The notes under the pieces: model-generated
Databases searched by the model: none
Seen by the model: the letters and a program-made list of their open reading frames with translations, nothing else
What the model was told of the DNA's origin: nothing
Shown: one piece after another, positions 1 through 50,096 of the stretch
How the letters are laid out: every line of letters starts with the position of its first letter
Numbering within the stretch: position 1 is the stretch's first letter
Position numbers and translations under genes: made by a program
Origin: Clostridia bacterium
GTDB lineage: Bacteria; Bacillota; Dehalobacteriia; Dehalobacteriales; Dehalobacteriaceae
NCBI GenBank assembly: GCA_012838175.1
Contig: DUPU01000168.1
Span: 1-50,096, forward strand
Length of the DNA stretch: 50,096 bases
Reading direction: 5' to 3'

Positions 1-404
1 GCTTAAAACTAAATCCCATTCAGGAAATCCTGGAGGGGAAAAAAGTGGTGATGGTGGATGATTCCGTGGTGCGGGGGACGACTTGTAAGCAGATTGTCCA
101 GATGCTTAGAAAGGTCGGTGTCCGGGAAGTCCATTTGCTGGTTAGTTCTCCTCCCATTCACTATCCTTGCTATTATGGCATTGATACCTCAGAAAGAAAT
201 CAATTAATCGCCGCGAAGCATACTTTAGATGAAATTCGCAAATTTATTGGGGCGGACGGACTTCATTATCTGAGCCTGGAAGGGATGTTAAAAGCTACCG
301 GCCTGCCGGAAAAAAGCTTTTGCGCCGCCTGTTTTACCGGGAATTATCCCATAGATGTTCCTCATGATTTGGGGAAATATTTTATGGAATCGGAGGTGGA
401 TTAA
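1..404 (+). CDS. purF: Amidophosphoribosyltransferase, C-terminal fragment (partial)
   Basis: This is the 3' end of purF; the frame is open from base 3 to the TAA at 402-404 and the start lies outside the window. PurF makes 5-phosphoribosylamine from PRPP and glutamine, the first step of purine synthesis. The visible part is the phosphoribosyltransferase domain: the PRPP-binding loop VVMVDDSVVRGTT is followed by the typical SSPPIHYPCYYGIDTS segment. A Cys near the C-terminus (SFCAACFTG) resembles the iron-sulfur cysteine pair found in many Firmicute PurF proteins, though only this part of the protein can be checked. The stop is directly followed by the purM ATG at 405, so the two are translationally coupled. 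Identity is clear; completeness cannot be judged. Confidence 0.95.
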   Translation, partial: LKLNPIQEILEGKKVVMVDDSVVRGTTCKQIVQMLRKVGVREVHLLVSSPPIHYPCYYGIDTSERNQLIAAKHTLDEIRKFIGADGLHYLSLEGMLKATGLPEKSFCAACFTGNYPIDVPHDLGKYFMESEVD

Positions 405-1433
405 ATGGGCACCACTTACCGGGAGTCCGGGGTGGATATTTCTGCCGGCAATGAAGCGGTCCGGAGAATGAAAACCCATGTGCAAAAAACATTTCGTCCT
501 GAAGTGCTGACAGATTTAGGCAGTTTTGCCGGTCTGTTTGCCTTGGATATTAAAAAATACTCTCATCCTGTTTTGGTATCCGGGACGGATGGGGTAGGCA
601 CAAAACTAAAAATCGCTTTTTTAAGCGGGGTGCATCATACCATTGGGATTGACGCTGTAGCTATGTGTGTCAATGATATTTTGGTACAGGGGGCGGAACC
701 TCTTTTCTTTTTAGATTACTTGGCTGTGGGAAAATTGGATCCTGCCAAGGTTGCGGAGATTGTTAAAGGAGTGGCGGAAGGATGCCTTCAGGCAGGCTGT
801 GCCCTAATTGGGGGGGAAACGGCAGAAATGCCCGGTTTTTATCCCGAGGATGAATATGACCTGGCCGGTTTTGCCGTAGGCATTGTTGACAGGGATAAGA
901 TTATTAACGGTTCATCTTTGAAATCCGGGGACGTAATCATCGGGCTCCCTTCCAGCGGCCTTCATTCCAACGGTTTTTCCCTGGCCCGGAAGGTGCTTTT
1001 GGAGCAGGCCGGGTTGAATTTAAAGGATTATCTTCCGGAATTAGGTTCCACTTTGGGGGAAGCCATGCTTACACCCACCCGTATCTATGTGCAGGATGTC
1101 CTCCCCTTACTCTCCAAATATCAGGTGAAAGGGATGGCCCATATTACCGGAGGGGGGTTGGTGGAAAACCTTCCCCGGGTTTTTCCGGATGGAGTTCAGG
1201 CAGAAATTGACTTAAACTCTTGGGAGGTGCCCCCTGTTTTTCAGTTGATTCAAAAACTGGGTGAGGTGGCGGAAGAAGAAATGTTCCGGGTATTTAATAT
1301 GGGCGTAGGCTATTGCCTGATGGTGGACCTGTTAGATGTGCCCGGGATTCTTGCAGATTGTGCCGAAGCTTTTGTCATGGGTAAAATCACCTCCGGCGCG
1401 GGGAAAGTGCTTTTTTACCGGGAGGGAAAATAA
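405..1433 (+). CDS. purM: Phosphoribosylformylglycinamidine cyclo-ligase (AIR synthetase)
   Basis: PurM converts FGAM to AIR with ATP, step five of purine synthesis, in the cytosol. The 342-residue product has the usual family length. Recognisable motifs are [10 protein letters not shown] near residue 60 (ATP/substrate loop), a CVNDIL segment, [11 protein letters not shown] and GLHSNGFSL, and the C-terminal MAHITGGGL typical of the PurM/PurL/ThiL fold. The ATG immediately follows the purF stop with no gap, and the purN ATG at 1434 immediately follows the purM stop, so purF-purM-purN form one tightly coupled mRNA. No anomaly is visible. Confidence 0.97.
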
Positions 1434-2081
1434 ATGAACCTATTAAAACTGGCAGTGCTTGTTTCCGGCCGGGGTTCCAATCTTCAAGCGATTATAGACG
1501 GGATAAAAAAAGGGGACCTTTCAGCAACTATCAGCGTGGTGATCAGCAATTGCCAAAATGCCTTAGCTTTAAACAGGGCTAGGGAGGAAAATATCCCCAC
1601 TGTCTTTCTTGATCCGAAAAACTTTTTCTGTCGGGAGGATTATGACCTGGCTTTAGCGGAGAAAATAAAGGAATATGAAGCGGACCTGGTGGTGCTGGCC
1701 GGATTTATGCGTGTTTTAAGCCCAAGTTTTTTGGATAAATTCCCCCTTAAAGTGATTAACATTCACCCGGCCCTGCTTCCCTCCTTTCCCGGTACCCACG
1801 GTCAAAAACAAGCCCTGGAGTATGGGGTGAAAGTTACCGGGTGCACCGTGCATTTTGTGGACCAGGGGGTGGATACCGGCCCTATTATTGCCCAGAGGGC
1901 TGTTTCGGTGCATGATGATGACACGGAAAAAAGCCTAGCGGAGCGGATTCTCAGGGAAGAACACAAATTATACCCTCAGGTCATTCAATGGATTGCCGAA
2001 GGACGGGTAAAGGTAACAGGCCGTATAGTACGGGTGTCCGGGATGAATCAGGGGACTGTCACCGACTCATCTTGTTATTAG
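1434..2081 (+). CDS. purN: Phosphoribosylglycinamide formyltransferase
   Basis: PurN transfers the formyl group of 10-formyl-tetrahydrofolate to GAR. The N-terminal LVSGRGSNLQAI loop binds phosphate; INIHPALLPSFPG carries the catalytic Asn and His and VDQGVDTGPII the catalytic Asp. The normal fold appears to end near residue 203 (GRIVRV); the last dozen residues (MNQGTVTDSSCY) are read from a palindromic element that starts at about 2045, so the C-terminus seems to be supplied by a repeat. The gene starts directly after the purM stop. The C1 donor it needs can come from the glycine cleavage operon that begins about 3.3 kb downstream. Confidence 0.96.
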   Translation: MNLLKLAVLVSGRGSNLQAIIDGIKKGDLSATISVVISNCQNALALNRAREENIPTVFLDPKNFFCREDYDLALAEKIKEYEADLVVLAGFMRVLSPSFLDKFPLKVINIHPALLPSFPGTHGQKQALEYGVKVTGCTVHFVDQGVDTGPIIAQRAVSVHDDDTEKSLAERILREEHKLYPQVIQWIAEGRVKVTGRIVRVSGMNQGTVTDSSCY

Positions 2082-2119
2082 GATCACGGAACCAGGGAAG
2101 TGAATTTGTCCCTGATTCC
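2045..2119. repeat. Palindromic element overlapping the 3' end of purN
   Basis: GAATCAGGGGAC at 2045-2056 is complementary to GTCCCTGATTC at 2108-2118 apart from one extra G. The right arm can also pair with a nearer copy, GGAACCAGGGA at 2088-2098, through one mismatch. The two pairings exclude each other. No T-run follows, so this is not a standard terminator. The TCAGGG/CCCTGA core recurs at 41542, 46129 and in diverged form at 19600. Confidence 0.6.
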
Positions 2120-2151
2120 CATATAAAACACAGAAGGAAAGGACGGTTGTT

Positions 2152-3693
2152 ATGAAAAAAAGGGCGATTATCAGTGTTTCCGATAAAACCGGGGTGGTGG
2201 AATTGGCCAAGGAATTGGTGTCATTAGGTTATGAAATTGTTTCCACCGGAGGCACTTTTAGGACCATTACCCAGGCGGGGGTGGAAGCAACCTATGTAAC
2301 TGAAATTACCGGGTTCCCGGAAATCCTGGAAGGCCGGGTGAAAACCCTTCATCCCCATGTTCACGGGGGAATTTTGGCGAAAAGAACACCGGAACATTTG
2401 GCTCAGTTAAAGGAACTGGGGATTATACCTATTGACTTGGTGATTGTGAATTTGTACCCTTTTAAGGAAACCATAGCTAAGGAAAATGTCACTTTGGAAG
2501 AAGCCATTGAGAATATTGATATTGGCGGTCCTACCATGGTTCGGGCGGCGGCAAAGAACTATTCATCCGTGGTGGTGGTGGTCAATCCCAACAGGTACCC
2601 GGAAGTGCTCCAAGAGTTAAAATCCACCGGCACCGTCAGTCCTTCCTTAAGATTAAGCCTGGCTGCAGAGGCTTTTGCCCACACGGCGGATTATGATACA
2701 TATATTGCAGAGTATTTGGCTCAGGTGAAGGGTAAGGACACTACTTTTCCCACCCACCTGGTGCTGAGAGGGGAAAAACTTCAGGATTTGCGCTATGGGG
2801 AGAACCCCCACCAGAAGGCTGTTTTTTACCGTGATGCCGGGGCGAAAGGCGCCGGAGTCGGTACTGCCCGGCAGATTCAGGGCAAGGAGTTGTCCTTTAA
2901 TAATATAATTGATCTTAATGCCGCTCTGGAACTGGTCCGGGAATTTGATGAGCCTGCTGCCGTAATTATTAAGCATACAAATCCTTGCGGGACCGCTCTA
3001 GGGGAGACTTTGGCCGAGGCTTACAGCCGTGCCTTCGATGCGGACTCTGTATCTGCTTTTGGGGGGATAGTGGGACTAAATCGTCCGGTAGATAAGGAAA
3101 CGGCGCAAAAAATGACGGAAACCTTTCTGGAAGCGGTAATTGCCCCCGCCTTTACTCCTGAAGCCCGGGAAGTATTGGCGCACAAAGCCAATATGAGGTT
3201 GTTGGAAACGGGAGATTTAACACAAAAAGAAGGGGTTCAATATGATATCAAAAAAGTTAACGGGGGAATTCTTCTCCAGGATGTAGATATGGGAAAGGTA
3301 ACACCGGAGGATTTAAAAGTGGTGACTAAAAAACAGCCTGCCCCGGAAGAATTGGCTGAACTTTTATTTGCCTGGAAAGTAGTGAAGCATGTGAAATCAA
3401 ATGCCATTGTGGTATCTAAAGACCGACAGATTATCGGAGTGGGGGCGGGACAGATGAACCGGGTTGGGTCCGCTAATATTGCCTTTGCCCAAGCTCAGGA
3501 AAAGTGTCAGGGTGCGGTTTTAGCCTCCGATGCCTTTTTCCCGTTCCGGGATACCATAGACCAGGCAGCCCGGGCGGGGATTACTGCCATTATTCAGCCG
3601 GGGGGATCCCTGCGGGATGAAGAGTCGATCCAAGCTGCGGATGAACATGGCATTGCCATGGTGTTTACCGGGATGAGACATTTTAAACATTAA
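2152..3693 (+). CDS. purH: Bifunctional AICAR transformylase / IMP cyclohydrolase
   Basis: PurH performs the last two steps to IMP: formylation of AICAR with 10-formyl-THF and ring closure. Residues 1 to about 135 are the MGS-like IMP cyclohydrolase domain ([32 protein letters not shown]); the remainder is the AICARFT domain, with [11 protein letters not shown], the KHTNPCG catalytic Lys-His region and the C-terminal [10 protein letters not shown] signature. Its 513 residues match the family. The ATG is preceded by AAGGAAAGGA. A 70-base gap holding the palindromic element separates it from purN, which could modulate read-through. It probably remains in the purFMNHD transcript. Confidence 0.97.
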
Positions 3694-3751
3694 TAACGAA
3701 AATATTTGGTTGCAAGCAGGGCAAAACAAAAGTACGGGGAGTGTTTTTTCA

Positions 3752-5023
3752 ATGAAAATGTTGGTTGTGGGGGGCGGGGGCCGGGAGCATGCTTTAGTAT
3801 GGAAACTGGCTCAAAGTCCGAAAGTAAGTAAAATTTACTGTGCTCCCGGGAATGCCGGAATCGGGGAACTGGCGGAATGCGTAGATATTGCCGCCCATGA
3901 TATTGATAAACTATTAAGCTTTGCCCGGGAGGAGAAGATAGATTTAACGGTAGTAGGCCCGGAGGCTCCTTTGATGGAGGGAATCGTAAACCGGTTTATT
4001 GCCGCCGGGCTAAGGATATTCGGCCCCAGCCGGGAAGCGGCGGAAATTGAGGGAAGTAAATCCTTAGCTAAAAGGATTATGGAAAAGTATCAAATACCTA
4101 CCGGAGCTTACCGGGTTTTTGATAATTCGGAAGATGCTGTTGCCTATATTAAAAATACAGGCACCCCTATTGTGGTCAAGGCGGACGGCCTGGCCGCCGG
4201 TAAAGGGGTTATCGTGGCTCAAACCGAAGAAGAAGCGATTTCCGCTGTGAAAGAAATCTTGGAAGACAAGATTTTCGGAACCGCCGGGATCAAAGTCGTT
4301 ATTGAAGAGTATTTAGAAGGAGAAGAAGTAAGCATTTTGGCTTTTACGGACGGGGAACATGTGATTCCCATGGTATCCGCTCAGGACCACAAAAGGGTAT
4401 TTGATAACGATAAAGGGCCGAATACGGGAGGTATGGGAGCCTATTCCCCGGCACCTGTGTACAGTCCGGAAATAGCCCGGTTTACTCTAGAGAAAATACT
4501 AAAACCGACCATTGCTGGCCTAAAAAAGGAAGGCCGGACATATCGGGGCGTGATATATGCCGGTTTAATGGTAACACCTCAGGGAGTCAAGGTCCTGGAA
4601 TTCAATGCCCGGTTTGGGGATCCGGAGGCTCAACCGGTATTAATGCGCTTAAAGACGGATTTGGTAGATATTATGGAAGCGGTTTTGGAAGGCAGGTTGG
4701 CGGAGCAGGAAATTAAATGGTCGGATGAGGCTGCAGTATGTGTGGTGCTGGCTTCCGGAGGATATCCCGGTTCTTATCGTACCGGAGAGAAGATTTACGG
4801 CTTAAATCAAACCGGTCCGGATGCTTATGTATTCCATGCGGGCACCGCTTATCAGAGAAAAGATGTGGTAACCGCCGGGGGACGGGTACTGGGAGTTACC
4901 GCCAAAGGAGGCACGGTACAGGAAGCCATCTGTCGGGTTTACCGGGAAGTGGAGAAAATCCGTTTTACAGATATGCATTACCGCACTGATATTGGGAAAA
5001 AAGCCCTGGATCGACCGGAATAA
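3752..5023 (+). CDS. purD: Phosphoribosylamine-glycine ligase (GAR synthetase)
   Basis: PurD joins phosphoribosylamine to glycine using ATP, which makes it the glycine-consuming step of the pathway. The ATG at 3752 is chosen because it lies about nine bases after GGGGAG and gives the standard N-terminus MKMLVVGGGGREHALVWKL; an in-frame TTG at 3710 would add 14 unrelated residues. The 423-residue product has an ATP-grasp domain (KADGLAAGKGVIVA, EEYLEGEEVS, GGMGAYSP, EFNARFGDPE). It is the last gene of the visible pur cluster. The next transcription unit is controlled by a glycine riboswitch that starts 104 bases downstream. Confidence 0.96.
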   Translation: MKMLVVGGGGREHALVWKLAQSPKVSKIYCAPGNAGIGELAECVDIAAHDIDKLLSFAREEKIDLTVVGPEAPLMEGIVNRFIAAGLRIFGPSREAAEIEGSKSLAKRIMEKYQIPTGAYRVFDNSEDAVAYIKNTGTPIVVKADGLAAGKGVIVAQTEEEAISAVKEILEDKIFGTAGIKVVIEEYLEGEEVSILAFTDGEHVIPMVSAQDHKRVFDNDKGPNTGGMGAYSPAPVYSPEIARFTLEKILKPTIAGLKKEGRTYRGVIYAGLMVTPQGVKVLEFNARFGDPEAQPVLMRLKTDLVDIMEAVLEGRLAEQEIKWSDEAAVCVVLASGGYPGSYRTGEKIYGLNQTGPDAYVFHAGTAYQRKDVVTAGGRVLGVTAKGGTVQEAICRVYREVEKIRFTDMHYRTDIGKKALDRPE

Positions 5024-5126
5024 AAACTGGAAAAAATATTTACAAAAAGCTCCTTTTATTGTAATATACAAGTAAATAACATAATAAGCTATCGCAAATT
5101 TAACGGAATATGGCAACTGGATGAAG

Positions 5127-5290
5127 GAATCGGGAGATACCCCTCTAGGGGAGCCGAAGAAGCAAGTTGCAAAACCGTCATTTTGCAATGAACCTTTCAG
5201 GCAAAAAGACCGGGTCCGGACAGATCTCTGAAAAGCCGTACCGCGGCACCGAAGGAGCAACACTTTCCAGTGGAATCTCTCAGGTCAGTT
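5127..5290 (+). promoter_or_regulatory. Tandem glycine riboswitch (two aptamers) upstream of gcvT
   Basis: Two glycine aptamers follow each other. The first (about 5127-5214) contains GGGAGA, the core GCCGAAGAAGCAA at 5152-5164 and TTCAGGCAAAAAGAC at 5196-5210. The second (about 5217-5290) contains ATCTCTGAAAAGCC, the core ACCGAAGGAGCAA at 5248-5260 and TCTCTCAGG at 5276-5284. Core, spacing and the short linker match the gcvT-type cooperative riboswitch (Rfam family RF00504). By analogy with Bacillus gcvT, glycine should turn expression on; I could not define an antiterminator by eye. Upstream, TTGTAA (5059) and CATAAT (5080) are a weak promoter candidate with a short 15-base spacer. Confidence 0.95.
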
Positions 5291-5291
5291 A

Positions 5292-5330
5292 AACAGGGAA
5301 TGACATGGTCATTAACCCTGTTTTTTGTTT
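5292..5330 (+). terminator. Intrinsic terminator, expression platform of the glycine riboswitch
   Basis: AACAGGG at 5292-5298 pairs with CCCTGTT at 5316-5322, and inside it AATGAC pairs with GTCATT around an ATG loop, leaving a two-base AA bulge. A run of T with one G follows (5321-5330). It begins right after the second aptamer and stops 90 bases before gcvT, the place expected for a riboswitch-controlled terminator. Confidence 0.9.
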
Positions 5331-5419
5331 AATGACAGAGAAGCTGTTGAGAAAAAATAAGAAAGGGGGATAACAATAAACCTTTAAGTGAAAGAATATA
5401 AATGGAAAGGAGCGGGATA

Positions 5420-6514
5420 ATGAAAAAAACGCCTTTATATGAAAAACACTTAGAACTTAAGGGTAAAGTAATTGATTTTGGAGGTTGGGCTTTGCCCGTA
5501 GAGTATCAGGGGATAATCAGTGAACATGAGGCAGTGCGGACCGCCGCCGGACTGTTTGACGTTTCTCATATGGGAGAAGTTACGGTTAAGGGCCCGGATG
5601 CGGAGAAGTACATCCAAAAACTCATTGTCAATGATATTTCTCCTATGGAAAATTATCAGATTTTTTATTCCCCCATGTGCTATCCGGATGGTGGGGTGGT
5701 AGACGATCTTTTGGTGTATAAATTTAACAAGGAAGACTATTTCATTGTTATCAATGCTTCTAATACGGACAAGGATGTCCGGTGGTTTATGGATCATTTG
5801 GAAGGAAATGTAGAAGTAAAAAATGTTTCCGATGATTATGGGGAATTAGCTTTGCAGGGCCCTAAAGCGGAAATGATACTCCAGAAACTGACGGACACGG
5901 ACTTAAATGAGATTGGTTTTTTCCGCTTTATGCCGGATGTGAAAATATGCGGGGTACCTGCTTTGGTATCCCGAACCGGGTATACCGGGGAAGACGGTTT
6001 TGAAATTTATGTGGACCCGGCCCAAGCCCCTTTCCTGTGGGATAAGATTTTAGAAGCCGGGAAAGGAGAAGGATTGGTCCCGGCAGGTTTAGGCGCCCGG
6101 GATACATTAAGATTTGAAGCTTGCCTGCCCTTGTACGGCCAGGAAATTGACAAAGACATCACTCCCTTGGAAGCCGGATTAGGCAGCTTCGTAAAATTAG
6201 ACAAAGAAGATTTTATTGGCAAGGAAGCCTTGCTGAAACAAAAGGAATCCGGTATTCCCAGAAAATTGGTGGCCTTTGAAATGCTGGACCGGGGCATTGC
6301 CCGGAGTCATTATGAAGTGCAGGCGGGGGGTAAAAAAATAGGCTTTGTTACCACCGGCAGTTATTCCCCCACTTTGAAGAAAAACATCGGCCTCGCCCTC
6401 ATAGATAGGGAGTATGCCCGGGAAGGCGGGGAAATAGAGGTGATTGTCCGAAATAAGAGTTTAAAAGCAAAAATCGTAGAGAACCCTTTTTATCGCAAAA
6501 AATATAAAAAATAG
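5420..6514 (+). CDS. gcvT: Glycine cleavage system T protein (aminomethyltransferase)
   Basis: GcvT transfers the aminomethyl carbon from the H protein to tetrahydrofolate, giving 5,10-methylene-THF and ammonia. The start at 5420 follows AAAGGAG (5405-5411) by eight bases and gives MKKTPLYEKHLELKGKVID; an ATG at 5402 would overlap that ribosome site. The 364-residue product has the family marks DFGGWALPVEYQG, GLFDVSHMGEV, LVSRTGYTGEDGFEIY, GLGARDTLRFEA and the C-terminal TTGSYSPTLKKNIGLALI. It is the first gene behind the riboswitch. Its product can feed PurN and PurH once oxidised to 10-formyl-THF. Confidence 0.97.
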   Translation: MKKTPLYEKHLELKGKVIDFGGWALPVEYQGIISEHEAVRTAAGLFDVSHMGEVTVKGPDAEKYIQKLIVNDISPMENYQIFYSPMCYPDGGVVDDLLVYKFNKEDYFIVINASNTDKDVRWFMDHLEGNVEVKNVSDDYGELALQGPKAEMILQKLTDTDLNEIGFFRFMPDVKICGVPALVSRTGYTGEDGFEIYVDPAQAPFLWDKILEAGKGEGLVPAGLGARDTLRFEACLPLYGQEIDKDITPLEAGLGSFVKLDKEDFIGKEALLKQKESGIPRKLVAFEMLDRGIARSHYEVQAGGKKIGFVTTGSYSPTLKKNIGLALIDREYAREGGEIEVIVRNKSLKAKIVENPFYRKKYKK

Positions 6515-6585
6515 CATTAAGGGGAAGCATTTCCATGTTTTACCTGGTGGTCAGGTTGAGAACAAAAAAATAAGGAGGTTTTTGT

Positions 6586-6969
6586 ATGAAAATTCTCAAC
6601 GATTTAAAATACACCAAGTCTCATGAGTGGATTAAAGTGGAAGGAGATAAAGCATTAGTAGGCATTACCGATTATGCCCAGGAGCATTTGGGAGAGATTG
6701 TTTTTGTGGAATTGCCTGAACCCGGTGCGGAATTAGCCGCCGGCGATTCTTTGGGTGTGGTGGAATCGGTGAAAGCAGTGGCCGATGTCTATGTCCCCGC
6801 ATCCGGAATAGTAAAGGAAATCAATGAGGAGTTATTGGATGACCCGGGAAAACTTAACGAAGATGCTTTTGGCAATTGGCTGATTTCTTTGGAATTAACC
6901 GATCCTGCTCAACTGGATGAACTTCTCGATGCCTCTGAATATGAAAAACTCTGTAAAGAGGAGGACTAA
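6586..6969 (+). CDS. gcvH: Glycine cleavage system H protein (lipoyl carrier)
   Basis: GcvH is the lipoylated shuttle between the P, T and L proteins. The 127-residue product has the lipoyl-domain signature LGVVESVKAVADVY with Lys63 as the attachment site, and the N-terminal YTKSHEWIKVEGD. The ATG is preceded by TAAGGAGG. A 71-base gap separates it from gcvT, and the GTG of gcvPA lies two bases after its stop. Lipoylation is probably done by the LplA-like ligase encoded at 11476. Confidence 0.97.
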   Translation: MKILNDLKYTKSHEWIKVEGDKALVGITDYAQEHLGEIVFVELPEPGAELAAGDSLGVVESVKAVADVYVPASGIVKEINEELLDDPGKLNEDAFGNWLISLELTDPAQLDELLDASEYEKLCKEED

Positions 6970-6971
6970 TT

Positions 6972-8309
6972 GTGTCCAGATATATTTCGAATACGCCCCA
7001 ACAGCAAGCAGAGATGCTGGCAGCCATAGGCCTCAAAGAAACTGAGGACCTGTTTCAAGACATTCCTGAACAGGTACGTTTAAAAAGAGATTTGGCACTG
7101 CCGGAAGCAATTTCCGAATGGGAACTGGTGAAGTTGATGAAAGATAAGGCCCAAAAAAATTCCCATGTGGATGAATATACCTGTTTCCTGGGAGCCGGTG
7201 CCTACGACCATTTTATCCCCAGCCTGATTGACCAGATTATTTCCCGGCAGGAGTTTTATACTGCTTATACGCCTTATCAGCCGGAAATCAGCCAGGGGAC
7301 CCTTCAATCTATTTTTGAGTATCAGACAATGATTTGTGAACTGACGGGGATGGAAGTGTCCAATGCTTCCATGTATGACGGAGCCAGTGCCCTGGCGGAA
7401 GCAGCTTTAATGGCTTGTCAGGCAGCCAGAAGGTCAAAAGTCCTTCTCGCCAGAACCATCCACCCGGAAAGCAAAGAGGTGATCAACACCTATTGCCGGT
7501 TCCGCGGGGTGGAAACCCAAGAAGTTGGGTTTAAAGACGGTCAGGTTGATTTAAAGGATCTGGAAGAGAAGCTTACCGGCGATGTAGCGGCGGTACTGGT
7601 ACAAAGCCCTAACTTTTTCGGGGTCATTGAATCTTTACAGGAAATAGGGGATTTAGCCCACAAGAATAAAAGCCTTTTTATCGTCAGTGTCGACCCTATT
7701 TCCCTGGCAATATTAAAGCCTCCCGGAGAGTTGGGAGCGGATATAGTTGTGGGAGAAGGCCAATCCCTGGGAAACCCTTTAAATTTTGGCGGGCCTTATT
7801 TAGGCTTCTTGGCAGCAACGGACAAATTAATGCGCAAAATGCCCGGCCGCATTGTGGGACAAACTAAAGACAAATCCGGCCGAAGAGGCTTTGTGCTCAC
7901 CATACAAACCCGGGAGCAGCATATTCGCCGGGAAAAAGCTACTTCCAATATTTGTTCCAACCAGGCCCTTAACGCTTTGACAGCTACCATTTACCTAACG
8001 GTTTTGGGTAAGGTGGGGCTGAAAGAGGTTGCTTCCTTGTGCCTGCAGAAATCTCATTATGCCTATCAGGAACTGATTAATACCGGGAAATTCTTCCCTG
8101 CCTTTAACGCTCCTTTCTTTAAAGAATTTACGGTGAAAAGTACTGCGCCGGTGGAGGAACTGAACCAAAAACTCAGGGAAGAAAAAATTATCGGCGGCTA
8201 TCCCCTGGGCAAAACCTTCCCGGAACTTGCCGACGGCTGGTTAATTGCCGTTACGGAAAAACGGACGAAAAAAGAAATTGATACCTTAGTAAGAAAGGTG
8301 GGGAAATAG
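6972..8309 (+). CDS. gcvPA: Glycine dehydrogenase (decarboxylating) subunit 1, P1 protein
   Basis: This is the alpha half of the split P protein, which decarboxylates glycine and loads the aminomethyl group on lipoyl-GcvH. The GTG start at 6972 follows AAAGAGGAG, which sits at the end of gcvH. The 445-residue product contains the N-terminal [14 protein letters not shown], the [13 protein letters not shown] segment, [13 protein letters not shown] and [19 protein letters not shown], all typical of GcvPA. The PLP lysine is on the partner subunit GcvPB, encoded one base downstream. The split organisation is normal for Firmicutes. Confidence 0.97.
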
Positions 8310-8310
8310 G

Positions 8311-9762
8311 ATGAAGGAAAAGGCTTTAATTTTTGAAATAAGCAAACCGGGACGGGTTGCATATTCCCTTCCTCCCTGTGATGTGCCGGAGAAACAACCG
8401 GAAGATTTGATTCCCCGGGAACTTTTGCGCACTGATTCCCCTAACCTTCCTGAAGTTAGTGAAATTGACGCCGTACGTCATTTTACTCAATTATCCCAGC
8501 GCAACCACGGGGTAGACTCCGGTTTTTATCCCTTGGGTAGCTGTACCATGAAATATAATCCTAAGGTAAATGAGTATGTTTCCCGCCTGGACGGGTTTAC
8601 CAAAGTTCATCCCTACCAGCCGGAGGAAATGGTGCAGGGTTCTTTGGAATTGATGTACCGGATGGATCAGATGCTTTCCGAAATAACAGGGATGGAACGG
8701 GTGACTCTGCAGCCGGCAGCGGGGGCTCACGGTGAAATGACCGGGTTAATGATTATCAAAGCCTATCATGAGAACCGGGGAGACAGCAAAAGGACGAAAA
8801 TGGTGATTCCCGATGCGGCCCATGGCACCAATCCGGCGTCTGCGGCCATGACCGGGTTTGATGTGATTGAAGTGAAGTCTAATTCCAGGGGCGGAGTGGA
8901 TGTGGACGCTTTAAAAGGATTAATGAGCGATGAAATCGCCGGCTTAATGCTGACCAATCCCAATACCCTGGGTTTATTTGAAGAAAACATTCTGGAAATA
9001 GCCGAAATTATTCACCAAGCCGGGGGACTTCTCTATTATGACGGGGCCAATGCCAATGCCATTATGGGCATTACCCGGCCGGGAGATATGGGTTTTGATG
9101 TGGTGCATTTGAATTTGCATAAAACATTCAGCACTCCCCACGGGGGAGGTGGACCGGGGTCAGGGCCTGTGGGCGTCAAAAAAGACCTGGTACCTTTCCT
9201 ACCCAAGCCGGTGGTGGAATACAAAGACGGCAGGTATTTCCTGGATTATGAACGACCTCTTTCTATCGGCAGGGTAAAATCTTTTTACGGTAATTTCAAT
9301 GTGGTGGTGAAAGCCTTTGCCTATATCATGAGTATGGGCAAAACAGGATTAAGAGAGGTCAGTGAGGCGGCGGTATTAAATGCCAACTATATTGCCGCCA
9401 AGCTTAAGGACCTGTACTTACTACCCTATGATCGGATTTGCATGCATGAGTGTGTGTTGTCCGGACAAAGGCAAAAGAACAAAGGGGTGGCTACCCTGGA
9501 TATTGCCAAAAGGCTTTTGGACTTTGGCTACCATCCGCCCACGGTTTATTTCCCCCTTATTGTCCATGAGGCATTAATGATTGAGCCCACCGAGTCGGAA
9601 AGCCGGGAGACCTTGGATGAGTTTATCGCTGTCATGCGGCAGATTGCTGCGGAAGCGGAAACGGATCCGGAAATCGTAAAATCGGCACCCCATAATACGG
9701 TGGTTTCCCGTTTGGATGAGGCCGGAGCGGCTCGTAACCCGGTGTTACGCTGGAAACCGTAA
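8311..9762 (+). CDS. gcvPB: Glycine dehydrogenase (decarboxylating) subunit 2, P2 protein
   Basis: This is the PLP-binding half of the P protein. The cofactor lysine is in [16 protein letters not shown]; other signatures are [20 protein letters not shown] near the N-terminus, [25 protein letters not shown] and [14 protein letters not shown]. Its 483 residues match the family. The ATG lies one base after the gcvPA stop. With gcvT, gcvH and gcvPA it completes the riboswitch-controlled unit; only the L protein is outside, behind a hairpin at 9881 and a separate promoter. Confidence 0.97.
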
Positions 9763-9880
9763 ACTCTCTTTTAAACTGCTTTGTGTTGAGTTTTGTTTGA
9801 GTTTAATGGTTAACAGCTTAGTTGCCGTGGGGATGGTCTTTTAGATTTTTAGCGCCCAGGGTTTACCATGACAAATAAAG

Positions 9881-9912
9881 AAATGGGAAGTTCCAAGCCG
9901 AACTTCCCATTT
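9881..9912. terminator. Perfect 13-bp hairpin between gcvPB and lpdA
   Basis: AAATGGGAAGTTC (9881-9893) and GAACTTCCCATTT (9900-9912) form a perfect stem with a six-base loop. Only a short T-tract follows (TTTCGTT), so termination may be partial or the stem may protect an mRNA 3' end. It lies 118 bases after the gcvPB stop and upstream of the lpdA promoter candidate. Confidence 0.6.
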
Positions 9913-9953
9913 CGTTAAAAGATGACGGATTTCATTGTTACACTTTAGGCGGA

Positions 9954-9982
9954 TTGAACATGGTATTCCCTGGTGATAAAAT
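9954..9982 (+). promoter_or_regulatory. Sigma-A type promoter candidate for lpdA-lplA
   Basis: TTGAAC (9954-9959) and TAAAAT (9977-9982) are separated by 17 bases; the -10 matches five of six consensus bases. It lies between the hairpin at 9881-9912 and the lpdA start at 10051, which fits an independent start for the L-protein and lipoate-ligase genes. Confidence 0.5.
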
Positions 9983-10050
9983 TGGTTTAAAAAATTTGCA
10001 AGTGGGTAATGAAATTGTATTTAGATTTGTTCCAAGTTGGGAGTGATTCC

Positions 10051-11454
10051 ATGGAAAAAGATTTAATCGTCATCGGCGGCGGTCCCGGGGGTTATGTAGC
10101 GGCGATCCGTGCTGCTCAACTGGGGGCGAAGGTCACCCTGGTGGAAGAGGATCAGGTGGGGGGCACCTGTTTAAACCGGGGTTGTATTCCCACGAAAGCT
10201 TTGTATAAAAATGCCCAAATAATTCATACCTTGCAGAAATCAGCTGAGTTTGGCATCGAATTAAAGGAATATGCCCTGGATATGAAGAAGGTCCGGGAAC
10301 GAAAGCAGGATGTGGGAAACCGCCTTGGCTCGGGCATCAGTCAATTGCTGAAAGGAAACGGGGTAGAAGTAATCAAGGGAAAGGGAAGCCTGGCGGAAAA
10401 AAACACCGTGGCAATTACAACTCCTGATGGCAGCAGAAACTTGGTGCAAGGGAGAAACATTCTTATTGCCACCGGATCGGTACCGGCCCGAATTCCTGTA
10501 GCAGGCTTGGAATTACCCGGCGTCATTACCAGCAATGAAGCCTTGGAACTGGACTATATCCCAAGGAGCATGGTAATTATAGGGGCAGGGGTGGTAGGAA
10601 TTGAATTTGCCGGTATATTCCGCTCCTTTGGTACTGAGGTTACCCTGGTGGAGTTTCTGCCCCGGATCCTTCCGCCGGTGGATGAGGAGATTGCTAAAAG
10701 AGCCGCTGTTTATTATAAAAAACAGGGGATAAAAATCGAGACGGGAATGAAAGTAAAAGAAATCAGGAAAAACAACGGAGAACTGGTGGTTTTGGCGGAA
10801 GGGAAAAAGGGGGAACAGGAATTCCTCGGAGAACTGGTGTTAATTTCTGCCGGAAGATCCATAAACATCGAGGGGCTGAATCTGGAGCAGGCAGGTGTAG
10901 CCTATGATCGGGGCGGCATTATGGTGAACAGTCGTTTTGAAACCTCGGTACCCGGTGTTTATGCCATTGGTGATGTCATCGGCGGTCAAATGCTGGCCCA
11001 TGTGGCTTCCGACGAGGGGAAAGCAGCAGTGGAAAATATGCTGGGTCTCACGGTCCATATCAATTACGATGCCATACCTGCCTGTGTCTTTTCTTTCCCC
11101 GAGATAGCCTGGGTGGGCTTAACGGAGGAGGAAGCAAAAAAACGGGGGATTTCCTATCAGAACGGAAAGTTTATGTTTGCCGCCAACGGTAAAGCCTTAA
11201 CCATGGGGGAAAGTGATGGTTTGGTGAAGGTGCTGGCGGAAGAAAGAACCCACAAGGTGATTGGAGTACATATTTTGGGGCCCCATGCCAGCGATTTGAT
11301 TCATGAAGGAGCTTTGGCGGTGGAGCATGGTTTAACAATTACCGATATCGGCCGTACCGTTCATGCCCATCCCACCCTGGCGGAATCCTTTCATGAAGCC
11401 GTACTGGGCACAATGAACCGGGCCATTCATATTATGCCTTCGGGCAGGAGATAA
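10051..11454 (+). CDS. lpdA: Dihydrolipoyl dehydrogenase (glycine cleavage L protein)
   Basis: A flavoprotein that reoxidises dihydrolipoyl-GcvH with NAD+. The start at 10051 follows GGGAG by seven bases and gives MEKDLIVIGGGPGGYVAA; an ATG at 10009 would add 14 residues outside the family pattern. The 467-residue product contains the FAD dinucleotide motif, the redox-active disulfide in GGTCLNRGCIPTKAL, the NAD motif VIIGAGVVGIEFA, YAIGDVIGG, and the C-terminal His-Glu pair in VHAHPTLAESFHEA. No E2 or E1 dehydrogenase genes are nearby, and glycine cleavage genes are directly upstream, so service to GcvH is the natural reading. Confidence 0.95.
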   Translation: MEKDLIVIGGGPGGYVAAIRAAQLGAKVTLVEEDQVGGTCLNRGCIPTKALYKNAQIIHTLQKSAEFGIELKEYALDMKKVRERKQDVGNRLGSGISQLLKGNGVEVIKGKGSLAEKNTVAITTPDGSRNLVQGRNILIATGSVPARIPVAGLELPGVITSNEALELDYIPRSMVIIGAGVVGIEFAGIFRSFGTEVTLVEFLPRILPPVDEEIAKRAAVYYKKQGIKIETGMKVKEIRKNNGELVVLAEGKKGEQEFLGELVLISAGRSINIEGLNLEQAGVAYDRGGIMVNSRFETSVPGVYAIGDVIGGQMLAHVASDEGKAAVENMLGLTVHINYDAIPACVFSFPEIAWVGLTEEEAKKRGISYQNGKFMFAANGKALTMGESDGLVKVLAEERTHKVIGVHILGPHASDLIHEGALAVEHGLTITDIGRTVHAHPTLAESFHEAVLGTMNRAIHIMPSGRR

Positions 11455-11475
11455 AAAAGGGGACGAGGTGAAACC

Positions 11476-12474
11476 GTGGGAGAAATAAACATTAAAACAA
11501 AGGTGGTCCAGTCCCATTCCTTTGACCCCTGGTTTAATCTGGCGGTGGAGGAATATTTGTTAAACCATGTTCAAGACCGGGAGGTTATCCTTTATTTATG
11601 GCAGAATGACCAAACGGTGGTCATCGGCCGGAATCAAAACGCCTGGAAGGAATGTGCCTGGGAACAGTTGGAAAAAGACGGGGGAAAACTAGCCCGGCGG
11701 CTTTCCGGTGGAGGAGCGGTTTTTCATGATTTGGGCAACCTAAACTTTACCTTCCTTACTGCCAAAAAACATTATGACCTGGAAAAGCAGCTGGCGGTAA
11801 TTCTCCATGCCTTAAAAAAGTTTGGTGTCCAGGCGGAGTTTTCCGGGCGCAATGATCTGATCCTGGAGGGCCGGAAGTTTTCCGGACACGCCTATTATTT
11901 TCATGGCTCGGCCGCTTTTCATCACGGGACCATTCTCATTAATACCGATATGGAAAAGCTTACCCGCTATCTGAAACCATCGGAAAAGAAAATAGTGTCC
12001 AAGGGAGTTGATTCAGTTCGGTCCAGGGTAATCAACCTGTCGGAAGTTTCTTCCCGGATTACGGTGCCTGAGGTGCGAGACAGCCTGCGGGAGAGTTTTG
12101 CTCAAATTTACGGACATGCGGTGGAAACAGTCCTTGATGCAAATGATCCGGAAATCAGAAAAAATTATGCCAAGTATGCCTCCTGGGAATGGAGATTTGG
12201 CCAAACTCCTTCCTTTGACTTATCCCTTTCCGAACGTTTTTCCTGGGGAGAAATTGAATTAGGCTTCCGCTTGCAAAACGGGAAGATTGATTCCTGCACC
12301 GCCTATTCCGATGCCATGGATGAGGACTTAATCGGAAAAATTCCGGAAGCATTGAAAGGACATGTGCTGCAAAAGGATGCTCTTATTACTGCTTTGCAAA
12401 GTGTGGCAGAGGAGAAAAAAGGCACAGTAATTATTGATGATTTAATCCGTTGGCTGGAAAGCATGGAGATTTAA
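11476..12474 (+). CDS. lplA: Lipoate-protein ligase A family protein
   Basis: LplA activates free lipoate with ATP and attaches it to lipoyl domains such as GcvH. The GTG start follows GGGGACGAGGTG. The 332-residue product has the BPL/LPL catalytic domain with RRLSGGGAVFHDLGNLNF (the RRxSGGG(A/T)V motif) and the catalytic Lys in GRKFSGHAYYF, then a C-terminal accessory domain from about residue 250 as in full-length LplA. It starts 21 bases after lpdA, so H-protein charging and L protein are co-expressed. No lipB or lipA is in the window; scavenging is inferred, and transfer of octanoate rather than lipoate cannot be excluded. Confidence 0.92.
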   Translation: MGEINIKTKVVQSHSFDPWFNLAVEEYLLNHVQDREVILYLWQNDQTVVIGRNQNAWKECAWEQLEKDGGKLARRLSGGGAVFHDLGNLNFTFLTAKKHYDLEKQLAVILHALKKFGVQAEFSGRNDLILEGRKFSGHAYYFHGSAAFHHGTILINTDMEKLTRYLKPSEKKIVSKGVDSVRSRVINLSEVSSRITVPEVRDSLRESFAQIYGHAVETVLDANDPEIRKNYAKYASWEWRFGQTPSFDLSLSERFSWGEIELGFRLQNGKIDSCTAYSDAMDEDLIGKIPEALKGHVLQKDALITALQSVAEEKKGTVIIDDLIRWLESMEI

Positions 12475-12675
12475 ACCGTTCTTTTTACGACCGGTGCTTT
12501 TAATTTTATAAAAAAAGATTTAAGTTAATGATATGCTCCCTTTTTGGCGGATTTTTGGATGAATCAGACTCCCGTCAGTGATACCTATGTATTGAAAGAA
12601 AGGGATGTAATTACTGTTTTCTTGGCATTGGAAGAGGACAAATAAAAATTTAATTTTAACTAATATACTGTAACC

Positions 12676-12715
12676 AATATACAAAAAAAGCGCGGAGGCG
12701 CTTTTTTTGTATATT
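12676..12715. terminator. Strong bidirectional terminator before the ger operon
   Basis: An 18-bp perfect stem (12676-12693 with 12698-12715) with loop GGAG and a GCGC core flanked by seven A and seven T. The 200 bases between the lplA stop and this hairpin hold no supportable gene; a 27-codon ATG frame at 12559 has no convincing context. Confidence 0.9.
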
Positions 12716-12769
12716 TTAGAATAATTAGACAAAAATAATACTTATAGTCTTTTCTTTAAGGAGTCGAAA

Positions 12770-13882
12770 ATGCTGGAGTCAGGTAAAATTACTCCCGGAC
12801 AGGCCGGGTTTTTGATGATATTTACGGTTTTAGGAACTTCAAACTTAGTCATGCCCGTGCTGACTTCCCGTTATGCCCAAATGGATGCCTGGATGACCGT
12901 AATCCTGGCCAGTTTGCCCCATGTTTTATTGATCTTTGTAATGAATGGTATCAGGAAAAACTTCCCCCAAGAAAGTATCGTTTCCTATCTTAAGAAAATA
13001 ACGGGAAAATATCTTGGGATCTTAATCATTCTGGGTTATTTATGGTATATGATATTTACCTTAACCATGATTAACAGGACGGTATCGGAATTCTTACTTA
13101 CTTCTTTTATGCCGGAAACCCCCATTGAGGTGTTTATTATTGTCATGCTGCTCCTGGGGGCTTGGGTCACTAAAGCCGGTCTGGAGGTTCTGGCTCGGGT
13201 GGCTACCTTTATCATGCCTCTTTTTTTAATATCTTTTGCCTTAATTTTTTTATTGTTGGTGGGAGAATTCAATTTTTCTTATCTTACTCCGGTATTTGAA
13301 TATGGATCTAAGCCCGTTATCCGTGGGGCGATTTATCCCACGCTCTGGAGGGGGGAATATGTTTTAATGCTCTTTCTTTGGCCGTATCTCAACACACCGG
13401 AGCAAGGTTTAAGGTCCCTGCTGCAATCGGCAGTAATTATTGTTCTGGTAATGCTGCCTATCACAACCGCTTCCATTGCCGTCTTTGGACCTTTAACCCC
13501 TCATATGTATTTTCCCACCTTTGCTTTAGTGGAGTATATAGAATTGGTTGGATTTATCACTCGAATAGATGCGGTTTTTATGGCCGTTTGGATTGCCGGT
13601 GCTTTTGTCAAAATAGGCATATTTTATTATTGTATCTGTCTTACTTTAGGCGAGGTTTTAGGCCTTAAGGACTACCGGTACATCGTCTATCCGGTAGGCA
13701 TAATATGCGGTGCATTGACAATCTTTATTGCTCCCAATGTGGCTGTTTTTGAAAACTTATTTCCCACAGTATTGATCCCGATGAATCTTTTATTTCAATA
13801 CCTGATGCCTTTGCTAATTTTAGGTTTAATCTATTTACGGGGTTTGCACAAAGAGAAAAGGGGTGAAGGTGATGGTGTTTAA
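12770..13882 (+). CDS. gerKB: Spore germination receptor B subunit (GerAB/GerKB family permease)
   Basis: An integral inner-membrane subunit of a germinant receptor, related to amino acid permeases of the APC group. The ATG follows AAGGAG. The 370-residue product begins GKITPGQAGFLMIFTVLG, typical of the spore permease family, and has about ten hydrophobic spans throughout. It opens a B-A-C operon and overlaps the A-subunit gene by 11 bases. It would be transcribed in the forespore; a GAATA...AATACTT pair at 12719-12743 has the wrong spacing for a clear sigma-G promoter. The ligand cannot be inferred. The symbol reflects family only. Confidence 0.92.
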   Translation: MLESGKITPGQAGFLMIFTVLGTSNLVMPVLTSRYAQMDAWMTVILASLPHVLLIFVMNGIRKNFPQESIVSYLKKITGKYLGILIILGYLWYMIFTLTMINRTVSEFLLTSFMPETPIEVFIIVMLLLGAWVTKAGLEVLARVATFIMPLFLISFALIFLLLVGEFNFSYLTPVFEYGSKPVIRGAIYPTLWRGEYVLMLFLWPYLNTPEQGLRSLLQSAVIIVLVMLPITTASIAVFGPLTPHMYFPTFALVEYIELVGFITRIDAVFMAVWIAGAFVKIGIFYYCICLTLGEVLGLKDYRYIVYPVGIICGALTIFIAPNVAVFENLFPTVLIPMNLLFQYLMPLLILGLIYLRGLHKEKRGEGDGV

Positions 13883-15464
13883 TAAGTTGAAAGAAAAATT
13901 CAAAGGATTATGGGCTGATAAAAAAACTCCTCCTCCTAATCAGGAGGAAAAAAAGCTTCTTTCTCGGAGCTTAGGAAAGAATGAAAAGTATTTTCGGGAT
14001 ACTTTTAATCGGTGCAGTGATGTTATTTTTAGAAAATTTGAAGTATCAGTTCCTGATCCCGTGCCGGTATTAATGGTTTATTTGGATGGGCTGTCCAGCT
14101 TTATTGTGGGTGAGAGCGTGGTCAGATCATTAATGAATCGTTACTTAAAGGAAAAACGCCGGGGAGATGAACCCTTGGCGGAACATGCTCGAGATCACTT
14201 AATTTCCGTGCCGGAGATCAAACCGGAAAAAGATTTAGGCAAGCTGGTGGATTTTGTCTTATCGGGAGATATCATCCTTATTATGGATGGGGAACCGGAG
14301 GGACTGGTTATTAGTTCCCGGGGCTGGGAGGCTCGGAGCGTGTCGGAGCCGGAGGCGGAGCCCTTGGTCCGGGGTCCTCGGGACGGGTTTACGGAAAATA
14401 TTCGTACCAATACCTCCTTGATTCGCCGGCGCCTAAAAACATCCCGACTGAAACTGGAATCTTTGGAAATAGGGTCGATAACAAAAACAGCGGTAATTAT
14501 CACCTATATAGACGGGATTGTCAATGAAAAATTAGTGGCGGAAGTCAGGGAGCGCCTGGCCCGGATCAAGACGGACAGTATTTTGGAATCCGGATACCTG
14601 GAACAGTTTATTGAAGATAATCCCTGGTCTCTTTTTTCCCAGGTGGATGTAACTGAACGGCCGGACAAGGTGTGTGGCAACCTTCTGGAAGGACGGGTGG
14701 CGGTATTAGTGGATAACACTCCCTTTGCCCTGATTGTTCCGGTATTGTTTCTTCAGTTTTTGCAGACGCCGGAAGATTATTATATGCGGCCTTTTCAGGC
14801 CAGTTTTCTGCGGGCTCTCCGCCTGGTAACTCTAAATATTGCTCTTTTGCTGCCCTCTTTTTATATTGCCATCACCACTTTTCACCAGGAAATGCTGCCT
14901 ACTTCTTTGCTGCTGTCAATTGCCCAAGCCCGCTCGGGGGTGCCTTTTCCGGCTCTGGTGGAAGCCCTGTTGATGGAAATGGCTTTTGAGATTGTCCGAG
15001 AAGCGGGTATCCGTTTACCCAGCCCCATGGGTCAGGCCGTGTCCATTGTGGCCAGTTTGGTGGTGGGCCAAGCGGCGGTATCTGCCGGTCTGGTTTCCCC
15101 CGCCATGTTAATTGTGGTAGCCTTAACTGCCATGGCCAGTTTCTCCTTGCCTTCCAGTCATGCTACAGAAGCAATCCGCTTACTGCGTTTTCCCATTATG
15201 TTTTTGGCCGCCACATTAGGATTATTTGGGGTGATGGCGGGCCTTCTGGTGATCCTAATCCACCTTTGTTCCTTAAGGTCCTTTGGGGTCCCTTATTTAT
15301 CGCCTATTGCGCCTCTTACCTTAAGGGATTGGAAGGATGTCCCGGTGCGGGCACCTTGGTGGGCCATGTTTACCCGGCCCCGATTAATAGGGTATAAAGA
15401 GCCTCAAAGGCAGGAATTTTTTCAGATGCCCCGCCCTCCTAAGAGAAGGGAGAGAAAACCATGA
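13872..15464 (+). CDS. gerKA: Spore germination receptor A subunit (GerAA/GerKA family)
   Basis: The A subunit has a soluble N-terminal region and a membrane domain of several helices and works with the B and C subunits. The ATG at 13872 is preferred because AAAGGGG (13857-13863) is at good distance; an in-frame GTG at 13863 is the alternative. About 530 residues. Visible marks are a DGLSS segment near residue 75, the IEFxxGxI-like segment TKTAVIITYIDGIVNE, DNPWSLFSQVDVTERPDKV, the PFALIVPVLFLQFLQTPEDYY loop before the helices, SGVPFPALVEALLMEMAFEIVREAGIRLP and SPIAPLTLRDWKD, characteristic of GerA. Its TGA overlaps the C-subunit ATG. Confidence 0.95.
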   Translation: MVFNKLKEKFKGLWADKKTPPPNQEEKKLLSRSLGKNEKYFRDTFNRCSDVIFRKFEVSVPDPVPVLMVYLDGLSSFIVGESVVRSLMNRYLKEKRRGDEPLAEHARDHLISVPEIKPEKDLGKLVDFVLSGDIILIMDGEPEGLVISSRGWEARSVSEPEAEPLVRGPRDGFTENIRTNTSLIRRRLKTSRLKLESLEIGSITKTAVIITYIDGIVNEKLVAEVRERLARIKTDSILESGYLEQFIEDNPWSLFSQVDVTERPDKVCGNLLEGRVAVLVDNTPFALIVPVLFLQFLQTPEDYYMRPFQASFLRALRLVTLNIALLLPSFYIAITTFHQEMLPTSLLLSIAQARSGVPFPALVEALLMEMAFEIVREAGIRLPSPMGQAVSIVASLVVGQAAVSAGLVSPAMLIVVALTAMASFSLPSSHATEAIRLLRFPIMFLAATLGLFGVMAGLLVILIHLCSLRSFGVPYLSPIAPLTLRDWKDVPVRAPWWAMFTRPRLIGYKEPQRQEFFQMPRPPKRRERKP

Positions 15465-16714
15465 AAAGAAAATTTATTTATATCTGCTTGTTTTCATGGC
15501 TAATTTTGGCAGGCGGCTGCTGGAACCGCATTGAGGTGGAGAATCTTGCCATTGCTTCTGCCCTGGGCATTGATAAACCGGCTCAAGGTGATTCTAATCA
15601 GGTTCTCGTGTCTATCCTAGTGGAAAAACCGGGAGAGGCGGAAGAAGGGGGAGGCGGCAGAGGGACCAGCGGAGCAAGCAGCCAAATGTCGGGTTGGGTG
15701 AATTTCGGGGAGGGAAACAGCGTGGAAGATGCCATCAGAAATTTGTCCACAACCACATCAAAAAGGCTGTTTTTGGATCATTCCCGGGTTATTATCCTGG
15801 GGGAGGAAAAAGCGCGAGGGGGGGTAGGAGATATTATTGATTTTTTAGTGAGAAGCAGATTCATCAGACTGAGAAACTTGCTGCTAGTTGCCTCGGAAAG
15901 CACAGCTTTGGATACTTTTAGTATTACTCCGGAACTAACCAACATTTTTTCCGAAGAGATAAATGACCTTATTACTTTAAGTGCCCCCAGAGGGGCAAAT
16001 ACTCATGCCGTTAATTTAAAAGATTTTTTAATTGATTTAAGCATTTATGGGAAAGAGGCGGTACTTCCTTTGCTGGAAATAAGAAAGGTACCTGTGGAAC
16101 AGTCGCCGGAAAATGCTTCAGCCGCATCGGAAAATTTACAGCAGAAGTATAAGAAAAATGCCCGCTTAAAAGGCCTGGCTGTTTTTAAGGGGGATAAAAT
16201 GGTGGGTAAGCTGGATGATATGGAAACAAAAGGTTTCTTATGGATTATTGGAGAATCCCATAGCGGTACCCTCACCTTTGATATCCTACATCCGGAAACA
16301 AAAAAGCCGGTGCAGGCTACAGTTGAAATGACCCGGGCTACTGCTGAAATTGATACGGAAATTTCGGACGGCAAACCGGTCATCAGGGTAAAGATTGATA
16401 CAGAAGGTAATCTGGGAGAATTCTCAGAACCTAATATACCTATCTTACCGGGTGTCATGGAACTGGTGGATCAGGGATATGCCCGAAATATCCGGGAGCA
16501 GGTGAAGTTGGCCTTAAATAAATGTCAAAAAGAATTTCAGTCGGATATCTTTGGATTTGGTGCCCGGCTTCGCCGTCAACACCTTGAGTATTGGAAACAA
16601 AATAACCTGCAGGAAAATTGGACCAATATTTTTCCTGAAATTGAGGTTCAGGTGGAAGTAAAGGCGAATGTACGCCGGAGCGGTGTGGTCTTGGATAGTA
16701 TTGAATTAAGGTAA
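15461..16714 (+). CDS. gerKC: Spore germination receptor C subunit lipoprotein (GerAC/GerKC family)
   Basis: The lipid-anchored C subunit on the outer face of the inner spore membrane. The N-terminus has a lipoprotein signal with lipobox LAGGC (Cys20 or 21) followed by the family hallmark CWNRIEVENLAIASALGID. The 417-residue length and the C-terminal segment with DIFGFGARLRRQHLEYWK are typical. The ATG overlaps the A-subunit TGA as ATGA, so all three subunits are coupled. A Gly-Glu-rich insert around residues 55-70 is low complexity. A small two-helix protein follows. Confidence 0.95.
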   Translation: MKRKFIYICLFSWLILAGGCWNRIEVENLAIASALGIDKPAQGDSNQVLVSILVEKPGEAEEGGGGRGTSGASSQMSGWVNFGEGNSVEDAIRNLSTTTSKRLFLDHSRVIILGEEKARGGVGDIIDFLVRSRFIRLRNLLLVASESTALDTFSITPELTNIFSEEINDLITLSAPRGANTHAVNLKDFLIDLSIYGKEAVLPLLEIRKVPVEQSPENASAASENLQQKYKKNARLKGLAVFKGDKMVGKLDDMETKGFLWIIGESHSGTLTFDILHPETKKPVQATVEMTRATAEIDTEISDGKPVIRVKIDTEGNLGEFSEPNIPILPGVMELVDQGYARNIREQVKLALNKCQKEFQSDIFGFGARLRRQHLEYWKQNNLQENWTNIFPEIEVQVEVKANVRRSGVVLDSIELR

Positions 16715-16724
16715 GGAGATTTAG

Positions 16725-16955
16725 ATGCGGATTATAGGTTTATCCTTTGCTTTTATGATCATCTTTGTGATGGAAGCAATTCCCCTGGTGAAAAAAAAGA
16801 TGTGGAGGGAACTGGTGGCTTTTTCCCTGCTCCTCCTCATAGGAGCCGGTTTGACCTTTACGGTGGTGCTGGATTTGCCTTTACCCAATCCTGCCGATAT
16901 TATGGAAAAGATATTTTCCCCTGCCAGTACTTGGTTAACACAGGTTTTATCTTAA
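16725..16955 (+). CDS. Small two-helix membrane protein of the ger operon (D-subunit-like)
   Basis: A 76-residue protein with two hydrophobic helices (about residues 3-21 and 30-49) joined by a basic loop (LVKKKMWRE), and an amphipathic C-terminal tail with PLPNPADIMEKIF. Its start follows TAAGGAG ten bases after the gerKC stop, so it is the fourth gene of the operon. Small two-helix D proteins of about this size accompany some Bacillus germinant receptors and modulate their activity; size, topology and position fit. Sequence homology to those proteins could not be tested. Confidence 0.75.
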   Translation: MRIIGLSFAFMIIFVMEAIPLVKKKMWRELVAFSLLLLIGAGLTFTVVLDLPLPNPADIMEKIFSPASTWLTQVLS

Positions 16956-17050
16956 GGGAACCCCAATATTTAGAGATTTTTTACCACATCAAGCAGGAAT
17001 TTATCTTTTTTTATGGAACGAACATATATAGTTTCAAAGGAGGTTAAAGA

Positions 17051-17359
17051 ATGGGTGCTAACCGTAAATTGCAGGATCCCTTTGTTGATGCTTTGTTTGA
17101 AGCTTTGATGCTACTGCGCAGCAAAGAAGAGTTCTATCGTTTTTTTGAAGATTTAGTAACCATCGGGGAAATCAAATCTTTAGCCCAAAGATTGGAAGTG
17201 GCCAAAATGTTGGATCAGAATGAAACCTATATTAAAATTGCCGAAGTAACCGGGGCCAGCACGGCTACCATCAGCCGAGTGAAAAGATGCTTAAATTACG
17301 GGGCGGACGGTTATCGATTGGTTTTAGACAGATTAAAGGAGAAAAAGGCCGGGGAGTGA
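17051..17359 (+). CDS. yerC: YerC/YecD family TrpR-like DNA-binding protein
   Basis: A 102-residue all-helical protein of the TrpR superfamily. The helix-turn-helix is near residues 61-81 (YIKIAEVTGASTATISRVKR), preceded by LRSKEEFYRFFEDLVTIGEI, the usual YerC N-terminal part. Its regulon is not established. The ATG follows AAAGGAGG. In many Firmicutes it sits directly upstream of pcrA-ligA, as here, and it ends in an intrinsic terminator at 17391, so pcrA probably depends on read-through or another promoter. Confidence 0.92.
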   Translation: MGANRKLQDPFVDALFEALMLLRSKEEFYRFFEDLVTIGEIKSLAQRLEVAKMLDQNETYIKIAEVTGASTATISRVKRCLNYGADGYRLVLDRLKEKKAGE

Positions 17360-17390
17360 TTCCCCCGGGATGAGGATATAATTTGTATAT

Positions 17391-17414
17391 ACCGGCCTCA
17401 GGGCTGGTTTTTTT
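17391..17414 (+). terminator. Intrinsic terminator after yerC
   Basis: ACCGGCC (17391-17397) pairs with GGCTGGT (17402-17408), with one G-U pair and loop TCAG, followed by seven T. It lies inside the longest possible pcrA frame, which argues for the later pcrA start at 17437. Confidence 0.8.
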
Positions 17415-17436
17415 AGATGCGGAAGAGGAGGACATT

Positions 17437-19596
17437 ATGGATTTGCTTACATCATTGAACCCCCTGCAACAAAGTGCCGTAATGTGTACGGAAGGGCCAT
17501 TGCTGATTATGGCCGGTGCCGGGTCGGGAAAAACCAGAGTGTTGGTGCATCGGGTAGCCTATCTAATTAAGGAGATAGGAGTGGACCCGTCCCGGATCTT
17601 GGCAATCACTTTTACCAATAAGGCGGCCGGGGAAATGCGGGAGCGCATTGAAAAACTGGTGGGGTCAGGGAGCCAAAGGATGTGGATCGGTACATTTCAC
17701 GCCACCTGTGTGCGCATTTTACGTCAGGATATTCATCATCTTGGGTTTAACCGGAATTTTGTCATTTATGATGACAGTGACCAACAGACTCTGATAAAGA
17801 AATGCTTAAAAGAGCTGAACCTGGATGAAAAAAAATATACGCCCCGGGGTATGGCTGCAGCCATTGGCAACGGGAAAAATAAGCTGTGGAATGCGGAGAA
17901 ATTTCGGCAGAGGGCAGGAAATTTTTATGAGGAGAAGGTGGCCCAGGTTTATCAATTATACCAAAAAAAACTGACGGAGAATAACGCCCTGGATTTTGAT
18001 GACCTAATTATGAAAACAGTGGAGCTTTTCCAGTTTAAGCCGGAAGTTTTAAGATATTATCAGCATAAGTTTCAGTATATCCTGGTGGACGAGTATCAAG
18101 ACACCAACCACAGCCAGTATCGCTTAATCCGGATGCTGGCGGAAGAACATAGGAACCTTTGTGTGGTGGGAGACCCGGACCAATCCATTTATCGCTGGCG
18201 GGGAGCGGATATTCAAAATATTTTGGATTTCGAACATGATTATCAAGATGCCCGGGTGATTCGCCTGGAGCAGAACTATCGTTCCACCCAAAACATTTTG
18301 GATGCGGCGAATGCGGTGATCCGGCATAACTTAGGGCGTAAGGAAAAAAATCTTTGGACGGATCAGGGACGGGGTGCTAAAATTATTTACCGGGTTACGG
18401 AAGATGAAAGGGCAGAAGGGGTTTTTGTCGCCGAAAAGGTATTTCAACTCCATCAACAGGAAGGGGTAAGCTACCGGGATTGTGTGGTTCTTTACCGCAC
18501 TCATGCCCAGTCCCGGGCACTGGAAGAAGCCTTTATTAAATACAAGCTCCCTTACCGTATTTACGGAGGAATAAAGTTTTATGACCGGAAGGAAATTAAA
18601 GACACTCTGGCTTACTTGAAGGTGCTCATGAACCCTGATGACAGTGTCAGCCTGGCCCGTATTATTAATGAACCGAAAAGGGGAATCGGTATATCCACTT
18701 GGGATAAGGTGGAAACCTATGCTGCCCGGCAAGAAATCAGCATCTATGCCGCGCTGGGTGTATTGACTGAAATTGAAGGTTTATCCCCCAGGGCAGCAAA
18801 GGCTTTAAAAAGCTTTTATGATATGATGGAAAGATTAAGGGAGAAAAAAGATTTCTCCTTTGTCACCCAATTGGTGGAAGAAGTATGGGAGGCAACCGGC
18901 TATAGAAGGGTTTTAGAGTCGGATAATTCCCCGGAAGGGGAAAGCCGGCTGGAAAACTTGCAGGAGTTTCTTTCTGTGACCGAGGAATTTGATCAGACTG
19001 CGGAAGAACCAACTCTGGAGAATTTTCTGGCCCAAATATCCCTGGCTACTGATTTGGACGCTTTACGGGAAGAGGATGAGGCCGTGACCATGATGACCCT
19101 TCATACCGCCAAAGGTTTGGAGTTTCCCGTGGTTTTTATGGTGGGACTGGAAGAAGGAATCTTCCCTCATGGAAGAGCCATGCTGGATGAAGAGGAGATG
19201 GAGGAAGAAAGACGCCTATGCTATGTGGGGATGACCCGGGCCAAAGAACGGCTTTTTATCAGCCGGGCATATCACCGGATGCTTTGGGGACAAAGCCAGT
19301 TTAATAACGAGTCCAGGTTTATGCGGGAAATACCTGCAGAACTGCTGGAGGAAGAAAATGGGCATAATTTAGTTAAGGGACAGGAAGCCCATGAAAAAGA
19401 GCCCTTTTTCTCCGGCCGGGAGAAAAGGACTTCGTCTTTAATGAATTTAGGGGATAAGGTGCAGCATGCTAAGTTCGGGACGGGGGTTATTGTAAAAACC
19501 GACGGTTCCGGTTTGGATATGGAAATCAGCGTTGCCTTCCCCCAACAGGGTATAAAAACTTTTATTCTAAGGTATGCCCCCATTAAAAAAATCTAA
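17437..19596 (+). CDS. pcrA: ATP-dependent DNA helicase PcrA (UvrD/Rep superfamily 1A)
   Basis: A 3'-5' helicase for nucleotide-excision repair, rolling-circle replication and clearing of recombination intermediates. The ATG at 17437 follows AGAGGAGGA and gives MDLLTSLNPLQQSAV, the family N-terminus; frames extending to 17383 run through the yerC terminator. About 719 residues. Motifs in order: AGAGSGKTRVL (Walker A), ITFTNKAAGEMRERI, GTFHATCVRIL, LVDEYQDTN (II), VGDPDQSIYRWRGAD (III), EQNYRST (IV), TMMTLHTAKGLEFPVVF (V) and LCYVGMTRAKERL (VI). The C-terminus has the PcrA Tudor-like tail LGDKVQHAKFGTGVIV. ligA follows, the usual Firmicute pair. Confidence 0.97.
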   Translation: MDLLTSLNPLQQSAVMCTEGPLLIMAGAGSGKTRVLVHRVAYLIKEIGVDPSRILAITFTNKAAGEMRERIEKLVGSGSQRMWIGTFHATCVRILRQDIHHLGFNRNFVIYDDSDQQTLIKKCLKELNLDEKKYTPRGMAAAIGNGKNKLWNAEKFRQRAGNFYEEKVAQVYQLYQKKLTENNALDFDDLIMKTVELFQFKPEVLRYYQHKFQYILVDEYQDTNHSQYRLIRMLAEEHRNLCVVGDPDQSIYRWRGADIQNILDFEHDYQDARVIRLEQNYRSTQNILDAANAVIRHNLGRKEKNLWTDQGRGAKIIYRVTEDERAEGVFVAEKVFQLHQQEGVSYRDCVVLYRTHAQSRALEEAFIKYKLPYRIYGGIKFYDRKEIKDTLAYLKVLMNPDDSVSLARIINEPKRGIGISTWDKVETYAARQEISIYAALGVLTEIEGLSPRAAKALKSFYDMMERLREKKDFSFVTQLVEEVWEATGYRRVLESDNSPEGESRLENLQEFLSVTEEFDQTAEEPTLENFLAQISLATDLDALREEDEAVTMMTLHTAKGLEFPVVFMVGLEEGIFPHGRAMLDEEEMEEERRLCYVGMTRAKERLFISRAYHRMLWGQSQFNNESRFMREIPAELLEEENGHNLVKGQEAHEKEPFFSGREKRTSSLMNLGDKVQHAKFGTGVIVKTDGSGLDMEISVAFPQQGIKTFILRYAPIKKI

Positions 19597-19599
19597 CCC

Positions 19600-21667
<2,068 letters not shown>

Positions 21668-21679
21668 AGTGCCCATCCA

Positions 21680-21898
21680 ATGGAGAAAGGGTATAGATTC
21701 CAGGCTGGGAAAGGAATGCCGGTGATTAGTATTTACTGTAAAAATGAGTATTTTCATAGGGGAAGTGCCTTATTAAACAGCAGGGGCGCAACATTTTTTG
21801 GATTTGAATGGTTAGATGAATCAGCCAAAACCTTAATGTGCGCCCAATGGGATTTTATTCATTGGTTTGGTAAATGGGCAAAGCAAATAGAAACCTAA
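21680..21898 (+). CDS. Hypothetical 72-residue protein
   Basis: I do not recognise this frame. It starts 12 bases after the ligA stop and ends two bases before the stop of the convergent diguanylate cyclase gene. The first ATG has no clear ribosome site; a GGGAAAGGA lies just before an internal ATG at 21716, too close for normal spacing. The composition looks protein-like: no low complexity, three Cys and several Trp in the C-terminal half (FGFEWLDESAKTL, FIHWFGKWAKQ). No signal peptide or membrane helix. It could be a small soluble protein or a chance frame in the gap. Confidence 0.4.
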   Translation: MEKGYRFQAGKGMPVISIYCKNEYFHRGSALLNSRGATFFGFEWLDESAKTLMCAQWDFIHWFGKWAKQIET

Positions 21899-21900
21899 AA

Positions 21901-23367
21901 CTAGAAGGAAACTATGTTCCGTCCGGCAGTCTTTGCCCGGTACAAGGCCTGGTCTGCCCGTTTCCATAGGGATTCAACAGTATCATCGTTTTGCAGACAT
22001 GAAATACCGATACTCAGAGTAAAGTGAAAATACTCCTTTTTTGTTCTCACTACCAATCGGGAAATATTCTCAATAATACGATTCGCGATAATCTGGGCTG
22101 TCTCCCGGTGGGCATCCAACAAAAGGATGGTAAATTCATCTCCCCCCAGGCGACAAAGGATATCATTTTTTCTGATGACCTTTCTAAGCTCAGCGGCAAC
22201 TGTTTTTAAAATTTTATCACCGATATCATGACCGTACCTGTCATTAATTTCCTTAAACTCGTCAATATCGATCATGAGGCAGGAGAGAGTTCTGTTTTGC
22301 TCCAAAGCATCTTTCACCGCCTGTTGAGACCGTTCATGGAAATATTTCCTGTTATTAATACCGGTCAGGTAATCTGTGGATGCTTCTATTTTAAGCTGCT
22401 GTTGGATTCTTCTTTGAGAAAAGTAATTTACATATAAAATGATAATTGAGATAAGGCAGCTAACCAGAAAAATACCCAGGATGGTGGCCATTGTTTTTTG
22501 GAAAGGTTGCATTACTTCGGTTTTATCAATTAATTGAATGACCCCCCAATTATTTATATCCATCTGATGATAAAGCAAATAATAATCCTTGCCGTTGATT
22601 TCAATTTCTTCGTATTCTTTGCCCTTTTCCTTGATGGAATTAATATAAGGAATCAAATTGGCGATACTGATCATTTCCTTGTTTTTTGGGTTTTCACTGG
22701 TATAGACAACTGTACCGTTGTCGGTAAGCAAGATATTTTCCCCGTTTTTTCCAATAATATGCTCTTTGAGAATAGGTTGAAGAAAATCCAAGGAAATATC
22801 AACGGAGAAAAAACCGATGATCCTGCCGTTTTCCCTGATTGCTTTAATGCAGGAGATAGCTAAAATATTGGTGGTATATTCAAAGTAGGGTGGGGAAAAA
22901 GCTGCTTCCGTAGAATTTGTGGCCGGCTTGTACCAGGGCCTGTTCCGGGCTTCAAAAGATTCATCGGAAATGAGCTCAAAATTATCAAGGTAGAAATTGG
23001 CCGATTCATTGGCTACCCAAGCTAAATATATATGGGGGTTTTTCATTTCAATATCTTTTAAGGTTCTTATTACTCTTTGGTATAGGGGATGGCCGGCAAT
23101 ATCTTCCCTTGTTTTTACCTCCCTGATATAATCTACCAGGTCCTGATTAGCTTCCATTTGTTCGGCCACCAGCTTGGTATCGTGAAAAATTTCCGATATT
23201 TTTATATTGGTTATCTCTGTGGTTAAAACAATATTTCTTAAGGTATCTTCCTTTATCTTGTTATAGACAATATGTTGAATCAGCAAAAATGAGACGGTGA
23301 AAAGCAAAATAATAGTTATCAGGCTTTTTAATAATATAGTTGATTTGAAGATGGACCTGAATTCCAT
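21901..23367 (-). CDS. Membrane diguanylate cyclase with extracellular dCache sensor and GGDEF domain
   Basis: Makes cyclic di-GMP from two GTP in response to an external signal. In order: TM helix (residues 10-30), extracytoplasmic dCache domain (about 35-290) with the signature RNRPWYKPA, PPYFEYTT and FFSVDIS, second TM helix (about 297-322), then GGDEF domain (about 330-488). The active site is intact (RLGGDEF, Gly-Gly-Asp-Glu-Phe at 408-412) and the inhibitory I-site RKND (399-402) precedes it by the usual five residues, so it should be active and feedback-inhibited. The ATG follows GAGGAGG. It starts 18 bases after the betaine-binding lipoprotein gene, so the pair is one operon. Confidence 0.93.
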   Translation of the reverse strand: MEFRSIFKSTILLKSLITIILLFTVSFLLIQHIVYNKIKEDTLRNIVLTTEITNIKISEIFHDTKLVAEQMEANQDLVDYIREVKTREDIAGHPLYQRVIRTLKDIEMKNPHIYLAWVANESANFYLDNFELISDESFEARNRPWYKPATNSTEAAFSPPYFEYTTNILAISCIKAIRENGRIIGFFSVDISLDFLQPILKEHIIGKNGENILLTDNGTVVYTSENPKNKEMISIANLIPYINSIKEKGKEYEEIEINGKDYYLLYHQMDINNWGVIQLIDKTEVMQPFQKTMATILGIFLVSCLISIIILYVNYFSQRRIQQQLKIEASTDYLTGINNRKYFHERSQQAVKDALEQNRTLSCLMIDIDEFKEINDRYGHDIGDKILKTVAAELRKVIRKNDILCRLGGDEFTILLLDAHRETAQIIANRIIENISRLVVRTKKEYFHFTLSIGISCLQNDDTVESLWKRADQALYRAKTAGRNIVSF

Positions 23368-23385
23368 AATTCCTCCTCAGGCTGA

Positions 23386-24255
23386 TTAAAGGGAATATAG
23401 CCATGTATCCACTGTTTCTTTGTGTTCACTTATCCATTTGACAAAAGCTTTTTCCGTGTTATCCCCGCTGTTATTGTTCATTAACAGCAAAAGTTCCACC
23501 AGCTCGTCTTTTTCCAGGTGGAAATTATATAAAAATTCGGCTATTTTGGGGTATTCCCGGGCGAAACCTTTTCGGGTTACAGTATGCAGGTTTTCTTCCC
23601 CGCCGTAAATAAAAAGGGGGTCATCCAAAAAAAACAAATCCCATTGGGCGAATTTCCAGTGAGGAATCCAGCCGGTGACCACAATCCATTCTTTTTTTCC
23701 GATGGCTTCTTCTATTCTTTTTTCCATTTGGTTGCTGCAGCTAGTGCTAAGAGAGAAGTCCAGATTATATTCTTTGATGGCCTTTTGTGTACTTTTGATA
23801 ATGCCTGCCTCGGCTTCGATACCCACTATAGTGCTGTTAAATTTATCTTTATAGGTATTTAATTGGCTTATACTTTCGATTGATACATATGAGGGCACTG
23901 CCAAGCCTGTTCGGGCTCCCCGGAAGTTAACCCCTAAATTTTCAATGTCACTCCCGTACTGGGAGATGAATTTATCATGAGTAATGGGTAGCCAGCAATC
24001 CAGAAAAATATCACATTTATTTTCCGCCAGGTTTTGATATACAGTATCCACATCAGAGTTTATTATTTCCACGGGAAAATTCATTTTTTCTTCCAGAACG
24101 AGTTTGACAATTTCTGTCATACAATAGCATTCCGGCCAATCCACCACTCCGATTTTAATACTTTTTGGCTGGGATTTCCCACATCCGGGGAAAACTAACA
24201 TTGTTACGGTAGTCATTAGTATTAATATAAAAATGAGTTTTCCCCTGAACTTCAT
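23386..24255 (-). CDS. Glycine betaine/proline-betaine type substrate-binding lipoprotein (OpuAC family), no transporter genes
   Basis: A 289-residue binding protein. The ATG at 24255 (AGGTGG five bases upstream) is preferred over a GTG at 24264 that overlaps that site. It has a signal peptide with Cys in FPGCGKS, an atypical but usable lipobox. OpuAC marks: KIGVVDWPECYCMTEIV, DIFLDCWLPITHDKF, GARTGLAVPSY, GIEAEAGI, VTGWIPHWKFAQWDL and LDDPLFIYGGEE; the Trp/aromatic residues are those that cage quaternary ammonium groups. No permease or ATPase gene is adjacent. The only partner is the downstream diguanylate cyclase, so signalling rather than uptake is likely. The exact ligand is unknown. Confidence 0.88.
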   Translation of the reverse strand: MKFRGKLIFILILMTTVTMLVFPGCGKSQPKSIKIGVVDWPECYCMTEIVKLVLEEKMNFPVEIINSDVDTVYQNLAENKCDIFLDCWLPITHDKFISQYGSDIENLGVNFRGARTGLAVPSYVSIESISQLNTYKDKFNSTIVGIEAEAGIIKSTQKAIKEYNLDFSLSTSCSNQMEKRIEEAIGKKEWIVVTGWIPHWKFAQWDLFFLDDPLFIYGGEENLHTVTRKGFAREYPKIAEFLYNFHLEKDELVELLLLMNNNSGDNTEKAFVKWISEHKETVDTWLYSL

Positions 24256-24396
24256 TTTTACCACCTGCTGTCAAATGAAATAGATAAAAACAATTCCAGA
24301 TAAAAATATGAAGAATTTAACAATTACATTCTACAAATTAATATTTTATTCCTGCCAAATATAAACAATATTAAATTTTCTTTAACTTAGTTTAAG

Positions 24397-24413
24397 TATA
24401 ATTAAGGTATAAT
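24397..24413 (+). promoter_or_regulatory. Twin TATAAT -10 elements upstream of the ygbA-like gene
   Basis: Two perfect TATAAT hexamers at 24397-24402 and 24408-24413 lie 43-60 bases before the start at 24456; neither has a good -35 at 17 bases, which suggests activator dependence or overlapping promoters. The inverted repeat TAATC-aggtta-GATTA (24430-24445) between promoter and ribosome site could be an operator. Confidence 0.45.
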
Positions 24414-24455
24414 AAGATAAAACTTTCTTTAATCAGGTTAGATTAGGTGGTTAAA

Positions 24456-24782
24456 ATGGCATCATTAAATAGTAACCGCCGTATCCGGCGGGAGAAAAAA
24501 ATTATTAAAACCATGATTGAGCTTTATTGCCGAAAGAATCACGGTACCAAAGCAGGTCTTTGTCCTACGTGTGGGGAGTTGCTGGACTACGCCTTCAGAC
24601 GGCTGGATAAATGCAAATTCGGCGGGGAAAAACCTGTGTGCAATAAATGTCGGGTCCACTGCTATCAAAAAGATATGCGGGAAAAGGTGCGGCAGGTTAT
24701 GAGATTTTCCGGGCCCAGAATGATTTACTTGCATCCGGTATTAGCAGCGGAACATTTCTTCCGCAGCATGAAAAGGAACTGA
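24456..24782 (+). CDS. Nitrous oxide-stimulated promoter family protein (YgbA-like)
   Basis: A 108-residue basic, Cys-rich protein. The ATG at 24456 follows AGGTGG by five bases. The family core is visible: IELYCRKNHGTKAGLCPTCGELLDYA, then LDKCKFGGEKPVCNKCRVHCYQKDMREKVRQVMRFSGPRM (six Cys in CxxC/CxxCxxxC patterns), and LHPVLAAEHFF. The Cys set suggests bound metal or an Fe-S cluster. In enterobacteria ygbA belongs to the NO-sensing NsrR regulon, so a role in nitrosative or nitrogen-oxide stress is plausible; the biochemical function is unknown. It is divergent from the betaine sensor operon and convergent with cotJC. Confidence 0.85.
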   Translation: MASLNSNRRIRREKKIIKTMIELYCRKNHGTKAGLCPTCGELLDYAFRRLDKCKFGGEKPVCNKCRVHCYQKDMREKVRQVMRFSGPRMIYLHPVLAAEHFFRSMKRN

Positions 24783-24807
24783 CATTTAAACCATTTTTCC
24801 AGGGATA

Positions 24808-24834
24808 CAAAAAGAGACTGTCTTTAACAGCCCC
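24808..24834 (-). terminator. Intrinsic terminator of the cotJ operon
   Basis: On the minus strand GGGGCTGT pairs with ACAGTCTC (two G-U pairs) around TAAAG-type loop bases, then TTTTTG. The wobble pairs would be mismatches in plus-strand RNA, so it serves the minus strand, 16 bases after the cotJC stop. Confidence 0.65.
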
Positions 24835-24849
24835 TTTTCTCCTTTTCTT

Positions 24850-25422
24850 TTAATAATATTTTTTCTCCATTAATTTTTCCTGGATATGGTTCAGGGTTTC
24901 GCCGAAACGCTGGAAGTGCACTACTTCTCTTTCCCTTAAAAATCTTAGGGTGTCGATAATTCCCGGGTCATCGCTAAGGTTGATTAGGTTTTCATAAGTA
25001 GCCCGGGCTTTTTGTTCTGCAGCCATATCTTCATGCAGGTCGGCTACCGGGTCCCCTAAAGCCTGAATGTATTTTGCGGACCAGGGTACCCCGTTGGCAT
25101 CCGTCCAAAATAAGGCATTGTCATGCTGGGCATAATGCCCTCCCAAACCGGCTTCTTCCAATTCTCTGGGGGTAGCGTCCTTGACCAGCTTATAGATCAG
25201 GGTGGCAATGATTTCCATGTGTGCCAATTCTTCGGTGCCGATATCCGTAAGCACTCCTTTGGCTCTTTCCGTAGGCATACTGTATCTTTGGTTTAGATAA
25301 CGCAGGGAAGCAGATAGTTCTCCGTCCGGTCCCCCGTATTGGGTAACGAGAAACTTAGCCATGCGCACGTCTTTTTTTGTGACGCGGGCCGGGTATTCCA
25401 ATTTTTTTTCATATATCCACAT
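24850..25422 (-). CDS. cotJC: Spore coat protein CotJC (manganese catalase family)
   Basis: An inner-coat ferritin-like protein of the manganese catalase family. The 190-residue product has the family's metal ligands: ELSASLRYLNQRY, IGTEELAHMEII, DLHEDMAAEQKARATYENL and REREVVHFQRFGE, giving the Glu and His residues of a dinuclear site. It is the last gene of cotJA-cotJB-cotJC, made in the mother cell under sigma-E in Bacillus. The start is preceded by AGGAGGC. Whether it keeps catalase activity here is not known. Confidence 0.95.
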   Translation of the reverse strand: MWIYEKKLEYPARVTKKDVRMAKFLVTQYGGPDGELSASLRYLNQRYSMPTERAKGVLTDIGTEELAHMEIIATLIYKLVKDATPRELEEAGLGGHYAQHDNALFWTDANGVPWSAKYIQALGDPVADLHEDMAAEQKARATYENLINLSDDPGIIDTLRFLREREVVHFQRFGETLNHIQEKLMEKKYY

Positions 25423-25438
25423 TTAACATGCCTCCTTT

Positions 25439-25699
25439 TTAGTCTTCTTCCCAGGGCCAAGGACTCTCAATCCACTGCCAGGGAAAACGGCTGGGACTTC
25501 CGCCGAAATTAGTCAAAGGACCGTATTTCATTTCATACATGTTTTTTAAGTTCATCAGCTCTTCAGTAAATCTATTGTAATCACATAATGCTTGTTCATT
25601 GTCAGGATGGGTATCCAGAAACAGGTTTAATTCTACGCAGGCAAACTCCACTTCCTGAATTCTTCTTAACAAATTCCTCCGGTTTGATGATTTACCCAT
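25439..25699 (-). CDS. cotJB: Spore coat protein CotJB
   Basis: An 86-residue helical coat protein that works with CotJC. The ATG at 25699 is preferred because GGGAGGTGA lies just upstream; a GTG at 25708 is part of that site. Family marks are LLRRIQEVEFACVELNLFLDTHP and YNRFTEELMNLKNMYEMKYGPL, then a Trp-Pro-rich tail (PWQWIESPWPWEED). It ends 16 bases before cotJC and begins 15 bases after cotJA. Confidence 0.95.
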   Translation of the reverse strand: MGKSSNRRNLLRRIQEVEFACVELNLFLDTHPDNEQALCDYNRFTEELMNLKNMYEMKYGPLTNFGGSPSRFPWQWIESPWPWEED

Positions 25700-25714
25700 A
25701 CTTGTCACCTCCCA

Positions 25715-25867
25715 TTACTTTTTAGGTTTATAAGGTTGGTACAGACCGGGGAAAATAGTACCCTTCATCAAAGCTTCGTCCAAAGGAAATAAACGTTCAT
25801 ATGGTTGATCGGGGACCCAGGCTTGTGCTAACCTTATACCTTCCATCGGCCTTTCTTTTTTGCCCAC
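25715..25867 (-). CDS. cotJA: Spore coat protein CotJA (short)
   Basis: A 50-codon gene that is easily missed. Reading from the GTG at 25867 (AAGGGGTG just upstream) gives MGKKERPMEGIRLAQAWVP, DQPYERLFPLDEALMKGTIF and PGLYQPYKPKK. LAQAWVPDQPY and FPLDEALMKGTIFPGLYQPY are the CotJA hallmark. It heads the cotJ operon. The upstream 189 bases hold the divergent purL start; a CATATTTG with an ATA 13 bases upstream is a weak sigma-E-like candidate on the minus strand (about 25932-25955). An internal ATG (MEGIRLAQ) is an alternative start. Confidence 0.9.
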   Translation of the reverse strand: MGKKERPMEGIRLAQAWVPDQPYERLFPLDEALMKGTIFPGLYQPYKPKK

Positions 25868-26056
25868 ATTTTTCACCCCTTGTTTTAAGATTTCGATACA
25901 TTTTATTCATACCTTCCTGTATTTGGTGACAAATATGGGGAAGATAAGATTATAAACTTAGAATGTTGTTTTTATCAATACTCTTATGTTAAAATTAGTT
26001 GGAAAATCAGAAACTTTCCTTGGCTAACAATCAACAAAAGTCAGGAGTGATCTCTG

Positions 26057-29000
26057 TTGAAAAACACCATCTATCGGATATATGTGGAAAAGAAGCCCGG
26101 CTTTGACGGCGAAGCCGTCAGTTTGCTGCGGGACTTAAGAGAAAACTTAGGCCTTGCCGGGCTAGAACGGGTACGCATTTTGAATCGCTATGATATTGCA
26201 GGAATTACCGAGGAGATATATCGTCAGGGGAGGACCACCGTTTTTGCCGAGCCTACGGTGGATTGGGCTTATGATGAAGATTTCCCCTTGGACAGGGATG
26301 AAAAGGTCTTTGCCGTGGAATATTTGCCGGGTCAATATGACCAAAGGGCAGATTCTGCTGCCCAATGTTTGCAAATAATTACCCGGCAGGAACGCCCCCA
26401 GGTGTTGACGGCCAAGGTGATTGTACTGAAAGGTGAGCTTAGCCCGGCGGATTTGGAACGGGTAAAAGCTTATTATATTAATCCGGTGGACTCTCGGGAA
26501 GCCTCTCTGGCTAAACCGGAAACCCTTGACCTAGAGGTGCAGGAACCGGAAGATGTGGAGATACTGGAGGGCTTTACCGGGAAAACCGAGGAGGAACTGG
26601 AGAGTATCCACAAGGCCATGGAACTGGCCATGAGCCTGGAAGACCTGGCTTTTTGCCGGGATTATTTCCGAGATGAAGAGAGAAGGGACCCGACGGTTAC
26701 GGAAATTCGGGTTATTGACACCTATTGGTCGGATCATTGCCGTCATACTACTTTTTTAACCAAAATCGAAGAAATAAAAATCCCCAGCGGTTATTTTAAT
26801 ATTCCTGTGCACACGGCATACCGGGCTTATCTGAAATCCCGGGATACGGTATATGGTCTTACGCCTAAAGACATTTCCCTCATGGATATTGCCACCATAT
26901 GCATGAAGGAAATGAAGAAAAAAGGCAAACTGCCGGACTTGGATGAATCCGAGGAAATAAATGCCTGCAGCATTGTTGCCGAAGTTGATGTTGACGGCCG
27001 TAAAGAAGAATGGCTGATTATGTTTAAAAACGAAACCCACAACCATCCCACGGAAATTGAGCCTTTTGGGGGGGCGGCCACCTGTTTGGGGGGAGCCATT
27101 CGGGATCCCTTATCCGGTCGATCCTATGTGTATCAAGCTATGAGAGTAACCGGGAGCGGAGACCCTCGGGGCAAGGTAGAGGATACTTTGCCAGGAAAAC
27201 TGCCCCAGCGGAAAATCACGACGGGAGCAGCCGCCGGGTACAGTTCTTACGGTAATCAAATCGGTTTGGCTACCGGTCAAGTGGCGGAGGTGTATGACGA
27301 GGGCTTTGTCGCCAAAAGAATGGAAATCGGGGCGGTGATAGGGGCGGCCCCTAAAAAAAATGTGGTGCGTAAAAAACCTGTTCCCGGTGATGTGGTCATC
27401 CTTTTGGGAGGACGAACCGGGCGGGACGGGATTGGAGGCGCCACCGGGTCATCTAAGGAGCATACCAAAGAGTCTATTTTCACCTGCGGAGCGGAGGTGC
27501 AGAAAGGAAACCCGCCTACGGAGCGGAAAATCCAGCGCCTGTTTAGAAATCCTCAGGTGAGTACCTTGATTAAAAAATGCAATGATTTCGGAGCCGGAGG
27601 GGTATCCGTGGCCATCGGTGAATTGACCGATGGTTTAGATATCAACCTGGATGCGGTGCCGAAAAAATATGAAGGTTTAGACGGTACGGAACTGGCTATT
27701 TCCGAGTCCCAGGAGCGGATGGCGGTTGTGGTGGCGGAAGAGGATCGGGATAAGTTTATCGCTTACGCCAGGGAAGAAAATCTGGAGGCCACGGAGGTTG
27801 CCCGGGTTACCGCTAAAAGACGTCTTACCATGTACTGGCGGGGCAAGCCGATTGTGGATATCAGCAGGGATTTCCTTAATACCAACGGGATAAAGCAGAA
27901 GACTTCCGTTATTATTAATCCTGCGAAAAAGGAGGAAAACTATTTTTGTCATCCGTCCAAGGAGGTTGCCGCTTTTTTCCCGGATATGAAAAAGGCTTGG
28001 CTGGCCAACCTGCGCCAGTTAAACGTATGCAGCCAGAAAGGCTTGGGGGAATGTTTTGACAGTACCATCGGTGCCGGGACGGTACTTATGCCCTTTGGGG
28101 GCAAATACCAGGCAACCCCGGCGGAGGGAATGGCGGCTAAAGTGCCCGTGCCGGAGGGGGAAACCAATACGGTCACATTAATGACTTACGGTTATCACCC
28201 TCGCTTGGCCAAGTGGAGTCCTTTTCACGGCGCCCTTTATGCCGTGGTGGAAGCGGTGGCGAAAATTGTGGTTATGGGGGGAAGTTATAAAAAAACCCGG
28301 CTCACCCTCCAGGAATATTTTGAAAAATTAGGTCGGGATCCGAAAAAGTGGGGCAAACCCTGCGGTGCCCTTTTAGGGGCCTTTTATGCTCAAAAGAAGC
28401 TGGGGACTCCCGCCATCGGGGGAAAGGACAGCATGTCCGGGTCATTCCACGACCTCCATGTTCCCCCCACTGTAGTGGCCTTTGCTGTGAATACCACGGA
28501 CGTAAAGAGAGTAATCTCTCCGGAATTTAAAGGCATCAACAGTAAAGTGGTCTATATCCCCTTAATCTGTGATCAATATGAAGTTCCAGATTTCGAAGAA
28601 TTGAAAGCTACTTTTGAGAAGGTAGAGGAATTAATCGGGTCGGGAGTGGTTCTCTCCGCATCCACCATAAAATGCGGCGGACTGGCGGAAACAGTGAGTA
28701 AAATGTGTTTTGGCAACCGCCTGGGATTTGCCTTCTGGAATGAGATGGATCCGGAATCCCTGTTTCTCCCGGACCATGGCTCCCTCTTGCTGGAAATAGA
28801 TCCGGAAGTAAATCTTAAGGAAGTAATGGGTGAAATAACTTATGAGATTATCGGCCACACCGTGAAAAAGCCGGTAATTATGGTAAATGATACGGAAATC
28901 TCCATAGAAGAGGCTTATGCCCATTGGACTCAGCCTTTGGCCGGGATTTTTCCTGTAGAAACGGATCCGATTCCCGGCCGGCCGAATAAGCTGGAATTCA

Positions 29001-29836
29001 ACCGTCCCTTTTTCGGCAAGTCTTACATAAATATTGGCCGGCCCAGGGTTTTTATTCCCATTTTCCCTGGGACAAATTGTGAGTATGATACCCAGCGGGC
29101 TTTTGAAAAAGCAGGGGCGGAGGTAGACACCCTAGTGGTCAGGAATCTAACTCCGGGAGAAATTGCCCAATCAGTGGAAGAAATGGCTAAAAGAATCAGC
29201 CAAGCCCAGATTATCATGTTGGCAGGGGGTTTTAGTGCGGGGGACGAGCCGGACGGTTCCGGAAAATTTATTGCCGCCATGTTTCGCAATCCCCGGGTAA
29301 AAGAAGCCGTTACTAAACATTTGAAGGAACGGGACGGGTTGATGTTGGGCATCTGCAACGGCTTCCAGGCTTTGATTAAGTTGGGGCTGGTGCCCTACGG
29401 GGAGATTATCGAGATCAGGGAGGACTCTCCCACTTTAACCTTAAATAAAATCGGGCGGCATATATCCTGTTTGGTACGGACGAAAGTTGTTTCGGTGCTT
29501 TCACCCTGGTTTAATAACATGCAGGTGGGAGATATCCATACCATTGCCGTATCCCATGGGGAAGGCCGGTTTGTGGCTCCTCCTCATGTGCTTAAGACTT
29601 TGGCGGAACAAGGGCAGATTGCCACCCAGTACGTTGATTTTGACGGTGCACCCAGTTACCATATTTCTTTTAATCCTAATGGTTCCATGGAGGCGGTGGA
29701 GGCCATAACCAGCCCGGACGGCCGGGTTTTGGGGAAAATGGGTCATTCCGAAAGAATGGCGCCTTACGTTGCGGTAAATGTACCCGGTGAAAAGAACCAG
29801 CCTATATTTGCCGCCGGAGTCAACTATTTTAAGTAA
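26057..29836 (+). CDS. purL: Phosphoribosylformylglycinamidine synthase, single-chain form
   Basis: Converts FGAR and glutamine to FGAM. The 1259-residue protein is the long fused type (N-terminal linker, two AIRS-like halves, glutaminase) rather than the PurS-PurL-PurQ trio. Marks: TVTEIRVIDTYWSDHCRHTTF, FKNETHNHPTEIEPFGGAATCLGG, FGAGGVSVAIGELTDGL, GGKDSMSGSFHD, and a class I glutaminase with GGFSAGDEPDGSGKF, nucleophile Cys in GICNGFQAL and His-Glu in SHGEGRF. The TTG start lies nine bases after AGGAG. It is 21 kb from purFMNHD and divergent from cotJ, so it has its own promoter; I see no purine riboswitch upstream. A terminator follows. Confidence 0.97.
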   Translation: MKNTIYRIYVEKKPGFDGEAVSLLRDLRENLGLAGLERVRILNRYDIAGITEEIYRQGRTTVFAEPTVDWAYDEDFPLDRDEKVFAVEYLPGQYDQRADSAAQCLQIITRQERPQVLTAKVIVLKGELSPADLERVKAYYINPVDSREASLAKPETLDLEVQEPEDVEILEGFTGKTEEELESIHKAMELAMSLEDLAFCRDYFRDEERRDPTVTEIRVIDTYWSDHCRHTTFLTKIEEIKIPSGYFNIPVHTAYRAYLKSRDTVYGLTPKDISLMDIATICMKEMKKKGKLPDLDESEEINACSIVAEVDVDGRKEEWLIMFKNETHNHPTEIEPFGGAATCLGGAIRDPLSGRSYVYQAMRVTGSGDPRGKVEDTLPGKLPQRKITTGAAAGYSSYGNQIGLATGQVAEVYDEGFVAKRMEIGAVIGAAPKKNVVRKKPVPGDVVILLGGRTGRDGIGGATGSSKEHTKESIFTCGAEVQKGNPPTERKIQRLFRNPQVSTLIKKCNDFGAGGVSVAIGELTDGLDINLDAVPKKYEGLDGTELAISESQERMAVVVAEEDRDKFIAYAREENLEATEVARVTAKRRLTMYWRGKPIVDISRDFLNTNGIKQKTSVIINPAKKEENYFCHPSKEVAAFFPDMKKAWLANLRQLNVCSQKGLGECFDSTIGAGTVLMPFGGKYQATPAEGMAAKVPVPEGETNTVTLMTYGYHPRLAKWSPFHGALYAVVEAVAKIVVMGGSYKKTRLTLQEYFEKLGRDPKKWGKPCGALLGAFYAQKKLGTPAIGGKDSMSGSFHDLHVPPTVVAFAVNTTDVKRVISPEFKGINSKVVYIPLICDQYEVPDFEELKATFEKVEELIGSGVVLSASTIKCGGLAETVSKMCFGNRLGFAFWNEMDPESLFLPDHGSLLLEIDPEVNLKEVMGEITYEIIGHTVKKPVIMVNDTEISIEEAYAHWTQPLAGIFPVETDPIPGRPNKLEFNRPFFGKSYINIGRPRVFIPIFPGTNCEYDTQRAFEKAGAEVDTLVVRNLTPGEIAQSVEEMAKRISQAQIIMLAGGFSAGDEPDGSGKFIAAMFRNPRVKEAVTKHLKERDGLMLGICNGFQALIKLGLVPYGEIIEIREDSPTLTLNKIGRHISCLVRTKVVSVLSPWFNNMQVGDIHTIAVSHGEGRFVAPPHVLKTLAEQGQIATQYVDFDGAPSYHISFNPNGSMEAVEAITSPDGRVLGKMGHSERMAPYVAVNVPGEKNQPIFAAGVNYFK

Positions 29837-29842
29837 AGAAGG

Positions 29843-29872
29843 GGCAGGGGAGTTATCTCCTGCCGTATTTTT
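29843..29872 (+). terminator. Intrinsic terminator after purL
   Basis: GGCAGGGGA (29843-29851) pairs with TCTCCTGCC (29856-29864) with one G-U pair and loop GTTA, followed by GTATTTTT. It begins seven bases after the purL stop. Confidence 0.85.
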
Positions 29873-29914
29873 CAATCTGAAGGGGAAACAGGCAGGATGA
29901 AGGGAGTGTTTCCG

Positions 29915-31339
29915 GTGGATTATAAATTTTTGCTGGAGTCCATATTAAAGTATTTGGATGAAGGGGTGCTGGTGGTAGACTGTAATGCCAATATTACCTT
30001 TTTTAATGAGCCGGCCACCAATATTGCCGGAATTGATTTAGAAGGTGCGATCGGGAAAAACATTTTGGAGATTTTTCCCGATTTAACTCCGGAAACAAGT
30101 ACTTTTTATCATGTGTTAAGAACCCGGAAGCCCTTAATTGAACACGTACAAACCTATACCAATTACCAGAACAAAAGGGTGACCACCGTTACTACCACGA
30201 TCCCTCTGATTGAAAAGGGTAAATTAATCGGTGCCCTGGAGATATACCGCAGTTTGCACTTGGTAAAAAAACTATCCGACAAAATCATTTCCCTTCAACA
30301 TGAACTTTTCGCCATGCACCGGAACCGGAAAGATTTAAAGGGGAACGGTACTTCATATACCATTGAGGATATTATCGGCAACAGTCCTTCAATGGTCAGG
30401 CTGAAAGACCAAATCTACAAGATTGCCGACAGTTCTTCGCCGGTACTGGTGCTGGGGGAAACAGGCACCGGAAAAGAGATGGTGGTACAAAGCATTCACA
30501 ATGCCGGCATGACCCGGCGGAATAAACCCTTTGTGGCCCAAAACTGCGCCGCCATTCCGGAAGCTTTGTTGGAGGGTATTGTTTTCGGCACCTCCTTAGG
30601 CAGTTTTACCGGTGCTAAGGATAAGCCGGGCCTGTTTGAACTGGCCAACGGGGGCACCTTGTTTTTAGACGAAATAAATTTAATGGACCTGGGTTTGCAG
30701 GCGAAACTTCTCCGGGTTTTGCAGGATGGGGTGGTACGCAGGGTAGGCAGCTCGGAGACGATTAAGGTGGACGTACGGGTAATTGCCGCCACCAATGAGG
30801 ACCCATTAAAATCTGTGGCTGATAGGACTTTGCGAGAGGACCTGTATTACCGGCTTAATGTCATCAGTCTCTTTGTACCTCCTTTGAGAGAGAGAAAAGA
30901 AGATATCCCCCTGTTGGTGGATTATTTTATTAAGAAAAACAACCAGGAACTGAAAAAGAATGTCACTGGGGTAACCAAAGACTGCTTAGAGATGCTCATG
31001 TCTTATGATTGGCCGGGAAATGTTAGGCAGTTGAAATTTGCCATTGAAAGCATCATGAATTTTACGGAAGCTCCGGTTATTGGCAGGGAAGATTTGCCTC
31101 CCCTGATCCGGAATGTCCATGCCGAGGTTCAGAACGAGGAAAACGGGGAATTATCTCCTTCCTTTCAAAGTTCTTTAAAGGAGTCGGTGGAGCTTTTTGA
31201 GAAAAATTTAATTTTATCCGCTTTGAAAGAGTCCCGGGGAAATATTGCTGAAGCGGCCCGCCTCCTGAAAGTCCCCAAACAGACCTTGCATTATAAAATC
31301 CAGAAATACGGAATCCGGATAGAATTTAATCCCAATTAA
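29915..31339 (+). CDS. Sigma-54 dependent transcriptional activator with PAS sensor domain
   Basis: A bacterial enhancer-binding protein. The GTG at 29915 is preferred (AAGGGAG eight bases before); an ATG at 29897 would add six residues. Order: PAS domain (about 1-115: LDEGVLVVDCNANITFFNEPA), AAA+ domain (about 145-380) with Walker A GETGTGKEM, Walker B GGTLFLDEI and arginine-finger region, and a Fis-type HTH at the C-terminus (SRGNIAEAARLLKVPKQTLHYKIQKYGI split around residues 445-470). The sigma-54 contact loop reads GSFTGA instead of GAFTGA. No receiver domain, so a small ligand probably binds the PAS domain. A sigma-54 promoter lies 200 bases downstream, before the glycyl-radical genes it likely controls. 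Confidence 0.93.
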   Translation: MDYKFLLESILKYLDEGVLVVDCNANITFFNEPATNIAGIDLEGAIGKNILEIFPDLTPETSTFYHVLRTRKPLIEHVQTYTNYQNKRVTTVTTTIPLIEKGKLIGALEIYRSLHLVKKLSDKIISLQHELFAMHRNRKDLKGNGTSYTIEDIIGNSPSMVRLKDQIYKIADSSSPVLVLGETGTGKEMVVQSIHNAGMTRRNKPFVAQNCAAIPEALLEGIVFGTSLGSFTGAKDKPGLFELANGGTLFLDEINLMDLGLQAKLLRVLQDGVVRRVGSSETIKVDVRVIAATNEDPLKSVADRTLREDLYYRLNVISLFVPPLRERKEDIPLLVDYFIKKNNQELKKNVTGVTKDCLEMLMSYDWPGNVRQLKFAIESIMNFTEAPVIGREDLPPLIRNVHAEVQNEENGELSPSFQSSLKESVELFEKNLILSALKESRGNIAEAARLLKVPKQTLHYKIQKYGIRIEFNPN

Positions 31340-31357
31340 TACAGGGGCTTCCCTTTA

Positions 31358-31377
31358 ATTTATCTCGTAGGATAAAT
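31358..31377. promoter_or_regulatory. Inverted repeat, candidate activator-binding site
   Basis: ATTTATC-tcgtag-GATAAAT is a perfect 7-bp inverted repeat about 165 bases upstream of the sigma-54 -24 element, a usual distance for an enhancer site. Weaker dyads nearby are GTCC...GGAC at about 31392-31407 and GTCT...AGAC at about 31434-31449. Binding by the adjacent activator is inferred. Confidence 0.35.
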
Positions 31378-31541
31378 CTCCCATATCGTTCGTCCGGAAA
31401 TCGGGACAAAAGCCAAAAATTATGACGTTATTGTCTGAAAATTAAGACTTAAAGGTTAATTCTTTATATCTAAGAAAATATGACATGAGGAGAAAGCCTA
31501 GATGAAAGGTCTGTCAAATATTTTTTATCCTCTTTCTGGAA

Positions 31542-31558
31542 TTGGCATAAGAATTGCT
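31542..31558 (+). promoter_or_regulatory. Sigma-54 (-24/-12) promoter of the glycyl-radical operon
   Basis: TTGGCATAAGAATTGCT: the invariant GG (31544-31545) and GC (31556-31557) are separated by exactly ten bases, with TTGGCA and TTGC as in the consensus TGGCAC-N5-TTGC. It lies 80 bases before the activase start and next to a gene for a sigma-54 activator. Confidence 0.85.
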
Positions 31559-31637
31559 TTATAAATAGTCAGTCCCCCATGAGTTTCCCTAATAATAGTA
31601 GATAGACAGAATTTTTTCATAAATTGAGGTGAGTGTT

Positions 31638-32540
31638 TTGCACCAGGGAAAGGTTTTCAATATTCAGCACTATTCTATTCATGACGGGCCGGGGATTCGT
31701 ACCACGGTTTTTTTAAAGGGTTGTCCTTTAAACTGCCATTGGTGTCATAACCCGGAAAGCATGGATCTAAAGGAACAGATGATTTACCGCATACAAAAAT
31801 GCATTGGCTGCGGGGACTGCATTGTCCATTGCCCGGAAAAAGCCCTGTCCATGGGAGATAACGGAATCATTAGAAATGAAGAACTTTGCACTTTATGTGG
31901 GCGCTGCGGAGAAGTATGCCCTACCAATGCTATGGAAAAGGTGGGGAAAACAGCCTCTGTGGAAGAAATCATGGCAGAAATTGAAAAAGACCAGGTGTTT
32001 TTTGAGGAATCCGGGGGTGGGGTAACCTTTTCCGGAGGCGAGCCCTTGCTCCAGCCGGATTTGTTAATCCCTCTCCTTGACGCTTGTAAAAACAAGGGCA
32101 TTCATACGGCTTTGGATACCTCAGGTTATGCCCGGTGGGAAACATTGCAGGCTGCGGCGGAAAAAACGGATCTATTCCTGTATGATTTAAAGCATATGGA
32201 TCAGGAGGCACATGAAAAATATACCGGTGTCCCTAATACTCTGATTTTAGAAAACCTAATAAAATTGAGCCGGATGCACCAAAATATTTGGATCCGGGTG
32301 CCGGTTATTCCCGGCATTAACGACGGGGAGGAAAACGTCCATAGGATGGGTGAGTTTGTTAAGTCTTTAGGGATTAAGAAACTTTTTCTTCTACCCTATC
32401 ACGATATTGCCGCCGGTAAGTATGCATTATTGGGCAAGCCCTTTTTATTAAAAGGAGTGCGGCCGCCTGCCAAAGAAAAGATGCAGGAGTTGAAGGAATT
32501 AATAGTCCCTTATGGGATAGAAGTAAAGATAGGAGGTTGA
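31638..32540 (+). CDS. Glycyl-radical enzyme activating enzyme (radical SAM)
   Basis: Uses S-adenosylmethionine and a [4Fe-4S] cluster to place the glycyl radical on the enzyme encoded next. The TTG at 31638 is preferred (AGGTGAG five bases upstream, then MHQGKVFNIQHYSIHDGPG); a GTG at 31629 overlaps that site. About 300 residues: radical SAM motif KGCPLNCHWCH (CX3CX2C), an inserted two-cluster ferredoxin domain (KCIGCGDCIVHCPEKAL and LCTLCGRCGEVCPTNAM), TFSGGEPLLQ and YDLKHMD. The ferredoxin insert distinguishes it from pyruvate formate-lyase activase and is normal for activases of dehydratase-type glycyl radical enzymes. Confidence 0.95.
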   Translation: MHQGKVFNIQHYSIHDGPGIRTTVFLKGCPLNCHWCHNPESMDLKEQMIYRIQKCIGCGDCIVHCPEKALSMGDNGIIRNEELCTLCGRCGEVCPTNAMEKVGKTASVEEIMAEIEKDQVFFEESGGGVTFSGGEPLLQPDLLIPLLDACKNKGIHTALDTSGYARWETLQAAAEKTDLFLYDLKHMDQEAHEKYTGVPNTLILENLIKLSRMHQNIWIRVPVIPGINDGEENVHRMGEFVKSLGIKKLFLLPYHDIAAGKYALLGKPFLLKGVRPPAKEKMQELKELIVPYGIEVKIGG

Positions 32541-32577
32541 TGATGGTATGAGTAGTGTGATCAGAAGAGGAATAGGT

Positions 32578-34938
32578 ATGAATGACCGCATTGCTAAGCT
32601 AAGGGAACAAAGTGTCACAACCGAACCTACCCTTTCCATTGAAAGGGCGGTTTTGGTAACCGAAGCCTATAAAAAATATGCTGGCAAGGTTTCCGTTCCC
32701 GTTCTAAGAGCTTTGACCTTTCAACATCTCATGGAAAACAAGACAATCGTCATTAATGACGGGGAGTTAATTGTGGGGGAAAGGGGCCCTGCACCTCAAT
32801 CGGCACCTACCTTTCCGGAACTTTGCTGCCATTCCGTGGAAGACTTTGAAATCATTGACCGGCGGGAGAAAATTTACTTCCGGGTGGATGAGGAAACCAA
32901 GAGAATCCAGAAAGAAGTGATTATTCCTTATTGGCAGGGCAAGTCCATGCGGGATTTGCTTTTTAACAACATGACCGAGGAATGGAAGGAATGCTACGAG
33001 GCAGGCATTTTTACCGAATTTATGGAGCAAAGGGCACCCGGTCATACAGTGGGGGGAGACCAGTATTATAAAAAGGGTTTCCTGGATTTTAAAAAGGAAA
33101 TAGAGGAAGAAATTGCAGCCCTGGATTTCCTCAATGACCCGGATGCTTATGACAAGCAGGAAGAATTAAAGGCCATGGCCATCGCCTGTGATGCCATCAT
33201 CACCCTTGGCCGGCGTTACCGGGAACTGGCTTTGGAACTGGCGGAAAAAGAAACGGATCCGGTGAGAAAGAAGGAGCTGGAGCAAATAGGAGAAGTATGC
33301 GGCAGAGTGCCCGCTTATGCTCCCAGGACTTTTTGGGAGGCTATACAAATGTACTGGTTTGTGCATTTAGGGGTAGTTACGGAATTAAATACCTGGGATT
33401 CCTTCTGTCCCGGAAAATTGGACCAGCATCTTTATCCCTTTTATCAAAAAGAGGTAGCTGCCGGTACCCTGGATCGGGACCGGGCGAAGGAACTGCTGGA
33501 ATGCTTCTGGGTTAAGGTGAATAACCAGCCGGCTCCTCCCAAGGTGGGCATAACATTAAAGGAAAGCGGCACATATACGGATTTCTGCAATATCAATATC
33601 GGTGGAATTAAACCGGACGGTTCCGACGGGGTGAATGAGATTTCCTATCTTCTCCTGGAGATTATTGATGAAATGCGCATTCTACAGCCCAGTACCAACG
33701 TGCAGGTCAGCCGCAAAAATCCGGACCGGTTTCTCATGAAAGCTTTGAAAGTAATTCGGGAAGGGATGGGATTCCCCTCCGTCTTTAATACGGACGCCGT
33801 CGTGGAAGAATTGTTGCGCCAGGGAAAAACCCTGGAGGATGCCCGCACCGGTGGCACCAGCGGCTGCGTGGAAGTAGGGTGCTTCGGGAAAGAAGCCTAT
33901 ATTTTAACCGGCTACTTTAACCTGCCCAAGGTTTTGGAAATAACCCTCCATAACGGGACGGATCCGCGGACAGGAAAGAAGATTGGTATCGAAACCGGAG
34001 ACCCCTTGAAATTTTCTTCCTTTGATGAATTAATGGAAGCCTTTAAAAAGCAATTGCATCATTTTGTGGAGATTAAAATCCGCGGCAACCAGGTAATAGA
34101 AAAGCTTTATGCCAAATACATGCCGGCCCCCTTTATGTCGGTGATTATCGATGATTGCATCAAAAAAGGAAAAGACTACAACAATGGGGGTGCCCGCTAT
34201 AATACCCGCTATATTCAGGGAGTGGGCATTGCCAGCATTACCGATTCCCTTTCCGCCATCAGGTATCATGTTTTTGACCATAAGAACCTGACCATGGAAA
34301 AGCTTTTGGATACTTTGGCCAAGAATTTCGAGGGAGAAGAAAAAATTCGCCAGATGCTCTTAAATAAAACGCCCAAATACGGCAATGACGATGATTATGC
34401 CGACAGCATTATGCTCCAGGTCTTTAACGCCTACCATGATGAAATTAACGGGCGGAAAACCGTTTCCGGAGGCAAATATATTGTGGAAATGCTGCCTACC
34501 ACCTGCCATGTTTACTTTGGTTCTGTAATGGGTGCATCCCCTGACGGCAGATTAGCCGGGATGCCTTTGTCGGAAGGGATTTCCCCCGTTCAGGGAGCGG
34601 ACCGGAAAGGACCTACAGGAGTGATTAAGTCGGCGGCGAAAATGGACCATTTAAGAACCGGGGGTACTTTGCTGAATCAAAAGTTTACTCCTCAGCTTTT
34701 GGCAGATGAGGAGGGCCTGACGAAGGTGAAGGATTTAATCCGCACTTACTTTAAATTAGACGGGCATCATATCCAGTTTAACGTGGTCAGTGCGGATACC
34801 CTCCGCGATGCGCAAAAGAATCCGGACAAATACAGCAGCCTTATTGTCCGGGTGGCCGGATACAGCGATTACTTCAATAATCTGGATAAGGCTCTGCAGG
34901 ATGAAATTATTACCCGGACGGAGCATAAAAGCTTTTAA
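32578..34938 (+). CDS. hypD: Glycyl radical enzyme, probable trans-4-hydroxy-L-proline dehydratase
   Basis: Likely removes water from trans-4-hydroxy-L-proline to give pyrroline-5-carboxylate. Start at 32578 (AGAGGA six bases before, MNDRIAKLREQS); an ATG at 32548, 11 bases after AGGAGG, adds ten residues. In the long numbering: radical Cys440 and Glu442 in GTSGCVEVG, glycyl radical Gly771 in RVAGYSDYF. HypD residues I recall from Clostridioides (F152, H160, D278, S334, F340, C434, E436, Y450, T645, G765) all have identical counterparts here at a constant offset of six. CVE rather than CC excludes pyruvate formate-lyase; absence of CVEP argues against choline lyase. No proC is adjacent. Substrate is inferred, family is certain. 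Confidence 0.85.
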   Translation: MNDRIAKLREQSVTTEPTLSIERAVLVTEAYKKYAGKVSVPVLRALTFQHLMENKTIVINDGELIVGERGPAPQSAPTFPELCCHSVEDFEIIDRREKIYFRVDEETKRIQKEVIIPYWQGKSMRDLLFNNMTEEWKECYEAGIFTEFMEQRAPGHTVGGDQYYKKGFLDFKKEIEEEIAALDFLNDPDAYDKQEELKAMAIACDAIITLGRRYRELALELAEKETDPVRKKELEQIGEVCGRVPAYAPRTFWEAIQMYWFVHLGVVTELNTWDSFCPGKLDQHLYPFYQKEVAAGTLDRDRAKELLECFWVKVNNQPAPPKVGITLKESGTYTDFCNINIGGIKPDGSDGVNEISYLLLEIIDEMRILQPSTNVQVSRKNPDRFLMKALKVIREGMGFPSVFNTDAVVEELLRQGKTLEDARTGGTSGCVEVGCFGKEAYILTGYFNLPKVLEITLHNGTDPRTGKKIGIETGDPLKFSSFDELMEAFKKQLHHFVEIKIRGNQVIEKLYAKYMPAPFMSVIIDDCIKKGKDYNNGGARYNTRYIQGVGIASITDSLSAIRYHVFDHKNLTMEKLLDTLAKNFEGEEKIRQMLLNKTPKYGNDDDYADSIMLQVFNAYHDEINGRKTVSGGKYIVEMLPTTCHVYFGSVMGASPDGRLAGMPLSEGISPVQGADRKGPTGVIKSAAKMDHLRTGGTLLNQKFTPQLLADEEGLTKVKDLIRTYFKLDGHHIQFNVVSADTLRDAQKNPDKYSSLIVRVAGYSDYFNNLDKALQDEIITRTEHKSF

Positions 34939-34952
34939 TTAATGAAATACTT

Positions 34953-34995
34953 AAAGAATAGCAGTTCCGGTTGTTCGGAACAGCTATTCTTTTTT
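34953..34995 (+). terminator. Intrinsic terminator after the glycyl radical enzyme
   Basis: AAGAATAGC and GTTCCG on the left pair with CGGAAC and GCTATTCTT on the right across a single A-A mismatch, with loop GTTGTT, followed by a T-run to 34995. It ends the sigma-54 operon 15 bases after the stop. The remaining gap to 35177 holds no gene. Confidence 0.92.
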
Positions 34996-35177
34996 GTTCT
35001 CGTCTTAAAATTTTTTGTTTATTTAAATCGAATAGCATTAAAGGAACCGGCTTTATGCCGGGTTTAGAGAATGGATACAAATTTATTTTTATTGTTTTCG
35101 TGGAACTTTTTCCCGGGAAAATACGTATTTTTAATAATCGGAAAAATACATAAAAGATTAATAACAGGAGTATTAAA

Positions 35178-35903
35178 ATGATTGAGTTAATTAACGTAAG
35201 CAAAAGCTACGGCGGAACTACCAAAGCGGTAGATAATTTAAACCTGACGGTGCCGGCCGGGGAAATTTTCGGTTTCCTGGGGCCTAACGGGGCAGGAAAA
35301 ACCACCACTCTGAAAATGGTGACCGGTATTCTCCGCCCTGACAGGGGGACTATCCGCATAAATCATGTGGATATAGAAAAAGAGCCTTTACAGGCGAAAA
35401 GGGAATTTGGTTTTGTGCCGGACAGCCCGGATATGTTCCTCCGGCTGAAGGGATTGGAGTATTTAAATTTTATGGGTGATATATACCGGGTGCCGGGCCC
35501 GGAGAGAAAGGAGAGGATTTCCGCCCTGGCGGAAAGATTTGGCCTTCGGGAAGTATTGCTGGATCAGATTCAAAGCTATTCCCACGGCATGAGGCAAAAA
35601 ATTATCCTCATGGGCGCCTTGCTCCATGAACCGGCGGTGTGGATTCTGGACGAACCCCTTACCGGGCTTGACCCCCGGTCGGCTTATATTTTAAAGGAAA
35701 TGATGCGGGAGCATGCAGATAAAGGTAATACGGTGTTTTTTTCCACCCATGTGTTGGAAGTGGCGGAAAAGATATGCGACCGGGTGGCCATTATCAACAA
35801 AGGAAAGCTTATTATCCAGGGCACCTTGGACCAAATCAGGGAACATTTTAAGGAAAATGAATCTTTGGAACAAATGTTTTTGGAGTTGACGGAAGATGGG
35901 TAA
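35178..35903 (+). CDS. ABC transporter ATP-binding protein (ABC-2/EcsA-like)
   Basis: A 241-residue ATPase: Walker A GPNGAGKTT, Q-loop region FGFVPDSPDMF, signature YSHGMRQK (a common variant of LSGGQ in ABC-2 exporters), Walker B VWILDEP, and switch His in FFSTHVLEVAEK. The ATG follows AGGAG. The last eight bases overlap the permease gene, so the two form one exporter. The cargo cannot be told from sequence. It is separated from the upstream operon by a strong terminator, so it is not part of the glycyl-radical unit. Confidence 0.93.
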   Translation: MIELINVSKSYGGTTKAVDNLNLTVPAGEIFGFLGPNGAGKTTTLKMVTGILRPDRGTIRINHVDIEKEPLQAKREFGFVPDSPDMFLRLKGLEYLNFMGDIYRVPGPERKERISALAERFGLREVLLDQIQSYSHGMRQKIILMGALLHEPAVWILDEPLTGLDPRSAYILKEMMREHADKGNTVFFSTHVLEVAEKICDRVAIINKGKLIIQGTLDQIREHFKENESLEQMFLELTEDG

Positions 35904-37566
35904 TTTGCTGGTTTTAACCAAAGTTTTGTTAAAAAACACCTTGAGTTTCGGGAGTCAATCCGTTAAAAACAAAGCCCGGTTCATGAAACAGGTCTTCCTG
36001 ATTATCGTGTTTATCGCCGCTTTCGGTCCGGTGCTGGCTTCTTTCGGTTATATGGTGGCAGGGGCTTATGATTTGCTGGCACCGGTAGCTCAGGAGGGTG
36101 TGCTTTTAGGTTTAAGCCTGTCTCTTGTGTCTGTGCTGGTATTTTTCTTAAGTATTTTTTCCGTGGTGAGTGTGTTTTATTTTTCACAGGACATAGAAAA
36201 TCTGCTTCCCCTGCCTTTACGGCCCTGGGAAATTTTAGGGGCTAAGTTTCTGGTAGCCTTGCTTTATGAATACCTTACGGGACTGGTATTACTGTTGCCC
36301 GTATTGGTAATTTTCGGGGTAAAAAGTGGGGGCGGTGTTTATTATTATCTAGCGGCTTTGACGGTCTTTCTCACCCTGCCTGTAATTCCTTTTGTGGTTG
36401 CTTCTGCCCTCATGATGATAATCATGGGGTTTACCGGCTGGGTAAAAAACAAAGACCGTTTTCGCCTGTGGGTGGGAATTTTCGGGCTGTTTTTCGCCGT
36501 GGGATTTAATATCCTTTTCCAAAAATATGCGGGACAGGGGGTAGAGGGAGAGAAACTGGCCCAGTTAATCATGGAGGGAAACAACTCTCTTTTAAACCTT
36601 ACCTTTGGCATCTTTCCCCAAACCAGGCTTGGAACTTATGCCTTAATCAATCCCCCCGGAACCGGTGTGATATATCTTTTGCTGTATGTCCTGGCTGCCT
36701 TTTGTGCCCTGATTGTCTTTGCCTTCTTAGGCCAGGCCTTATATTTTAAGGGAGTCATGGGTATAACAGAAACCACCGTCAAAAGAAAAAGACTGGGTGG
36801 GGATGAACTGGAAAAGGAAACTGCTTTGGGTTCCGTCCTGAAGGCTTACGTTCTCAAGGAGTTAAGGCTTCTTTTTCGCACTCCGGTTTATTTTATGAAT
36901 TGCGTTTTGATGAATTTCCTGTGGCCGGTGTTCTTGATTATTCCCTTTATTCTCCAGCCGGATTTTGGCCGGCAAGTAAGCGTTTTCAGCGGGTTTATCA
37001 AAAACCCCGACAGTGCCGGTTACATTGCGGCGGGAGTTTTTGCCCTGGGAGCTTTTGTTACTGCCTCCAACGGCATCACTTCCACTGCTGTTTCCCGGGA
37101 AGGGGAGAATATTTATGTTGTCAAGTATCTCCCTGTGGACTATAAAACACAGATTATGGCCAAGGTGCTTTCCGGGGTAATTTTGGGATTTACGGGCTTG
37201 GTTTTAGTTATTTTAACAATAGGGTTTTTCCTGGGCATATCTGTTTATCTCCTCTTCCTGTTTTTGATTTCCGGTTTCTTGGGCGTACTTTTCAGCTCCT
37301 TGGCGGGTATGGCCCTGGATTTAAATTTCCCCAAACTCCATTGGGATAATGAACAAAAGGCGGTAAAGCAAAACCTGAATGTGATGGTGATGATTCTGGG
37401 AGCTGTGGTTTTATCCGGGTTAATCCTTATTGGGGTAATCAAGTTGGAACTGGGACTGGAACTGGCTCTAGGTGTGATTATTGGTTTTGCAGGCTTGTTA
37501 AATTGGTTCCTCTATCGGTATCTAGTCACCAGGGGAGTTCAGCTTTTTGCCGACCTGCTTTCCTGA
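35896..37566 (+). CDS. ABC exporter membrane subunit (putative ABC-2 type permease)
   Basis: A 556-residue membrane protein with about 12 hydrophobic spans, with two similar halves separated by a soluble stretch (about residues 285-320, ETTVKRKRLGGDELEKE). The segment PLPLRPWEILGAKFLVAL near residue 110 is typical of these large permeases (the family of putative ABC exporters found with EcsA-like ATPases). It overlaps the ATPase gene by eight bases (ATGGGTAA region), which indicates a stoichiometric pair. Function unknown beyond export. Confidence 0.85.
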   Translation: MGNLLVLTKVLLKNTLSFGSQSVKNKARFMKQVFLIIVFIAAFGPVLASFGYMVAGAYDLLAPVAQEGVLLGLSLSLVSVLVFFLSIFSVVSVFYFSQDIENLLPLPLRPWEILGAKFLVALLYEYLTGLVLLLPVLVIFGVKSGGGVYYYLAALTVFLTLPVIPFVVASALMMIIMGFTGWVKNKDRFRLWVGIFGLFFAVGFNILFQKYAGQGVEGEKLAQLIMEGNNSLLNLTFGIFPQTRLGTYALINPPGTGVIYLLLYVLAAFCALIVFAFLGQALYFKGVMGITETTVKRKRLGGDELEKETALGSVLKAYVLKELRLLFRTPVYFMNCVLMNFLWPVFLIIPFILQPDFGRQVSVFSGFIKNPDSAGYIAAGVFALGAFVTASNGITSTAVSREGENIYVVKYLPVDYKTQIMAKVLSGVILGFTGLVLVILTIGFFLGISVYLLFLFLISGFLGVLFSSLAGMALDLNFPKLHWDNEQKAVKQNLNVMVMILGAVVLSGLILIGVIKLELGLELALGVIIGFAGLLNWFLYRYLVTRGVQLFADLLS

Positions 37567-37653
37567 AAATAAATTAGCCAAACATTTTATCATAGGTACA
37601 AGCAGCACCCGAATATATTTTAGCGAGAATTATTTATAAAAGGGGTGCTGACC

Positions 37654-38022
37654 TTGAGAAGTAAAACGGTAAAGAATATTGTCTTGTGGGGGGCTATCTT
37701 TATTTTCGGGATCGGTTTCGGCTTAGCCTATCCCCATATGGCAGAGATGCTGGCCCAGGACAATGAAATTGTGGAGATGGTTGGTGCTAAAGGCGAGAAA
37801 ATCAGAACGGAATGCGGGACCTATGTGGGGCAAATTGACAATAACTCCATAGAAATCAAAATTGACGGAGAACCCAAGGCATTCCAGCTAAGTGACCGGG
37901 TCAAGGAGAATTTTGCCCAATTGGGTCTGGAAACGGATGACAAGGTTGTCTTTTCTTATGTTCCCAGAGGAAATGAACAGATGATGATTATTGATATTAA
38001 AAAGATAGAGGCAAAGTCTTAA
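37654..38022 (+). CDS. Membrane-anchored small protein of unknown function
   Basis: I do not recognise a family. The TTG at 37654 follows AGGGGTG by six bases and is preferred to the GTG at 37645. The 122-residue product has one N-terminal hydrophobic helix (about residues 6-27, IVLWGAIFIFGIGFGLAYP) and then a hydrophilic extracytoplasmic part with a repetitive beta pattern (GTYVGQIDNNSIEIKIDG, DKVVFSYVP, QMMIIDIKKIEA), which looks like a small beta-barrel. It follows the ABC permease by 87 bases; a link is possible but not shown. Confidence 0.75.
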   Translation: MRSKTVKNIVLWGAIFIFGIGFGLAYPHMAEMLAQDNEIVEMVGAKGEKIRTECGTYVGQIDNNSIEIKIDGEPKAFQLSDRVKENFAQLGLETDDKVVFSYVPRGNEQMMIIDIKKIEAKS

Positions 38023-38181
38023 TAGAGTATGCCCAGATTCCTATGCTGACTACTGACCACTGTTTTCCGGAAAGTCCAATTACTTAAAGGAAATTTATTA
38101 AAAACGTTAAATTCGGAAGGAAAAAAGGATAATAACAGCGAATAAAATTATTATCTCCAAACAGGAAGGGGGCTTTTTACT

Positions 38182-38331
38182 ATGACGCTTAGCTGTGCTA
38201 AGTGCGGGAAAGAAGTGGCCAGTGAAGATGTTTATGTTGTGAACGGTCAAAATCTTTGTGAGGGTTGTGCTATTGGGAGCAGCAGTCAAAAGAGTCCTTC
38301 CAAACCTTGTGGACCAGGGTCCGGAACTTAA
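38182..38331 (+). CDS. Small zinc-ribbon-like protein (49 residues)
   Basis: A short gene with a good ribosome site (GGAAGGGGG, nine bases before the ATG). The product reads MTLSCAKCGKEVASEDVYVV, then NGQNLCEGCAIGSS and a Ser-Pro tail with one more Cys (KPCGPGS). The CxxC-X17-CxxC spacing is a zinc-ribbon or LIM-like knuckle. Similar short CAKCGKEV proteins occur in Clostridia, to my general knowledge, without known function. No neighbour explains it. The 159 bases upstream show no clear promoter. Confidence 0.7.
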   Translation: MTLSCAKCGKEVASEDVYVVNGQNLCEGCAIGSSSQKSPSKPCGPGSGT

Positions 38332-38428
38332 AAGTTTACAGGAGTTTTCAGAATGCTTGTAAGCTTTTCAGGTTTATTTCTTAAAGATTATATAATTTAT
38401 AATTATGTTAATATCAACTGATGTAACA

Positions 38429-38454
38429 GGCCAGCCTTTACGACTGGCTTTTTT
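38429..38454 (+). terminator. Intrinsic terminator upstream of the EcsC-family gene
   Basis: GGCCAG (38429-38434) pairs with CTGGCT (38444-38449, one G-U) around a nine-base loop, followed by six T. It probably ends the small zinc-ribbon transcript about 100 bases upstream. Confidence 0.7.
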
Positions 38455-38460
38455 ATTTCT

Positions 38461-38490
38461 TGATTTTTTTAATAAGATTTAAGGTATAAT
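38461..38490 (+). promoter_or_regulatory. Promoter candidate for the EcsC-family operon
   Basis: A perfect TATAAT at 38485-38490 with a weak -35 (TTGATT at 38460-38465, 19-base spacer). It lies just after the terminator and 42 bases before the start codon at 38533. Confidence 0.5.
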
Positions 38491-38532
38491 AAGTGGTAGA
38501 AATTTCTAAAATGGCAGAGAAGCAGGGATGAG

Positions 38533-39276
38533 ATGGATAATTATACGGAAAAAGCTGTTCAGGAGTTAAAACAATGGCAGCGAAAAATGACCCGAAGGCC
38601 TTCTTTTACCGGGCGGCTGGCCAAAGGAATTCAAAAAAAGGTCAATAATATGTACCCGGAAAAGTTTCATGAGGTGATGACCGCAGCCATAAAAAAGATG
38701 ATTCAAGGGGTTTTGTTTGGTTCCGAGGTGATTACCTGGATTCCGGTCCAATATGGATTAACCTTGGAAGAAAGAGAAGATTTGGTCCGAAATAAAATTG
38801 ATTTTTATAAAAAGGCAGCCGCCGCGGAAGGGGCCGGTACGGGAGCGGGAGGAATTTTTCTCGGCCTGGCTGATTTTCCCCTTTTGCTAAGTATAAAAAT
38901 AAAATTCCTCTTTGATACGGCAGTGATCTATGGTTTTGACGTGAAAAAAATGCCGGAACGATTATACATACTCTATGTTTTTCAGTTGGCTTTCTCCAGT
39001 GAAACCAGAAGAATTGAGGTTTACCGGCATCTTTTAAACTGGGATGAGTGGGTAAGACAATTTCCCGTGACCATGGATTCCGTTGATTGGCGTACCTTTC
39101 AGCAGGAGTACAGGGATTATATTGACCTGGCGAAAATGCTCCAGCTGATGCCGGGAATTGGAGCTGTGGTAGGTGCCTATGCCAATTACCGTCTCCTGGA
39201 TAAGCTGGGAGAAACGGCGATGAATTGTTATCGAATGCGTATTTTATTGCCGGAAGGCAAAATAATTAATAAATAA
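38533..39276 (+). CDS. EcsC family protein
   Basis: A 247-residue protein of the EcsC family, whose function is not settled. The family core is visible: an N-terminal helix with KQWQRKMTRRPSFTGRLAKG, a Gly/Ala-rich segment AAAEGAGTGAGGIFLGLADFP (about residues 97-117) and a C-terminal stretch with MPGIGAVVGAYANYRLLDKLGETA. Two or three moderately hydrophobic segments suggest peripheral membrane association. GGGATGAG precedes the ATG. The next gene starts 21 bases downstream, so the two are co-transcribed. Confidence 0.85.
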   Translation: MDNYTEKAVQELKQWQRKMTRRPSFTGRLAKGIQKKVNNMYPEKFHEVMTAAIKKMIQGVLFGSEVITWIPVQYGLTLEEREDLVRNKIDFYKKAAAAEGAGTGAGGIFLGLADFPLLLSIKIKFLFDTAVIYGFDVKKMPERLYILYVFQLAFSSETRRIEVYRHLLNWDEWVRQFPVTMDSVDWRTFQQEYRDYIDLAKMLQLMPGIGAVVGAYANYRLLDKLGETAMNCYRMRILLPEGKIINK

Positions 39277-39297
39277 TTTTTTGAGGAGCTGATTGTT

Positions 39298-39603
39298 ATG
39301 ACCAAAAGGTATCCCAAATTTGTGGAATCACTGAAAGAGACGGATCCTCCCCTATACGAAGTTGTGACGAAAAACTGGGACCTGGCGATGGCACCGGGAG
39401 AATTGGATGCCAAGACCAAAGTATTTTTGGCCATGGCTTTAGATGCTTTGGCGGAAGCAGGTGAAGGAGTGCAGGTGCTGGCTAATCAAGCCCGGGCCTT
39501 AGGGGCGACGGAAGGGGAAATTGCCGAAGTATTGCGGATAGCCTACCTGGTAGCCGGGAATAAAACACTGGCGGCGACCAGAGGTGCTTATACAAAGCAA
39601 TAG
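39298..39603 (+). CDS. Carboxymuconolactone decarboxylase (CMD/AhpD-fold) family protein without the CxxC site
   Basis: A 101-residue helical protein of the CMD family. The family pattern is present (LDAKTKVFLAMALDALAEAGEGVQVLANQARALGATEGEIAEVLRIAYLVAG), but the redox Cys pair and His of AhpD-type members are missing: there is no Cys in the protein. A peroxidase-reductase role is therefore unlikely; a binding or other enzymatic role is open. TGAGGAG precedes the ATG. It ends in a terminator, so ecsC-CMD form a two-gene operon. Confidence 0.85.
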   Translation: MTKRYPKFVESLKETDPPLYEVVTKNWDLAMAPGELDAKTKVFLAMALDALAEAGEGVQVLANQARALGATEGEIAEVLRIAYLVAGNKTLAATRGAYTKQ

Positions 39604-39641
39604 CTTAGTTCTCGACTAAGGTTTAATAGAATTTAAGTTTA

Positions 39642-39667
39642 GGGAGCCGGACAGGTTCCCTTTTTTT
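39642..39667 (+). terminator. Intrinsic terminator after the CMD gene
   Basis: GGGAGCC (39642-39648) pairs with GGTTCCC (39654-39660) with one G-U and loop GGACA, then seven T. A smaller hairpin CTTAGT-tctcg-ACTAAG (39604-39620) lies just before it, directly at the stop codon. Confidence 0.88.
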
Positions 39668-39799
39668 GTGGGCTACCTGGGGTATTAATCAGGCACTGCT
39701 CTCAATTTTCAAGAAGTTCAAAAGCCTTTACCCAAAAAAGAAGGTAAAACCGTTTTTTTGTCAAAAATTAAAGAAGGTTCATGTTAGAGGGGGAAAAGA

Positions 39800-40786
39800 A
39801 TGGGGATTAATTTGCTGAAGCCGGGGGAAGCGGTGCTGGGTTTTTTCTTAATCAAAGGGGTGGAGTGTAAGACATCAAGCAATAATAAAAAATATCTGGA
39901 CCTAACTTTATCCGATAAAACAGGTGAGATCAACGGGAAACTTTGGGATTGCAGCGAGGAGGATGAAAAAAGCTACCGCCGGCATATGCTGGTTAAGGTG
40001 AAAGGAGTTTTAACCGAGTGGCAGCATCGGCTGCAGCTGAGAATAGAAAAGATACGGCCTGCGTCTCCGGAAGACGGGGTAAGCATTGATGATTTTGTCC
40101 CGGTAGCCCCGGAAAAGCCGGATGCCATGTACCGGGAAATTCAAAGGGTGATTCAAAATATGTCCCATGAGGATATTCGGAAGATTGTTTCCAGACTGGT
40201 GGGAGAAAAAGAGGAGCAATTAATGTTTTATCCTGCGGCTAAGGAGAATCATCATGCCGTGGTGGGAGGGCTTTTATACCATATCATTTCTATGCTCCGG
40301 GCCGGGGAAAAGCTGGCGGAAATTTATTCCTGGATTAATAAAGATCTCCTTTATGCGGGAATTATACTCCACGATTTAGCTAAAATTGACGAAATGGAAG
40401 CGGGAGAAATTGGCTTAATTACTGAATATACAGTGGAGGGACAGCTTTTGGGCCATATTATTCAAGGCATAAAAGACATTGACCGGGTAGCCCGGGAAGA
40501 GGGAGCGGACGGGGAGGTTTCTCTTCTCCTGCAGCATATGGTCCTTTCCCATCATTATGAACCGGAGTTTGGCAGTCCGAAAAGGCCCATGATTCCTGAG
40601 GCAGAGCTTTTGCATTATTTGGATATGATTGATGCCAGGATGTATGACATGAGGCGCGTTTTGGATCATGTCCCACCGGGCGGGCTTTCCGACCGGATTT
40701 GGCTTTTGCATAACCGGAGGCTTTATCAAAACAGGCTTAATACGGAGCCGAACGAAAATAATACAGGGGAAGAAAAGGAGGGCTAA
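39800..40786 (+). CDS. yhaM: YhaM-like 3'-5' exoribonuclease/phosphohydrolase (OB-fold plus HD domain)
   Basis: A 328-residue protein. Residues 1-85 form an OB-fold nucleic-acid binding domain (YLDLTLSDKTGEINGKLWD, VKVKGVLTEWQHRLQLRIEKI) and residues 150-300 an HD domain with the ligands HHAVVGGLLYH, ILHDLAKIDEM and LSHHYEPEFGSP. This is the architecture of Bacillus YhaM, a 3'-5' exonuclease for RNA and some DNA. The ATG follows AGAGGGGG. The exonuclease III gene starts two bases after its stop, so two nucleases are co-expressed. Exact substrate is inferred from family. Confidence 0.9.
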   Translation: MGINLLKPGEAVLGFFLIKGVECKTSSNNKKYLDLTLSDKTGEINGKLWDCSEEDEKSYRRHMLVKVKGVLTEWQHRLQLRIEKIRPASPEDGVSIDDFVPVAPEKPDAMYREIQRVIQNMSHEDIRKIVSRLVGEKEEQLMFYPAAKENHHAVVGGLLYHIISMLRAGEKLAEIYSWINKDLLYAGIILHDLAKIDEMEAGEIGLITEYTVEGQLLGHIIQGIKDIDRVAREEGADGEVSLLLQHMVLSHHYEPEFGSPKRPMIPEAELLHYLDMIDARMYDMRRVLDHVPPGGLSDRIWLLHNRRLYQNRLNTEPNENNTGEEKEG

Positions 40787-40788
40787 GG

Positions 40789-41550
40789 GTGAGAATCTAT
40801 TCTTGGAATGTAAACGGAATTCGGGCTGTCTTGAAATATGGCTTTTTGGACTGGGTTTTAAAGGAACAGCCGGATATTTTATGCCTGCAGGAAACAAAAA
40901 TTCAGGAGGACCAGTTAACCGATGAAATTAAGAATATTCCGGGCTACCAGTCTTATTTTTCTTTTGCGGAACGGAAAGGATACAGCGGGGTGGTCACCTA
41001 TGTGAAAGAAGAGCCCTTGTCTGTAAAATGCGGCATCGGTAATCCCAAATTTGATTGTGAAGGGAGAATCTTAATAACTGAATATCCGGAGTTTACCCTG
41101 TTCAATATCTACTTTCCTAACGGGCAGAAAGATGAGATCAGGCTGCGCTATAAAATGGAGTTTTATGACGCTGTTCTTGCCTATTGTGATGAACTGGTAC
41201 AGCAAGGAAAAAAGCTGGTGATTTGCGGGGACTTTAATACCGCCCATAAAGAAATCGATTTGAAAAATCCCAAGTCCAATGAAAAAAGATCCGGCTTTTT
41301 GCCGGAGGAAAGGGCTTGGATGGACAAACTGGTATCCCATGGTTATGTGGATGTTTTTCGCTGGCTCCATCCTGATTTAGTAAAGTACTCCTGGTGGAGC
41401 TACCGGTTTAAGGCTCGGGAAAAGAATGTAGGATGGAGAATCGACTATCATTTTGTATCTCAGAACCTGCTCAGCCAGGTGAAGGGGGCGGAAATTCTGG
41501 ATGAAGTCTTCGGCTCTGACCACTGCCCGGTAGTGCTGGAATTAAAATGA
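40789..41550 (+). CDS. exoA: Exodeoxyribonuclease III / AP endonuclease (ExoA/Xth)
   Basis: A base-excision-repair AP endonuclease with 3'-5' exonuclease activity. The GTG start follows AAAAGGAGGGC. The 253-residue product has the EEP-fold motifs YSWNVNGIRAV, LCLQETKIQ (catalytic Glu), YFPNGQ, GDFNTAHKEIDL (Asp/Asn), WSYRFKAREKNVGWRIDYHFVS and the final GSDHCPVVLEL (Asp-His). Its TGA at 41548-41550 lies inside the stem of the shared terminator at 41542, only 20 bases from the stop of the convergent NlpC gene. Confidence 0.97.
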   Translation: MRIYSWNVNGIRAVLKYGFLDWVLKEQPDILCLQETKIQEDQLTDEIKNIPGYQSYFSFAERKGYSGVVTYVKEEPLSVKCGIGNPKFDCEGRILITEYPEFTLFNIYFPNGQKDEIRLRYKMEFYDAVLAYCDELVQQGKKLVICGDFNTAHKEIDLKNPKSNEKRSGFLPEERAWMDKLVSHGYVDVFRWLHPDLVKYSWWSYRFKAREKNVGWRIDYHFVSQNLLSQVKGAEILDEVFGSDHCPVVLELK

Positions 41551-41579
41551 GTCAGGGGATGATCCCTGACTCATTTTAA
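41542..41579. terminator. Bidirectional terminator palindrome containing both convergent stop codons
   Basis: TTAAAATGAGTCAGGG (41542-41557) and CCCTGACTCATTTTAA (41564-41579) form a perfect 16-bp stem with loop GATGAT. A-rich and T-rich ends make it work in both directions. The exoA stop (41548-41550) and the minus-strand NlpC stop (41571-41573) are symmetrical within the arms. The TCAGGG/CCCTGA core is shared with the elements at 2045 and 46129. Confidence 0.93.
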
Positions 41580-42491
41580 AATGCGGCGTGCCGTTACATA
41601 GCGTTTCGCATAATAGGTGTCGGAGAGAGAGGTTATTTCCACCTTTCTTCCGCCGGTACTGGCATGGATAAATTTCCCGTTCCCCATGTAAATTCCTACA
41701 TGGGAGATGCTTTTGCCGTTGGTTTTAAAGAAAACCAGATCTGCCGGCTTAAGTTCGTTTTTGCTGACGGCAGTTCCTTTTTTCCCTTGACTGGCGGAAT
41801 TATGGGGCAGGTCAATGGCAAAATGATTGAACACGTACATGGTAAAACCGGAACAGTCAAATTTTTTCGGACCGGAGGAGCCGTAGGAATACCTGCAGCC
41901 GAGGAAGGTTTTGGCATAATCTATTATTTTTTCCGCCAGCTTATCGGTTTCAGGAGTCCTTGTGTCCCCATTTTCCGTTTTCTTATTCTCCGAGGTGCGG
42001 TCTCTTTCGTCATTGCGGGACGCGAGAGTAAGATTTTGATTTTCCCGAGGCAGGATAAGCACCTGACCGATTTGCAGGGCATGGGGATTGGAAAGCTTGT
42101 TTTTTGCAACTATAGACTCAATGGATAATCCTTTCTCCCGGGCAATGCGGGATAAGATATCCCCGGCTTTAACAATGTATTTTTCCTCTTGGGTTTCCGA
42201 AGGAGCAGGGGTGCTAACCTGTCCTGAGCCTGAGGCGGGAGCATTGGAAGTATTATTCTTAGGAATCAAAAGGGTTTGTCCAATCTGCAATTTATGGGGA
42301 TTGGTTATTTTATTTAAATCAATAATACTCTTCATTTCAATTTTATAGAGGGACGCAATACGGGACAAAGTTTCCCCGGCTTTGACTACATGGGTCAGGG
42401 AATGATTATTATTTTGGGGTTTTTGAGCAGAAGCCAGGACGGGAAAAGTGAGAGAGATAACAATTGTCGATATCACTAACAGCTTGCGCAC
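41571..42491 (-). CDS. Secreted peptidoglycan hydrolase with two LysM and an NlpC/P60 domain
   Basis: A 306-residue wall endopeptidase. Signal peptide 1-22 (cleavage near ASA/Q), LysM domains at about 34-77 and 105-148 (HVVKAGETLSRIA, YIVKAGDILSRIA), a charged linker (150-183), then NlpC/P60 with catalytic Cys213 in FDCSGF, His264 in SHVGIYMG and His276 in HAST. Such enzymes cut stem peptides between D-Glu and the diamino acid in growth or spore development. The GTG start follows GGAGGAAC. It has its own promoter (42521-42550) and shares a terminator with exoA. Confidence 0.95.
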   Translation of the reverse strand: MRKLLVISTIVISLTFPVLASAQKPQNNNHSLTHVVKAGETLSRIASLYKIEMKSIIDLNKITNPHKLQIGQTLLIPKNNTSNAPASGSGQVSTPAPSETQEEKYIVKAGDILSRIAREKGLSIESIVAKNKLSNPHALQIGQVLILPRENQNLTLASRNDERDRTSENKKTENGDTRTPETDKLAEKIIDYAKTFLGCRYSYGSSGPKKFDCSGFTMYVFNHFAIDLPHNSASQGKKGTAVSKNELKPADLVFFKTNGKSISHVGIYMGNGKFIHASTGGRKVEITSLSDTYYAKRYVTARRILK

Positions 42492-42520
42492 TAAAGTTCC
42501 TCCAAATCATCATTTATTTT

Positions 42521-42550
42521 ATTATATTCATATTCTTCGCTATTTGTTAA
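42521..42550 (-). promoter_or_regulatory. Promoter of the LysM-NlpC gene
   Basis: On the minus strand TTAACA (42550-42545) and TATAAT (42526-42521) are separated by 18 bases: a perfect -10 and a five-of-six -35. It lies 30 bases before the GTG start. The rest of the AT-rich gap up to 42776 shows nothing further. Confidence 0.65.
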
Positions 42551-42776
42551 AATCCTGGTATTATATGAAGATTAATGAAAAAAATATTTTTTATGTAAAA
42601 ATATTAATAGGATGTTGTAATTAAGGGTTAAAGATTGTCTAACGTAATAAGGGTAAATTTTAGCAAATTATGATAAAGATGTGGCATCAAGCAGGAAAAA
42701 ATTAAACCCTTTGCCATAAAAGGACCGGAAAAATCCTCCTGTGCCGGAAAGAGCCATGAAAAAGATCACAGGTTTC

Positions 42777-42806
42777 TTGCTCCAGTCCTGTGGACTCTGC
42801 TATAAT
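42777..42806 (+). promoter_or_regulatory. Promoter candidate for gatCAB
   Basis: A perfect TATAAT at 42801-42806 with a weak TTGCTC 18 bases upstream (42777-42782). It gives a leader of about 84 bases before gatC at 42897, supporting that gatC starts there and not at the upstream ATG at 42741. Confidence 0.5.
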
Positions 42807-42896
42807 AAAGTGAATTGCAGTAAATGTTTGGCAGGAATTCCGTCAATTTTTCCCTCGATTTGTGCAGAGAAAAATAAAATAAAGGGTGGTGAAATA

Positions 42897-43181
42897 ATGG
42901 CTGTAACCATAAAAGATGTTGAAAAGACGGCGTTTTTAGCACGGATTGATTTGTCAGAGGAAGAAAAAAACAAATTTACGGAAGAGATAAAGATAATTTT
43001 GGACCATGTGGAGAATTTCGTGGATTTAAACACGGAGAACATTCCCCCCACGATTAATATCCTCCCTCTTTATAATGTAATGCGGGATGATATCACCCGT
43101 CCTTCTTTAGATAAAAATGCAGTTTTTCAGAATACCTCTCATGAAGAAGACGGAATGTTTAAAGTACCAAAGATTCTATAA
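42897..43181 (+). CDS. gatC: Asp-tRNA(Asn)/Glu-tRNA(Gln) amidotransferase subunit C
   Basis: A small subunit that wraps around the GatA-GatB interface. The ATG at 42897 after GGGTGGTG gives MAVTIKDVEKTAFLARIDLS, the standard N-terminus; an ATG at 42741 in the same frame would add 52 unrelated residues and contain the promoter. The 94-residue product has LARIDLSEEEKNKFTEEIKIILDHVENFVDLNTENIPPT and the C-terminal MRDDITRPSL, as expected. gatA follows 23 bases downstream. Confidence 0.96.
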   Translation: MAVTIKDVEKTAFLARIDLSEEEKNKFTEEIKIILDHVENFVDLNTENIPPTINILPLYNVMRDDITRPSLDKNAVFQNTSHEEDGMFKVPKIL

Positions 43182-43204
43182 GTTTTTGAAAAGAGGTGTG
43201 CTTT

Positions 43205-44662
43205 TTGAGTTTGTATGAAAAAACGATCCATGAACTTCATGGAATGTTAATAAAAAAAGAAATCAGTGCGGAAGAGCTGACCAAAGATGTTTTGGCCAGA
43301 ATGGACCAGGTGGAAGACAAGGTGAAATCCTTTGTTTTCCGAGAAGAAAAGGAAAAGGCAATTGCTCAGGCCAAAGGGGTGGATGAAAAGATTTCCCGAG
43401 GGGAAAAGGTCGGCCCGTTGGCGGGCATTCCCATGGCATACAATGACAATATTTGTACCAAGGGAATTAGAACAACTTGTTCATCGAAAATGCTGGCTGA
43501 TTTTGTGCCTCCATATGATGCCTTTGTGGCGGAAAAAATCGGGGAAGCCCAGTCTGTATTCATAGGGAAAACTAATATGGATGAATTTGGAATCGGATCT
43601 TCCACCGAAAGCTCCTTTTTTTATCCGACCAGAAATCCTTGGAATCTAAACCTGGTACCGGGGGGTTCCGGCGGGGGAGCCGCTGCCGCCGTAGCAGCGG
43701 ATGAAGCTGTATTTGCCCTTGGTTCCGATATCCTGAACCCGGCGGCATTTTGCGGAGTAGTGGCAATGAAACCTACATACGGCCGGGTGTCTCGCTATGG
43801 CTTGGCGGGCTCCACCTCATCTTTGGAGCAAGTGGGTCCGGTAACTAAAGATGTGACAGACTGTGCCCTGGTGCTTGGTGCCATAGCCGGCCATGATCCG
43901 AAAGATTCCACTTCCGCACCGGGGGACGTGCCTCGTTATGATGAATTTTTAACCGGGGACATTAAAGGAATGCACATCGGTATCCCTAAGGAGTACTTTG
44001 GGAACGAATTTGACCCGGAGGTAAAGGATGCGGTGCTCAGTGCAGTGAAAAAAATGGAAGAATTAGGTGCTCATGTGGATGAGGTATCCCTGCCCCACAC
44101 CCCGTATGTTATGTCAGCCTATCATGTTATTGCAGCAGCGGAGGCAAGCTCGGTTTTAGCCAGGTACGAGGGGGTGCGCTATGGCTACCGGCGGGAGGAT
44201 GTTCCGGATATCGAAGCCTTGTACCGCACCACCAGAACAGAAGGTTTCGGCCCGGCCGTGAAAAGGCGGATTATTCTTGGCACTTATTTCTTAAGCTCGG
44301 GCCAAATTGATGTCTATTACAAGAAAGCTTTGCAAACCAGAACTTTAGTGAAGGAAGATTTTGACCGGGCCTTTGAAAAATATGATTTACTGGTAAGTCC
44401 TACCTGCCCGGGAACTGCTTTCCCCCTGGGAACCCAAGCCGATGATATTTTAAATGGGACGGGCCTTTATACTGTTCCCCCGTGTGTGGCGGGTATTCCC
44501 GCGATATCTTTGCCCTGTGGATTGGTCCAAGGTTTGCCGGTAGGGTTGCAGATTATGGGTCCGGCTTTTGCAGAAGAAAAGATTCTTAACGCTGCCTTTG
44601 CCTACCAGCAAAGGGGAGGTTTTCCTCGTATTAAACCAAGCCTGTCCGGGGAGGGAAAGTAA
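43205..44662 (+). CDS. gatA: GatA-like amidase subunit with degenerate active site (probably no glutaminase activity)
   Basis: GatA normally hydrolyses glutamine and channels ammonia to GatB. TTG start at 43205 follows AGAGGTG (MSLYEKTIHELHG); 485 residues, full length. The fold is kept (GPLAGIPM, GKTNMDEFGIGSSTES, AAFCGVVAMKPTYGRVSRYGL, VKRRIILGTYFLSSG, GLPVGLQIMG). The Ser-cisSer-Lys triad is not: the Lys in the usual VAIKDN is Asn80 (MAYNDN); GGSSGGSAA is GGSGGGAAA (only Ser155 left); GSDTGGSIRQPAAFCG is shortened to GSDILNPAAFCG, removing the nucleophile. The Gln-binding region (usual MYLSDIYT) reads NGTGLYT, without Asp. The frame is open and codon use ordinary. Either an ammonia-dependent complex, another ammonia source or a second gatA elsewhere is implied. 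Confidence 0.93.
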   Translation: MSLYEKTIHELHGMLIKKEISAEELTKDVLARMDQVEDKVKSFVFREEKEKAIAQAKGVDEKISRGEKVGPLAGIPMAYNDNICTKGIRTTCSSKMLADFVPPYDAFVAEKIGEAQSVFIGKTNMDEFGIGSSTESSFFYPTRNPWNLNLVPGGSGGGAAAAVAADEAVFALGSDILNPAAFCGVVAMKPTYGRVSRYGLAGSTSSLEQVGPVTKDVTDCALVLGAIAGHDPKDSTSAPGDVPRYDEFLTGDIKGMHIGIPKEYFGNEFDPEVKDAVLSAVKKMEELGAHVDEVSLPHTPYVMSAYHVIAAAEASSVLARYEGVRYGYRREDVPDIEALYRTTRTEGFGPAVKRRIILGTYFLSSGQIDVYYKKALQTRTLVKEDFDRAFEKYDLLVSPTCPGTAFPLGTQADDILNGTGLYTVPPCVAGIPAISLPCGLVQGLPVGLQIMGPAFAEEKILNAAFAYQQRGGFPRIKPSLSGEGK

Positions 44663-46111
44663 ATGACTGATTCTAAATATGAAGTTGTAATTGGTTTGGA
44701 AGTGCATACGGAGCTGAAAACAAATACCAAGATATTTTGCAGCTGTTCCACTGAATTCGGGGGAGAGCCCAATACCCATGTTTGCCCCGGTTGTTTAGGC
44801 ATGCCCGGGGTACTTCCGGTTTTAAACAAAAGGGTGGTAGACTTTGCCATTATGGCAGGTTTGGCTTTGAATTGCCAAATTGCCGAGTTTTCCAAGTTTG
44901 ACCGGAAACATTATTTTTATCCGGATTTGCCCACCAGCTACCAGATATCTCAATTTGACCAGCCTATCTGCAAGAACGGGTATTTGGAAATCGATATTAA
45001 TGGGGAACAAAAGAGGATCGGCATCAATCGGATTCACATGGAGGAAGATGCCAGCAAACTGGTGCATGGGGGAGCAAGCATAGCTACCTCTTCCTACTCT
45101 CTGGTTGATTACAACCGGGGCGGGGTACCTTTGTTGGAAATAGTTTCGGAACCGGACATACGGTCCCCGGAGGAAGCCAGGGCTTATCTGGAAAAGCTGA
45201 AGTCCATTTTGGAATACACCGAGGTTTCCGACTGCAAAATGCAGGAAGGGTCCCTGCGCTGTGATGCTAATGTGTCCGTCATGCCCAAAGGAAGCAAGGA
45301 ATTTGGGACCAGAGTGGAGATTAAAAACTTGAATTCTTTCCGGGCTTTGAAAAAAGCCTTGGAATATGAGGTGATGCGTCATATTCAGGCTTTGGAAGAG
45401 GGGGAACCTTTAATTCAGGAAACCCGCACCTGGGATGAAAATAAAGGCATCACCCTGTCCATGAGAACCAAGGAAGAAGCCCATGATTACCGTTATTTCC
45501 CTGATCCGGATTTGGTGCCGGTAATTATCAGTCGGGAATGGGTGGAAGAAATCCGCCGCAACCTGCCGGAACTGCCTCAGGCGCGTAAGGAAAGATTTAT
45601 GAGAGAGTACGGGCTTCCCGCCTATGATGCTTCCATAATTACCTCTTCCAAAGCATTGGCGGAATATTTCGATGCTTGCGTAGCCTTGTATCCTGAGGCA
45701 AAAACCGTGAGCAATTGGCTGATGGGGGACCTGATTCGTTCGCTCAATGCGGAGGATCAGGATATCAGGGACTGCCGGATTCGGCCGGAAATGCTGGTGG
45801 AGATGCTCCGGCTTATTGATAATAAAACCATCAGCGGGAAAATTGCCAAAACCGTATTTGAGGAAATGTTTCAATCCGGCAAGAAACCGGCAGATATTGT
45901 TAAGGAAAAAGGATTGGTGCAGATTACGGATCAGGGAGAAATTGAGGCCATGGTGGATCAGGTGATTGAGGCTAACCCCAAGTCCGTGGAGGATTTTAAA
46001 TCCGGGAAGGAAAAGGCCATCGGGTTCCTGGTAGGCCAGGTGATGAAACTTTCAAAAGGAAAGGCTAATCCCAATATGGTCAATGAATTGCTCCGGAAAA
46101 AGTTGAAATAA
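44663..46111 (+). CDS. gatB: Asp-tRNA(Asn)/Glu-tRNA(Gln) amidotransferase subunit B
   Basis: GatB activates the misacylated tRNA with ATP and transfers ammonia. The ATG directly follows the gatA stop. The 482-residue protein looks intact: [12 protein letters not shown] (Mg-binding Glu and His), the zinc site CSCSTEF...[54 protein letters not shown], and a C-terminal YqeY-like tRNA-binding tail ([32 protein letters not shown]). The transamidase side therefore seems functional although GatA is not, which makes ammonia supply the open question. Confidence 0.97.
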
Positions 46112-46128
46112 ATCAAAGTAAATGAGTT

Positions 46129-46164
46129 AGTGAGTCAGGGAACGTTTCTCTGACTCATTTAATT
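46129..46164 (+). terminator. Terminator of gatCAB within a TCAGGG-type palindrome
   Basis: GAGTCAGGGAA (46132-46142) pairs with TTCTCTGACTC (46146-46156) with one G-U and loop CGT; flanking bases extend the stem to 46129-46159. A T-rich tail (ATTTAATTTT) follows. The arms resemble the elements at 19600 and 41542. Confidence 0.8.
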
Positions 46165-46206
46165 TTGGGGGGAAGAAAGTAATTTTTTTCACTTGCCTTC
46201 TTAATC

Positions 46207-46235
46207 TTTCCATGAGAGAAATTTTATGTTATTAT
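46207..46235 (+). promoter_or_regulatory. Promoter candidate for the nifV-like gene
   Basis: TTTCCA (46207-46212) and TATTAT (46230-46235) with a 17-base spacer; TG one base upstream of the -10 makes it an extended -10 promoter. It lies after the gatCAB terminator and 53 bases before the start codon. Confidence 0.5.
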
Positions 46236-46288
46236 TTAAATATTAAGAATATTAAAATAGTTTGCAAATATTCATGGGGAGGGATGTT

Positions 46289-47446
46289 ATGAAAGGTAAT
46301 ATTTACATTGTGGACACCACACTAAGGGACGGAGAACAGACTGCCGGAGTTGTTTTTACCACCAAGGAAAAGTTGCGCATTGCCCAGCTGCTGGACAGTA
46401 TCGGGGTGCACCAAATTGAAGCGGGCATTCCTGTTATGGGGGGAGACGAACAGGAGGCCATCAAGAAAATTGTCAAGTTGAAGCTAAAAGCAAGTATTAT
46501 GGCTTGGAACCGGGCTTTAATCGGTGACATTAAAGAGTCCTTGAAATGCGGGGTGGATGCTGTGGCTATATCCGTTTCCACCTCGGATATCCACATTAGA
46601 CATAAACTGCACAGCTCCCGGGATGAAGTGTTGCAGCGCATGGTAAAATCCGTGGAATTCGCCAAAAAAGAAGGAGTTTATGTTTCTGTAAATGCGGAAG
46701 ATGCCTCCCGTACGGATATGGATTTTTTAATTCAATTTGCTATGGAAGCAAAAAGAGCCGGGGCTGATCGCCTGCGCTACTGTGATACGGTGGGGATTAT
46801 GGAACCGTTTTTGGTCTATCATCAAATCAAGGAATTAAAAAAGGTGGCAAATATTGATATTGAAATGCACACCCACAATGATTTCGGCATGGCTACTGCA
46901 AATGCCTTGGGAGGAATTAAAGCCGGCGCCAATTGGGTGGGTGTCACCATGAACGGTTTAGGGGAGCGAGCCGGAAATGCTGCTCTGGAAGAAGTGGTCA
47001 TGGCCTTGAAATACATCTGGGATCTGGACCTGGGCTTTAAAACGGACCGGTTAAGGGAAGTGGCGGAATATGTAGCCCAGGCTTCGGGCCGGTCGTTGCC
47101 TGTTTGTAAGACCATTGTAGGCTCTAATATGTTTAAGCTGGAATCCATGATTCATGGGGAAGCGGTGATCATGAAAAATCCCAGGGAATATGAAGCTTTT
47201 TCCCCGGAGGAAGTAGGATTGGAACGCCAAATTGTCATTGGTAAGCATTCTGATGAAAAATCTTTAATTATTAAATTTAAGGAATACGGGATTACCTTGG
47301 AAGAGGAGGAAGCCCGAGAAATCCTGCCCCGGATCCGTACCGCAGCCATCAATCTAAAAAGATCCTTATTTGATAAAGAAATTGTAGGCATCTATAATGA
47401 ATGGCAAAAGGGGCATTTGAACTGGAAAATTGCAGAAGAAAATTAA
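46289..47446 (+). CDS. nifV: Homocitrate synthase/NifV-like (HMGL-like) acyltransferase
   Basis: Condenses acetyl-CoA with a 2-oxo acid, probably 2-oxoglutarate, to homocitrate. The ATG at 46289 follows GGGGAGGG; an in-frame TTG at 46262 adds nine non-family residues. The 385-residue product has DTTLRDGEQTAG (metal Asp and Arg), EAGIPVMGG, RLRYCDTVGIM, HTHNDFGMATANALGGI (metal His residues) and GLGERAGNAALEEVVMAL, the homocitrate/isopropylmalate synthase set, but no long C-terminal leucine-feedback domain. No nif genes are nearby. It is monocistronic, between its promoter and terminator. Citramalate or isopropylmalate synthesis is less likely by motif. Confidence 0.85.
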   Translation: MKGNIYIVDTTLRDGEQTAGVVFTTKEKLRIAQLLDSIGVHQIEAGIPVMGGDEQEAIKKIVKLKLKASIMAWNRALIGDIKESLKCGVDAVAISVSTSDIHIRHKLHSSRDEVLQRMVKSVEFAKKEGVYVSVNAEDASRTDMDFLIQFAMEAKRAGADRLRYCDTVGIMEPFLVYHQIKELKKVANIDIEMHTHNDFGMATANALGGIKAGANWVGVTMNGLGERAGNAALEEVVMALKYIWDLDLGFKTDRLREVAEYVAQASGRSLPVCKTIVGSNMFKLESMIHGEAVIMKNPREYEAFSPEEVGLERQIVIGKHSDEKSLIIKFKEYGITLEEEEAREILPRIRTAAINLKRSLFDKEIVGIYNEWQKGHLNWKIAEEN

Positions 47447-47471
47447 AACTGGGCCTTGCAGCCCAGTTTTT
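47445..47471 (+). terminator. Intrinsic terminator after the nifV-like gene
   Basis: AAAACTGGGC (47445-47454) pairs with GCCCAGTTTT (47461-47470), loop CTTGCA, T-run to 47471. The left arm starts within the stop codon. Confidence 0.9.
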
Positions 47472-47581
47472 GCTTAAATAGTATTTCCTTTTCGGCATTT
47501 AAATAATAAGCCTTTTATTCCCATACATAAAAGATTTTGTTTTTCGGAATATTAATAACGACTTCATCAGAGGAAGGGGGA

Positions 47582-47962
47582 ATGAATTTGGATAAAAAAC
47601 ACACAAATTTTGCCAAATATGATGATAGATTAAAATTGATGCGGGAAGCGGAATATCCCGGCGGGGTGGTGGTAGACCCAACGCCCATTACCGAGGGCTC
47701 CAAGGTGACGATTTTGTATTACGGTTTGCTGGCAGAATCGGGAGCGGATGAAGTTTATCTCCATACCGGCTACGGGCCTAATGACAGGTGGTATGATGTT
47801 TACGATTATCGCATGGGCCGTACCACCCGGGGGTTTGAAAAGACTTTTCATGTAAATGATCCTACCAGGCTGAACTTTTGTTTTCACGATAGTATAGGGA
47901 ACTGGGACAATAACTCCGGCCGGAACTGGAGTTTTGAAATCCATACAGGTGAACAGTATTGA
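47582..47962 (+). CDS. Carbohydrate-binding module protein (CBM25-like, starch/glycogen binding)
   Basis: A 126-residue stand-alone beta-sandwich domain. The ATG at 47582 after AGGAAGGGGG is preferred over one at 47537 that adds 15 residues. The pattern EGSKVTILYYGLLAESGADEVYLHTGYG, DRWYDVYDYRMGRT, GFEKTFHV and LNFCFHDSIGNWDNNSGRNW is typical of CBM25 domains: aromatic residues for glucan stacking and the WDNNSGRNW loop. No signal peptide, so it acts in the cytoplasm, presumably on a storage glucan. A glycogen-synthase-like gene follows after a hairpin, which supports this. Confidence 0.82.
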   Translation: MNLDKKHTNFAKYDDRLKLMREAEYPGGVVVDPTPITEGSKVTILYYGLLAESGADEVYLHTGYGPNDRWYDVYDYRMGRTTRGFEKTFHVNDPTRLNFCFHDSIGNWDNNSGRNWSFEIHTGEQY

Positions 47963-47990
47963 TAAGTTTTGAATACTCTGCCCCATGTAC

Positions 47991-48020
47991 AAAAAAGCGC
48001 AGCATGTATTGCGCTTTTTT
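47991..48020 (+). terminator. Intrinsic terminator between the CBM and glycosyltransferase genes
   Basis: AAAAAAGCGCA (47991-48001) pairs with TGCGCTTTTTT (48010-48020) around an eight-base loop. The A/T flanks allow action in both directions. The following gene begins 37 bases later, so partial read-through is needed if the two genes share a promoter. Confidence 0.88.
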
Positions 48021-48057
48021 ATTAATGTTTAGTTAAAAAGGAAGGGAGAACTTCTTT

Positions 48058-49320
48058 ATGCGTGTTTTGATGATGTCTTGGGAGTATCCCCCGAAAAATG
48101 TGGGCGGGCTAGCAAGGCATGTCTATGATTTAACCAAGGAACTTGCCGACCAAGGTGAGGAAATCTTTCTCTTGACCAGCGCCGTTGAAGGTGCTCCGCC
48201 GGAAGAAACTGTGCATCATGTAAGGGTTTTTCGGGTCAATACCATGAACCTTCCCTCAAAGGATTTTGTCACCTGGGTTTTGCAATTGAACTTTTCCTTA
48301 ATGGAAAAAGCGATTAAGTTAAATGAAAAATACGGACCCTTTGATCTGGTACATGCTCATGACTGGCTGGTTGCTTTTGCGGCCCGGACCATAAAACATG
48401 CTTACAGCATACCTTTAGTTGCTACCGTGCATGCTACCGAATACGGCAGAAACCAAGGGCTGCATAATGATACCCAAAGGTATATCAGTGATGTGGAATG
48501 GTGGCTAACCTATGAATCTTGGAAGGTTATCGTGTGCAGCCGCTATATGAAATCCGAACTGCAAAACATTTTTCAGCTTCCCGGAAATAAAATTCAGGTA
48601 GTCCCCAATGGGGTGGATACCAATTCCTTTAAAATCGTGGATTCCGGTTTTGACAGGCGTAAGTATGCGGCCGACCGGGAGAAGATTGTTTTTTTTGTGG
48701 GACGTTTGGTGCCGGAAAAGGGTTTGGAAGTTCTTCTGGATGCAGTGCCCAAGATTCTCCATTACTGTCCTGAGGCCAAATTTATCATTGCCGGGACAGG
48801 ACCCAGCGAAGAATACCTGAAGCAAAAGGCACATATGATTAATATTGGTTCAAAGGTCTATTTTACCGGGTATATTGATGACAACATCAGAAACGGTTTA
48901 TATAAGAACGCCCATGTAGCGGTTTTTCCCAGTACTTATGAGCCCTTTGGCATTGTTGCCCTGGAGGGTATGGCGGCCAAGACTCCTGTGGTGGTGACGG
49001 ATACGGGGGGATTTAAGGAAGTGGTGGACCATGGAGTGGACGGCTTAAAAGCCTATCCGGGCAATCCTAATTCTCTGGCAGATAATATTATTCATCTGCT
49101 GAAAAGTCCCGAATTTGCCCGGGAAATAAAAGAACGGGCCTATGAAAAAGTAGAGAAATATTTTTCTTGGTCCAAAATTGCTTGGAAGACGAGGCAAGTG
49201 TACCAGGCGATTCAGGAAGAAGCGCGGCAGAGCAATTGGGAAAGGGTTTCGGCCCAGGAAGGCCGCAGCGAAAGATTCAGCCTGCTAAATGCTTTTGCCG
49301 CTCGTCTAAAGACACATTAA
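48058..49320 (+). CDS. Glycogen-synthase-like glycosyltransferase (GT4/GT5 family)
   Basis: A GT-B fold sugar-nucleotide dependent transferase of 420 residues. N-terminal half: [20 protein letters not shown] (donor loop with the GGL motif), [27 protein letters not shown]-terminal half: [27 protein letters not shown], and the E-x7-E pair in [20 protein letters not shown]. The overall pattern is that of the glycogen/alpha-glucan synthase relatives often found in Clostridia storage-polysaccharide clusters. GGAAGGGAG precedes the ATG. A sugar-nucleotide pyrophosphorylase gene starts 13 bases downstream and a CBM25-like gene lies upstream, both consistent with glucan synthesis. Donor (ADP- or UDP-glucose) unknown. 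Confidence 0.88.
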
Positions 49321-49333
49321 CGGAGGAGATGCT

Positions 49334-50096
49334 ATGAAAGCCATTATTATGGCCGGTGGTGAAGGTTCCCGCTTACGTCCTTTGACCTGTGACAGGCCAA
49401 AACCCATGGTACCTGTCATGGACCGGCCAATAATGCAGCATATTGTGGATTTGCTAAAACGGCATGGTTTTCGCGATATCGGTGCCACATTAATGTATTT
49501 GCCGGAAGATATTAAGGATTATTTTGGTGACGGCGGGGATTTCGGCGTTAGAATGCAGTATTTCATTGAAGAAAGTCCCTTGGGAACGGCAGGAAGCGTA
49601 AAAAATGCCCAAGAGTTTTTGGATCAGACTTTTTTGGTCATCAGCGGGGATGCTTTGACTGATTTTGACCTGACGCAAATTATGTCTTTTCACCGCAGTA
49701 AGCAAGCGGCAGTAACAATTGCTTTAACCCGGGTGTCCACTCCCTTGGAATACGGGGTGGTAATTACCGATCGGGAAGGCCATATCAGGCAATTCCTGGA
49801 GAAACCCAGTTGGGGTGAGGTTTTCAGCGATACGGTAAATACCGGAATTTATGTAATTGAACCGGAAATCCTCGATTTTATTCCCGCGGACACTTCTTTT
49901 GATTTTAGTAAGGATCTTTTTCCTTTACTCCTGAAAAAAGGATTCCCCATTTATGGCTGTGTGGTACCCGGATACTGGTGTGATATCGGAAACCTGGCGC
50001 AGTACCGGCAGGCTCAATATGATATTCTGGCCGGTCGGGCTAATATTAATTGGGCCGGGAAAGAAATCAGCCCTGGAATCTGGGTGGGTCAAGGAA
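49334..50096 (+). CDS. Sugar-phosphate nucleotidyltransferase (mannose-1-phosphate guanylyltransferase type), N-terminal part
   Basis: The gene runs off the end of the window; 254 codons are visible, with no stop. GGAGGAG lies five bases before the ATG. Nucleotidyltransferase motifs: [20 protein letters not shown] (nucleotide loop), [39 protein letters not shown] (metal Asp) and [20 protein letters not shown], after which a left-handed beta-helix seems to begin (GIWVG). Homologues of this form are often fused to a phosphomannomutase/phosphoglucomutase domain; this cannot be seen here. It is co-transcribed with the glycosyltransferase and may supply its activated sugar. Confidence 0.9.

Follow-up and report, generated by a model that had tools for sequence, protein, structure and literature searches.

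The window studied, i.e., the whole 50,096-nucleotide stretch of DNA analysed here, is contig C120 of a host assembly of 2.41 Mb, which is divided into 232 contigs and is 96% complete. It contains two adjacent genes on the reverse strand. The upstream gene (positions 23,386–24,255, −) encodes an OpuAC-family betaine-binding lipoprotein of 289 aa with a predicted signal peptide and Cys25, recognised by Pfam OpuAC and an AlphaFold2 model. The length is counted from an ATG codon, and an in-frame GTG is also found 9 bases upstream. The downstream gene (21,901–23,367, −) encodes a transmembrane dCache_1-GGDEF diguanylate cyclase of 488 aa, which has neither HAMP nor EAL domains according to Pfam. 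Direct reading of the 18-base intergenic gap (23,368–23,385, −) reveals the Shine–Dalgarno sequence GAGGAGG (23,378–23,372), which precedes the cyclase ATG by four bases and makes a perfect ribosome-binding site. Given the short gap and the GAGGAGG ahead of the cyclase ATG, the two genes would very probably form one transcript.

The pair is flanked by ligA (convergent) and a ygbA-like gene (divergent). No opuAA, opuAB or other betaine transporter genes were found around it among the ORFs and Pfam matches of the window, no Rfam elements were detected near it, and no promoter or terminator signal near the pair rose above the shuffles. The preliminary description of the locus, in which a diguanylate cyclase gene begins 18 bases after an OpuAC lipoprotein gene, was confirmed with ORFs and Pfam. 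The intact GGDEF motif and I-site ascribed to the cyclase were recognised on motif reading, and the reported lack of an ABC permease or ATPase also stood, with no OpuA permease or ATPase present within the window.

Binding protein and cyclase

The substrate-binding protein (SBP) matches Pfam OpuAC with an E-value of 5.5e-55. Its lipobox, F-P-G-C25, is slightly non-canonical; the orthologue in the related genome G003, described below, has L-S-G-C. In the alignment with Bacillus subtilis OpuAC (2b4l), residues W40, W88, W196, H93 and G151-I152 correspond. We take the three tryptophans to form the Trp cage, with the carboxylate site made up of H93, G151 and I152. The AlphaFold2 model (mean pLDDT 91) has the OpuAC fold, and the folds closest to it are ProX (3tmg) and the glycine betaine-bound lactococcal OpuAC (3l6h/3l6g). 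Together, the aligned betaine-site residues and the closest folds of the model suggest that betaine or a closely related compound is very likely the ligand. The protein thus shares the Pfam family, fold and aligned betaine-site residues with the binding proteins of OpuA/ProU systems (OpuAC, ProX), but it differs from them in being encoded without a permease or ATPase and in belonging to a separate, long-branched clade.

The cyclase features two hydrophobic segments, near residues 5–36 and 290–318, and two Pfam domains, dCache_1 (E = 5.9e-21) and GGDEF (E = 1.5e-48). The extracellular dCache_1 domain comprises residues 44–277 (22,537–23,238, −), also a confident region of the structure model, and the GGDEF catalytic domain lies at 21,916–22,383 (−). 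The GGDEF motif is intact (residues 408–412), and an RxxD I-site (RKND) is located five residues upstream, with both motifs at 22,173–22,132. Hence, both parts of the active-cyclase signature are present. No EAL domain was found in the protein by Pfam, which leaves GGDEF only, so the enzyme should be able only to make c-di-GMP, unlike MbaA (see below). PilZ effectors are present in the host genome.

The sensor domain carries a motif of its own. The dCache_1AA pattern [YFWL]x4[RK]xW[YFW]..[YFW]..D has been defined experimentally (PMC11237719), and the match at 22,798–22,956 (−) reads F138-x4-R143-x-W145-Y146-x14-Y161-x28-D190. All six residues (F138, R143, W145, Y146, Y161 and D190) are found in both orthologous cyclases. 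The AA-specific F138 and R143 are among them, at the place where the dCache_1AM definition puts the AM motif. The structure model was used for the dCache part only, the GGDEF part being unreliable and set aside because the alignment consists mostly of chemoreceptors. The confident dCache model resembles the amino-acid receptors PscC, Tlp3, Mlp24/37, CtaA and PctA, and the Aeromonas caviae diguanylate cyclase 7k5n, with proline bound, is also among the closest folds. PDB 6pxy, considered at one stage as a quaternary-amine receptor, is in fact CtaA with alanine. The nearest dCache relative in the phylum (genome G084, 37%) belongs to a chemoreceptor with no adjoining SBP. Taken together, the motif, the amino-acid-receptor folds and this SBP-free relative indicate, as judged by sequence and model, that an amino acid should be able to bind to the cyclase directly.

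As the cyclase may have a ligand of its own, delivery by the SBP is not needed to explain it. The cyclase might sense an amino acid (e.g., proline, glycine or a relative) directly via its dCache_1AA domain, while the co-expressed OpuAC protein would be a separate scavenger or part of a transporter. This explanation, which we consider unlikely, draws on the complete motif conserved in the orthologue, on the G084 chemoreceptor, on the folds of the amino-acid receptors and of 7k5n, and on the OpuB-type ATPase and permease encoded in the genome. However, it explains neither the joint travel of both genes between different flanks nor the departure of the SBP lineage from the OpuA operon, and the search of the genome yielded no OpuA-type permease. 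The domain, the complete motif and a similar fold place the cyclase beside the known dCache_1AA sensors, of which 7k5n was compared by fold; those sensors bind the ligand directly without a linked binding protein, unlike the pair described here.

Two other loci of the window concern amino acids. A glycine riboswitch aptamer (5,121–5,222, +; Rfam, 59.6 bits) lies upstream of a gcvT-gcvPB operon. At 29,897–34,938 (+), a gene for a PrdR-like sigma-54 regulator is followed by those for the trans-4-hydroxy-L-proline dehydratase activase and the dehydratase, of which the dehydratase only reaches the NCBIfam equivalog cut-off. These loci place glycine and proline metabolism close at hand, which is suggestive only.

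Conservation and genomic context of the pair

Three other members of the family were compared. G003, a single-contig genome of 6.44 Mb representing a second genus, has the same two genes adjacent with a gap of 17 bases, and both the SBP and the cyclase are 60% identical to those of the window. There, the pair is flanked by Rnf genes and ftsEX (names read by eye from the sequences), as against ligA and ygbA here. The only OpuAC of this type in G003 is the cyclase-linked one. The pair was absent from G001 (3.8 Mb; no match) and from G002, in which OpuAC genes adjoin an OpuA ATPase gene and one belongs to a full operon. Since the conserved pair of the second genus has different flanks, the pairing is more than chance. 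In both genomes, the pair has a lower G+C content than its flanks (38–40% against 48–50%, and 43% against 49–50%), which suits a mobile unit or merely the composition of exported proteins.

A widespread occurrence of the pair was not borne out. No further orthologous pair emerged when P0001 was compared with two small classes, 61 relatives and 399 genomes of the phylum, and a search of these 399 genomes with the dCache domain found no orthologous cyclase. The adjacency of SBP and cyclase, a hallmark of systems of the NspS–MbaA type, is conserved in two genera, and this conserved adjacency without opuAA/AB, which the preliminary description had proposed to look for, was found within one family only. 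The distribution known so far is narrow (two of the four genomes compared), which speaks against a signalling role of the pair.

In a tree of 89 OpuAC proteins, the two cyclase-linked SBPs stand apart from 66 transporter-linked OpuACs as a clade with 100/100 support, whose stem measures 0.89 changes per column. Of 118 OpuAC ORFs from across the phylum, 85 lie no more than four genes from an OpuAB-type permease, and the remaining 33 have none that near. A GGDEF gene directly adjoins OpuAC on the same strand only in G003 and at one locus of genome G047. The latter (L063:4129–7409, −) contains a dCache-HAMP-GGDEF-EAL gene, 18 bases and then a circularly permuted OpuAC gene, with no OpuA-type permease near it, and is a close structural parallel of NspS–MbaA. 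It was rejected as proof of a wider rule: it lacks the amino-acid motif and is a single case, which is not significant when chance alone would give about 0.4 cyclase neighbours, a rough estimate based on the 118 ORFs and about 8 GGDEF genes in about 2,400.

Several further arrangements of OpuAC were observed. A 643-aa protein with a C-terminal permuted OpuAC is encoded near the G047 pair (L063, 9693–11,624). The phylum relatives G047, G093, G131 and G298 have many OpuACs without a nearby permease, some of them beside S-adenosylhomocysteine hydrolase genes (L115, L124). Two chemoreceptors of ~660 aa (L141:2312–4294, +; L148:4276–6261, −) have an N-terminal half with the MCP signalling domain and a C-terminally fused OpuAC, a domain order that is odd for an extracellular binding domain; each adjoins a second MCP.

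Orphan OpuACs are, therefore, not rare (the 33 ORFs mentioned above), and those with neighbours checked adjoin mostly unrelated metabolic genes. Both facts fit an SBP left behind, as a relic or a bystander, when an OpuA system was lost, and standing by chance ahead of a cyclase gene. We regard this as quite improbable, because both genes are intact, the binding and catalytic residues have been preserved between genera at an identity of about 60%, and the spacing of 17–18 bases is retained in both pairs.

The host genome encodes three OpuAC-domain proteins, the other two being OpuBC-like. The preliminary description had named a cognate permease elsewhere as evidence against a signalling role. 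No OpuAB-like permease was found among the 16 BPD permease matches of the genome, checked in context; these look methionine-, amino-acid-, peptide-, polyamine- or OpuB-type, the types being read from context only and not from family models. The best match to OpuAB is 28% over about 160 aa and comes from a small contig that encodes an OpuB-type pair of ATPase and permease. Two points weigh against a transporter-free SBP: this OpuB-type pair might accept it, and an OpuA-type permease, not found in the 96% complete assembly, could be missing from it, the genome being in 232 contigs. The same genome also encodes an SBP_bac_3 domain fused to GGDEF in one chain (L238:1471–2973, −; contig C78).

Methylated amines in the host

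The host genome contains about 31 matches to MttB-family methyltransferases, a family found in 1 of 14 control genomes. Matches are located on contigs C111, C86, C152, C126 and C93, and several have an in-frame TAG. An in-frame TAG is expected in pyrrolysine-type trimethylamine methyltransferases. The number of MttB matches suggests that methylated amines are probably a growth substrate of the host. Fragments of BCCT carriers are also present. The related genome G003 is probably that of 'Ca. Formimonas warabiya', a betaine fermenter. 'Ca. Formimonas warabiya' DCMF ferments glycine betaine and choline (PMC8163858, PMC9768040); when it grows on betaine, BCCT carriers, by which the betaine is taken up, rank among its most abundant proteins (PMC9768040). 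The MttB matches, the BCCT fragments and the probable betaine-fermenting relative make it plausible that quaternary amines serve the host as both nutrient and signal.

Known systems and the proposed signalling unit

Chemoreceptors, kinases and diguanylate cyclases are all known targets of SBPs (PMC9602780). NspS acts on MbaA (PMC8967002), a system of Vibrio cholerae, and also of Sinorhizobium, whose SBP, like that of the pair, belongs with a membrane c-di-GMP enzyme rather than with a transporter. It differs in its polyamine ligands, in the periplasmic SBP of a Gram-negative cell and in the bifunctional GGDEF-EAL enzyme, whereas the pair combines an OpuAC protein, a predicted lipoprotein, with GGDEF only. 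The NspS–MbaA precedent invoked in the preliminary description holds as a pair of SBP and c-di-GMP enzyme, but it is not the sole one and the EAL domain has no counterpart here.

CosB of Halobacterium salinarum serves the transducer CosT for compatible solutes and co-purifies with transducers (PMC3579733, PMC4230888). Here, the likeness is that of a binding protein for betaine/trimethylammonium-type compatible solutes acting on a membrane transducer, a contact that for our pair is a proposal. CosB–CosT, however, is archaeal and its output is chemotaxis and not c-di-GMP; CosB resembles OpuBC/OpuCC, while the SBP of the pair is an OpuA-type OpuAC. In Salmonella, the arginine response of the dCache_1 diguanylate cyclase STM1987 needs periplasmic ArtI (PMC8846402). 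Both cases join a dCache_1 cyclase with a binding protein, but the signal of STM1987 is arginine and ArtI is a putative periplasmic arginine-binding protein, while the SBP here is permease-free and encoded beside the cyclase. ArtI is part of a transporter.

Both a betaine-binding protein with a transducer (CosB–CosT) and an SBP with a c-di-GMP enzyme (NspS–MbaA, ArtI–STM1987) are, hence, already known. A literature search, covering papers available without subscription, found no description of an OpuAC–diguanylate cyclase pair. On the best reading of the sequences, the pair would be a unit of SBP and receptor that works without a transporter and controls c-di-GMP, possibly with two inputs.

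We consider it moderately probable that the permease-free lipoprotein and the dCache cyclase form one signalling unit, in which an external quaternary amine sets c-di-GMP. The tethered lipoprotein would close around glycine betaine, or proline betaine or choline, outside the cell; once loaded, it would dock on the dCache domain and change the activity of the cyclase, and the external amine would thereby set the c-di-GMP level. An amino acid bound directly in the dCache pocket may provide a second input. We infer the complex, its ligands, the sign of its effect and the logic of two inputs alike. The preliminary description had proposed the same path from amine to c-di-GMP. It gains from the conserved adjacency, the genome-wide absence of an OpuA permease, the intact betaine residues and cyclase, and the betaine/methylamine background, but it had missed the dCache_1AA motif of the cyclase. 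Since this motif suggests direct binding of a small ligand, delivery by the SBP is dispensable, which weakens the proposal.

The sign of the effect might be opposite, with the lipoprotein competing for or sequestering the ligand, or binding the cyclase in its empty form, so that betaine lowers c-di-GMP. In NspS–MbaA, the outcome is determined by the ligand-bound state that associates (PMC8967002). The cyclase, unlike MbaA, has no EAL domain to switch to, and we judge a reversed sign highly improbable. A two-input receptor, in which the lipoprotein reports quaternary amines and an amino acid binds directly to the same dCache domain, so that a methylamine/Stickland-type fermenter integrates both classes of growth substrate, is a tentative and somewhat unlikely extension of the proposed signalling unit.

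For the question, left open by ArtI–STM1987, of whether a dCache domain with an amino-acid pocket of its own can also be acted on by an SBP, the pair offers a clean test case. If the proposed signalling unit is real, signalling from SBP to receptor would also include, in a Gram-positive lineage, a betaine-binding lipoprotein of the OpuAC family with c-di-GMP as its output, and quaternary amines would be tied to c-di-GMP in the anaerobes that use them as fermentation substrates.
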